Source of the DNA: Roseiflexus sp.
GTDB taxonomy: Bacteria > Chloroflexota > Chloroflexia > Chloroflexales > Roseiflexaceae
Direction: 5' to 3'
Assembly (NCBI GenBank): GCA_025062325.1
Contig: JANXAL010000050.1
Span: 1 to 43,466, forward strand
Length of the DNA stretch: 43,466 nucleotides
Notes under the pieces: model-generated
Seen by the model: the letters and a program-made list of their open reading frames with translations, nothing else
Told to the model about the DNA's origin: nothing
Databases searched by the model: none
Translations under genes and position numbers: made by a program
Shown: positions 1-43,466 of the stretch, one piece after another
Layout: each line of letters opens with the position of its first letter
Numbering within the stretch: position 1 is the first letter of the stretch

Positions 1-1
1 C

Positions 2-190
2 TGGATCAAACTGGCGTATGGCGCCGCCATCGCCGACCGCCCCCTGCTTCTGCTGGCAGTGCTGTTGATTGTGCTGGGGGTGCAGTTTATCAGCCTGGGG
101 TTGATCGGCGAACTGGTGGTGCGCACCTATTACGAGGCGCAAGCCAAACCGATCTATGTTGTGCGCGAAGAGATCAACGGCGATGCGTAG
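2..190 (+). CDS. C-terminal end of a membrane-anchored family 2 glycosyltransferase (partial)
   Basis: The frame is open from the left edge to a TAG at 188-190, so only the last 62 residues are present. They contain one strongly hydrophobic segment rich in Leu and Val, followed by an LGLIGELVVRTYYEAQAKP-type tail. That tail is characteristic of the C-terminal membrane anchor of DPM1/GtrB/ArnC-like GT2 enzymes, which move a sugar from a nucleotide donor to polyprenyl phosphate. The catalytic domain lies outside the window. Its stop overlaps the ATG of the next gene, which suggests translational coupling. A polyprenyl-phosphate sugar made by this enzyme would be a natural donor for the GT87-type proteins downstream; that link is inference. 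Confidence 0.8.
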   Translation, partial: WIKLAYGAAIADRPLLLLAVLLIVLGVQFISLGLIGELVVRTYYEAQAKPIYVVREEINGDA

Positions 191-1256
191 CGTCCTGTCA
201 ATTCGCCTCGTTCTGGTGCGCTGGCAATTGTGGGCGCTGATTGCTGCCGGCGCCTGTCTCACCTCAGTTATTCACCACGCGTATGCTACAGTGTACACCG
301 AACCCGACCTCCAGGTCTGGTGGATGGCGGCTCGTCTCTGGCTGGCAGGCGTCGACCCCTATGGACCAACCGGTGATCGGCTGCTGGGAACTGGCTCTGG
401 CTTTGCGTATCCCTTTCCAGCGGTGCTGATCTGCCTCCCGCTCGCGCCGCTGTCGCTTGCGTGGGCATCGACCGTGTGGGCGCTGATGAGCCCGGCAATT
501 GCGGGCGTTCTGCCAATAGCGCTGCACAACCGTCTCAATCCCCGGATCGTCGCACCGATGCTGGCGTATTTTCCGCTCTGGGCGTCGCTGGAGGAAGGAC
601 AATGGGGACCGATGCTGCTCCTGTGGACCATACTTAGCCTTTACTGGCTGCGCAAGGAGCGCTGGTTGCTCTCCGGTGCGGCTGCGGCTCTGACGCTACT
701 CAAACCGAATGTGGGCATTGCGCTCCTGGCGGGAATTGCAGCGTATGCGCTGTGTATCAACGTTCCCCGTCGCTGGTGGATGGGTCTGGCGTTTGGATTG
801 CTGATCTTCTGGATGGGGACGCAGGCGCTGGCGCCCGGCTGGCCGCTTGCGTGGCTGGAACAACTGCGCGCCTATGACGCTGAAGATCAGAATCGGATCG
901 ATGCGGTGTCGGTTGTGGGAGCGCTGGCTGGCGCGCTAACGCTGACGTGCGCATTTTTTGCGTGGCGTCGACGCGATGCGCTGCTCCTGCTTGCCGGGGT
1001 CGTCACTGTAGCGATGCTGATTCTGCCGACGCGCAGCTTTTACAACCACGTTGCGCTGCTCCTGCCAATTGCGTTGCTGCCGCCGCACATTGCAACGCTG
1101 GTTGCGCTGCTGGGTTGGAGCGTTCTGGTATTGCCGCCTATCAGTACAGACATTGTGTTGGCTCGCTCACTCGCCTTCTACCTGCCACTGTCGATAGGTC
1201 TGACAGGGGCAATGTGGCAGACCCGCGCACAGGAGAAAAACGTAGCGGCACGCTGA
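183..1256 (+). CDS. GT87-type (DUF2029) multi-pass glycosyltransferase
   Basis: This 357-residue protein is almost entirely hydrophobic helices. Near the N-terminus it has the segment PDLQVWWMAARLWLAGVDPY, the usual first-loop signature of GT87/DUF2029 polyprenol-phosphate-sugar-dependent mannosyltransferases (acidic residue after TM1, then WxxA and DPY). Members work in the membrane and transfer a sugar from polyprenyl phosphate to an extracytoplasmic acceptor. I chose the ATG at 183 because it overlaps the stop of the preceding GT2; an in-frame ATG at 156 is also possible. Acceptor and sugar are unknown. Two more GT87-type proteins occur in the window (5154-6266 and 10455-11591). Confidence 0.8.
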   Translation: MRSVLSIRLVLVRWQLWALIAAGACLTSVIHHAYATVYTEPDLQVWWMAARLWLAGVDPYGPTGDRLLGTGSGFAYPFPAVLICLPLAPLSLAWASTVWALMSPAIAGVLPIALHNRLNPRIVAPMLAYFPLWASLEEGQWGPMLLLWTILSLYWLRKERWLLSGAAAALTLLKPNVGIALLAGIAAYALCINVPRRWWMGLAFGLLIFWMGTQALAPGWPLAWLEQLRAYDAEDQNRIDAVSVVGALAGALTLTCAFFAWRRRDALLLLAGVVTVAMLILPTRSFYNHVALLLPIALLPPHIATLVALLGWSVLVLPPISTDIVLARSLAFYLPLSIGLTGAMWQTRAQEKNVAAR

Positions 1257-1307
1257 GCCTGTCAAAGTACGTTATCAGCAGATCCGTGCACAAGAAGAGG
1301 GTGCATC

Positions 1308-2423
1308 ATGCGCATCCTGATGCTCAACTACGAGTACCCGCCCCTCGGCGGCGGCGCGAGCCCGGTGACGCGCGCGTTGTGTGAGCATCTCGCCGCAGCC
1401 GGGCACGAGGTCGATGTCGTCACGATGGGATATCAGCGCCTGCCACGGATCGAGATGGCTGGCAGGGTGCGCGTCATTCGCATCCCGGCGCTGCGACGCT
1501 CGATGGTGCGCGCCGAAACCCCCGAACTGCTGAGTTACGTGCTCTCGGCGCTGCCGCCGACGCTGGCGCTGACGCGACGCTGGCGCTATGGCGTGGTGCA
1601 TGCGCATTTCATCGTGCCGACCGGCGTCCTTGCGGCCGCCGTGCGCCGCATCAGCGGATTGCCGCTGGTGGTCACGGCGCATGGGTCGGACGTGCCGGGG
1701 TACAATCCGGATCGTTTCACACGCGGGCACCGATGGATTGCCCCTGTCTGGCGTATGGTGGCGCGCAGCGCCAACGTGATCGTGTCACCATCGCACTATC
1801 TGCGTACCCTCATACAGCGCGCCTGTGATCTGCCAGTCGAGGTGATCCCCTATGGCTTCGATCCGCCGCCACGACGCCACGGCGAGCGGAAGCGGCGCAT
1901 TCTCTTCGTCAGCCGGTTGTTTCCCCGCAAAGGCGCGCACTATTTGCTCGAAGCACTGGCAGAGTTGCCGCTCGCTGGGTGGGAGGTCACAATTGCGGGA
2001 GATGGACCAATGCTGGAGGAGTTGAAGGCGCAGGCGAAGCGTCTGGGTGTGCCGGTCGACTGGCGCGGGTTCATCAAGGGCGAGCCGCTCGAAGAATTGT
2101 ATGCTAGCAGCGCTATCTTTGTCTTCCCATCGACGAACGACAACTTCCCGGTGGTGCTGCTCGAGGCGCTGGCGGGCGGGTGCGCCGTTATTGCCACGAA
2201 TGTGAGCGGCATGCCGGAAGTGGTGGGGGATGCGGGCATCCTGGTTCCGCCGCAGGACGTGCCCGCGCTACGTGCCGCAATCCGTCGGTTGATGCATGAT
2301 GACGACCTGCGCGCCGATCTGAGCGTGCGGGCGCGCGCCCGAATCACTCATTTTGCCTGGGATAATGTGATACGGCGGTATCTGGAAGTTTATCGGCGGG
2401 CGGGAGGCGATGGAAGCGTTTGA
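1308..2423 (+). CDS. Family 4 glycosyltransferase (GT-B fold)
   Basis: A 371-residue cytoplasmic or membrane-associated glycosyltransferase. The N-terminal half opens with MRILMLNYEYPPLGGGASP, the typical Gly-rich first loop of GT4 enzymes, followed by an HAHFIVPTG segment and VTAHGSDVPG. The C-terminal half has the nucleotide-sugar domain with LFVSRLFPRKGAHYLLEAL and the donor-site segment NFPVVLLEALAGG. The first Glu of the classical E-x7-E motif is replaced by Asp here (D-x7-E), a conservative change. The gene sits 51 bases after the GT87 gene and overlaps the next gene by 14 bases. Substrate cannot be read from sequence. Confidence 0.9.
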   Translation: MRILMLNYEYPPLGGGASPVTRALCEHLAAAGHEVDVVTMGYQRLPRIEMAGRVRVIRIPALRRSMVRAETPELLSYVLSALPPTLALTRRWRYGVVHAHFIVPTGVLAAAVRRISGLPLVVTAHGSDVPGYNPDRFTRGHRWIAPVWRMVARSANVIVSPSHYLRTLIQRACDLPVEVIPYGFDPPPRRHGERKRRILFVSRLFPRKGAHYLLEALAELPLAGWEVTIAGDGPMLEELKAQAKRLGVPVDWRGFIKGEPLEELYASSAIFVFPSTNDNFPVVLLEALAGGCAVIATNVSGMPEVVGDAGILVPPQDVPALRAAIRRLMHDDDLRADLSVRARARITHFAWDNVIRRYLEVYRRAGGDGSV

Positions 2424-3486
2424 TCCCGGAGTCACGATTGTGCTGATCACCTACAATTCCGCAGCATACATTCAGGAATGTTTGCACTCAGTTCGTGCTG
2501 CTGCGCCTGGTGTTCGTGCGCTGATCGTGGACAACGCTTCAAATGATGGCACGGTTGAGATGGTGCGGCGCCATTTTCCTGAATATACGCTGATTGCCCT
2601 GCCCCAGAACATCGGGCACAGCGCTGCGTGCAATCTGGCGCTTCAGCGTGCCGAAACCACGTGGGTGCTGTTTCTCGATCACGATACAATTGTGTCTGAC
2701 AACTGGCTGCCGCCGCTTCTTGCGACTGCAGCAGCGATGTGGCCTGCAGTTGGCATGGTCGGCTCACGTGCTGTATTGGTTGATCAGGAACGTATCCACC
2801 ACGATGGCGGGTATGCCCACTATGTCGGGCATATGACTCTGCGCAACGGTTTTGCGCCTCTGGCAGACATTCCCTGCGATACCACGCCGGTCGAAGTGGG
2901 AGCGCAGGCGAGCACATCACTCCTGGTGCATCGAGAACGTGCACTCGCAGTGGGCGGATTCGATCCGCGCTTTTTCATCTACCTGAATGACTTTGATCTG
3001 TCTCTGCGCATGCGGTTGCGCGGCTGGCGATGCTATGTCGCGCCGCAGTCCGTGGTCTATCACCGGCAGGGCAACCCGGAGACAAGCTGGCGCGGGAGCG
3101 GCGGTTACCCGGAGCGGCGAGCGTATCTGATCTATCGCAACCGCTGGATGCTGATCGCCAGGATCTATGCGCCCCGAACGCTGCTCGTATGTCTGCCTGC
3201 GCTAGCAATCTATGAAGTAGTGATTGCGGCGGCGGCGCTGCGTAAAGGATGGATGCACGCCTACTGGCGCGCGCTCCGTGATGTGGTGCGTCTCTGGCCC
3301 ACGCTCCGCTTCCACCGCAGTCGCATCCAGTCGTCGCGGCGGATTTCTGATCGCGAATTGCTCTCGGCATATGGTTTTTCGTATGTCCCCGGGTTACTCC
3401 AACATCCAGCAGAGCGTTTGATGCAGCAGGCGCTGGAGCGAGCGCTTGCTGCATACTGGCGTCTGGTTTGCCCACTCCTGGAGTGA
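2410..3486 (+). CDS. Family 2 glycosyltransferase, rhamnosyltransferase-like
   Basis: This 358-residue protein begins with a GT-A nucleotide-binding start (VTIVLITYNSAAYIQECL, then IVDNASNDGT). It has a DHD metal-binding triad in FLDHDTIVSDNW and the later DFDLSLRMRLRGWRC segment, the ED/DxxxxxR-type acceptor-side motif of WbbL/RfbF-like enzymes. A hydrophobic stretch near residues 250-275 suggests membrane association. The start overlaps the end of the GT4 gene by 14 bases, and its stop lies two bases before the ATG of the methyltransferase. The rhamnose assignment rests only on family resemblance; RmlA later in the window shows that dTDP-sugars are made. Confidence 0.85.
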   Translation: MEAFDPGVTIVLITYNSAAYIQECLHSVRAAAPGVRALIVDNASNDGTVEMVRRHFPEYTLIALPQNIGHSAACNLALQRAETTWVLFLDHDTIVSDNWLPPLLATAAAMWPAVGMVGSRAVLVDQERIHHDGGYAHYVGHMTLRNGFAPLADIPCDTTPVEVGAQASTSLLVHRERALAVGGFDPRFFIYLNDFDLSLRMRLRGWRCYVAPQSVVYHRQGNPETSWRGSGGYPERRAYLIYRNRWMLIARIYAPRTLLVCLPALAIYEVVIAAAALRKGWMHAYWRALRDVVRLWPTLRFHRSRIQSSRRISDRELLSAYGFSYVPGLLQHPAERLMQQALERALAAYWRLVCPLLE

Positions 3487-3488
3487 AT

Positions 3489-4193
3489 ATGCCATTCTAT
3501 GACCATTATGGCGACCGGTCGGCGACCTCAGTGGGAATGGGATGGGTGCGCGCACAGACGCGCTGTGTGCTCGACCGCCTGATGCGCGCATTGCCCTCTG
3601 CCTCGTCGCTGCTTGAGATTGGACCGGGGAGAGGCGCGTTCGCAGATGCATGTCGCCAGAAACATTTGCAATATTGTGCCCTCGACATCAACGCCCGCCT
3701 GCTGAGGGACCTGTCGAAGCGCGGTCACAGCGTCGTGCAGGCTCGAGCCACACACATCCCATGCGCTGGTGAGACGTTTGATATCGTCTTTGCATCGCAC
3801 GTGGTCGAACACAGCCCTGGCTATAGCGAGGCGCTCATGTTTCTGGAAGGGATGTGCCGGGTGGCGAAACGCGGCGGTCTGGTCGCAATTGTCGCGCCGG
3901 ATTACCTTGCGTTGCGCGAAGATTTCTGGAATTGCGACTATAGCCACAGCTTTGTCACGACTCAACGCCGGTTGCGCCAGATGTATTACGATGCCGGGCT
4001 GGCGATTATCGACGAGCTTAGCCTGTATGGTCCGCTTACTGGTCTCGGGGGATGGGTTGCCGGACAGACGCTCGGGGGGCGCGTGCTGGGACAGGTTGCC
4101 CGGATGATGCCGGGAACGGTGGGAGAGAAACTCTACAAGCTGCGGCTGACGTTTGCACGCGCCATTCTGATGATCGGTCGACCATCACAATGA
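3489..4193 (+). CDS. Class I SAM-dependent methyltransferase
   Basis: A 234-residue Methyltransf_11-like enzyme. Motif I is LLEIGPGRGAFADAC, followed by a short acidic segment (ALDIN) and the post-motif FDIVFASHVVEH with an HVVEH box typical of this family. I chose the ATG at 3489, preceded by GGAG at 3480-3483, over an in-frame TTG at 3468. The stop overlaps the next ATG (ATGA). Its position inside a glycosyltransferase operon suggests methylation of a glycan or lipid-linked sugar, but the acceptor is unknown. Confidence 0.85.
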   Translation: MPFYDHYGDRSATSVGMGWVRAQTRCVLDRLMRALPSASSLLEIGPGRGAFADACRQKHLQYCALDINARLLRDLSKRGHSVVQARATHIPCAGETFDIVFASHVVEHSPGYSEALMFLEGMCRVAKRGGLVAIVAPDYLALREDFWNCDYSHSFVTTQRRLRQMYYDAGLAIIDELSLYGPLTGLGGWVAGQTLGGRVLGQVARMMPGTVGEKLYKLRLTFARAILMIGRPSQ

Positions 4194-5167
4194 AACGCTG
4201 GTTGCACTGGGTTCGTCTGAGTTTGGGCATCACCCTGGTTGCGCTCCTTGTGACTCACTTCGCCGGAATGCACGCAACCTGGAACGCTGTTCTGAGTGCC
4301 CATCCGCTGCCGCTGGCGGGGTGCGTGGCAATCTACTTTATCGGCGTGGTGTTGAGTTGTCTAAAGTGGCAGTGGCTGCTGCGCGCTCAAGGCATTCAAG
4401 CGTCGCTGACCCGCCTGGTGCAGTGGTATTTGATGGGGACGCTGGCAGGCACGCTTTTGCCTTCCGATATCGGCGGCGATCTGGGGCGCGGGTATGCTGC
4501 TGCGCGTGAGATGGGCAATGGCGCGGCTGTGTGGTCGAGCATCCTTATGGAACGGTTCACCGGGTTGATAGCATTGGCGGTGTTGGCAGCGCTGGCGCTT
4601 GCGCTCATGCCCGGTGTGCTGGACGCGCCAGCCTGGTTGCCGTTGGGGGCAGGTATTGGGGTCGCGCTCTCGGTCGTCGGGTTTGCTGTCATGCTCGGCT
4701 TCTCGCCTGTTCGCCTGGAACGTTTGCCGCATTGGCTATCCCATATCATCCTTCAATTCCAGGAAGTCGCTGCCCGTTACCGCAACAATGCCGGAACGAT
4801 CCTGGCATGTCTGGGACTATCAGTGGTGTTTCATCTAGGGAATGCGCTGAGTTTCTGGTGGCTGGCGCTGGCAATTCAACCGGATGCACCAGCGGCGACG
4901 ATGATTCTCTGGCCGCTCGCCGGATTGTTCGGAGTACTCCCGCTTACCCCTGGCGGTCTTGGGGTGCGTGAGGGGATCTCGGCAGCACTGCTGATGCACG
5001 CCGATCTTTCATCGGATCAGGCAGTGGCGGCGGCGCTGATTGGCCGGATGCTCCTCTTGCTGTGCAGTCTTGCGGGATTGCCGACGCTGATAGCAACCTT
5101 GTCTCATGTCCACGAACGAGCGTCAACTGCCAGTGAGAAAGAAATCCCCAACGATGTTCGAATTTAA
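4190..5167 (+). CDS. YbhN/UPF0104-type integral membrane protein (LPG synthase TM-region family)
   Basis: The 325-residue product is a multi-pass membrane protein of the lysylphosphatidylglycerol synthase transmembrane-region family (AglD/YbhN-like). Visible family marks are LPSDIGGDLGRGYAA near residue 90, the ILMERFTGLIAL helix, and the C-terminal LTPGGLGVREG loop. Members lacking the GNAT-like catalytic domain, as here, are often found with glycosyltransferases and are thought to act in lipid or glycan handling. The start at 4190 overlaps the upstream stop as ATGA; a longer reading from 4052 would run through the methyltransferase gene and is unlikely. The exact role is unknown. Confidence 0.85.
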   Translation: MKRWLHWVRLSLGITLVALLVTHFAGMHATWNAVLSAHPLPLAGCVAIYFIGVVLSCLKWQWLLRAQGIQASLTRLVQWYLMGTLAGTLLPSDIGGDLGRGYAAAREMGNGAAVWSSILMERFTGLIALAVLAALALALMPGVLDAPAWLPLGAGIGVALSVVGFAVMLGFSPVRLERLPHWLSHIILQFQEVAARYRNNAGTILACLGLSVVFHLGNALSFWWLALAIQPDAPAATMILWPLAGLFGVLPLTPGGLGVREGISAALLMHADLSSDQAVAAALIGRMLLLLCSLAGLPTLIATLSHVHERASTASEKEIPNDVRI

Positions 5168-6266
5168 GCGTCTCAACCCGGAACAGCGCCTGATAGTCCT
5201 CGCAGTGGGCTTCCTTGTCGCAACGCTCATCGTGATTAGCCAGGAAAGCGGCGCCGACTTCGCGCAGGATTATGCTGCAGCATGGGCCTGTTGGCATGGC
5301 ATAGACCCCGGTACGCCGACATTTCTGATCTTCGAGGCCTGCTGCCCGCAGGATAACGTCACCGGCGCGTATCAGACCGCCCATCCGCCCTTTGCAACCC
5401 TGCTCGCGCTTCCGTTTGGTCTCCTCCCGTTCAAAGCGGCGCGCGCGATCTGGTTGATGATTGGTTGCATCGCGGTAGTGCTCGCGTGGCGCTGTGCTCA
5501 GGTTGATCGTGCGCTGGCTGCAGCCACAGCCGCAATGTGGGTGATAGGTCTATCGCTGGGCGCTTTTGAGCCGCTTGTTTTTCTGGCGCTGGCTGCAGCG
5601 CTCCGCCTCCGATCATCTCGCCCGGAGCAGTCCGCGATCCTCATAGGACTGGCAGCCGCAATCAAGGTCTATCCGGGAGTATTGCTGCTTGCGCTGTTTA
5701 TTGGTCGTCGCTGGAAGGAAGGGCTGCTGGGAGTCGCCGCGGCAATTGGCGCAACGCTGGTCGCTGACAGGATTATCGGGGGATCAGCGCTTGCTGACTG
5801 GATCGCGTACATTCCCTGGAATGTTGAGCGCTATATTGATACTGCCGGAAACGCATCACTTGTTCGGTTGGGGCGTCTGGCGTTTCCTGACATTCCGACA
5901 TCGCTGGCATCGATCGTGATCGTAATAGCATTGACGTTGCCAGTGACGCTGTATCTCTACCGTAGCGCAGACTGGCGTGCGCTGCTGCCGGTGATGACGC
6001 TCGGCAGCCCGCTTGTCGGACCGCACTACATCGCGCTGGTCGGTCTGGCGCATCCAAATCGTGTTGCTGCGTTCTGTCTCGGCATCGGCGGCGGCATATC
6101 GCTGCTTGCTCGCACTGGTCTGTTTCCCCTTTCGTATGAAACTGAAGCGCTCGTCGTCGCACCAGCGCTTGCGGGACTCTGCATCATCTGGCTGGATGCC
6201 GTCCGGCGCACGATCGCGCAGCATCGTTCAACTGCTCAGGAGAAGAGCGCTTTGCATGTCCACTAA
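5154..6266 (+). CDS. Second GT87-type (DUF2029) multi-pass membrane protein
   Basis: About 370 residues with roughly ten hydrophobic segments. After the first helix comes the acidic DFAQDYAAAWACW loop; an HPPFATLLALPFGLLP motif and the segment GLAAAIKVYPGVLLLAL follow. All are shared with the GT87-type protein at 10455-11591, so the two are paralogues. The start could be 5154, preceded by a GAGAAAGAA stretch, or 5106, which would overlap the upstream gene by 62 bases; I prefer 5154. It probably transfers a sugar from a polyprenyl-phosphate donor outside the membrane, inferred from the family. Confidence 0.75.
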   Translation: MFEFKRLNPEQRLIVLAVGFLVATLIVISQESGADFAQDYAAAWACWHGIDPGTPTFLIFEACCPQDNVTGAYQTAHPPFATLLALPFGLLPFKAARAIWLMIGCIAVVLAWRCAQVDRALAAATAAMWVIGLSLGAFEPLVFLALAAALRLRSSRPEQSAILIGLAAAIKVYPGVLLLALFIGRRWKEGLLGVAAAIGATLVADRIIGGSALADWIAYIPWNVERYIDTAGNASLVRLGRLAFPDIPTSLASIVIVIALTLPVTLYLYRSADWRALLPVMTLGSPLVGPHYIALVGLAHPNRVAAFCLGIGGGISLLARTGLFPLSYETEALVVAPALAGLCIIWLDAVRRTIAQHRSTAQEKSALHVH

Positions 6267-8235
6267 ACGTCATCCGTCCCTTCGCGATCCCTTCCTCTGG
6301 ACCGCCATTCTGTTGATCGGCGGCATGCTCGGCTGGTTGAGCGTTGCGCGCTACGAGGGCTTCAACGCTGGCATGTACGACCTGGGCAACATGGCGCAGG
6401 CGATCTGGAGCGGCGCGCGCGGTGAGCCGCTGCTCTACTCCCGTCCCGAGGGGGTGCGTGCATCACGCCTGGCCGGACATGTCGAGATCGGATACTTTCT
6501 GTTTGCACTGCTCTATGCACTCTGGCCCGATCCGCGTCTGCTGCTGATAGCCCAGGCGACGCTCTTCGCGCTCGGCGCCATCCCGGTGTACCGCATCGCC
6601 TGGCGACGCATCGATATGCTGCACGGCGGGGATCGCGCCACTCCGTATGCGGCGCGCTGCCTGGCGCTTATCTATCTGCTCTACCCAACAGCGCAGACTG
6701 GCGTGCTCTTCGATTTTCACGCCGATACGGTCGCTGCGCCGCTGATCCTGTTTGCGCTCGATGCGCTCGATGCGCGCGCCTGGCGATGGTTCACGCTCTG
6801 GACGGCGCTGACGCTCAGTATGAAGTTCTATGTCGCGGCGCTGGTTGTGGGTGTCGGGATGGTGATGCTGGTGTGGGAGGGGCAGCGCCGCGCCGGGATG
6901 CTGACAGCGCTTGCAGGCGGAGTCTACGGCGTCCTGGCGTTCTTCGTCGTCCGACCGCTGTTCGCAGCGCCGTCGGCTGGCGGCGCTGCTGAGATCACCG
7001 GAAACTATCTGGCGTACTATTTTGGCGCGCTCCACGAGATTGCAGCGACCCTGCCTGACCGCCTGCTCAATGCAGTGGTCGTCTTTGGTCCGGCGCTGCT
7101 TGTCGCGTGGCGCGGCTGGCGCTGGTTGCTGCCGGGGTTGCCGCTGGCTGGCGCGATGCTCATCTCAACCGGTCCTGGCGGCGCATTTGACTACCGCTAC
7201 CACCACTATGCGCTGGTTGTGCCATTCATTCTGATGGCGACGATTGATGGCGCGGCGCGCATGAAGCGCACCATCGCAGCGCCATCCGGCGAACCACGAC
7301 GCCAGAGGCGATCCTGGCGCGGCGATCTTGGTTTTACCGTGGCTGTGACTGCGATCTTTAGCGCATTGCTGGTCAACACGCCGCTCAATCCGTTGTTCTG
7401 GATCGGTGCGCCCGGCTATGGCTTCGACCGGTCGATCTACGGCGTCACTCCGCGTGACGCGCGTCTGGCGGCGTTCCTGGCGACGCGCGTGCCTTCCGAT
7501 GCGCCCCTGGCGGCATCCACCTTCGTCGCCACGCACCTGGCGAACCGTGAAACCGTCTATCTGGTGCGCTATCCGTTCGAAGCGCGCCCTGAACGCCTGC
7601 CCGATCTGTTGCCACAGGTGCAGTACGCCTTGCCCGACGCCCTGTTCGACTGGTATCTGCAACTCGATGACGGGTACGGCGGCGGTCTCGATTATGACCG
7701 CGAGGCGATCGCGATCCTGCTGCGCGATCCATCGTTCGCGCTGGTGGATATGGATGATGGGTTACTGCTTTTCGAGCGGGGCGCCGATCCTGATCGCACA
7801 CTGATCAACCGGGTATCGTTGATCTCTGACGATGGCGCACCTGCGCTGCAGCAGTTTGGTCCGTTCGATCTGGTGCGCGCGAATATTGAGGTGATTGGCG
7901 AGCGACGATTGCGCGCTTCCTTCGTATGGCGGGTGCGCGAGGCGCTGCCGCCGGAAGCGCGGTACGTCGCCGTGAGTCGGCTGGAGGGTGTGCCGGGAGC
8001 GCGGTTCGTCCATCTCCCCGGCTATGCGCTGCGCCCGGCATGGGAGTGGCGGGCGGGCGATGTGGTCGAAGAGACCTTCGATGTGCTCGTGCCGCCTGAT
8101 ACTCCGCCGGGACGGTACGCCTGGCGTGTCGGATGGTACGACGTGCGTCACCCTAATGCGGCGCTGACCGATGAGCGCAGTCGGATGGAAGGAACTGTCG
8201 AATATCTGGTGACGACAGTTGATGTAGCGCCGTGA
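6256..8235 (+). CDS. DUF2079 family multi-pass membrane protein
   Basis: A 659-residue protein with an N-terminal membrane domain of about ten segments and a soluble C-terminal part (roughly residues 400-659). The loop after TM1, YDLGNMAQAIWSGARGEPLL, followed by a GHVEIGYFLFALLYALWPDP stretch, is the hallmark of DUF2079, a GT-C-like family of unknown substrate. The tail resembles the beta-rich extracytoplasmic domains seen in large GT-C proteins. The ATG at 6256 overlaps the preceding gene by 11 bases. It closes the glycan cluster; the next gene is convergent and begins only seven bases after this stop. Confidence 0.8.
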   Translation: MSTKRHPSLRDPFLWTAILLIGGMLGWLSVARYEGFNAGMYDLGNMAQAIWSGARGEPLLYSRPEGVRASRLAGHVEIGYFLFALLYALWPDPRLLLIAQATLFALGAIPVYRIAWRRIDMLHGGDRATPYAARCLALIYLLYPTAQTGVLFDFHADTVAAPLILFALDALDARAWRWFTLWTALTLSMKFYVAALVVGVGMVMLVWEGQRRAGMLTALAGGVYGVLAFFVVRPLFAAPSAGGAAEITGNYLAYYFGALHEIAATLPDRLLNAVVVFGPALLVAWRGWRWLLPGLPLAGAMLISTGPGGAFDYRYHHYALVVPFILMATIDGAARMKRTIAAPSGEPRRQRRSWRGDLGFTVAVTAIFSALLVNTPLNPLFWIGAPGYGFDRSIYGVTPRDARLAAFLATRVPSDAPLAASTFVATHLANRETVYLVRYPFEARPERLPDLLPQVQYALPDALFDWYLQLDDGYGGGLDYDREAIAILLRDPSFALVDMDDGLLLFERGADPDRTLINRVSLISDDGAPALQQFGPFDLVRANIEVIGERRLRASFVWRVREALPPEARYVAVSRLEGVPGARFVHLPGYALRPAWEWRAGDVVEETFDVLVPPDTPPGRYAWRVGWYDVRHPNAALTDERSRMEGTVEYLVTTVDVAP

Positions 8236-8242
8236 CCGGCGC

Positions 8243-10012
8243 CTATTGCGCTGCGCTCATCTGCTCGATCCGCTGCTGGATCTGCTGCAACGTCTGATTG
8301 TCCGGCGCAATCCTGATCGCTTTGGCGATCGTTTCGCGCGCCTGGTCCCACTGTGCAAGCTTGGCGTAGGCCACCGAGAGCGCATGGAGGTAATCGACAT
8401 CGCGCGGCGAATTGGCGACTGCCGCTTCCCACTGCTTCATTGCCATCCACCACATGCCTTTGCGCTGCAACGCCAGACCGGTGTTGAACAATTCGTAGTC
8501 GGTGTTGCCGCGCACTTCGGAAACGAAGCGCACTTTGGGTCCGTAGAAATCGCGCCAGCTCAAGCCGACCAGGAGCATGAAGAGTGCTCTGATGCCAACA
8601 TCGATCAGAACAATCGTCCCAAAGACGCCAGTGATCGCCGTGACTGCGGCTGCAGCTTCTGGCAACGGAAGGAGCGCCTCAGCCTGAACAAGAACCTCTC
8701 GGATCATCGCAGCTGTGCCAAGCGCGCTGAGCAGCGAACTGCCGAGTTGCAGCGCTGTCAGAACGGCAATGATCCAATAGGCCCAGCGGGCGCGTTTCAT
8801 CATTGCGCGCGCAATTGCAATCTGCCCTGCGTAGATCAGGGCAATGATGACAACAATCACGACAATGATCAGCGGAAAACCGGAGAGATCGCCCATGATT
8901 GAGCTATACAACACCAGCGCGCCGATCAATATCGCAATAGCGACCAGAATGCCCAGCACGCCGCCAAGAATCCAGACGATGCCCAGGATTGAGAGCCAGA
9001 GAGAACGCTTTTCGCGCGCAGGTCCGCGGATCATCAGGCTGCGGTTACAACGGCGGCACCGCTTGCGATCCGGCCTGTTCAACTCGCCGCAGTAGGGGCA
9101 GCAGTCGCGCGTCGGGTCGCCTTCTTCCGGCGGCAGCACTTTCTCGTTGCGATGCAATTGTGCAGCAGGAGCAGCGGCAGGCGCAGCAGCAGGCATCGCA
9201 GCGCCTGTGGCGCTGGCTACGGCAGCAGTTGCGGCGGCAGCCGCTATTGGCGCTACCGCAGGGTTGGGCTTGTCGAAGAATGAGAAGCGGCGAGCAGGTT
9301 TTGGTGCAGCCTCAGTGGCAGATGTGTTGCCGGGCGTGGCGGCGTCAGCACTCAGTTTGGACTTGCCGAACAACGAGAAATGACGGGCGGGTTTTGACGC
9401 AGCCTCAGCAGCGGCAGCATCGCTAGCACCGGCGCCGTCGGCTGGCTTATGTTTGCCAAATAACGAGAAACGGCGGGCAGGCTCTTTAGCGGATGTCTTA
9501 CCCTGAGCAGACGCGGAGTTGCCGGGTAGCCGGAAGCCAGATGTAAACGCTGGCTGCGCCGATGGGTTCGATTGGGATGCCAGCAAGGAATCGTTCGTTG
9601 CGGGAGGCAGTTGGAAAAGCCCTTGATTATGCTCAGACGACGCCTGCTGTGTCTGACTCGCTGCCTGGACTGACGCAGCGTGCGTCGGATTGGACGATAA
9701 CGGCGTTGATAACTGCTGACCGTCCATCGGAGCGCTCACCGATACCGACGCTGTGGATGCCTGCCTGGCTTGCTGGTCAAGCCAAGCGATTCCCTGGCGC
9801 GCCTGCGGATTCAGCGGGTTGATCCGCAACGCCTGTTGCAAACACTGGCGCGCGTGTGCAGGATCATCCACAACTCCCGCGAGCCACACCCACGCTTCCT
9901 CATTGTACTGATCAGCCTGAATGGCGCGTACCAGCAACTGCCGCGCCTGCGCCCGCTGTCCAGCGCGCGCTGCTGCAATTCCCTGTTGGAGCCAGTCGTT
10001 CGTCGTTGTCAT
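8243..10012 (-). CDS. TPR protein with zinc ribbon and membrane domain
   Basis: The 589-residue protein has several parts. An N-terminal TPR-like pair begins MTTTNDWLQQGIAAARAGQ. A long Ala/Pro-rich linker (about residues 85-310) contains three near-copies of an ARRFSLFGK-type motif. A double-Cys zinc ribbon follows (CCPYCGELN...CRRCNRSL), then five or six membrane segments, then a C-terminal TPR pair ending the protein. The likely start is the ATG at 10012; a 21-residue extension upstream is of poor quality. It is convergent with the DUF2079 gene. This is a Chloroflexota-style scaffold protein; its function is unknown. Confidence 0.8.
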   Translation of the reverse strand: MTTTNDWLQQGIAAARAGQRAQARQLLVRAIQADQYNEEAWVWLAGVVDDPAHARQCLQQALRINPLNPQARQGIAWLDQQARQASTASVSVSAPMDGQQLSTPLSSNPTHAASVQAASQTQQASSEHNQGLFQLPPATNDSLLASQSNPSAQPAFTSGFRLPGNSASAQGKTSAKEPARRFSLFGKHKPADGAGASDAAAAEAASKPARHFSLFGKSKLSADAATPGNTSATEAAPKPARRFSFFDKPNPAVAPIAAAAATAAVASATGAAMPAAAPAAAPAAQLHRNEKVLPPEEGDPTRDCCPYCGELNRPDRKRCRRCNRSLMIRGPAREKRSLWLSILGIVWILGGVLGILVAIAILIGALVLYSSIMGDLSGFPLIIVVIVVIIALIYAGQIAIARAMMKRARWAYWIIAVLTALQLGSSLLSALGTAAMIREVLVQAEALLPLPEAAAAVTAITGVFGTIVLIDVGIRALFMLLVGLSWRDFYGPKVRFVSEVRGNTDYELFNTGLALQRKGMWWMAMKQWEAAVANSPRDVDYLHALSVAYAKLAQWDQARETIAKAIRIAPDNQTLQQIQQRIEQMSAAQ

Positions 10013-10454
10013 AGGATATATGCTCCAGTCGGAAGAACCAGGAACCAAGAGCCGGGAACTGAGCACTGGGAACATGCTGGGGAGCAGGGAGTGGGGAGTG
10101 GGGTCTCACCTTTTGCCCTCCGCCTTTCACCTTCCCGCATGCCGCCTTTCCGACTTCCCAGGTGTAATACAACGTACCACAATTTCCGCCTCGCCACGGG
10201 CGCGCCAGCGGCGCGCCCCTACGTGTTCCACTGGCGCTCTGCGGAGACGTTGCGGTGGAATGTCTCTCCTTACATTTCGCAACGCTTGCCTCTCGCCCCT
10301 TGCCTCGCGCCTGGCTTGACATTTACCTTTCGCACCTCCAACCCTTGTCCCTTTCCCTGCATAATGAGACCGCTCCCCTCGTACTGCCAGCATACGATGA
10401 GGGTGCGCAGGAGACAAGAGAGAAGGTAGTACTGATGGGAAGTAGCACCGCGGG
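10013..10454. other. Non-coding interval with short palindromes
   Basis: No convincing gene is seen in this 442-base stretch. It holds purine-rich simple sequence near 10076-10110, a perfect 9-bp inverted repeat with a 3-base loop at 10198-10218 (GGGCGCGCC arms), and a pyrimidine-rich tract at 10330-10380. Open frames crossing it have biased composition and no ribosome binding site. It lies downstream of the gene ending at 10455 and upstream of the one starting at 10012, so it should contain a terminator and a promoter on the minus strand, but neither is clear. Confidence 0.6.
10198..10218. repeat. Perfect 9-bp palindrome, GC-only arms
   Basis: The arms GGGCGCGCC and GGCGCGCCC are separated by AGC, and the right arm is followed by CTACG. 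It resembles the short GC-rich intergenic palindromes that recur in Chloroflexota genomes. A related arrangement with GTAGGGGC arms is present at about 28649-28690. Confidence 0.7.
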
Positions 10455-11591
10455 CTACAGTGAATTAGGCAGGGCAGGCTCATCGTGGGCGGCGCCGGAT
10501 GGCGTCGCTTGCGTGGAGAGATCAACTCCCGAGCGCCAGGTGCGATACCAGAGCAGCGCCAGCGCCGTTAGCACGGGACCGTACGCAACAGCGGCGTTCT
10601 GAACCGGGAACACGCCCAGAATGCCCAGAAAGATCAGCCCGCTGCCTGCCAGGAGCAATGCCTGCTCAAGGCGCGTCAGGCGCAACATGCCAGCGTGGAT
10701 GACGTAGTGGCTCCACACGAGCGGCGTGACGAGCAAGGCAGTCGGCAGGATCATGCGCATGGCCGCTTTCCGATGCGGTACAGCAATGAGCAATGCGATT
10801 GCTAGGGCAAGGAGGGCAAGCGCCGTCACCAGTGGCGACAGGTGCGGAGCGACGTGCCCCGCAATCCGAACAAGCGACAGGTTGTCCGGGTTTGTCTGCC
10901 ATGTCAGAGCGTTGGAAGGAGTATGGAATATCCAGGCTTGCACCGTTCCAAACCCCAATGCCAGTTCACTTATCACAGTTGCGAAGCCGCCAATAGCAAT
11001 GCCTGCGAGCAGCGCCTCGAAACGACGCGCAATCAGCAGAGCTGCCAGCAACAGACCGGGATAGACCTTGATAGCTGCTGCCAGACCGATCAGTGCGGCG
11101 GAAAGGATCGGGCGCTTGTCTTCCTGTGACAGGGCGATCATCATCAATGTAAAAAGGAACGGTTCCATTGTTCCCCGGTACAACCCAAAGACGCCGAAGA
11201 GTGCGGTTGCAGCGCACACGCTCACAGGGACGCGATAGTAGTGCCACGCTCCGATCAGGCATGCTCCGCTGATCACGAACCATACCCAGCGAGCATCGGG
11301 CCAAGAGAAGAAACCGAGGAAAAGAAAAACGATGGTGGAAAAAGGGGGATGAGCATGAGGACCGAAAGCACGGTAATCGATATCCGAACTGCACTGGCTC
11401 AGCACGACTATCCAGGAGTGCTCGGAAAAGCGTTGCCACCAGGCGCACGCAGCCGCATAATCACCAAATAGATCTGGGTTCGGCAAGCGCTGCGCCAGCA
11501 GCATGCCGCAGAGCAGGACGCATCCGCCTATCATCAGTCGCAGCGCGGTGTGCAGCAGCGGCTCGCTCCGAAAGCTCTGCACGACGCTCAC
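10455..11591 (-). CDS. Third GT87-type (DUF2029) multi-pass membrane protein
   Basis: A 378-residue multi-pass protein that shares the DYAAACAWW loop, the HPPFSTIVFLFLGFFSW segment and GLAAAIKVYPGLLLAALL with the protein at 5154-6266, so the two are clear paralogues. The chosen GTG start at 11591 overlaps the stop of the upstream small membrane-protein gene (TTGTGA); a second GTG three codons later is possible. The ORF is open much further upstream, but that part would overlap a real gene. It is probably a polyprenyl-phosphate-dependent sugar transferase, inferred from the family. Confidence 0.75.
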   Translation of the reverse strand: MSVVQSFRSEPLLHTALRLMIGGCVLLCGMLLAQRLPNPDLFGDYAAACAWWQRFSEHSWIVVLSQCSSDIDYRAFGPHAHPPFSTIVFLFLGFFSWPDARWVWFVISGACLIGAWHYYRVPVSVCAATALFGVFGLYRGTMEPFLFTLMMIALSQEDKRPILSAALIGLAAAIKVYPGLLLAALLIARRFEALLAGIAIGGFATVISELALGFGTVQAWIFHTPSNALTWQTNPDNLSLVRIAGHVAPHLSPLVTALALLALAIALLIAVPHRKAAMRMILPTALLVTPLVWSHYVIHAGMLRLTRLEQALLLAGSGLIFLGILGVFPVQNAAVAYGPVLTALALLWYRTWRSGVDLSTQATPSGAAHDEPALPNSL

Positions 11592-11932
11592 AATCCAAAC
11601 TCCCGCAGCACAATTGCTACAGCAACAAGAACGAGGATGATACCGGGGATCAGGTAGATGAGTGCAGGACCGATGCTGCGGATGTCGGGCAGCGCCGGAC
11701 CGGCGCGCGGCGGTCCGACTTCGATGCGCTGCCCACGCCAATAAGTGACTTTGCTGCGTGTCGGGGGACCGCCAGCGCGCCGCCAGACAATCCACCCTTC
11801 ACGCAGCAGATACACGGCTGCCGCGCCAACGATTAGAGTCACCAGGGGCCAGGGCAGGGTATGGCTGTTAGTCAGTACGATGACCAGCACAATCAATGCC
11901 AGCCAGCGCCAGTACTTGTGAAGCAGGTTCAT
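11588..11932 (-). CDS. Small membrane protein, unknown function
   Basis: A 114-residue protein with a short basic N-terminus, two adjacent hydrophobic segments (about residues 10-42), a hydrophilic basic loop with GGPPTRSKVTYWRGQ, and a third hydrophobic segment near the C-terminus. I do not recognise the family. It starts five bases after the dnaN stop and its own stop overlaps the next gene, so the three genes are probably co-transcribed. Confidence 0.7.
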   Translation of the reverse strand: MNLLHKYWRWLALIVLVIVLTNSHTLPWPLVTLIVGAAAVYLLREGWIVWRRAGGPPTRSKVTYWRGQRIEVGPPRAGPALPDIRSIGPALIYLIPGIILVLVAVAIVLREFGL

Positions 11933-11937
11933 GTTGG

Positions 11938-13071
11938 TCAGCGCACCGTCATCGGCATGACGATGTGGATGTAGCCGTCGGCGCCGACGGGCTTGAATAC
12001 CGCTGGATGTTGCGGCGATTGCGTTTCCAGCGCCACCTGCGGCGTCGGGATCGCGGCAATCGCATCGGACAGAAACTTGACGTTCAACGCAATCTGACCG
12101 CCCTCACCCTGGATCATCGCATCGACCTGCCCCTTGTTGTCACCAACCTCAACCGCATTGGCACTGATCGTCATGCGTCCCGGTCCCATCTCGCCGCCCG
12201 GTTCCATTTGCAGGCGCACAATATTCGATGAGGCGACTGCGAAGTAGGAAGCCAGTTTGACCGCCTTCGTCAACTCCTGGGTGTCGAGAACGGCGCGCGT
12301 CTGATACTGCTGCGGGATGACCCGATCAACATCGGGGAACTTGCCATCGATCAGGCGCGACACCAGATCGACCGTACTGGTATGGAAGAGCACCTGCCCG
12401 CCGCTGGGAGTGACGATCATCTCAACCTGCTCTTCGTCACCATCAAGGATGCGCGCCAGTTCATTCAAGGCACGCGCCGGAATGATCAGCTCCTGGGATT
12501 GGGTCACCGGTTCTGGCAGTTCAATGATCCGCATTGCCAGACGAAAACCGTCGGCAGCGGCAAAGATTGCGCGGTTGTCGCGCAGGCGGAGTTGCACTCC
12601 CTGAAGAACGGGACGCGTCTCCTCGGTTGCGGCAGCGAACGCTACCTGCTGGATCGTCTCACGGAGCAGCGCTGGCGGGAAGACGGCGACCGGCGTACGG
12701 TCGTCAACTGCCGGGATCGTGGGAAAATCATCGGCGTCTGCGCCCTTGATGTTGGTCTCGAAGCGAGCGCATTTCAGGTTCAATGTCTGCGTGCGCACGT
12801 CGAGCGTCAGGTCGATCCGGTCATTTGGCAGGCTGCCGACGACATCGCTCAACAGTTTTGCCGGAACAGCGACAGCGCCTTCGTTCTCGACTTTGGCGCC
12901 AATCCAGCACGTGATGCCGATCTCAAGATTGGTGGCGGCAAGTTTGAGCCGTCCGTCATCAGTGGCAAGCAGAATGTGGCTGAGAATCGGCAGGGTGCTT
13001 TTCCCGGCGACAGCATGACCGACAATCGCAAGACCGCGTTTCAGATTTTCCTGAAGACATGACAGCTTCAT
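11938..13071 (-). CDS. dnaN: DNA polymerase III beta subunit (sliding clamp)
   Basis: The 377-residue protein matches the three-fold repeated clamp architecture. It starts MKLSCLQENLKRGLAIVGHAV, includes the LPILSHILLAT and DGFRLAM segments, and ends with HIVMPMTVR, the usual clamp C-terminus (PMR/PMTVR). It encircles DNA and tethers polymerase III and many repair factors. The ATG at 13071 has an ideal AAGGAG at 13077-13082; a 39-residue extension upstream is not clamp-like and was dropped. dnaA is not adjacent here, and the downstream genes are membrane proteins. Confidence 0.97.
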   Translation of the reverse strand: MKLSCLQENLKRGLAIVGHAVAGKSTLPILSHILLATDDGRLKLAATNLEIGITCWIGAKVENEGAVAVPAKLLSDVVGSLPNDRIDLTLDVRTQTLNLKCARFETNIKGADADDFPTIPAVDDRTPVAVFPPALLRETIQQVAFAAATEETRPVLQGVQLRLRDNRAIFAAADGFRLAMRIIELPEPVTQSQELIIPARALNELARILDGDEEQVEMIVTPSGGQVLFHTSTVDLVSRLIDGKFPDVDRVIPQQYQTRAVLDTQELTKAVKLASYFAVASSNIVRLQMEPGGEMGPGRMTISANAVEVGDNKGQVDAMIQGEGGQIALNVKFLSDAIAAIPTPQVALETQSPQHPAVFKPVGADGYIHIVMPMTVR

Positions 13072-13144
13072 GGCGACTCCTTGAGCGGCGCAGGTTTGCC
13101 CGGACAACACGCCGCAGCGCTGGTAGTGCGGGCAGTCAGGGAGT

Positions 13145-13156
13145 GATATTATACCA
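13145..13156 (-). promoter_or_regulatory. Extended -10 promoter element upstream of dnaN
   Basis: On the minus strand the sequence reads TGG followed by TATAAT (TATAAT at 13148-13153), an extended -10 element. It lies about 77 bases upstream of the dnaN start codon. No good -35 hexamer is seen at 16-18 bases, which fits an extended -10 promoter. Confidence 0.5.
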
Positions 13157-13203
13157 TTTCTTCTTGAAGCGACCGCAGGAATGCACATATCCGTTATCAG
13201 GGA

Positions 13204-14013
13204 TTATGTCCTTGTCACCACTTCTTCGATAGCCCGCTCGACATCAATCATTGGTCCTGAGCCGCCAAGCCACGCTAGAAACTCGATGTTGCCCGCCGGT
13301 CCGGTGATCGGCGAACGAGTAAGACCGTGAGGCGGCAGCCCGATGCTGGCGGAGAACGTCAGCACCTCACGCAACACAGCCGCATGAACCGCCGGATCGC
13401 GCACCACGCCGCCTTTCCCGACCTGCGTCGGTCCCGCCTCGAACTGTGGTTTGATCAGCGCGACGATCCATGCGTTTGGTCGTATCAGGCGCTGCACAGC
13501 GGGCAGGACCAGCTTTAGCGAGATGAAGGACACGTCGATCACAGCGCAATCGGCAAGAACCGGAGCGGCGGACTCTGCTCCTTCAGATGGAGGCAACGCT
13601 TCTAGATAGCGGATATTAGTGCGTTCAAGCACCACTACCCGCGGATCCCGACGCAGCCGCCAGTCGAGCAGCCCATATCCGACATCAACAGCATAGACGC
13701 GGGCAGCGCCGCGTTGCAGCAGCACATCGGTGAAGCCGCCAGTCGATGCGCCAACGTCGATAGCTATCAGGTTTGCTGGGGAAAGTGCAAAGGTATCGAG
13801 CGCATGCGCCAACTTGTAGCCGCCGCGACTGACGTATGGCAGCGCGCCGATCAGGTCGATCTCAGCGTCGTCGGGCACAAGTTCGCCTGCCTTGCGCCGG
13901 ATGACGCCGTTGACCCGCACCTCGCCAGCCAGGATCAGCGCCTGTGCGCGGGCGCGCGTCTCTGCCAGACCGCGCTGCACCAGCAGTTGGTCGAGCCGCA
14001 CCTTCTTTGCCAC
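13204..14013 (-). CDS. tlyA: TlyA-family rRNA 2'-O-methyltransferase / hemolysin-like protein
   Basis: A 269-residue protein with an N-terminal S4 RNA-binding domain (about residues 5-65, [22 protein letters not shown]) and an FtsJ-like SAM methyltransferase domain whose motif I is [18 protein letters not shown]. TlyA enzymes 2'-O-methylate cytidines in 16S and 23S rRNA. The GTG start at 14013 shares one base with the upstream TAG, so translation is probably coupled to the preceding gene. Whether this enzyme modifies one or both subunits cannot be told. Confidence 0.92.
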
Positions 14014-14501
14014 TACCCCTCACGCTCCAGGCGGCGCAGTTCTGCTTCCATTTGCGCGATGTAGGCATGCAGCCAGGCGGGAGCGTTTGTACCCGCCTCG
14101 TCACGGCGCGCTTTCAGACGGGCGAGATCAGCGCGTCGCTTCGCCAGATCGACTGTGGGACGGGGTGACGGCGGCGCTGGCGGCGGCGCCGGAAGCGTTG
14201 CGAGATAATCGGCGACGATACGCGATACAAGCGCTGAGAGGGTCATGTTGTGGGCAGCAAGGTGCGCCTCGAACGCCGCCCGCTGCTCAGGGGTCAGATA
14301 GATGCGCATATGGATTGGTTCGCCTTTGATCCCATTCAAGTCTGAAGGAAGTTGGGTAAGTGGATAGTCCGCGAGGATTTGAGACACAACGTCCGGCGGG
14401 TTGCTGCGACGCTCACGCACCAGATGCTCGAGGCGCGCCCGATGTTCGGGCAAAAGGTACAGGCTCGTCTGAATAGTGAACAGTCCTTGTGGCTCGGTCA
14501 T
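14013..14501 (-). CDS. Protein with two ribbon-helix-helix-like halves
   Basis: The 162-residue product has an internal duplication. Residues about 10-50 ([15 protein letters not shown]...VSQILADY) and 66-101 ([16 protein letters not shown]...VSRIVADYL) align closely, each with a strand followed by two helices as in MetJ/Arc folds. A Pro-rich hinge (about 104-115) leads to a basic coiled-coil-like tail. The ATG at 14501 has AGGGAG seven bases upstream. One chain could supply both halves of a DNA-binding unit, which is inference. It overlaps tlyA by one base. Confidence 0.75.
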
Positions 14502-14524
14502 ATGTTTCTCCCTTTCCTGACCGA

Positions 14525-15715
14525 TCATGCGACAACGCCAGCAGACCGGAGCGTCGCGATCTCATGCGGTTGATAGCCAATTTCGGTCAGAATCTCGTCG
14601 GTATGCTGCCCCAGAAGCGGCGGCGGTCGGCGGATGGCTGGCGGCGTGGCTGAGAAATGGTATGGCGGCGCCACAACGCGAATGCTGCCAGCCGTCGGAT
14701 GCTCAATCGTTACGACGCTGCCCAGCGCCTGCACCTGCGGATCGGTGAACACCTGCGCCAGATCGCGCACCGCGCCGCACGGTACGCCAACCGCATTCAG
14801 TTTGCGCTCGATGTCGGTAACGCGCAGGGAAGCAAACACCGGTTCGAGGAGCGCGTTCAATTCGGCGCGGTGCGCCAGGCGCGACATATTCGTGCGGAAG
14901 CGCGGATCGTCGCGGAGCGCCGTTAACTCAAGCGCGTCACAGAAGCGCACCCAAAGGTCGTCGGTGCCGACGCCAAGCGTAAAGTAGCCATCGGCAGCGC
15001 GATAGACGCCATACGGCACGATCGAGGGATGCTGGTTGCCCGGTCGTTCCGGCGCGCGACCGGTGGCGAAATAGTTGCCTGCCTGATAGGTCAGCATTGC
15101 CAGTTGCCCTTCCAGCAGCGAGGTATCGACCCGCTGCCCTTCGCCAGTACGCGCCCGATGGTAGAGCGCCGCCAGGATCGCATATGCTGCAAACATGCCC
15201 GCCATAATGTCGGTGATTGCAATGCCAACGCGCATCGGCGGTCCGCCGGGTTCACCGATCAGGCTCATCAATCCCCCCAACCCCTGGGCAATCTGATCGT
15301 AGGCTGCGCGCTCACGGTCCGGTCCCGTCTGACCGAACCCGGAGATAGAGCAATAGACTAGATCGGGACGAATAGCGCGGCATGCTTCATACCCGAAGCC
15401 GCGACGATCCAGCGTGCCGGGAACGAAGTTCTCTAGCAGCACATCGCTGCTGGCGATCAGGCGGCGCAGTACGGCAGCGCCGCGTTCATCACGAAAGTCG
15501 AGCGCCAGACTGCGCTTGTTGCGGTTGACGCTGAGAAAATACGTGCTTTCGCCGCCTTCAAACGGCGGTCCCCAGGCGCGGGTGTGGTCGCCGATGCCCG
15601 GTTGCTCCACCTTGACGACATCGGCGCCGAGATCGCCGAGCATCATCGAGCAAAAGGGACCGGCAAGCGCGCGGCTCAGATCGAGGACGCGCAATCCTTC
15701 GAGGGGCAGAGTCAT
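14525..15715 (-). CDS. Family III CoA-transferase (CaiB/BaiF)
   Basis: At 396 residues it has the usual family length. The N-terminus reads LEGLRVLDLSRALAGPFCSM, followed by LGDLGADVVKVEQPG and VNRNKRSLALDF, all standard. The catalytic Asp falls at residue 169 in GIAITDIMAGM, the same position as in formyl-CoA transferase. The enzyme moves CoA between carboxylic acids through an Asp-linked anhydride. Substrates are not defined by sequence. In phototrophic Chloroflexota, family III transferases serve the 3-hydroxypropionate bi-cycle (malate, mesaconate), but this copy cannot be assigned to those steps. It is divergent from a MatB-like synthetase. Confidence 0.9.
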   Translation of the reverse strand: MTLPLEGLRVLDLSRALAGPFCSMMLGDLGADVVKVEQPGIGDHTRAWGPPFEGGESTYFLSVNRNKRSLALDFRDERGAAVLRRLIASSDVLLENFVPGTLDRRGFGYEACRAIRPDLVYCSISGFGQTGPDRERAAYDQIAQGLGGLMSLIGEPGGPPMRVGIAITDIMAGMFAAYAILAALYHRARTGEGQRVDTSLLEGQLAMLTYQAGNYFATGRAPERPGNQHPSIVPYGVYRAADGYFTLGVGTDDLWVRFCDALELTALRDDPRFRTNMSRLAHRAELNALLEPVFASLRVTDIERKLNAVGVPCGAVRDLAQVFTDPQVQALGSVVTIEHPTAGSIRVVAPPYHFSATPPAIRRPPPLLGQHTDEILTEIGYQPHEIATLRSAGVVA

Positions 15716-15856
15716 CGATTTCCCCCCACGAGCGCGTACATGGCGCTATCTTGGACGTGCAAATTGTTACAGGATAGTATACCATGCAGAGGAGCGGTCT
15801 CGGGTGCAATGATGAATTGACAAGACGCCAGAGCGGTTGGTGCGGTCCGTAAGAGC

Positions 15857-15980
15857 GCACGGATATGCACGGATCAGGACGGATTCATACGGATCAAATA
15901 GCCTTTCATTACATATGAGCATTAAGAATTCGGTAATAAAGATCCGTGCGAACCCGTCGTATCCGCGTCCATCCGTGTCC
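15857..15980. repeat. Imperfect long inverted repeat with AT-rich loop
   Basis: The left arm (15857-15895) is built of CACGGAT-like heptads. The right arm (15941-15980) is its imperfect reverse complement, built of ATCCGTG-like heptads. The 45-base loop is AT-rich in otherwise GC-rich DNA. Single degenerate arms of the same family occur near 23640-23692 and 26940-26985. The element occupies the divergent intergenic space 15716-15988, where the minus strand also shows a TGG-TATACT extended -10 for the CoA-transferase. Confidence 0.65.
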
Positions 15981-15988
15981 CTTGTGAC

Positions 15989-17524
15989 ATGATACGCACG
16001 ATGAATACTCCCCTAACTACTATTGACGCCTTGCGACGCGCGGTGGCGCACGCGCCGAAACGCCCGTTCCTGCTGTTTGATGGGCGATCCTTCTCATATG
16101 AGGATGCTGCCGCAATCGCTGCCCGTTGGGCCGCGCGATTGCGTAGCACCGGCGTTGAACACGGGGATCGAGTGGCGTTGTTTCTGGAGAATAGTCCAGC
16201 GTTTGTCACTGCATATCTGGGTGCACATCTCATCGGCGCGATTGTGGTGCCTGTCAATACCCTGTATCGTCAGGTCGAGCTGCGCCACATCTTGAATGAC
16301 TCGGAGGCGAAGGTTGTTATTGTCGGCGATCAAGCGCATGCCGATCTCGTGTATCAGGCAGACGCTCCGGGCACGGTCATCTTCGCGTCTGAAGTCGCGC
16401 TGGAAGGCGCCGGTGACCTGCCAGACTGGTCACATGCGCCCGCACCAGCTGATCTGGCGCTGATCGGGTATACCTCTGGCACGACCGGGCGCTCCAAAGG
16501 TGCGATGCTCACCCACGCCAATCTCATGGCGAACAGCGCCGCTGTCACTCGCGCCTGGCGCTGGACGGAACGTGATCGCCTGCTGCTGACGCTGCCGCTG
16601 TTCCACATTCATGGTCTTGGAGTCGGTCTGAATGGCACATTGTATGCGGCAAGTACGGTCGATCTGCGGCGCGGCTTCGATGCGGCGGATGTACTCGATA
16701 CTCTGGCGCGCGGTGAGACGACGATGTTCTTCGGGGTGCCGACGATGTACGTCCGTTTGATCGCCGAAGCGCGTCGTCGGCGTTCCGCCGGAGCGCCGGT
16801 GCGTGTCGAGGGCATGCGTCTGTTTGTCTCCGGGTCGGCGCCGCTCAGCCCGCAAACCTTCGCCGAATTCGAGGAACTGTTCGGTCATCGCATCCTGGAA
16901 CGCTACGGCATGACCGAAACGGTGATGAACCTGACCAACCCCTACGATGGCGAACGCCGTCCTGGTACGGTGGGGATGCCATTTCCCGGACAAGAGGCGC
17001 GCATCGTTGATGTGCGCACCCGCCAGCCGCTCCCCGATGGCGAGATTGGCGAGATTCAGGTGCGCGGTCCGAATGTGTTCGTCGGGTACTGGCGCAACCC
17101 GCAGGCGACCGCCGAGGCGTTCGACGCTGACGGCTGGTTCAACACTGGCGACCTGGGATGGCGCAGCGCCGACGGGTATTTCACGATCACCGGACGCGCC
17201 CGCGAGTTGATTATCAGCGGCGGGTACAACATTTACCCACGCGAGGTCGAGGAAGTGTTGCTGGAGCATCCCGCCGTCGCCGAGGTCGCCGTGGTCGGTT
17301 TGCCCGATGCGGAGTTTGGCGAGCAGGTGGTGGCAGTGGTTGTGCCGGCAACACCGGTGACCGAGGGGCTGGAACAGGAATTGATCGACTGGTGCCGCGC
17401 ACGCCTGGCGAGTTACAAAAAACCGCGGCGGATTGTGTTTGTTTCGTCGCTGCCGCGCAACGCGCTGGGCAAGGTGCAAAAGCATGTGGTGCAACAGCAA
17501 CTGACCCCCTCAGGCGCAACCTGA
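15989..17524 (+). CDS. AMP-forming acyl-CoA synthetase, malonyl-CoA synthetase (MatB)-like
   Basis: A 511-residue ANL-superfamily ligase. The P-loop-like motif YTSGTTGRSKGAMLTHANL is near residue 160, YGMTE follows in the middle, GELIISGG-type hinge residues (RARELIISGGYNIYP) come later, and the catalytic Lys lies in LPRNALGKVQKH. NLTNPYDGERRPGTVGMPFPG and the FHIHGLGVGLNGTLY stretch resemble MatB/ACSF3 malonyl- or methylmalonyl-CoA synthetases, so a short dicarboxylate is a reasonable substrate, though not proven. An alternative ATG lies at 16001. It is 12 bases upstream of the FAD/Fe-S oxidoreductase gene and probably co-transcribed with it. Confidence 0.88.
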   Translation: MIRTMNTPLTTIDALRRAVAHAPKRPFLLFDGRSFSYEDAAAIAARWAARLRSTGVEHGDRVALFLENSPAFVTAYLGAHLIGAIVVPVNTLYRQVELRHILNDSEAKVVIVGDQAHADLVYQADAPGTVIFASEVALEGAGDLPDWSHAPAPADLALIGYTSGTTGRSKGAMLTHANLMANSAAVTRAWRWTERDRLLLTLPLFHIHGLGVGLNGTLYAASTVDLRRGFDAADVLDTLARGETTMFFGVPTMYVRLIAEARRRRSAGAPVRVEGMRLFVSGSAPLSPQTFAEFEELFGHRILERYGMTETVMNLTNPYDGERRPGTVGMPFPGQEARIVDVRTRQPLPDGEIGEIQVRGPNVFVGYWRNPQATAEAFDADGWFNTGDLGWRSADGYFTITGRARELIISGGYNIYPREVEEVLLEHPAVAEVAVVGLPDAEFGEQVVAVVVPATPVTEGLEQELIDWCRARLASYKKPRRIVFVSSLPRNALGKVQKHVVQQQLTPSGAT

Positions 17525-17536
17525 AAGGACGCCGCA

Positions 17537-20467
17537 ATGAATTATGATGATCTCGCTGCTGAACTGCGCGAATACGTCAAAGGCGACGTACAGACCGATG
17601 CGATTTCGCGCGCGCTGTACGCGACGGACGCGAGCATCTATCAGATTGAGCCTCTCGGCGTTGTGCTGCCGAAGGACGAGGCGGATGTCGCAGCAGTCGT
17701 GCAACTGGCGCGCCTGCGACGATTGCCGATTGTGCCGCGCGGCGGCGGCACCAGCCTGGCGGGGCAAGCAGTGGGGCGTGCCATCCATCTCGACTTCACC
17801 AAATATATGAACCGCCTGCTGGAGGTGAATGTCGCTGAACAGTGGGCATGGGTCGAACCGGGGATCGTCCTCGATCAGTTGAATGCGATGCTGGCGCCGC
17901 ATCATCTTCTGTTTGCGCCGGATGTTTCTCCGTCGAACCGTGCGACGATTGGCGGCATGATCGCCAATAATTCGTCCGGCATGTATTCGCTGGTGTACGG
18001 CAAAACCATTGATCACGTGCTGGAGTTGAAGGTGGTGCTGTCCGATGGCAGCATCACTGCCTTCCGTCCGCTCGATGAGGCGGAACTGCAGGCGCGGCTG
18101 GCGGATCCCGAACTTGAAGGGCGCATCTACCGCACGGTGGCGCGGCTGGCGCGCGATCACGCCGACGAAATTGCGCGGCGCTACCCCAAAGTGCTGCGGC
18201 GCGTCGGCGGGTACAACCTCGACGCATTCGTGCCCGTCAGCGAAAATGGGCACACGCGCTACGGCATCATGTTCGGTGCGCGCTCGCCCGACCGCCGCTT
18301 CAACATGGCGAACATGATCGTCGGCTCGGAAGGGACGCTGGCGCTGGTGCTGGCGGCGCGCCTGCGTCTCGTCCCACGCCCGAAGCATACCGCCATCGCC
18401 ATTCTGGAGTTCGAGACGCTTGATGCCGCGCTCGATGCGGTGGCGCCCTGTCTGGAATGCCAGCCAGCCGCCGTCGAACTGATGGACGACATCCTGCTTG
18501 ATCTGGCGCGCAAATCCCGCGAATACGCTCAGCATCTGGCGATGTTCGTCCAGGGAACGCCGGGTGCGCTGCTGCAGGTCGAGTTCTTTGGCGCAACCGA
18601 GGATGAAGTGCGCGCCGGCCTCTCGCGGCTGGAACAGCACCTGCGTCCCCGCTGCAGCGCCATCACTCACGTCGTTGAGGCGCGCCAGAAGAGCGCGGTG
18701 CTGGCAGTGCGCAAGGCGGGGTTGCCGTTGCTCCAGTCCCTCTCGCCCGACCTGAAACCCGAGACGTTCGTCGAGGACTCCGCCGTGCCGCCGGAAAAGT
18801 TGAACGTCTACCTGCGGCGCTTCCGCGACATCTGCCAGGCGCACGGCGTGCAGGTCGCCTTTTACGGGCATGCCAGCGTCGGCGTCATCCATGCCCGTCC
18901 GCTGCTCAACCTGAAGAATGCCGATGATGTGCGCAAGATGCGCGCGATTGCGGAGCAGATCAAAGACCTAGTGCTCGAGTTCGGCGGCGCGCTCTCCGGC
19001 GAACACGGGGACGGCATGCTACGCGCGGAGTTCAACCGCGCGTTGTTCGGCGAAACGCTGTACGAGGCGTTTCGTGAGATCAAGCATACGTTCGACCCTT
19101 ACGAGATCTTCAACCCCGGCAAAATCGTCGATGCCCCGCCGATGGATCGCAACCTGCGCTACGGGGAGCACTACCATCCGATCCGGTTGCACACCCACTT
19201 CCGTTTCAGCGACACCGGCGGCATCGTCGGCGCCGTTGAGTTGTGCAACGGCAATGGTCTGTGCCGCAAGGTCGCTGGCGGCACCATGTGCCCCAGTTAC
19301 ATGGTGACCCGCGACGAAGAACATTCGACACGCGGTCGCGCGAATGCGCTGCGCATGGTCTTTTCCGGCGCGCTTCCGCTCGATGCCCTCACCAGCACGC
19401 GGATGAAAGAGGTCATGGACCTCTGCCTGGAATGCAAAGGATGCACTGGCGAGTGCCCGTCGCGGGTCAATATGACGCGCCTGAAATCGGAGTGGCTGTC
19501 AATCTACTACGAGCAGCACGGCATTCCGCTGCGGTCGCGCATCTTCGGCAGCATCCGAACGATCAACGAACTGGGCAGCCGCCTGGCGCCGCTGGCGAAC
19601 CGTCTGCTCACACTGCCGTTCGTTCCGCCGCTCCAGGAACGGCTGATCGGCGTCAGTCGCTACCGCCGTCTGCCGCCGTTTGCGCCGCAGCCATTCCACC
19701 GCTGGTTTGCTGGCCGCCAGGAGTCGGTCGATGCCGACCGTCCCTCAGTTGTGCTCTTTCCCGACACCTTCGCCGACTACAACGATCCGCACATCGCACA
19801 GGCGGCGGTGCGCGTGCTGGAAGCCGCCGGATACCGCGTGCTCCTGCCGACGCGCCGCATTTGTTGCGGACGTCCGCAGATCTCGAAGGGGTTGCTGAAA
19901 GAGGTCAAGGCGCTGGCGCAACGCCAGCTTGACGCGCTTGGACCCTACGCCGCTGTGGGCATTCCAATCGTTGGGCTTGAGCCGAGCTGCATTCTGACCT
20001 TCCGCGACGAATATCCCGACCTGCTTGATGACCCGCGCACCGCGACGCTGGCGCAGATGTCGTTCCTGTTCGACGAGTTCCTGGCGCGCGAGGTGCGCGC
20101 CGGTCGCGCAAGCTTGCGCTTTCGTGAACAGGCGCCGCGCCGCTACCTGTTCCACGGTCACTGCCACCAAAAGGCGCTGATCGGCAGCCATCACGCATTG
20201 GCGCTGCTCCGCATGATCCCCGGCGCCGATGCGCGCGAGGTCGATAGCGGCTGTTGCGGCATGGCGGGTTCCTTCGGCTATGAAGCAGAGCATTACGCCA
20301 TCTCGCAGAAGATCGGCGAGCGGGCGCTCTTCCCGGCAGTGCGCGCTCTGCCTGCCGACGCAGAGATTGTTGCGATGGGAACCAGTTGCCGTCAGCAGAT
20401 TGCCGATGGGACCGGGCGACGCGCGCGGCACCTCGCTGAAGTGTTGGCAGATGCACTCGCAGAGTAG
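17537..20467 (+). CDS. FAD-linked / 4Fe-4S / CCG-domain oxidoreductase (D-2-hydroxyacid dehydrogenase type)
   Basis: A 976-residue fusion with four parts. An N-terminal FAD-binding domain has PRGGGTSLAGQAVG at residues 67-80. An FAD-oxidase C-terminal domain contains LSGEHGDGMLR. A ferredoxin-like part (about 565-645) has CNGNGLCRKVAGGTMCPSY and CLECKGCTGECP. Finally there are two CCG/CCGR domains (RRICCGRP and DSGCCGMAGSFGYE). This is the architecture of YdiJ/GlcD-GlcF-like D-lactate or glycolate dehydrogenases that pass electrons toward quinone. Substrate is inferred only as a 2-hydroxyacid. AAAGGA precedes the ATG. Confidence 0.92.
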   Translation: MNYDDLAAELREYVKGDVQTDAISRALYATDASIYQIEPLGVVLPKDEADVAAVVQLARLRRLPIVPRGGGTSLAGQAVGRAIHLDFTKYMNRLLEVNVAEQWAWVEPGIVLDQLNAMLAPHHLLFAPDVSPSNRATIGGMIANNSSGMYSLVYGKTIDHVLELKVVLSDGSITAFRPLDEAELQARLADPELEGRIYRTVARLARDHADEIARRYPKVLRRVGGYNLDAFVPVSENGHTRYGIMFGARSPDRRFNMANMIVGSEGTLALVLAARLRLVPRPKHTAIAILEFETLDAALDAVAPCLECQPAAVELMDDILLDLARKSREYAQHLAMFVQGTPGALLQVEFFGATEDEVRAGLSRLEQHLRPRCSAITHVVEARQKSAVLAVRKAGLPLLQSLSPDLKPETFVEDSAVPPEKLNVYLRRFRDICQAHGVQVAFYGHASVGVIHARPLLNLKNADDVRKMRAIAEQIKDLVLEFGGALSGEHGDGMLRAEFNRALFGETLYEAFREIKHTFDPYEIFNPGKIVDAPPMDRNLRYGEHYHPIRLHTHFRFSDTGGIVGAVELCNGNGLCRKVAGGTMCPSYMVTRDEEHSTRGRANALRMVFSGALPLDALTSTRMKEVMDLCLECKGCTGECPSRVNMTRLKSEWLSIYYEQHGIPLRSRIFGSIRTINELGSRLAPLANRLLTLPFVPPLQERLIGVSRYRRLPPFAPQPFHRWFAGRQESVDADRPSVVLFPDTFADYNDPHIAQAAVRVLEAAGYRVLLPTRRICCGRPQISKGLLKEVKALAQRQLDALGPYAAVGIPIVGLEPSCILTFRDEYPDLLDDPRTATLAQMSFLFDEFLAREVRAGRASLRFREQAPRRYLFHGHCHQKALIGSHHALALLRMIPGADAREVDSGCCGMAGSFGYEAEHYAISQKIGERALFPAVRALPADAEIVAMGTSCRQQIADGTGRRARHLAEVLADALAE

Positions 20468-20501
20468 CGATACCGTCACTCAGCGATAGCGGTTTCTTCC
20501 C

Positions 20502-20530
20502 TTGTTATTTCTCATGCCGCGTGCTATGAT
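20502..20530 (+). promoter_or_regulatory. Sigma-70-type promoter of the kimA leader
   Basis: TTGTTA at 20502-20507 and TATGAT at 20525-20530 are separated by exactly 17 bases. Transcription would start near 20537, giving a leader of about 220 bases before the transporter ATG. Confidence 0.7.
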
Positions 20531-20536
20531 CTGAGA

Positions 20537-20646
20537 ACACGAAGGGGGATAATCCTCCTGGCGGCATCTTCGGAAGAGTGCCGCCCGCATTGGAAAGAAG
20601 TCAGCAGCATCTCCGAAGCCCGAGCAGAAGCCTGAAAGTAAACAGC
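20537..20646 (+). ncRNA. Structured leader, candidate c-di-AMP (ydaO-type) riboswitch
   Basis: The RNA begins with a conserved-looking GGGGGA (20544-20549). It then forms a perfect hairpin with GGCGGCA/TGCCGCC arms around TCTTCGGAAGAG (about 20560-20585) and ends with CCGAAGCCCGAGCAGAAGCC, which resembles the conserved 3' core of ydaO RNAs (CCGAACCCGUCAGC). It sits between a good promoter and a strong intrinsic terminator upstream of a KimA-type K+ importer, the gene class classically controlled by c-di-AMP riboswitches. The core matches imperfectly by eye, so the ligand is inferred from context. Confidence 0.5.
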
Positions 20647-20704
20647 GCGGTCGGCATGTGGTGATCAGCGACGATGATCCCCGCAGTGCGGACCGCTTTT
20701 TATT
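20647..20704 (+). terminator. Intrinsic terminator inside the kimA leader
   Basis: Arms GCGGTC (20647-20652) and GACCGC (20691-20696) close a long stem. It continues with GCA/TGC and GTGGTGATCA/TGATCCCCGC around a seven-base loop, then TTTTTATT. It ends 53 bases before the transporter ATG, as expected for a terminator-type expression platform. Confidence 0.75.
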
Positions 20705-20757
20705 CGATGCCGATTCCCTCTGGTCGTGCGACTGAGATGAGGGAGCAACGATAGCAT

Positions 20758-22602
20758 ATGATCGCAGAACTCAAACGCCTGGTCGTTGGCCGACCGCTCG
20801 CCAACGAACAGTTAGTCCACGAACGATTGCCCAAGCGCCTGGCGCTTGCCGTCTTCTCGTCTGACGCGCTCTCATCGACGGCATACGCTACAGAGGCGAT
20901 TCTGATTGTCCTTTCGGCGGCTGGCGCAGCAGCGCTCTGGCTTGCCACTCCGCTCGCACTAGGCATCGCCGTGCTGCTGCTGACTGTCGCGTTTTCTTAT
21001 AGCCAGACGATCAAAGCCTACCCGCAGGGAGGCGGCACCTACATCGTTGCACGGGAAAATCTGGGCACAATCCCATCGCTCACAGCAGCGTCGGCGCTGT
21101 TGATCGACTACATCCTGACTGTCGCAGTCAGTATGTCGGCAGGAGTGGCGGCGATCACCTCCGCCTGGCCTGTGCTTGAACCGTACCGTGTCGAACTGGC
21201 TGTGGGGTTGATCGGTCTGGTCAGCCTGGCGAATCTGCGCGGCGTCAAGGAGTCGGGCGCAATGTTCGCTGTCCCGACGTACACCTTCGTTGCCAGTATG
21301 TTTCTGCTGATTGGCGCCGGATTGTGGAATGTCATCACCGGCAATGTCACTCCTGCGCCGCCGCCGCAGACGCCGCACCTGCCCGCAGAGCCTAGTGCGC
21401 TCTCATTGTTCCTGATTCTGCGCGCATTTGCAGCGGGTTGTACGGCGTTGACCGGCATCGAAGCGATTGCCGACGGCGTGCCCGCTTTTAAGAAGCCGGA
21501 GGCGCGCAATGCTACGATCACGCTGGCGATCATGGCGGTGCTGCTCGTCACCATGTTCCTTGGCATTACGGTGCTGGCAAATGCGTATCATATCATTCCC
21601 GACGGCAGCCACGAGCCGGAGACAGCGAACTCGCAACTTGCGCGCGCGATTTTCGGCGCAGGGTCGCCGTTCTACTTCCTGCTCCAGCTTGCCACAATGG
21701 CAATCCTGGTGCTGGCATCGAACACGGCATTCGCCGATTTCCCGCGCCTGGCATATTTCCTGGCGCGCGACCGCTACTTTCCGCGCCAGTTCACCCAGCG
21801 CGGCGACCGACTGGTCTTCTCGAACGGCATCGTGGCGCTGGGGCTGATCGCATCGATTCTGGTGGTCGCCTTCCACGCGCGTGAACAGGCATTGTTGCCG
21901 CTCTACGCCGTTGGCGTGTTCATCTCATTCACCATCTCGCAGATTGGTATGGTGCAGCGCTGGCGGCGGGTGAAGACGCCGGGGTGGCGGCGCAGCGCCA
22001 TAATCAACGGCTTTGGCGCGCTGATGACTGGCATTGTGATGCTGGTGCTGGCAGTGACGAAGTTCCGCGAAGGAGCGTGGGCGGTATTGCTGCTCATTCC
22101 GATTATGGTGATCGTCCTGCTGAATATCCACAGCCACTACGTTGCCGTCGCCGAGCAGTTGTCACTGGAAGGCGCGCCGCGCCCCTCGCCGGTGCGGCGT
22201 CACACGGCGCTGGTGCTGGTCAGCGGCGTGCATCGCGGCGTCATTCCAGCGCTGCAATACGCGCTGTCGATCGCGCCCGACAATGTCACGGCAGTATATG
22301 TCGATCTCGATGCGGAGGATACGGAGAAGATCAGGCGCAAGTGGAACGAGTGGGGGTGCGGCATTCCGTTGGTCATTCTGCCGTCGCCATATCGCTCACT
22401 GATGCAGCCGCTGCTCCAGTACATCGACGAAGTCGAAGCGCGCTATGACGACGACGTGCTGACGATCATTCTACCGGAGTTCGTGCCCTCGAAATGGTGG
22501 CAGTACATGCTCCACAATCAGACCGGGCTGCAACTCAAAGCTGCGCTTTTCTTCAGCCGCGGCAAGGTGGTGACGAGCGTGCCGTACCATCTAGAGCATT
22601 GA
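20758..22602 (+). CDS. kimA: KimA/YdaO-type K+ importer (APC superfamily)
   Basis: The 614-residue protein has the length and layout of Bacillus KimA: about twelve membrane segments followed by a soluble C-terminal domain (about residues 465-614). Family marks are the N-terminal FSSDALSSTAYATEAIL, SQTIKAYPQGGGTYIVA in TM2-3, and LTGIEAIADGVPAFKKPE. These proteins import K+ with high affinity using the proton gradient and are inhibited by c-di-AMP. The ATG at 20758 follows GAGGGAG by about 13 bases. The preceding leader and terminator argue for conditional expression. An amino-acid permease role is a less likely alternative. Confidence 0.85.
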   Translation: MIAELKRLVVGRPLANEQLVHERLPKRLALAVFSSDALSSTAYATEAILIVLSAAGAAALWLATPLALGIAVLLLTVAFSYSQTIKAYPQGGGTYIVARENLGTIPSLTAASALLIDYILTVAVSMSAGVAAITSAWPVLEPYRVELAVGLIGLVSLANLRGVKESGAMFAVPTYTFVASMFLLIGAGLWNVITGNVTPAPPPQTPHLPAEPSALSLFLILRAFAAGCTALTGIEAIADGVPAFKKPEARNATITLAIMAVLLVTMFLGITVLANAYHIIPDGSHEPETANSQLARAIFGAGSPFYFLLQLATMAILVLASNTAFADFPRLAYFLARDRYFPRQFTQRGDRLVFSNGIVALGLIASILVVAFHAREQALLPLYAVGVFISFTISQIGMVQRWRRVKTPGWRRSAIINGFGALMTGIVMLVLAVTKFREGAWAVLLLIPIMVIVLLNIHSHYVAVAEQLSLEGAPRPSPVRRHTALVLVSGVHRGVIPALQYALSIAPDNVTAVYVDLDAEDTEKIRRKWNEWGCGIPLVILPSPYRSLMQPLLQYIDEVEARYDDDVLTIILPEFVPSKWWQYMLHNQTGLQLKAALFFSRGKVVTSVPYHLEH

Positions 22603-22618
22603 TCCCTCCAGTGGTGCT

Positions 22619-22804
22619 CTCAAGCATGGAGTTTTTCAGACGCGAGGGGTGTTTGCCTTGTCCAGACGCCTTTTTTGCCCTCGTCCTCCCTGCCTCTTTC
22701 TCCCACCTCACGAGTGTAGAGTTTTTGGGGGAATAGATGTTTTCCGCATCCTGATGCCCTGTTTCCCCTCATCCCCCCTATCCCCTTCTCCCACCCCCCT
22801 GCAC
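22619..22804. repeat. Two half-units of the ~175-bp dispersed palindromic repeat
   Basis: Two successive partial copies begin at about 22619 and 22707. Each starts with a CTCAcgAGTGTAGAGTTTTT-like end followed by TGTTTGCC/TTTTCCGC, GATGCCC, TTTCCCCTCATCCCCCC and CTTCTCCCAC, and stops where the full unit would turn around. They directly precede a full copy at 22805-22981. No gene is supported here; the open frames are low-complexity. Confidence 0.7.
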
Positions 22805-22981
22805 CTCACAAGTGTAGAGTTTTTGGAGTGCGATAGATGTTTGCCGCGTCCAGATGCCCTTTTTCCCCTCATCCCCCCGACCCCCTTCTCCCACAAGGGG
22901 AGAAGGGGGAGTTGGGGCGTCCCGACGCCCAATACGGGCGATTCAACGTGAGGTCGTAATGGAAAACTCTCCCCTTGTGAG
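22805..22981. repeat. Full ~177-bp MITE-like element with terminal inverted repeats
   Basis: The left end CTCACAAGTGTAGAGTTTT matches the reverse complement of the right end at 17 of 19 positions. Internally it has a C-rich arm (CCCCTTCTCCCACAAGG) pairing with AAGGGGAGAAGGGGG, so the whole unit can fold on itself. Other full copies lie at 28833-29006 and 33162-33336. It encodes nothing obvious. The right end abuts the decayed antitoxin gene. Confidence 0.75.
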
Positions 22982-23019
22982 CAGTGACACACCCCTGCCG
23001 ACGCTGCCCGCCGTTGGTA

Positions 23020-23210
23020 CGCCTGCCACCCTGATGATGACCTCGCGGAGGAGTCGTACACCCTTAAGCTCGGTAAATGGGATCTGATCCTCAGGCATCA
23101 GGATAAAACTCTGTCCATCACGACGCTGAATGCGTACCGCCCATCGCGGTAGGCCTGCTCAAGAAGAGCGGCGAAGTTTTGACGGGCTTCAAAAAGGTAT
23201 AGCTCTTCAC
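23020..23210 (-). pseudogene. Decayed Phd/YefM-type antitoxin
   Basis: Reading the minus strand from a GTG at 23210, the frame gives VKSYTF, then shifts at a run of five T to EARQNFAALLEQAYRDG. It shifts again to VRIQRRDGQSFILMPEDQ and IPFTELKGVRLL. Joined, these three pieces make a standard Phd/YefM antitoxin, as found with VapC toxins. Two frame changes in fewer than 100 codons mean that it is no longer functional as written, unless there are sequence errors. The GTG overlaps the TGA of the toxin remnant. The exact lower end is uncertain because the tail is degenerate. Confidence 0.65.
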
Positions 23211-23504
23211 GATGTCACCTCCACAAGGCCAATCCGGGCAGCGCGGGCAGCAGTTTGCAGTCCGCTATCGAGGCTGATAAGCGGACAGAGCTGCTGGTGA
23301 GCACAGACAACGAAATAAGCATGCGTAAATCTGGAGTTGCTCCACGACACGAATCGTCTCATCAAGCGGAACCTCGAGAAAACGGATCGGTATCTTGTGG
23401 TACTCCAGCAGCGCCTGGAGCGCTTCAGGCAGGGTAATACGCTTCCGCCTGAGCATAGCGGAGAGAGCAATACCGATTTCCCAAAGGGTCGCGGGTCGGC
23501 GCAA
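23207..23504 (-). pseudogene. Decayed VapC-type PIN-domain toxin
   Basis: One frame gives TLWEIGIALSAMLRRKRITL and then the EALQALLEYHKIPIRFLEV and VVEQLQIYA segments. Near 23320 it must shift to AYFVVCAHQQLCPLISLDSG and then LVEVTS. Together these are the middle and C-terminal parts of a VapC ribonuclease. The shift falls where the conserved YDAY catalytic Asp should be, so that residue is lost, and no N-terminal D-x-S-V strand is recognisable upstream. Both the truncation and the frameshift argue for decay. The remnant of its antitoxin follows directly. Confidence 0.7.
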
Positions 23505-23749
23505 TAATAGCCCAGGTTACCTAATTGCTCGCTGTCTTGTCTCGTGACTGCGCGTGGCGCTGATACTCGCTGCATGTCGTGCGCCTTCTGACCTGTGCTC
23601 AGTTGTATCCTGCCGCGATCCAGGTGTCAATGCAGCATGATCCGTAAGCATCCGTCTCAATCCATGCGCATCCGTGTGCTATTCCTGTCACGCCAGAGGT
23701 TGCCGCTGACGCTGATCCAACTGCGCTCCTGCATTGACAATGCAGGATG
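23505..23749. other. Non-coding interval between toxin remnant and menH
   Basis: No gene is supported. It holds a degenerate ATCCGTG-type repeat arm at about 23640-23692 and a perfect inverted repeat with CCTGCATTG/CAATGCAGG arms and a one-base centre at 23728-23746, just past the menH stop. The palindrome has no T-run on either side, so a terminator role is doubtful. Confidence 0.5.
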
Positions 23750-24577
23750 TCAATCCGGTCCCCAATGGCTGATGAACTCGAGCACTCGCTCCGCGAACTC
23801 CGCCGGGCGTTCGAGGTGCGGCGCATGTCCGGCGCCCTCGATGATCTGATGAGTCATTGTCGGGCAACGTGCGCACATCTCCCTGGCAATTATCGTAAAC
23901 TTCTCATCAAGCGCGCCGGTGATTGCCAGCGTCGGAATAGTCAGATGCGGCAGGTCGTCCCAGAACGACGGCTGCGCGCCGGTTCCCATGCTGCGGAGAC
24001 TGGCAGCCAGTCCTGCTGGCATGTTGCGCAGGCGCTGCATGCGCAGGCGCTGCCGCACGTCGGGCGGCAACTGGCGCTGACTCGCCCACAGCGGCAACCG
24101 CTCCCACTCATCCACAAATGCTTCAATGCCATGTTGTTCAATGCGCGCGGCAAGCGCTTCGTCTTGGGCGCGCCGCGCTGCGCGTTCCGCCTCGGTCGCC
24201 AGTCCTGGCGAGCCGCTCTCCAGAATCAGTGAGCGCACCGCATATGGGTGCAATACCGCAATGCCGAGCGCCAGCCGCGCCCCCATCGAGTACCCAAGCA
24301 GGTGCGCTGGCGTTGCCTTCAGATCGCGCAGCAGCGCAGCAATGTCGGCAGCGACTAGCGGCAACGCGCCGCGCGCCGGGTCCGATGGCGCGGGCGTGCG
24401 CCCGTGCCCCGGCAGGTCGATGCGGATCACCCGAAACCGCTGCGCAACGTGCGGGACAACCTCATCCCAACTGGCGCTGCTGCCGGTGAAGCCGTGGAGG
24501 AGAACGAGCGGAGCGCCGTCACCGGTGTCGAGATAGTGGTATGCGATCCTCGTTGAGGTATCGACCGGACTTCTCAT
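23750..24577 (-). CDS. menH: Alpha/beta hydrolase, MenH-like (SHCHC synthase)
   Basis: A 275-residue alpha/beta hydrolase of normal MenH length. The oxyanion-side motif is LLHGFTGSSASWDEV, the nucleophile is Ser97 in GYSMGAR, the acid is about Asp224 in GALDEKF, and the base is about His251 in GAGHAPHLE. RIDLPGHG and the FTGSS signature fit MenH, which forms SHCHC in menaquinone synthesis; a generic ester hydrolase is the alternative. The ATG at 24577, with AGGA upstream, gives the best family fit; a 54-residue extension has no homology-like features. No other men genes are in view. Confidence 0.75.
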   Translation of the reverse strand: MRSPVDTSTRIAYHYLDTGDGAPLVLLHGFTGSSASWDEVVPHVAQRFRVIRIDLPGHGRTPAPSDPARGALPLVAADIAALLRDLKATPAHLLGYSMGARLALGIAVLHPYAVRSLILESGSPGLATEAERAARRAQDEALAARIEQHGIEAFVDEWERLPLWASQRQLPPDVRQRLRMQRLRNMPAGLAASLRSMGTGAQPSFWDDLPHLTIPTLAITGALDEKFTIIAREMCARCPTMTHQIIEGAGHAPHLERPAEFAERVLEFISHWGPD

Positions 24578-24893
24578 TACCAATCCTGTGCAGGAGCATG
24601 AGACATCAGTGCGAGTCCTGACCTGATCCGTCTCGCTATCAAAGCGTTTGAGCCAAAGAGGCCGGTTCTGAAGCATACCCGCAGCCAGCATCTCCGTCAA
24701 CCGGCGTATCTCGACGATCACGCTATGTGAAGCAACCACTACCCGAAATTGCGCCAGACGCGCTACAATAAGAAGACTACAAGCGCATTATGCGCCACCG
24801 CAACGGTGCGGCAGATAACGGCGCCCTCGTTCTTCGCATGCTTCGCCCGGCGCTCTTCGCCGCCTCTTCCGGTGGCGCGCGGAGACGTTTGCG

Positions 24894-25622
24894 ATGCGTA
24901 TCAGGGTCAAAGAGTTTCCTCCACTGTTTCGCGACCGCCGCGAAGCTGGCAGATTGCTGGCGCAACGGCTCGCGGCGCTGTCCGATCATCCTGATCTGCT
25001 GGTGCTGGCATTGCCGCGCGGCGGCGTGCCGATCGCGTATGAAGTGGCGCGCACGCTTCACGCACCGCTCGACGTCATTCTTGTGCGTAAACTAGGTGTG
25101 CCCGGTCATGCCGAACTTGCAATGGGCGCGATCGCCGAGGGCGGCGTGCGCGTGCTGAACCACACTGTGATCCGCGAGCTTCATATTCCAGAGGACATCA
25201 TTGATCATATTGCTAGGGAAGAACAGCGAGTCCTGGAGCAGCGCCGGCGCCTCTACCGTGGCGATCGTCCACTGCCGACAGTCGAGGGGGCGCGTGTGAT
25301 TCTCATCGACGATGGCCTGGCCACTGGGATGACCATGATGGCTGCTATCGAGGCAGTTCGGCGAGGCGGACCTGCGAGAATCATCGTCGCCACGCCAGTT
25401 GCTGCACCGGAGAGCGTCGCCGAGATCGAACCGCTGGTCGATGAGGTGGTAGCGCTGGCAACGCCTGAGTTCCTCTATGCCATCGGCATGTGGTACAGTG
25501 ATTTCACACCGACGAGTGATGAGGAGGTCTGCTCGCTGCTTGCCGAGGCGCTTCGCGGCAATGCGTCGACGCCGTCTTCCGACCCCTCGCTTGAACGCGA
25601 CAGCGACGAAAGCGCACTGTGA
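24894..25622 (+). CDS. Phosphoribosyltransferase-family protein
   Basis: The 242-residue protein has the type I PRTase fold signature. The PRPP-binding motif VILIDDGLATGMTM is at residues 135-148 and an early loop LALPRGGVPIAYEVA at 38-52. ELAMGAIAEGG follows, which is typical of the stand-alone PRTase family often annotated as phosphoribosyl transferase domain protein, with no known base substrate. Its stop lies 47 bases upstream of the baeRF-like start. Substrate and product are unknown. Confidence 0.85.
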   Translation: MRIRVKEFPPLFRDRREAGRLLAQRLAALSDHPDLLVLALPRGGVPIAYEVARTLHAPLDVILVRKLGVPGHAELAMGAIAEGGVRVLNHTVIRELHIPEDIIDHIAREEQRVLEQRRRLYRGDRPLPTVEGARVILIDDGLATGMTMMAAIEAVRRGGPARIIVATPVAAPESVAEIEPLVDEVVALATPEFLYAIGMWYSDFTPTSDEEVCSLLAEALRGNASTPSSDPSLERDSDESAL

Positions 25623-25669
25623 CGGCTGTGCGCCCGTCACTCCGTTTTGATGGAGTTCAGGAGGTGAGT

Positions 25670-26836
25670 ATGAAGGTTCTGCTCAAGGGAGCGTCGCGCG
25701 AGGAAGTGCGAGAACTGATTGCGCTGAATGAAACCCCCTGGGTCTCATTGTTCCTGGCGCCCTATCCGCCCGGCGAAGCCAGCCAGCGAGCGACGCAGCT
25801 CGAAAATCTGCTGCGCCGCAGCGAGGCGGAACTTGACTCCAGCGGGTATGATCGCAATCAGGCGCACGCAATGCTGGCGCCGGTGTGGGAGATGACCGAC
25901 TCACGCATGCTGGAGGAGTATCAGGACGCCGGACTGGCGTTCTATGTCGCGCCTGGTCAGTTTCATCTCTATCGGCTGCCGCATCGCGTCAACGATGCTG
26001 TGATTATCGGACGGCGTCCCTACATCAAGCCGTTGCTTATGCCGCGTCTGGCAACTGATTCATTCTATGTGCTGGCATTGAGCAAGAGTCGTGTGCGACT
26101 GCTGCACGCCACGCCATCCGGCATCACCAGTGTTCCGCTCCCGGATGCGCCAGCCGGCGTTGACGATTTGCCGCAAACTGACCCGACCGGGCGCCAGGCG
26201 CAGCGTCATGTCACCCCTTCGACGCGCGGCGGCGCCAGCGGCGCCATGTACCCTGGTCATGGCGGCAATGTGTTCGATGAGAAGGCTGAGGTGCAGCGCT
26301 ATCTTCAGGCAGTGAGCAATGCTGTCGAGCGTGCCCTGAATCGCACGCATGATCCGCTTGTCCTGGCAGGCGTTGACTACATGGTGTCGATGTATCGTTC
26401 GCTGAATGGCTATGCGCATGTTATCGATGGTCATATCAGCGGCAGCCCCGACCACGTAAGCGATGAAGCGCTATGTGAGCGCGGCGTTCATGTACTGACA
26501 GCGCATCTGAGTCGTCTCACCACCGATGAGCGTGATCGCTTTGAGGCTTTGTTGCAGCATCATCCGCCGCGTGCCAGCACCAATCTACGTTCGATCTTGC
26601 CAGCCGCACATGCTGGGCGCGTGGCGCGGCTCCTCGTCGCCAGCGATCAACAGGTTTGGGGACGCTACAACCCCGACGACGAAACGATCTCGCTCCACGA
26701 TGAGCCGCTGCCAGACGACGATGACTTGCTGGACATTGCAGCGCAGCAGACGGTGCTCCATAACGGTGAAGCCGTCGCTGTGCCTGCGGCGGATATCCCT
26801 GGCAGCAACGGAGTTGCAGCAGTGTTCCGCTACTAG
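25670..26836 (+). CDS. baeRF-like (bacterial/archaeal eRF1-related) protein
   Basis: A 388-residue soluble protein. The N-terminus (KVLLKGASREEVRELIAL, then WVSLFLAPYPPGE) and the later FYVLALSKSRVRLL and GGNVFDEKAEVQRYLQAV segments match the baeRF3/baeRF6-type families, whose fold is related to eRF1 domain 2 and 3. These are proposed to act in ribosome rescue or stress, without firm biochemistry. The ATG at 25670 is set by a near-perfect AGGAGGTGAG just upstream; the ORF is open further 5' but without support. It is likely an operon partner of the phosphoribosyltransferase. Confidence 0.7.
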   Translation: MKVLLKGASREEVRELIALNETPWVSLFLAPYPPGEASQRATQLENLLRRSEAELDSSGYDRNQAHAMLAPVWEMTDSRMLEEYQDAGLAFYVAPGQFHLYRLPHRVNDAVIIGRRPYIKPLLMPRLATDSFYVLALSKSRVRLLHATPSGITSVPLPDAPAGVDDLPQTDPTGRQAQRHVTPSTRGGASGAMYPGHGGNVFDEKAEVQRYLQAVSNAVERALNRTHDPLVLAGVDYMVSMYRSLNGYAHVIDGHISGSPDHVSDEALCERGVHVLTAHLSRLTTDERDRFEALLQHHPPRASTNLRSILPAAHAGRVARLLVASDQQVWGRYNPDDETISLHDEPLPDDDDLLDIAAQQTVLHNGEAVAVPAADIPGSNGVAAVFRY

Positions 26837-27161
26837 CGGGTTTCGCAGAAAGGCTGACGCAGAGGCGCGAAGATGCAAAGGTGAAATATCGACGACGAAG
26901 ATGTGCGCCTTTGCATCTTCGCGTCAACCTTTACAGAGCACAATCCATATGAATCTGTCTCAATCCGCGTGCATTCGTGTCCTATTGCGCGCTACCCTTA
27001 CAGTGCGTTCAGTGTAAGCGTTTCTCTCACCTCCTTCTCACCTTCGACGCATTCTGCCAGGGTTTTTCCATCCCTCCTCCATTCCCCTCATGCGCGCTGC
27101 GGCATAAACTCAAGATGACAGACAGCGGCAACAGAAGGACCGCTGTGGAAAGGAGAAACCT
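26837..27161. other. Non-coding interval with hairpin and repeat arm
   Basis: It contains a 16-bp perfect inverted repeat, CGCGAAGATGCAAAGG at 26866-26881 against 26908-26923, with a 26-base loop. A degenerate ATCCGTG-family arm follows near 26940-26985, and then a pyrimidine-rich stretch. No gene is supported. The hairpin lacks a following T-run, so it is not a typical intrinsic terminator. Confidence 0.6.
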
Positions 27162-28286
27162 ATGAAACGCTGGACACTCGCACTTATTCTCTTGCTGGCA
27201 GTGACCAGCGTATTTGCTGCGGCAGCGCCAGCCAGCGCCACCGAACGGCAGCGCTGCTTCCCGGAAACCGGCTACTGCATCTCGGGCGCGATCCTGCGCT
27301 ACTGGGAGCGCAACGGCGGTCTGGCGGTCTTCGGCTACCCGATCAGCGAACTGCGCATCGAAACGGTTGAGAACTGGACCGGACCGGTGCAGTGGTTCGA
27401 GCGTGATCGCCTCGAGGACCATGGTACAGTCGGCGTTCTTGCCGGGCGCCTCGGCGCACAGGCGCTCGATTGGCAGGGTCGCCCCTGGCAGTCGCTGCCG
27501 CGCCCGACGTCCATCCCGAAAGGGTGCCGCTACTTCCCGGAGACGGGACATACTCTGTGCGGCAAGTTCCGACAGTATTGGGAGCGTAATGGCGGCCTGA
27601 TGCGTTTCGGCTACCCGATCAGTGAACCGATGACCGAAACCCTGGCGAATGGTGACGAACTCTGGACCGGCACAGTGCAGTACTTCGAGCGACGGCGCAT
27701 GGAGTACCATCCGGAACTGGCAGGCACGCGGTACGAAGTGCTGCTCGGTTTGCTGGGACGCGACATTTATACAGCGGTCAGCGGACGCTGCGCACCTCCG
27801 GCGCCATTCCTTGGACCAACAACGCGCGCCTACCCGCACATCCTCGGCTGCCCGGAGCCCTTCCCGAAACTAGCAGTTCCAGCAGCATCACAGCGCTTCG
27901 AGCGCGGTGCAATGTACTGGATCGCCAATACCGGCACAACAGCGTCCTGGTTCACAGGCAATATCTGGGTGGTGTTCTACGACAACGCGCGCGGGTCGCT
28001 CGTCTGGCGGATGTACCCGGACTTCTGGCAAGAAGGAGATCCGGTGAGCGGCGGGTTGACGCCGCCGCCGGGACTATTCGAGCCGATCCGCGGCTTTGGC
28101 AAAGTGTGGCGTGAGAACCCGACCGTCCGTGAAACGCTTGGCTGGGCTGTTGAACCAGAGCGCGCCGATACCGCTGTGCAACAGTACTTCCGGAGCGGAG
28201 CATCCGCTATCTACCGCATGAACAGCGACCGGATCTACATCCTGAAGCCGGATGACACGGCTGAGGACATTCCGCGCATTCGTTGA
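27162..28286 (+). CDS. Secreted protein with two repeat modules of the FPETG-YWERNGG-FGYPISE type
   Basis: The 374-residue product has a signal peptide (MKRWTLALILLLAVTSVFAA, cleavage about residue 26). Two copies of a module follow, at residues 32-87 and 122-185: FPETG, then YWERNGGL, FGYPISE and Q(W/Y)FER. This LGFP-like module is common in Chloroflexota secreted proteins. The remaining C-terminal part (about 235-374) is a domain I do not recognise, with WFTGNIWVVFYDN and YIL near the end. AAAGGAG precedes the ATG. The same module occurs in the L,D-transpeptidase at 29241. The function is probably envelope-associated. Confidence 0.85.
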   Translation: MKRWTLALILLLAVTSVFAAAAPASATERQRCFPETGYCISGAILRYWERNGGLAVFGYPISELRIETVENWTGPVQWFERDRLEDHGTVGVLAGRLGAQALDWQGRPWQSLPRPTSIPKGCRYFPETGHTLCGKFRQYWERNGGLMRFGYPISEPMTETLANGDELWTGTVQYFERRRMEYHPELAGTRYEVLLGLLGRDIYTAVSGRCAPPAPFLGPTTRAYPHILGCPEPFPKLAVPAASQRFERGAMYWIANTGTTASWFTGNIWVVFYDNARGSLVWRMYPDFWQEGDPVSGGLTPPPGLFEPIRGFGKVWRENPTVRETLGWAVEPERADTAVQQYFRSGASAIYRMNSDRIYILKPDDTAEDIPRIR

Positions 28287-29193
28287 GCAGCAGCGATAGC
28301 GAGGAGTGGAGCGGACGTCGGATGCGGATGCTCGTTAGCAAGGATGGCTTCGAGTGTCATAGTCGCACAGGTGCGCACGTGGTAAAGGACGCGATCCTCT
28401 TGTAGGCGCCTGGAAGAGCAGACCTGTCAAGGCGACCAAGCGTAAGGGCGGGGCTCAGCCTCGCCCTTACGGCGTCTGAGGGCAGGATGGCAGTCGGGTC
28501 GCCGCAAACCCGACGCTTGCCGTTGCATGGGAAGTGCGGGCGGGGAGTGTGCTGCGAGCGACTCCGGCAGCGTGTGCGGGCGTCCAGATGGGGCAACCAA
28601 CGTGATGAATCGCACGCCGGAGTTCGGATTAGAGCCAATGCAGAACGTGTAGGGGCGCCCTTTGTGGCAGGCACAGGGGCCTGCCCCTACGAATGCAGGA
28701 GGTGTCGTCCGCACAAGGGTAGATATTTTCGGCGCGCCCTCGTGTTGCATCGCCCGCTTCAGGCAGCAGAATGCCCCAACGTCCCCTTCTCCCCCCAATC
28801 CCCCGTGTGCAAGGGGTGCGGGAGGGTGGGAGCTTACAAGTGTAGATTTTTCTGGCAATCCCCCCGTGCTGACTGTCTGTTTCAGTCATCAGGACGCCTT
28901 AACTCCCCCTTCTCCCCTTGTGGGAGAAGGGGGCGGGGGGATGAGGGGAACAAGGGCGTTAGGATGCGGCAAATCCACTTCGCGCGCCAAAAAGCCTACC
29001 TTTGAGAGAGTGGGAGAAGGTGGTAGGGGGAATAGGGGAAAAAGGGGCGTCAAGACGCGGCAAACATCCATTGCCCCCTAAAAACTCTACACGTGTGTGG
29101 GGGTGTCGTTGAGGCGCCCTGATGCGACCGTCGCCAAACAGTCGCCGACCATCTTTTCATCGAACCGTAACCCCTCGTATGGCTCAAAAGAGG
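28287..29193. repeat. Intergenic repeat island with one full and two half MITE-like units
   Basis: It has an inverted repeat with GTAAGGGCG/CGCCCTTAC arms at 28442-28470 and another with GTAGGGGC/GCCCCTAC arms near 28649-28690. A half unit follows at about 28711-28832, then a full ~174-bp unit at 28833-29006, then a further half unit to about 29099. The repeat family matches those at 22619-22981 and 33162-33640. Open frames in this stretch are shadows of C- and G-rich repeats, and I find no gene. Confidence 0.75.
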
Positions 29194-29240
29194 TATAATT
29201 CATGATACAACGTCCTGGCGCTCAGGAAACCGAGGCTATC

Positions 29241-30485
29241 ATGACCCATCGACTCTGGCATGCACATCTGACGATGATCGGGGTTGCCGTCGTGATGGCG
29301 CTCATTATTGCTGCGCCAGCCAAGTTGCACGCATGGCGGCGCTCGACGGTCGCCGATTTTGCGCCGCCAATGACCCCAGCCGAAGCCGAGGCGGTCGTCG
29401 CAGCCGCGCGCGCCGCCGAACGCGCGCAACGCATCGAACAGATGCAACAGCAACAGGGTGCGCAGGAGGCGGTTCCGCTGCCAGCCGTGCAAAACATGTA
29501 TTTCGCGGCGTCTGGTTTCCATATCAGCGACCGTACTGGCTTCCTGAGCTTCTGGCGCAGGAACGGCGGCGAACTGATCTTCGGGTATCCGATCAGCGGT
29601 GAAATGGTCGAAGATGGGCGGATCGTCCAGTACTTCGAGCGCGCTCGTTTCGAGTACCACCCTGAGCATCTGGGAACTGAATACCAGGTGATGCTGTCGC
29701 TCCTCGGCAATGAGCTGACCCAGGGGTACGATTTCCCCGATGGTCAACCGACGCAGGGGCGGATCTACTTCCCAGAAACCCGGCAGACGCTCGGCGGCAA
29801 GTTTCTGAAGTTCTGGCAGAAGCGCGGCGGTTTGCGCATCTTTGGCTACCCAATCAGCGAACCGTTTGAGGAAATCAGCCCAATTGACGGGCAGGTGCGT
29901 ATCACACAGTACTTCGAGCGCGCCCGCTTCGAGTACCATCCCGAGAAACTGCCCGCCTTCTACCGTCAGATGGAGCGCGCGAACGGCATTATGCTGGCGG
30001 GACTCTACGAGGTGCAGTTGAGCGACCTCGGACGTCAGGCGATGCAACGCCGAGGGCATGCGCCGCAGCCGGTCAGTCCGATGCCCGGGGCGCTGGTCTG
30101 GTCGCCCAAATTGTTCGAGCGCCGCATCGAGGTCGATTTGTCGACTCAGATGCTGACGGCGTTTGAGGGAGACACGCCAGTGTATCGCGCTCCGGTCGCC
30201 ACCGGGCGCGACGGGTTTAACACGCCGGTCGGATCGTTCGCTATTTACTCCAAACTGCCGCTGCAAACCATGGCTGGCTCGGCTGGCGGCGAGTCATGGT
30301 ATGTGCCCAACATTCCATGGGTCCAGTACGTTGTTGGCGGCGTGGCGCTCCACGGCACCTACTGGCACGATGCGTGGGGCACGGGAGTGCGTATGTCGCA
30401 TGGGTGTATCAACATGAATATCGATGACGCGGAGTGGCTGTATCGCTGGACGGACATCGGAACTCGCGTGGATATTGTTGATTGA
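29241..30485 (+). CDS. L,D-transpeptidase with two N-terminal repeat modules
   Basis: About 414 residues. A signal anchor or signal peptide lies at residues 11-31, then an Ala/Gln-rich coiled stretch, then two modules (about 87-140 and 176-235) of the same FPETG/FxxFWxxxGG/FGYPIS/QYFERARFEYHPE type as the neighbouring secreted protein. The C-terminal YkuD domain has HGTYWHDAWG (His371) and MSHGCINM (Cys389), which cross-links peptidoglycan peptides by L,D-transfer. I prefer the ATG at 29241, after GAGG, because an in-frame ATG at 29202 lies next to a TATAAT at 29194-29199. The modules probably bind the wall; this is inference. Confidence 0.9.
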   Translation: MTHRLWHAHLTMIGVAVVMALIIAAPAKLHAWRRSTVADFAPPMTPAEAEAVVAAARAAERAQRIEQMQQQQGAQEAVPLPAVQNMYFAASGFHISDRTGFLSFWRRNGGELIFGYPISGEMVEDGRIVQYFERARFEYHPEHLGTEYQVMLSLLGNELTQGYDFPDGQPTQGRIYFPETRQTLGGKFLKFWQKRGGLRIFGYPISEPFEEISPIDGQVRITQYFERARFEYHPEKLPAFYRQMERANGIMLAGLYEVQLSDLGRQAMQRRGHAPQPVSPMPGALVWSPKLFERRIEVDLSTQMLTAFEGDTPVYRAPVATGRDGFNTPVGSFAIYSKLPLQTMAGSAGGESWYVPNIPWVQYVVGGVALHGTYWHDAWGTGVRMSHGCINMNIDDAEWLYRWTDIGTRVDIVD

Positions 30486-30500
30486 CGGCACAAACTCTTC

Positions 30501-30529
30501 TTGACAACCCTTCCCCTTCGTGCTACTCT
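30501..30529 (+). promoter_or_regulatory. Sigma-70-type promoter of rel
   Basis: TTGACA at 30501-30506 and TACTCT at 30524-30529 have a 17-base spacer. They lie just after the L,D-transpeptidase stop and 50 bases upstream of the rel start codon. Confidence 0.7.
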
Positions 30530-30579
30530 GACCAATACTATCCCGTCGGCCCTCTGCCGCCGCGTCACAGGGCAGGACT

Positions 30580-32895
30580 ATGGACTCACCAGCACCACTC
30601 GCGGTGAGCAGTGGCGATGTTGCCACCGACTCCTCGGTTCGCTCGATGCGCCGAACCAGCGCTGCACCGCAGCCTGTGCTGCGCCCAAACCCTGAGTTTG
30701 CGCACAGCCCGGTTGCCGATGAACTTGTTGCGCGGCTTAAGGCCTACCAGCGCCAGTCAAAAGTCAGTGCTGAGCAGATGGCGCAGAGTGAGGAACTGGT
30801 GCGCAACGCGTACGCGATTGCCTGCGAGGCGCACAGCAAACAGAAGCGCGATTCGGGCGAGCCGTATATCGACCACCCGGTTGCTGTGGCGCATATCCTG
30901 ATCGACCTGCAGCTTGATGCTGCATCCGTCGCTGCTGCGCTGCTCCACGATGTTCTTGAAGACACTCTGATCACGAAAGAGCAATTAACAGCGCTGTTCG
31001 GCGCAGAAATCGCCAATCTCGTCGATGGTGTGACGAAGCTGTCGGTATTGGAAACGCGCAATCGCGAGGAAGCGCAGGTTGGCACCTATCGCAAAATGTT
31101 CATCGCTATGGCCGACGATCCGCGGGTTGTGCTGGTGAAACTGGCGGACCGTCTGCACAACATGCGCACTATCGGTTCGCTCTCCGAAGAGCGCCAGAAA
31201 CGAATGGCGCGCGAAACCCTCGAAATCTACGCGCCCCTGGCGCATCGCCTCGGCATCTGGCAGATTAAGTGGGAGCTCGAAGACCGCGCGTTCGCTGTGC
31301 TCAACCCTGAAAAGTATCAGGAGATCAGCCGGCAGTTGGCGCTGCGCCGCGATGCACGTGAACGTCTCGTTCATCGCGTGATCCAGCGTCTGCGCCAGGT
31401 CCTCGAAAAAGAGGGGATCAAGGCCGATATCACCGGTCGCCCTAAGCACATCTATTCCATCTACCGCAAGATGGAACGCAAGGGCGTCAGCCTCGATCAG
31501 ATCTACGACCAGCTCGCCGTGCGCGTGATTGTCGATACAGTCGCTGACTGTTACCGTGTGCTCGGTCTGGTGCATGCAACGTGGCCCCCCGTCCCCGGTG
31601 AGTTCGATGACTATATCGCCATGCCGAAGGAGAGCATGTATCAGTCGCTCCACACGACGGTGCTGATTCCGGGGGGACAGCCGTGTGAGATTCAGATCCG
31701 CACCCACGAGATGCACGAAGTCGCTGAACGCGGCATTGCGGCGCACTGGCGCTACAAAGAGGGGTTTGGGCGCGTCGATGCCTCATTCGAGAGCAAACTG
31801 GCGTGGTTGCGCGGCCTGATTGAGTGGCGACGCGACCTGACCGACGCCCGCGAGTTCGTCGATTCGTTCAAGACCGACGTGCTCGAAGAGCAGGTGTATG
31901 TGTTCACCCCCAAAGGGAAGATCATCGATCTGCCGGTCGGGGCGACGCCAGTCGATTTCGCCTACCGCATTCACTCCGATGTCGGGCACAGTTGTGTCGG
32001 CGCAAAAGTGAACAATCGCATTGTTCCGCTCGATTATCAATTGCGGAATGGCGAAATTGTCCAGATCATGACCTCGAAGACGCCGCGCGGTCCAAGCCGC
32101 GACTGGCTCAACTTTGTCAAGACCAGCACTGCGCGCAACCACATCCGTCGCTACTTCAAACGCCTTGATCGAGCGGAAAACATTGCTGCCGGGCGCGAAC
32201 TGCTCGAAAAAGAGTTGAAACGCCTTGGGCTGTCGGTGCCATTCGAGGAAATTGTCGCCATCACTGGTCTCAAGTCGATCGATGAAGTGTTTGCTCAGAT
32301 CGGCAGCGGCGACATTACGGCGCGTCAGGTGGCGCAAAAGATCCTGAGCCACCGCACGCCGGTCGGTGCGGATGACCTGGCGGAGATTCCGCAGGTTGCA
32401 CCGCCTTCCGAGCGCGCTGCCGACACGAGCGTCATCCGGGTGCGCGGTATTGAGAATACCCAAGTGCCAACGCGCCTGGCGCGTTGTTGCAACCCGGTAG
32501 TGGGCGAACCGATTGTCGGTTTCGTCACTCGCGGCAAGGGCATTACGGTGCATCGCGCCGATTGCCGCACCATTCTGAACGAGCGTGATCGAGCGCGGCT
32601 TGTGGAAGTGGCGTGGGGCGCCGGCGCTCCCAAACAGGGATATCCGGTGCCGGTGCGGATCGAAGCCTGGGATCGCGTCGGGTTGTGGCGTGATGTGTCA
32701 GGCGCCATTGCGGATGCTGGCATCAATATCGACGCGGTCGAACAAGTGCCGACACGTCGCCCCGGTCGCGCTGTACTAGCCGTCACCCTCCGCATTCAAA
32801 GCATCGCCCAGCTAACGTCGATCCTAGACAAACTCAATCGCCTTCCTGATGTCATCGAAGCGCGGCGCGAACAGAATACCACGCCGTCATCGTGA
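30580..32895 (+). CDS. rel: RelA/SpoT-family (p)ppGpp synthetase/hydrolase
   Basis: A 771-residue RSH protein with all expected parts. The HD hydrolase domain has IDHP (His99) and LLHDVLEDT (His123-Asp124), plus LADRLHNMRT. The synthetase domain (about 285-400) has GRPKHIYSIYRKM, YQSLHTT and the catalytic Glu in EIQIRT. A TGS domain lies at about 437-495, and an ACT domain at the C-terminus. It makes and degrades the alarmone (p)ppGpp. The hydrolase motif looks intact, yet the synthetase has EFDD at residues 341-344, which is the RelA-type form; bifunctional Rel/SpoT enzymes usually have RxKD. Confidence 0.95.
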   Translation: MDSPAPLAVSSGDVATDSSVRSMRRTSAAPQPVLRPNPEFAHSPVADELVARLKAYQRQSKVSAEQMAQSEELVRNAYAIACEAHSKQKRDSGEPYIDHPVAVAHILIDLQLDAASVAAALLHDVLEDTLITKEQLTALFGAEIANLVDGVTKLSVLETRNREEAQVGTYRKMFIAMADDPRVVLVKLADRLHNMRTIGSLSEERQKRMARETLEIYAPLAHRLGIWQIKWELEDRAFAVLNPEKYQEISRQLALRRDARERLVHRVIQRLRQVLEKEGIKADITGRPKHIYSIYRKMERKGVSLDQIYDQLAVRVIVDTVADCYRVLGLVHATWPPVPGEFDDYIAMPKESMYQSLHTTVLIPGGQPCEIQIRTHEMHEVAERGIAAHWRYKEGFGRVDASFESKLAWLRGLIEWRRDLTDAREFVDSFKTDVLEEQVYVFTPKGKIIDLPVGATPVDFAYRIHSDVGHSCVGAKVNNRIVPLDYQLRNGEIVQIMTSKTPRGPSRDWLNFVKTSTARNHIRRYFKRLDRAENIAAGRELLEKELKRLGLSVPFEEIVAITGLKSIDEVFAQIGSGDITARQVAQKILSHRTPVGADDLAEIPQVAPPSERAADTSVIRVRGIENTQVPTRLARCCNPVVGEPIVGFVTRGKGITVHRADCRTILNERDRARLVEVAWGAGAPKQGYPVPVRIEAWDRVGLWRDVSGAIADAGINIDAVEQVPTRRPGRAVLAVTLRIQSIAQLTSILDKLNRLPDVIEARREQNTTPSS

Positions 32896-33161
32896 GTGTG
32901 CATGTTGCTTCTGGGTGCGCGAGCGTCGTGCATAGCGGCGATGAGCAATGAGTGACGGGCGCCGGGCGTCTGCCGGGAACAGCGCCCGCTGCTCCTGGGA
33001 GCGTAAGCGTTGCGCTGGGCAGTGACGAGCGATAGGTTTTCTGCCAGGAGCTCCGCCTGTTGATCCTGGGAGCGCAAGTATCTTGCCTGCACGAAGAGAC
33101 GCCTTGAGTCGGCAGGACGCTGCACGCTGACGCTTGCCAAAAACGTTGGACGCTTTCCCCT
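32896..33161. other. Non-coding interval with short dispersed motifs
   Basis: No gene is supported in this 266-base stretch after rel. It holds two copies of a CCTGGGAGCG(T/C)AAG motif (near 32990 and 33065), each followed by TTGC, which resemble common intergenic boilerplate repeats. It runs into the repeat island starting at 33162. Confidence 0.5.
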
Positions 33162-33640
33162 CTCATGTACAGGCGTTTTGGCATGCGAAGCGGGTTTGCC
33201 GCATCTTGACGCCCTTTCCCGCTCATCCCTCCTACCCCCTTTTCCCACGAGGGGAGAAGGGGGAGTTAGGTCGTCCTGATGCCCCAAGCGGGCGATGCAA
33301 CGTGAGGGCTTGCCAGCAAAACGCTACACCTGCGAGCATCCCCCTGCCCTCTTAAGGGGGCGTTGGAGCGACCTGATGCCTGAAACGGGCGATGCAACGT
33401 AAGAGCCTGCTAAGAAATCTACAACACGAGGGCTTGCCGAAAAACTCACCCTTGCGAGCCAAGGGGGGAAGGGGGAGTTAAGGCATCACGACGCTAAAAA
33501 CAGATAATCGGCACGAGGAATTGTCAGAACAATCTCCGCTTGGTAAGAACGGGAGCAAGGGGACGAGCAAAAAAGCATCAGCATGCAGCAAAACATCTCC
33601 CGTGCCTGAGAACGCTCCACCTGAGAGCCTTCCCCGAACA
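33162..33640. repeat. Repeat island: one full MITE-like unit and degraded copies
   Basis: A full unit spans about 33162-33336. Its right half carries GGGCGATGCAACGTGAGGGCTTGCC and its left half CGCATCTTGACGCCC, matching the units at 22805 and 28833. Its terminal ends are less well conserved than in the other copies. Fragmentary copies of the right half follow, with repeats of AACGGGCGATGCAACGT near 33380 and of AGGGCTTGCC near 33432. No coding frame is credible here. Confidence 0.7.
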
Positions 33641-33722
33641 TCCGCTTGAGACGGCTGGCGGCGTCTCTGGTCTTGGCAACGCATCGTTACCTGTCGTTCC
33701 GGGTGTGCAGTGGGCTGATCAC

Positions 33723-33731
33723 TGGTATAAT
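33723..33731 (+). promoter_or_regulatory. Extended -10 element of the phosphohexomutase gene
   Basis: TGG precedes TATAAT at 33726-33731, forming an extended -10 with no clear -35. It lies about 90 bases before the chosen ATG at 33820 and makes the longer upstream reading of that gene unlikely. Confidence 0.55.
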
Positions 33732-33819
33732 CCTCATGGCTGCTGCGATGATCTGGTCAGGGCAGGTCTTCGACCGACCTCGACAGACAGGGCGGTCATG
33801 CTTGGAAAGGAGAAGGAGT

Positions 33820-35166
33820 ATGCAGATCGCGCCCGGTATTTTCAAGGCATACGACATCCGCGGGGTCTATCCAACGGAGCTGAACGAGGAAGGCGCCTAC
33901 GCTATCGGACGCGCATTCGTCACGTTCCTGGGGGCGCGCGAGGTGATTGTGGGGCACGATATGCGCCTGTCGGGACCGGCGATCTTCAACGCGGTGACGC
34001 GCGGCATTATGGATCAGGGCGCTGATGTGGTGAACATCGGCCTAGTGAGCACCGATCAGTACTACTTCGCCTGCACTCGGCTCGGCCTGCCTGGGATGAT
34101 GGTCACTGCTTCGCATAACCCGAAACAGTACAACGGGTTTAAAATGGTGCGCCAGATGCCGTATCTGCTCAGTGGCGCCGAAGGCATTCAGGACTTGCGG
34201 CGTATCGTTGAGAACGACGCATATGCTTCGCCAACGCGCACCGGCAGCATGCGCACGCTCGACCTGTCAGATGAATTTGTAGAGTTTGTGCTTGGGCTGA
34301 TTGACATCGAAAAACTGAAGCGCCGACGCCTCAAGATTATCGCCGATACCGGCAATGGCACGGTTGGTCCCATTCTTCAGCGCATTTACGAACGCCTTCC
34401 GATCGATTTTATCGGGATGTATCTGGAGCCGGACGGCAACCTGCCGAACCATGGTCTCGACCCGCTCATGCCGGAGAATCGCGCTGAACTGGAGCGGCGC
34501 GTTGTTGAGGAACGCGCGGATGCCGGGTTTGCATTCGACGGGGATGGCGATCGCTTCTTCGTCATCGACGACCGCGGGCGCTTTGTGTCGGGCGATTTTC
34601 TCACGGCGCTGCTCGGACGGTATCTGCTTCAGCGCGCTCCTGGCAGCAAGATCGTCTACGATGTGCGTGCGTCGTGGGCGGTGCGTGACCTGATCAGCGC
34701 CGCTGGCGGCATCCCGCTGATCGAACGTGTTGGCCATGCCTTCATCAAGCGTCGCATGGCGAATGAAAATGCACTCTTTGGCGGCGAAGTCTCCGGGCAC
34801 TACTATTTCCGCGATTTCAACTTTGCCGACTCCGGGATCATTCCGTCGCTGTTCGTGATGGAAATGCTGGCGAGCGGCGGTCAATCGCTCTCGGCAATGC
34901 TGAAGCCTCTGGAGGAGAAATATTTCATCTCCGGCGAAATCAATTCGACCGTTGTCAACCCGAAGGAACGCCTCGAAGCGCTGGCGAACGCCTATGCCGA
35001 TGGCGTCATCGAGTGGATCGACGGCATCTCAGTCACCTATCCGACGTGGCATATGAATGTGCGCGCCTCGAATACCGAACCACTGATACGCCTGAACCTG
35101 GAAGCTACAACCCGTGAAGAGATGGAACGCCGCCGTGATGAGGTGCTGGCGATCATTCGCGGGTGA
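33820..35166 (+). CDS. manB: Phosphomannomutase/phosphoglucomutase
   Basis: The 448-residue protein is an alpha-D-phosphohexomutase. The active-site Ser98 is in TASHNPKQYNGFK, the Mg2+ loop is DGDGDRFF, and the sugar-binding loop is GGEVSGHYYFRDF. A C-terminal phosphate loop RASNTEPLIRLNLE is present. It interconverts 6- and 1-phosphates of mannose or glucose to feed nucleotide-sugar synthesis. The ATG at 33820 has a strong AAGGAGAAGGAG just upstream; an ORF extension to 33646 crosses the promoter and was rejected. Sequence alone does not separate mannose from glucose use. Confidence 0.92.
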   Translation: MQIAPGIFKAYDIRGVYPTELNEEGAYAIGRAFVTFLGAREVIVGHDMRLSGPAIFNAVTRGIMDQGADVVNIGLVSTDQYYFACTRLGLPGMMVTASHNPKQYNGFKMVRQMPYLLSGAEGIQDLRRIVENDAYASPTRTGSMRTLDLSDEFVEFVLGLIDIEKLKRRRLKIIADTGNGTVGPILQRIYERLPIDFIGMYLEPDGNLPNHGLDPLMPENRAELERRVVEERADAGFAFDGDGDRFFVIDDRGRFVSGDFLTALLGRYLLQRAPGSKIVYDVRASWAVRDLISAAGGIPLIERVGHAFIKRRMANENALFGGEVSGHYYFRDFNFADSGIIPSLFVMEMLASGGQSLSAMLKPLEEKYFISGEINSTVVNPKERLEALANAYADGVIEWIDGISVTYPTWHMNVRASNTEPLIRLNLEATTREEMERRRDEVLAIIRG

Positions 35167-35170
35167 ACCG

Positions 35171-35206
35171 GAACGTTGAACGTTCAACGTTGAACGTTCA
35201 ACGTTC
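35171..35206. repeat. 36-bp perfect palindrome of AACGTT units
   Basis: The block is an exact palindrome built from five AACGTT hexamers alternately joined by GA and CA steps. It begins four bases after the phosphohexomutase stop and 15 bases before the tRNA promoter. It has no T-run and so is not a classic terminator, although it can form a hairpin. Confidence 0.8.
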
Positions 35207-35220
35207 GCTCTCTTTTCCAG

Positions 35221-35249
35221 TTGCATCTCACGCCAATGGTTGCTACAAT
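35221..35249 (+). promoter_or_regulatory. Promoter of tRNA-Leu
   Basis: TTGCAT at 35221-35226 and TACAAT at 35244-35249 have a 17-base spacer. Transcription would begin about 17 bases before the mature 5' end of the tRNA. Confidence 0.7.
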
Positions 35250-35273
35250 TGAAGGGGAATATTGCTGTCTTGC

Positions 35274-35358
35274 GGGGACGTGGCGGAATTGGCAGACGCG
35301 CAAGTCTTAGGAACTTGTGGAGCAATCCGTGAGGGTTCGAGTCCCTCCGTCCCCACCA
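35274..35358 (+). tRNA. tRNA-Leu, anticodon UAG
   Basis: The acceptor stem GGGGACG pairs with CGTCCCC, followed by A and an encoded CCA. The anticodon stem CAAGT/ACTTG holds the loop CTTAGGA, giving anticodon UAG. A long variable arm follows, and the T arm is GAGGG-TTCGAGT-CCCTC, as in class II tRNAs. Leu tRNAs with this anticodon read CUN codons. Confidence 0.95.
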
Positions 35359-35476
35359 TCCTCGGTTAAGATCTCACAACTTGCCCCTCTTGCAGTAAGA
35401 GCAGTTTGACGGTTTTGTCGCCTTTTCAGGCATTGGAATGCAGAAACTGGCACGTGCGCCCATCATGGAGCGTTGC

Positions 35477-35505
35477 TTGACTTACCTAGGCGGAGCCTCT
35501 ATAAT
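35477..35505 (+). promoter_or_regulatory. Strong sigma-70-type promoter upstream of the SWIM gene
   Basis: TTGACT at 35477-35482 and TATAAT at 35500-35505 with a 17-base spacer give a near-consensus promoter. Transcription should start near 35512, about 200 bases before the SWIM-gene ATG. Confidence 0.8.
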
Positions 35506-35511
35506 GCTGGC

Positions 35512-35643
35512 AACCAGTTAAGATTGTGAATTATATCGCAGCATCCAACGAGGAATGCTGGCCATGCGAAGCAAAATGCCAGTCGGATATGGAACAGCCT
35601 GAGGCGGCGCGGACGTGCATTCGTCTGTGCCGCTTCAGTTTTT
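35512..35643 (+). ncRNA. Candidate small RNA or attenuator leader
   Basis: The predicted transcript from the promoter at 35477 would run about 130 bases to a strong terminator at 35599-35643. The upstream part has two competing short stems that share CTGGC: CAGCAT/ATGCTG and CTGGC/GCCAG (about 35554-35584). No open frame of note lies inside. It is either a stand-alone small RNA or a leader controlling the SWIM gene that starts 69 bases after the T-run. I do not recognise a known RNA family. Confidence 0.55.
35599..35643 (+). terminator. Very strong intrinsic terminator hairpin
   Basis: A 17-bp stem (35599-35615 against 35622-35638) has no mismatches, three G-U pairs and a six-base loop, followed by TTTTT at 35639-35643. 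Its 5' arm CTGAGGCGGC is 9/10 identical to CTGAGGAGGC at 35697-35706, which contains the ribosome binding site of the downstream gene. Confidence 0.85.
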
Positions 35644-35711
35644 GCGCAAGGCGCGGAAGACGGGCAAAGCCGCAACGGCTTGCCTGTGAGCACTAGCTGA
35701 GGAGGCAGGGT

Positions 35712-36254
35712 ATGCTCTCGGATTTGATCGGGAAGATCGAGAAGGCCCGGCGCTACGCGGCGGAACCGGAACGCATCGCTCTCGACGAGATCACGGTTCA
35801 CTTCAACGGCAGCAACAATGAGCACACTATTCGGCTCGTGCAGAGTCGTTGGGCCTGCGATTGTGAAGTGTTCCATCTGCGCGGCGTGTGCGCACACGTG
35901 ATGACGCTGCAGAAAGTGCTGGCGCCGATGCTGTCGGCGGAGGCGCGTGAGCCGGGTCCGATCATCATCCATTCCGAACTGATCAGCATGATCGAGAAGT
36001 CGCGCCGCTATGTGCATGAACTGGATCGGATTGAGATCCAGGCGTTGCGAGCACGCTTCCATGGCACTAACAATGACCATATCCTGGCGTTGACCGAAAC
36101 CGGTTGGTCGTGTGATTGTTCGACGTTCCGCGTGTGGCATACCTGCGCCCACGTGATGGCATTGCAGCGCATTCTGGCGCCGATGTTGCCGGCTATTGCC
36201 CGTGAGCCGGGCGCGGTTTCTGTTGAGGAACATCTTGTCAGCGCGTTGAGCTAA
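35712..36254 (+). CDS. Small protein with two tandem SWIM-type zinc fingers
   Basis: The 180-residue protein is a clear internal duplication. Residues 1-80 and 86-165 each contain an ARRY/SRRY helix and a strand, then CxC...CxH: Cys49, Cys51, Cys60 and His62 in the first half, and Cys134, Cys136, Cys145 and His147 in the second. A shared AHVM(T/A)LQ(K/R)(V/I)LAPML tail follows each. CxCx(n)CxH is the SWIM zinc-binding pattern, usually a nucleic-acid or protein-binding element inside larger proteins. Here the fingers stand alone. GGAGG at 35701-35705 is well spaced from the ATG. The function is unknown. Confidence 0.8.
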   Translation: MLSDLIGKIEKARRYAAEPERIALDEITVHFNGSNNEHTIRLVQSRWACDCEVFHLRGVCAHVMTLQKVLAPMLSAEAREPGPIIIHSELISMIEKSRRYVHELDRIEIQALRARFHGTNNDHILALTETGWSCDCSTFRVWHTCAHVMALQRILAPMLPAIAREPGAVSVEEHLVSALS

Positions 36255-36275
36255 CTCCCGAGTGCGGCCACCGTT

Positions 36276-36310
36276 CCCCGCTCCGCCGCCAGGAGCGGGG
36301 ATTTTGTTGT
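36276..36310 (+). terminator. Intrinsic terminator after the SWIM gene
   Basis: Perfect 9-bp arms CCCCGCTCC (36276-36284) and GGAGCGGGG (36292-36300) are followed by ATTTTGTTGTT. It separates the SWIM gene from the glycerophosphodiesterase gene. Confidence 0.8.
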
Positions 36311-36326
36311 TACGAGGAAAGATGCT

Positions 36327-37061
36327 ATGACTCTGGTGATTGCTCATCGCGGCGCGTCAGCATATGCGCCGGAGAACACGCTGCGTGCATTTGAGCTTGC
36401 TGTTAGGCAGGGCGCCGATATGTGCGAACTCGATGTGCAACGCACCGCTGATGGCGTTCTGGTAGTGTTTCACGATGATACGACGGCGCGCTGGGAGGCG
36501 AGAGGACGACCCGTGGCGCGCTGCACGCTTGCCGAGCTGCGACAGCTCGACATCGGCGGCGAGCGCGTGGCGACTCTGGCAGAGGTGTGCGCCTTTGCCC
36601 GCGAATGCGGAATACAGTTGAATGTTGAACTGAAAGCGCGCGGCATCGGCGCTGAGGTGGTGCGCCTCTTGCGCCGCGAACGGGTGTCCGATCAGGTGCT
36701 GCTTTCCTCATTCTGGGACGAAGCGCTTGCAGAAGTGGCGGCAGTTGCGCCCGACCTGCCGCGCGCTCTTCTGATGGGCATCCCCACGTTTCGTCTCGAT
36801 GTGCGCCTGCGCGAAAGCTGGCCCTTCCTGGACCTCAAACGGGTTGGTGCGGTCGCCTGGCACCCTGCCTGCCAGATTCCATTGCTGGATCACGTGCTGC
36901 CGATTGTGCGTCGTGCCGGGTATCGCGTGCATGTTTGGACGATCAACGATCCCGAAGAGATGCGTCGATTTTTGAGGCTTGGCGTGGATGGCATTATGAC
37001 CGATGTCCCTGATGTGTTACGACGGATTATCGTCATGTCATCGAATGAAAACTTGACGTAA
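36327..37061 (+). CDS. Glycerophosphodiester phosphodiesterase family protein
   Basis: A 244-residue GDPD with the standard N-terminal IAHRGASAYAPENT (His7, Arg8), the ELDVQRTADGVLVVFHDD metal/catalytic segment, a central NVELKA strand, and the C-terminal VHVWTINDPEEM and GIMTDVPD. It hydrolyses glycerophosphodiesters to an alcohol and glycerol 3-phosphate. No signal peptide is seen, so it is probably cytoplasmic. AGGAAAG precedes the ATG. Because of the terminator before it, it may have its own promoter, or be reached only by read-through. Confidence 0.9.
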   Translation: MTLVIAHRGASAYAPENTLRAFELAVRQGADMCELDVQRTADGVLVVFHDDTTARWEARGRPVARCTLAELRQLDIGGERVATLAEVCAFARECGIQLNVELKARGIGAEVVRLLRRERVSDQVLLSSFWDEALAEVAAVAPDLPRALLMGIPTFRLDVRLRESWPFLDLKRVGAVAWHPACQIPLLDHVLPIVRRAGYRVHVWTINDPEEMRRFLRLGVDGIMTDVPDVLRRIIVMSSNENLT

Positions 37062-37158
37062 TTATCATTATGGTTTATATTTGGTAAACGGCAGGCGTGC
37101 GTCTGCCTGATGGTCGGAATGTCTGTAACGCTGTAGTCGTCAATGTCGCACCATTCGT

Positions 37159-37187
37159 TTGCATTTTTGAACACCTTATGGTACACT
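37159..37187 (+). promoter_or_regulatory. Promoter upstream of the NlpC/P60 gene
   Basis: TTGCAT at 37159-37164 and TACACT at 37182-37187 have a 17-base spacer, about 117 bases upstream of the chosen ATG. The surrounding 37062-37303 holds no gene. Confidence 0.55.
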
Positions 37188-37303
37188 CGCGCCACCGTGT
37201 TATCTGTCGATGATATGCCCTGCCACGTCTCATGGTTGTCCGGTTGCGCTGAACCGGCAACGCTATGGTGCATGGCGCAGGGTATACTGCCAGGAGATGC
37301 TCC

Positions 37304-38902
37304 ATGATCGAGCACAGTCATCGGGGTATGGCGTCGGACCCGTACAGCCTTGAGTCGCTGCAGCGCCGTGCGCTTGCCCGAAGGCAACAACGGAAATCGT
37401 TTACCCGCGCTCTTGTCACTCGATGGCAAACGGTTCGGTCCACCCGGCTCGGTTCCCCCTCTAGTCTGCTTGCACGCCTTCCGGCTCGTATCATCCTTCA
37501 CGCGCTGGTTGCTCTGCTTCTCCCGGTAGCGATGTTCTTGTCGCAACTGCGTCCGGGTGTGCTAACGTCGGTCATTCCGGCGCCGGTTGCCCCGCAGGAA
37601 GGGAGCGAGTTTACAGTACCGCTGGCGCCGATCGACCTTGATGCCGCAATTGGCGATGCACCGCTGGAAGAGACTGCCGATCTGCCGGTGCCGCTCTCGC
37701 TCATCTCGCGCAGCGAGGCGCTCGCACCCATCGTGGTTCCTGCAACAGTCGCAGCAGAGCGCGCCTATTTGCGGAATGGCCCTGGCACGGAGTATGATGC
37801 AGTCGGGCGCATTTCCGGCGATACGCCTGTGCAAGTCATCGGTCGCTATGGCGACTGGTTCCAGATCCGCGAGCGGGCCGATAGCCCGGTCTACTGGATT
37901 TCGGGAGAAGTGCTCAATATTTCAGAGGCAGCGTCGTATACGCTGTTTGAAGTGCAGGAGAGCGCTATTCCACCGCCGCCGCCGCCCAAGATTGCAACTG
38001 TGCGCGAAAACGGTCTGCAACTGCGTGATGGTCCTGGGACCCATTATGTGCCGATCACGACTCTGAAGCAGAATACACAGCTTGAACTCTATGAAATGTA
38101 CCAGGACTGGTTTCACGTCGGCGCACCCGGCGGCCTCGATGGATGGGTCAAGGGGGAGTTCCTCAATGTGGATCCTTCGGTGGTCAAACGCCTGCTGGTT
38201 GCAGAAACCATTCCCGACCCGAACCCGGCGCTAGTAGGGGTAATTGCCGAGAACAGCGTCAACCTGCGCAAAGGTCCTGATTCACGCTATGATCGCATTG
38301 GCCGGATCGATGCGGGTGTGCAGGTCGATCTCATCGGCAAATATAAGGACTGGCTGCGCGTGCGGTTGCCTGATGGCACCAAAGCGTGGGTGTTTCGTGA
38401 TCTGATCCGCACAACGGCGCACGTGCTGCGGCGTGTGCCGGTCAGCCGTGACTTCCCGGCGCTGCCGATGAGCGGCAGACGTCCTGGTGTAGGCGCCGGT
38501 CTGGCGAATATTCCAGCCAGCGGTGACGTTGCCAGTTTTGCTGTCCAATTCGTCGGAGCGCGCTATCGTTGGGGCGGATCAAGCCCGGCGACCGGGTTCG
38601 ATTGCAGCGGGTTCACCAGTTATGTGTATCGTCAGTTTGGAGTCAACTTGCCGCGCAGCGCCGCCGCACAGTTCAACACCGCGTATGGGGCGTCGGTTGG
38701 TCCGATGGAGAATCTGGCGCCAGGCGATCTAGTGTTCTTCCGCAATACTGGCGGGCGACGCGGGATCAGCCACGTGGCCATCTATATCGGCGGTGGGCGC
38801 ATCATTCACGCCATGACGCCGCGCTACGGCGTGCAGGTGTCGAGCATCTGGGGATCGTATTGGACATCGCGCTACTACGGCGCTATCCGGGTGCGCCGGT
38901 AA
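37304..38902 (+). CDS. NlpC/P60 peptidoglycan hydrolase with three SH3-like domains
   Basis: The 532-residue protein has a basic cytoplasmic N-terminus, one membrane segment (about 63-81), then three bacterial SH3 domains (about 152-206, 230-290, 312-368; each with LR-GP near the start). The C-terminal NlpC/P60 domain has catalytic Cys434 in GFDCSGFTSY and His490 in SHVAIYIG, with GD in APGDLVFF. These enzymes cut gamma-D-glutamyl bonds in cell-wall peptides. The ATG at 37304 follows AGGAG; an extension to 37265 is less likely. A strong terminator follows. Confidence 0.92.
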   Translation: MIEHSHRGMASDPYSLESLQRRALARRQQRKSFTRALVTRWQTVRSTRLGSPSSLLARLPARIILHALVALLLPVAMFLSQLRPGVLTSVIPAPVAPQEGSEFTVPLAPIDLDAAIGDAPLEETADLPVPLSLISRSEALAPIVVPATVAAERAYLRNGPGTEYDAVGRISGDTPVQVIGRYGDWFQIRERADSPVYWISGEVLNISEAASYTLFEVQESAIPPPPPPKIATVRENGLQLRDGPGTHYVPITTLKQNTQLELYEMYQDWFHVGAPGGLDGWVKGEFLNVDPSVVKRLLVAETIPDPNPALVGVIAENSVNLRKGPDSRYDRIGRIDAGVQVDLIGKYKDWLRVRLPDGTKAWVFRDLIRTTAHVLRRVPVSRDFPALPMSGRRPGVGAGLANIPASGDVASFAVQFVGARYRWGGSSPATGFDCSGFTSYVYRQFGVNLPRSAAAQFNTAYGASVGPMENLAPGDLVFFRNTGGRRGISHVAIYIGGGRIIHAMTPRYGVQVSSIWGSYWTSRYYGAIRVRR

Positions 38903-38926
38903 GCGCTCTTCCATCGTCGTTGCGAT

Positions 38927-38960
38927 ACGCCCGTGCTGGTATGCACGGGCGTTGCTGTGT
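38927..38960 (+). terminator. Intrinsic terminator after the NlpC/P60 gene
   Basis: Perfect 10-bp arms ACGCCCGTGC (38927-38936) and GCACGGGCGT (38943-38952) enclose a six-base loop. A short T-containing tract (TGCTGTGT) follows, weaker than a classical T-run. Confidence 0.65.
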
Positions 38961-39062
38961 GTGGGTGCGTCGGCGTAGTTGCTGTCATTGATCGATCATC
39001 TTATGCGATTACAATTACGCTGGTATACGCTCGTATAATCCACATCCACGAGGCAGGATGGT

Positions 39063-40130
39063 ATGAAAGGACTGGTTCTCAGCGGCGGCAAAGGCACCCG
39101 CCTGCGCCCCATTACCTACACCAGCGCCAAGCAATTGGTGCCAGTCGCCAACAAGCCGGTGCTCTTCCGCGTCATCGAAACGATCCGCGATGCTGGCGTC
39201 GAAGATATTGGCGTCGTGATTGGCAGCACCGGACCCGAAGTGCGCGCTGCCGTCGGCGATGGCAGTCGCTGGGGCGTGCGAATTACCTATATCGAACAGG
39301 ACGAACCGCTGGGTCTGGCGCACGCTGTTAAGATTTCGCGCGACTTTCTCGGGGATGATCGGTTTGTCATGTTTCTGGGAGACAACTGCATTCAGGGCGG
39401 TATCGCGCCGCTGCTCCAGCAGTTCAGTACGAGCGACTACAATGCGCAGATCGTGCTCAAGCAGGTTGCCACGCCAGAACAGTACGGCGTGGCTGTGCTC
39501 GATGAACGGGGACAGATCGTGCGTCTGGTTGAAAAACCGCGCCAGCCCCCGTCGGATCTGGCGCTAGTCGGCATCTATATGTTCGACAACAGCATCTGGG
39601 AGGCGGTGGAAGCGATTCGCCCGTCGTGGCGCGGTGAACTGGAGATTACTGACGCAATCCAGTGGTTGGTGGAGCATGGGCGGCGCGTCTTCCCCTACAT
39701 CCACCATGGCTGGTGGATTGATACCGGCAAAAAGGACGACATGCTGGAGGCGAATCGCCTGATCCTGGAGGAAATGTCAGCATCGATCGACGGATTCGTT
39801 GATCGCGACTCCCACCTGATCGGCAAGGTGATCATCGAGAAGGGCGCCGAAATCATAAACAGCACGATTCGCGGACCGGCCATCATCGGTGAACATACGC
39901 GCATTATCAATGCCTACATTGGTCCGTTCACATCGATCTATCACCACTGCGTCATCGAGAGCGCCGAGATTGAACATTCAATTGTGCTGGAGTACTGTAC
40001 CATCCGCGATCTGCCGTACCGACTAGAGGATAGTTTGATTGGGCGGTACGTCGAGGTGACGCGCTCACCGCGCAAACCGAAAGCGTACCGCCTGGTGCTG
40101 GGAGATCACTCGAATGTGGGCGTGTTGTGA
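39063..40130 (+). CDS. rmlA: Glucose-1-phosphate thymidylyltransferase, long form
   Basis: A 355-residue nucleotidyltransferase with LSGGKGTRLRPIT at the N-terminus, KQLVPVANKPV, then FLGDNCIQGG, VEKP and EITDAIQWLV motifs. A C-terminal left-handed beta-helix-like part (about 240-355) is present, which makes it the long RmlA type seen in archaea and actinobacteria. It makes dTDP-glucose from dTTP and glucose-1-phosphate, the first step to dTDP-rhamnose. GGCAGGATGG sits just before the ATG, and a TATAAT at 39034-39039 is a possible -10. No other rml genes are in view. Confidence 0.9.
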   Translation: MKGLVLSGGKGTRLRPITYTSAKQLVPVANKPVLFRVIETIRDAGVEDIGVVIGSTGPEVRAAVGDGSRWGVRITYIEQDEPLGLAHAVKISRDFLGDDRFVMFLGDNCIQGGIAPLLQQFSTSDYNAQIVLKQVATPEQYGVAVLDERGQIVRLVEKPRQPPSDLALVGIYMFDNSIWEAVEAIRPSWRGELEITDAIQWLVEHGRRVFPYIHHGWWIDTGKKDDMLEANRLILEEMSASIDGFVDRDSHLIGKVIIEKGAEIINSTIRGPAIIGEHTRIINAYIGPFTSIYHHCVIESAEIEHSIVLEYCTIRDLPYRLEDSLIGRYVEVTRSPRKPKAYRLVLGDHSNVGVL

Positions 40131-40164
40131 GCGTGGGTTGAACGTTTGATATTCAACCCACGCT
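40130..40164. terminator. Bidirectional terminator between rmlA and glpX
   Basis: Perfect 13-bp arms AGCGTGGGTTGAA (40130-40142) and TTCAACCCACGCT (40152-40164) with a nine-base loop overlap the stop codons of both convergent genes. There is no long T-run on either side. Confidence 0.7.
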
Positions 40165-41152
40165 ACGCGACGTGGATATAATCAACGTCAGAGATACGCA
40201 TCAGTTTTGTCCAGTCGTGGCGCGACTCGATATAGCGCACGGTGCCTGAGGCGGAGCGCATGACGACCGAGTAGGTGCGGGCGCCGCCGCTAAAATACCG
40301 CACCCCGCGCAAAAACTCGCCGTCGGTAATGCCGGTGGCGGCAAAGAATACGTTCTCACCACGCACGAGATCAGACGTGCGATAGACGCGATCGAGATCG
40401 ATGCCATTGGCGGCAGCCAGAGCGCGTTCGTCGTCATTCCGGGGCCAGAGCTTGCACTGGATCTCGCCGCCCATGCATTTCATGGCGCATGCGGTGATGA
40501 CGGCTTCAGGCGCGCCGCCTATCCCCATCAGGATATCCGCCGGCGGATCCTCAAGCGCAGTCATGATGCCTGCAGACACGTCGCCATGCAGAATAAGCTT
40601 GATGCGCGCTCCGGTCTCGCGGATCTGCCGGATGAGTTCCTTATGGCGCGGTCGGTCGAGGACAACGACGGTAATATCTTCAACCTCCTTCTTGAGCGCC
40701 CGTGCGACATTGCGGATGTTCTCGTCAACCGACGCATTGATGTCAATAGCGCCGCGCGCCTGCGGTCCGACCGCCAGTTTGTCCATGTAGGCAATGCCGG
40801 TCCAGTGATAGAGTGAGCCGCGCTCTGCGACGGCAACCACGGCAATCGCGCCTGGCATCCCCTCGGCGAGCAGTGTCGTGCCCTCAATCGGATCAACGGC
40901 GACATCGACCTCCGGCGGATCGCCGGTGCCTACCTTCTCGCCAATGTAGAGCATGGGCGCCTCATCCTTTGCTCCTTCGCCAATGACCACAACGCCATCC
41001 ATTGGAACAGCGTCGAGCGCAAAGCGCATGGCATCGACCGCTGCCTGGTCAGCGGCATTCTTATCGCCACGACCCATGAGGCGGGCGGCGCGTAACGCCG
41101 CCGCTTCAGTGCAGCGCACCAGGTCCATTCCCAGGTTTCGTTCGAGACGCAT
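40163..41152 (-). CDS. glpX: Class II fructose-1,6-bisphosphatase
   Basis: The 329-residue enzyme starts MRLERNLGMDLVRCTEAAAL. It has GEGAKDEAPML, the VDPIEGTT metal and phosphate motif, and the GDVSAGIMTAL and GIGGAPEAVITACA motifs, all diagnostic of GlpX. It removes the 1-phosphate of fructose-1,6-bisphosphate in gluconeogenesis and possibly in carbon fixation. GGAGG precedes the ATG. It converges on rmlA and is divergent from groES. Confidence 0.95.
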   Translation of the reverse strand: MRLERNLGMDLVRCTEAAALRAARLMGRGDKNAADQAAVDAMRFALDAVPMDGVVVIGEGAKDEAPMLYIGEKVGTGDPPEVDVAVDPIEGTTLLAEGMPGAIAVVAVAERGSLYHWTGIAYMDKLAVGPQARGAIDINASVDENIRNVARALKKEVEDITVVVLDRPRHKELIRQIRETGARIKLILHGDVSAGIMTALEDPPADILMGIGGAPEAVITACAMKCMGGEIQCKLWPRNDDERALAAANGIDLDRVYRTSDLVRGENVFFAATGITDGEFLRGVRYFSGGARTYSVVMRSASGTVRYIESRHDWTKLMRISDVDYIHVA

Positions 41153-41280
41153 CCGCAGCCTCCTTCACGTGAACTTCCGCCTTAACTGTGCGTGTCGAAA
41201 CAGGGTTGGCTACGATTGTAGCATGATTGCGCTGGTCTGCCTACATGTGACGCAGTGCGTCTTTTGTCTCATTATGTCTA

Positions 41281-41307
41281 CTGGCACTCTCGCTCGTCGA
41301 GTGCTAA
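41281..41307. promoter_or_regulatory. CIRCE operator, upstream copy (imperfect)
   Basis: CTGGCACTC, nine bases, then GAGTGCTAA matches the HrcA-binding CIRCE pattern. The right arm is perfect and the left arm has two mismatches (consensus TTAGCACTC-N9-GAGTGCTAA). It ends nine bases upstream of the groES -35 hexamer. Confidence 0.8.
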
Positions 41308-41315
41308 AATGGGAC

Positions 41316-41344
41316 TTGACAAAAACAATCGCTTTCGGTAGTAT
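41316..41344 (+). promoter_or_regulatory. groESL promoter
   Basis: TTGACA at 41316-41321 and TAGTAT at 41339-41344 have a 17-base spacer. The promoter lies between the two CIRCE operators. Confidence 0.85.
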
Positions 41345-41353
41345 AGAGAGCGG

Positions 41354-41380
41354 TTAGCACTCTCAAGCGAAGAGTGCTAA
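41354..41380. promoter_or_regulatory. CIRCE operator, perfect copy
   Basis: TTAGCACTC (41354-41362), nine bases, GAGTGCTAA (41372-41380) is an exact CIRCE element. It lies at the predicted transcription start of groES, so HrcA bound there would block initiation. The hrcA gene is not in this window. Confidence 0.97.
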
Positions 41381-41430
41381 CCGCTTCAGTTCTCAGCACA
41401 CTGCACAGGATCGAAGGAGGTTGTATCGAT

Positions 41431-41736
41431 ATGAGCACGGATTTCCGCATCCGTCCGCTCGCTGACCGCGTGGTCGTCAAGCCGGTTGAGCGCGAAGAGA
41501 AGACTAAGGGCGGCATCTATCTGCCGGATACGGCGAGCAAAGAGCGCCCCATGGAAGGCACGGTTCTGGCGGTTGGCGAAGGACGCCTCGATGACGACGG
41601 CAAGCGCATTCCCATGAGCGTCAAGCCCGGTGATCGCGTCATTTTTGCCAAGTACAGCGGCACCGAGTTCAAAATCGACGACGTTGAGTATCTCATTCTT
41701 TCCGAAAAGGATATCCTGGGCATTATCCAGGAGTGA
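41431..41736 (+). CDS. groES: Co-chaperonin GroES
   Basis: The 101-residue protein has the full 10-kDa chaperonin sequence: [27 protein letters not shown], the mobile loop, [20 protein letters not shown], and the final [17 protein letters not shown]. It caps GroEL and encloses substrates. The ATG at 41431 with GAAGGAGG at 41413-41420 gives the normal length; a TTG-based ORF start at 41374 would cross the CIRCE region and was rejected. It is co-transcribed with groEL, 61 bases downstream, under HrcA control. Confidence 0.97.
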
Positions 41737-41797
41737 CGCCGTTTCCATCGTATAGTCGTCAGCCTTTATTCCGTCAGATCAGGAGGACAGGACTCCT

Positions 41798-43429
<1,632 letters not shown>

Positions 43430-43453
43430 ATCTGAACACATACGGAGAGTCGT

Positions 43454-43466
43454 GGGGGGGGGGGGG
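43454..43466. other. 13-base G homopolymer at the window end
   Basis: The last 13 bases are all G, 24 bases after the groEL stop. The run may continue beyond the window. It may be genuine, or an assembly end artefact; this cannot be judged from the window alone. Confidence 0.8.

Follow-up and report, generated by a model that had tools for sequence, protein, structure and literature searches.

How does RNA polymerase reach a gene when a strong intrinsic terminator stands between its promoter and its start codon? The question is raised by a SWIM zinc-finger gene in the window analysed here, a stretch of 43,466 nucleotides from Roseiflexus sp. (contig JANXAL010000050.1). The original prediction had described a near-consensus promoter, an uninterrupted 17-pair hairpin with TTTTT, and a good ribosome-binding site (RBS) and ATG ahead of the gene, and all of these are present. 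It had explained them by a leader switch in which the 3' arm of the terminator pairs with the RBS of the SWIM gene, and had overlooked a 12-codon in-frame upstream ORF (uORF) with its own Shine-Dalgarno (SD) sequence between promoter and terminator.

Layout of the SWIM leader

The features of the leader and the gene are as follows:

35477-35505, + strand: sigma-70-type promoter TTGACT-17-TATAAT, matching 11 of 12 consensus bases
35550-35554, + strand: SD sequence GAGGA of the leader ORF, from the sequence and from recurrence of SD and ATG in relatives
35564-35602, + strand: leader ORF (uORF), MRSKMPVGYGTA followed by a stop, 12 codons, from reading-frame tests in relatives
35600-35602, + strand: uORF stop TGA, within the outermost pairs of the terminator stem
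35599-35643, + strand: intrinsic terminator, 17-pair stem plus T5, arms 35599-35615 and 35622-35638, covarying in relatives
35699-35706, + strand: SD sequence GAGGAGGC of the SWIM gene, from the sequence
35712-36254, + strand: SWIM zinc-finger gene, ATG at 35712, 180 aa, two tandem SWIM units (CDC...CAH twice)
36275-36305, + strand: ordinary terminator behind the SWIM gene (control), its stem beginning 20 nt past the last base of the stop codon

Transcription is expected to start near 35512, and the terminator lies 70 bases upstream of the SWIM start codon. The region held two promoter-like sites against 0.7 expected, and the leader folded with an energy of -93.3 kcal/mol (z = -5.1 against shuffles). 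Just past the expected transcription start lies GTTAAG (35517-35522), which recurs in Roseiflexus, Chloroflexus and other relatives, and is followed in the group of leaders named after its uORF start MGAK by CCCCTTAACC; it could be an operator or a 5'-end element.

The neighbourhood of the leader showed several further features. A tRNA-Leu gene (anticodon TAG, 35274-35358) lies just upstream in Roseiflexus and near relatives. Palindromic GTTGAACGTT repeats at 35171-35206 and 40137-40146 lie right after a phosphomannomutase-like gene, with five matches in the window against 0.02 expected. Downstream of the SWIM gene is a glycerophosphodiester phosphodiesterase-like gene (MTLVIAHRGASAYAPENT, 36327-37061), which follows it in relatives too (loci L038, L042, L051 and L057).

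The terminator hairpin and its possible partners

The terminator stem (35599-35638) comprises 17 consecutive pairs, 14 Watson-Crick and three G-U, of which 11 are G-C, around a loop of 6 nt, with an energy of -32 kcal/mol, and TTTTT follows directly 3' at 35639-35643; a scan of the region returned nine terminator-like sites against 1.5 +/- 1.2 in shuffles. Covariation, the absence of which the original prediction had named as its refutation, was found in relatives, where both sides had changed in 7 of 12 consensus pairs. The GC-rich stem, the T tract and the preservation of the stem by covariation are those of an intrinsic terminator.

The resemblance of the terminator arm to the RBS is real in this genome: the terminator arm CTGAGGCGGC and the RBS region CTGAGGAGGC differ by one base, and the 3' arm could pair with the latter at 9 of 10 positions (-17.8 kcal/mol). 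In the five nearest relatives, however, the match falls to 8, 7, 6, 7 and 7 of 10, and thus appears essentially private to this genome. Across 63 leaders, native arm-RBS pairs reached -11.1 kcal/mol against -10.8 kcal/mol for swapped ones, and on average 50% of the swapped partners paired at least as well as the native one; moreover, the hairpin itself outcompetes pairing with the RBS. Sequestration of the SWIM RBS by the terminator 3' arm, or action of a leader small RNA on its own RBS, is therefore hardly credible; such an RNA is not needed, and the pairing is not conserved. Two short stems sharing CTGGC had also been suggested to exclude each other, and while the CTGGC/GCCAG pairs can be drawn for this genome, the one at the uORF start is disrupted in two relatives (L004 and L005). 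Of the predicted leader switch, the RBS-mimic mechanism fails the comparison of native and swapped pairs, but it is very likely that transcription ends prematurely in the leader and that this is governed by events upstream of the hairpin.

A short ORF followed by a terminator makes up the usual parts of a classical attenuator or riboswitch, in which a ligand or a stalled ribosome favours an antiterminator. Leader segments pairing with the terminator 5' arm beat shuffles (p<0.05) in only 1 of 63 leaders, the Roseiflexus group had no significant conserved upstream structure, and Rfam at gathering score returned tRNA matches only and no leader family (riboswitches, T-boxes or others). As the uORFs of the different groups share no regulatory codon either, such an alternative structure seems very improbable. 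Conservation of an upstream hairpin in the Chloroflexus group was borderline (0.045). An upstream CCCC/GGGGG pairing considered in the MGAK group was rejected, L056 and L057 keeping the G-run without the C-run. Promoter-like sequence between the terminator and the SWIM gene was not above chance (1.6% vs 2.2% in shuffled sequences).

Reading frame of the uORF

For class Chloroflexia, the reading frame was examined in a nonredundant set of 63 leaders. The uORF start was picked by an SD sequence and start codon in a fixed window before the stem, blind to stops, and a stop was called early when it lay >6 nt before the stem; control frames were counted from codon 2, since ATGA at the start codon inflates early stops. 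Eight loci of genus g8 (tRNA-Leu type), four Dehalococcoidia-type loci that do not belong to the class, and further loci whose hairpin was unclear were left out by hand beforehand; another five had no start by the automatic rule.

The uORF frame contained no early stop (0/63), whereas the other two frames had 14 and 20 (Fisher 3e-7) and shuffling of the ORF gave a mean of 21.8. A stop stood at the stem base in 33 of 63, compared with 7 and 6 in the other frames (9e-10) and a mean of 5.5 (maximum 14) after shuffling; these p-values are optimistic because the relatives are not independent. The remaining uORFs end within the hairpin (10/63) or run through the terminator (20/63), so that the ORF reaches the stem in every leader, with a start-to-stem distance of 37.1 +/- 4.0 nt. 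At 28-45 nt before the stem, 34 of the 63 relatives have an ATG preceded by an SD of 5 nt or more, against 0.9 expected, and a promoter matching at least 10/12 bases lies ahead of the uORF in 75% of the 63, against 0.4% of shuffles. The SWIM genes' own terminators in the same loci served as a control for the distance from stop to stem: at least 17 nt separate the stop of the gene from the stem that follows it in 50 of 51 loci, which marks the contact of stop and stem as special to the leader. Given a footprint of 12 nt and an A site occupied by the stop codon, a ribosome that has reached the end of the uORF would mask a mean of 85% of the terminator 5' arm, and no less than 40% in any of the 63 leaders. 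At one locus (L154) the uORF starts 126 nt before the SWIM start and passes through the terminator in frame into the SWIM gene, and read-through could therefore give an N-terminally extended protein.

The encoded peptide behaves differently from the frame. pN/pS of codons 2-11 was 0.91, 1.26 and 0.87 in three groups, and in the Chloroflexus-like group 0.17 in the first half and 2.5 in the second, although so few sites were available that the counts are rough; the low value of the first half is as expected near a start site. No regulatory codon, arrest-peptide motif or residue common to the uORFs of all groups was found. From these substitution patterns, the uORF frame is kept and the peptide sequence is not.

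The uORF and its terminator might instead be an independent gene for a small protein or small RNA, with SWIM transcribed by constitutive leak and the closeness of stop and hairpin reflecting economy of space. Such a gene would have its own promoter, RBS and terminator, as seen here, and within groups the uORFs share short N-terminal stretches (MGAK..., MKTCVT... and MRIxxPVEY). Yet a pN/pS of about 1 overall, rising to 2.5, is not that of a maintained product, ordinary genes in the same loci hold their stops off the stem, and passage of the ORF through the terminator in almost a third of leaders would truncate the mRNAs of a real product. We regard this explanation as unlikely, though it is the strongest of the rivals.

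We consider it likely that transcription through the leader is attenuated under ribosome control, the terminator being blocked by the translating ribosome itself, as happens in the pyrBI operon of Escherichia coli. This reading is supported because the frame is open up to the hairpin, the peptide is not kept, an antiterminator and a second promoter are lacking and the stem covaries; it draws further support from the restriction of model matches to the SWIM gene and from recurrence of the layout in other classes, as described below.

Distribution of the SWIM gene and its leader

Among the genomes of the order, 71 of 82 carry the SWIM gene, as do 126 of 150 in the class and 157 of 201 sampled across the phylum, mostly in one copy. 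The upstream DNA was inspected at more than 100 SWIM loci. Most of class Chloroflexia shares the same order of promoter, SD sequence, short ORF starting 32-41 nt before the stem, hairpin with T-rich tail, and SWIM gene. In a covariance-model search of 82 whole genomes, each genome with a strong match (E below 1e-5) had a single one, next to the SWIM gene, and neither a strong copy elsewhere nor one in a genome lacking SWIM was found; because many of the matched sequences built the model, it is this absence of other strong copies that is informative, and it also speaks against an independent small gene.

In most Chloroflexales the terminator reads GGCGGCRCAGG...CCTGYTGCCGCC with a bulged T, and in other orders it is quite different (GAGCACC...GGTGCTC and others) while the layout stays, and the layout thus outlives the sequence. 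Across Chloroflexales the terminator is conserved beyond what pairing needs, and the start context of the uORF is strongly conserved within groups, as would be expected if the SWIM protein bound the leader at the hairpin or the uORF start and lowered uORF translation or stabilised the terminator. Binding of RNA by this protein is purely hypothetical, however, and the protein is conserved in other orders and classes where the terminator sequence is wholly different, so that we hold autogenous control to be quite improbable as an explanation of its own; it could instead be an added input to attenuation by the translating ribosome.

From the other classes of the phylum, 38 SWIM loci were fetched, and in 23 of them a promoter-like sequence and then a strong terminator precede the gene. 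An SD-led start lies in the right place in 17 of these 23, one of which (L186) stops early (p = 0.04), and in two loci without a strong SD (L169 and L197) ATG-led frames end in the stem, as judged by eye. The frame evidence is weaker here than within the class, and several SWIM loci of these classes have no terminator at that place, so that the evidence for a layout with leader ORF outside class Chloroflexia is suggestive only. The device is also dispensable, since in genus g8 (L017, L021 and L023) the SWIM gene sits directly behind tRNA-Leu and its terminator, with no uORF. The gene immediately ahead of SWIM in Dehalococcoidia-type genomes has a leucyl-tRNA synthetase-like C-terminus (L070:417-3255); this neighbour and the tRNA-Leu of Roseiflexus may be a coincidence or a hint at SWIM function.

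The SWIM protein

The CxC...CxH ligands C49, C51, C60 and H62 are invariant, and a conserved helix, MxSxxIxKIEKARRYA, precedes the zinc finger. The best score against Pfam PF04434 was 19.2 (11.2 for the protein of the window), below the gathering score of 19.6, and the protein is thus SWIM-like by pattern and below the curated cut-off. No relative was found in the PDB by sequence, Foldseek gave no match with E below 0.6 (model pLDDT 82.8), and NCBIfam returned nothing usable. The SWIM unit is tandem-duplicated in Roseiflexus and some relatives and single in most of the phylum.

Discussion

All the parts of a leader-peptide attenuator are present at this locus, namely a promoter, a short ORF with RBS, an intrinsic terminator and a gene with no other promoter, and in 63/63 leaders the ORF reaches or passes through the terminator, whose 5' arm a ribosome could cover. 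RNA polymerase starting near 35512 would first transcribe the RBS and start codon of the uORF and then the strong terminator. A ribosome finishing the uORF, its A site occupied by the stop codon at 35600, would hold most of the terminator 5' arm in its footprint, the hairpin would be blocked and polymerase would continue into the SWIM gene; if the uORF were not translated in time, the hairpin would form and transcription would end at about 35643.

We infer the direction, in which translation turns SWIM on, from published experiments with terminators next to a stop codon, and the dynamics are likewise our reconstruction. Shifting a stop codon to a position 5 bp ahead of a terminator lowered termination in E. 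coli from about 90% to under 10%, an effect abolished without translation (PMC4824070), and a ribosome moving through pyrL blocks the pyrL terminator likewise (PMC5021804). Since the translating ribosome silences the terminator in both cases (PMC4824070, PMC5021804) and would cover a mean of 85% of the arm here, translation of the uORF should turn SWIM on. On the other hand, a ribosome is unlikely to catch up with polymerase in the first 100 bp unless polymerase pauses (PMC4824070), and because this very short uORF lies so near the start of transcription, a pause may be needed.

The layout is ancient, probably a pyrBI-like attenuator on a short ORF, and is deeply conserved in Chloroflexota. 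A bolder and distinctly tentative idea is that it forms a phylum-old, ligand-free translation gauge in most Chloroflexota, in which a sequence-indifferent mini-ORF senses the pacing of ribosome and polymerase and gates a near-universal SWIM protein acting in transcription-translation coupling or stress response. The device is tied to one single-copy gene present in most Chloroflexota; the leader gives a first handle on the role of the SWIM protein, and makes transcription-translation coupling open to simple tests beyond the standard model bacteria.

To our knowledge, direct occlusion of a terminator by the ribosome is known chiefly from pyrBI. A description of this SWIM leader element was not found in the literature searched, nor is it covered by Rfam, and the layout appears undescribed although its principle is known from E. 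coli. The trp, his and leu attenuators likewise place a leader ORF and a terminator ahead of a gene, but these amino-acid attenuators keep the terminator >20 bp from the leader stop (PMC4824070) and depend on regulatory codons and alternative antiterminators. The SWIM leader was found to have none of these three features, nor the conserved arrest motif of erm-type leaders. The antibiotic-responsive attenuators of Listeria rli80/hflXr share uORF-dependent premature termination, with an ORF of about 14 codons, but rely on a stalled ribosome, a predicted antiterminator and an RLR peptide motif (PMC6310831), which are absent here. In the Sinorhizobium duf1127 leader, attenuation also hinges on uORF translation, but it is probably Rho-dependent and of opposite sign, translation promoting termination (PMC12218461).

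The closest likeness is to pyrBI, where a ribosome on the leader ORF (pyrL) directly prevents an intrinsic terminator that lies within that ORF (PMC4824070, PMC5021804). pyrL is 135 bp long with UTP-sensitive pausing, whereas the SWIM uORF has about 12 codons with a stop usually at the stem base, and the gene controlled here is unrelated. The SWIM leader would thus carry the logic of pyrBI in a distant phylum, where geometry is conserved in place of sequence, with a start 37 +/- 4 nt before the stem and a stop at the stem.
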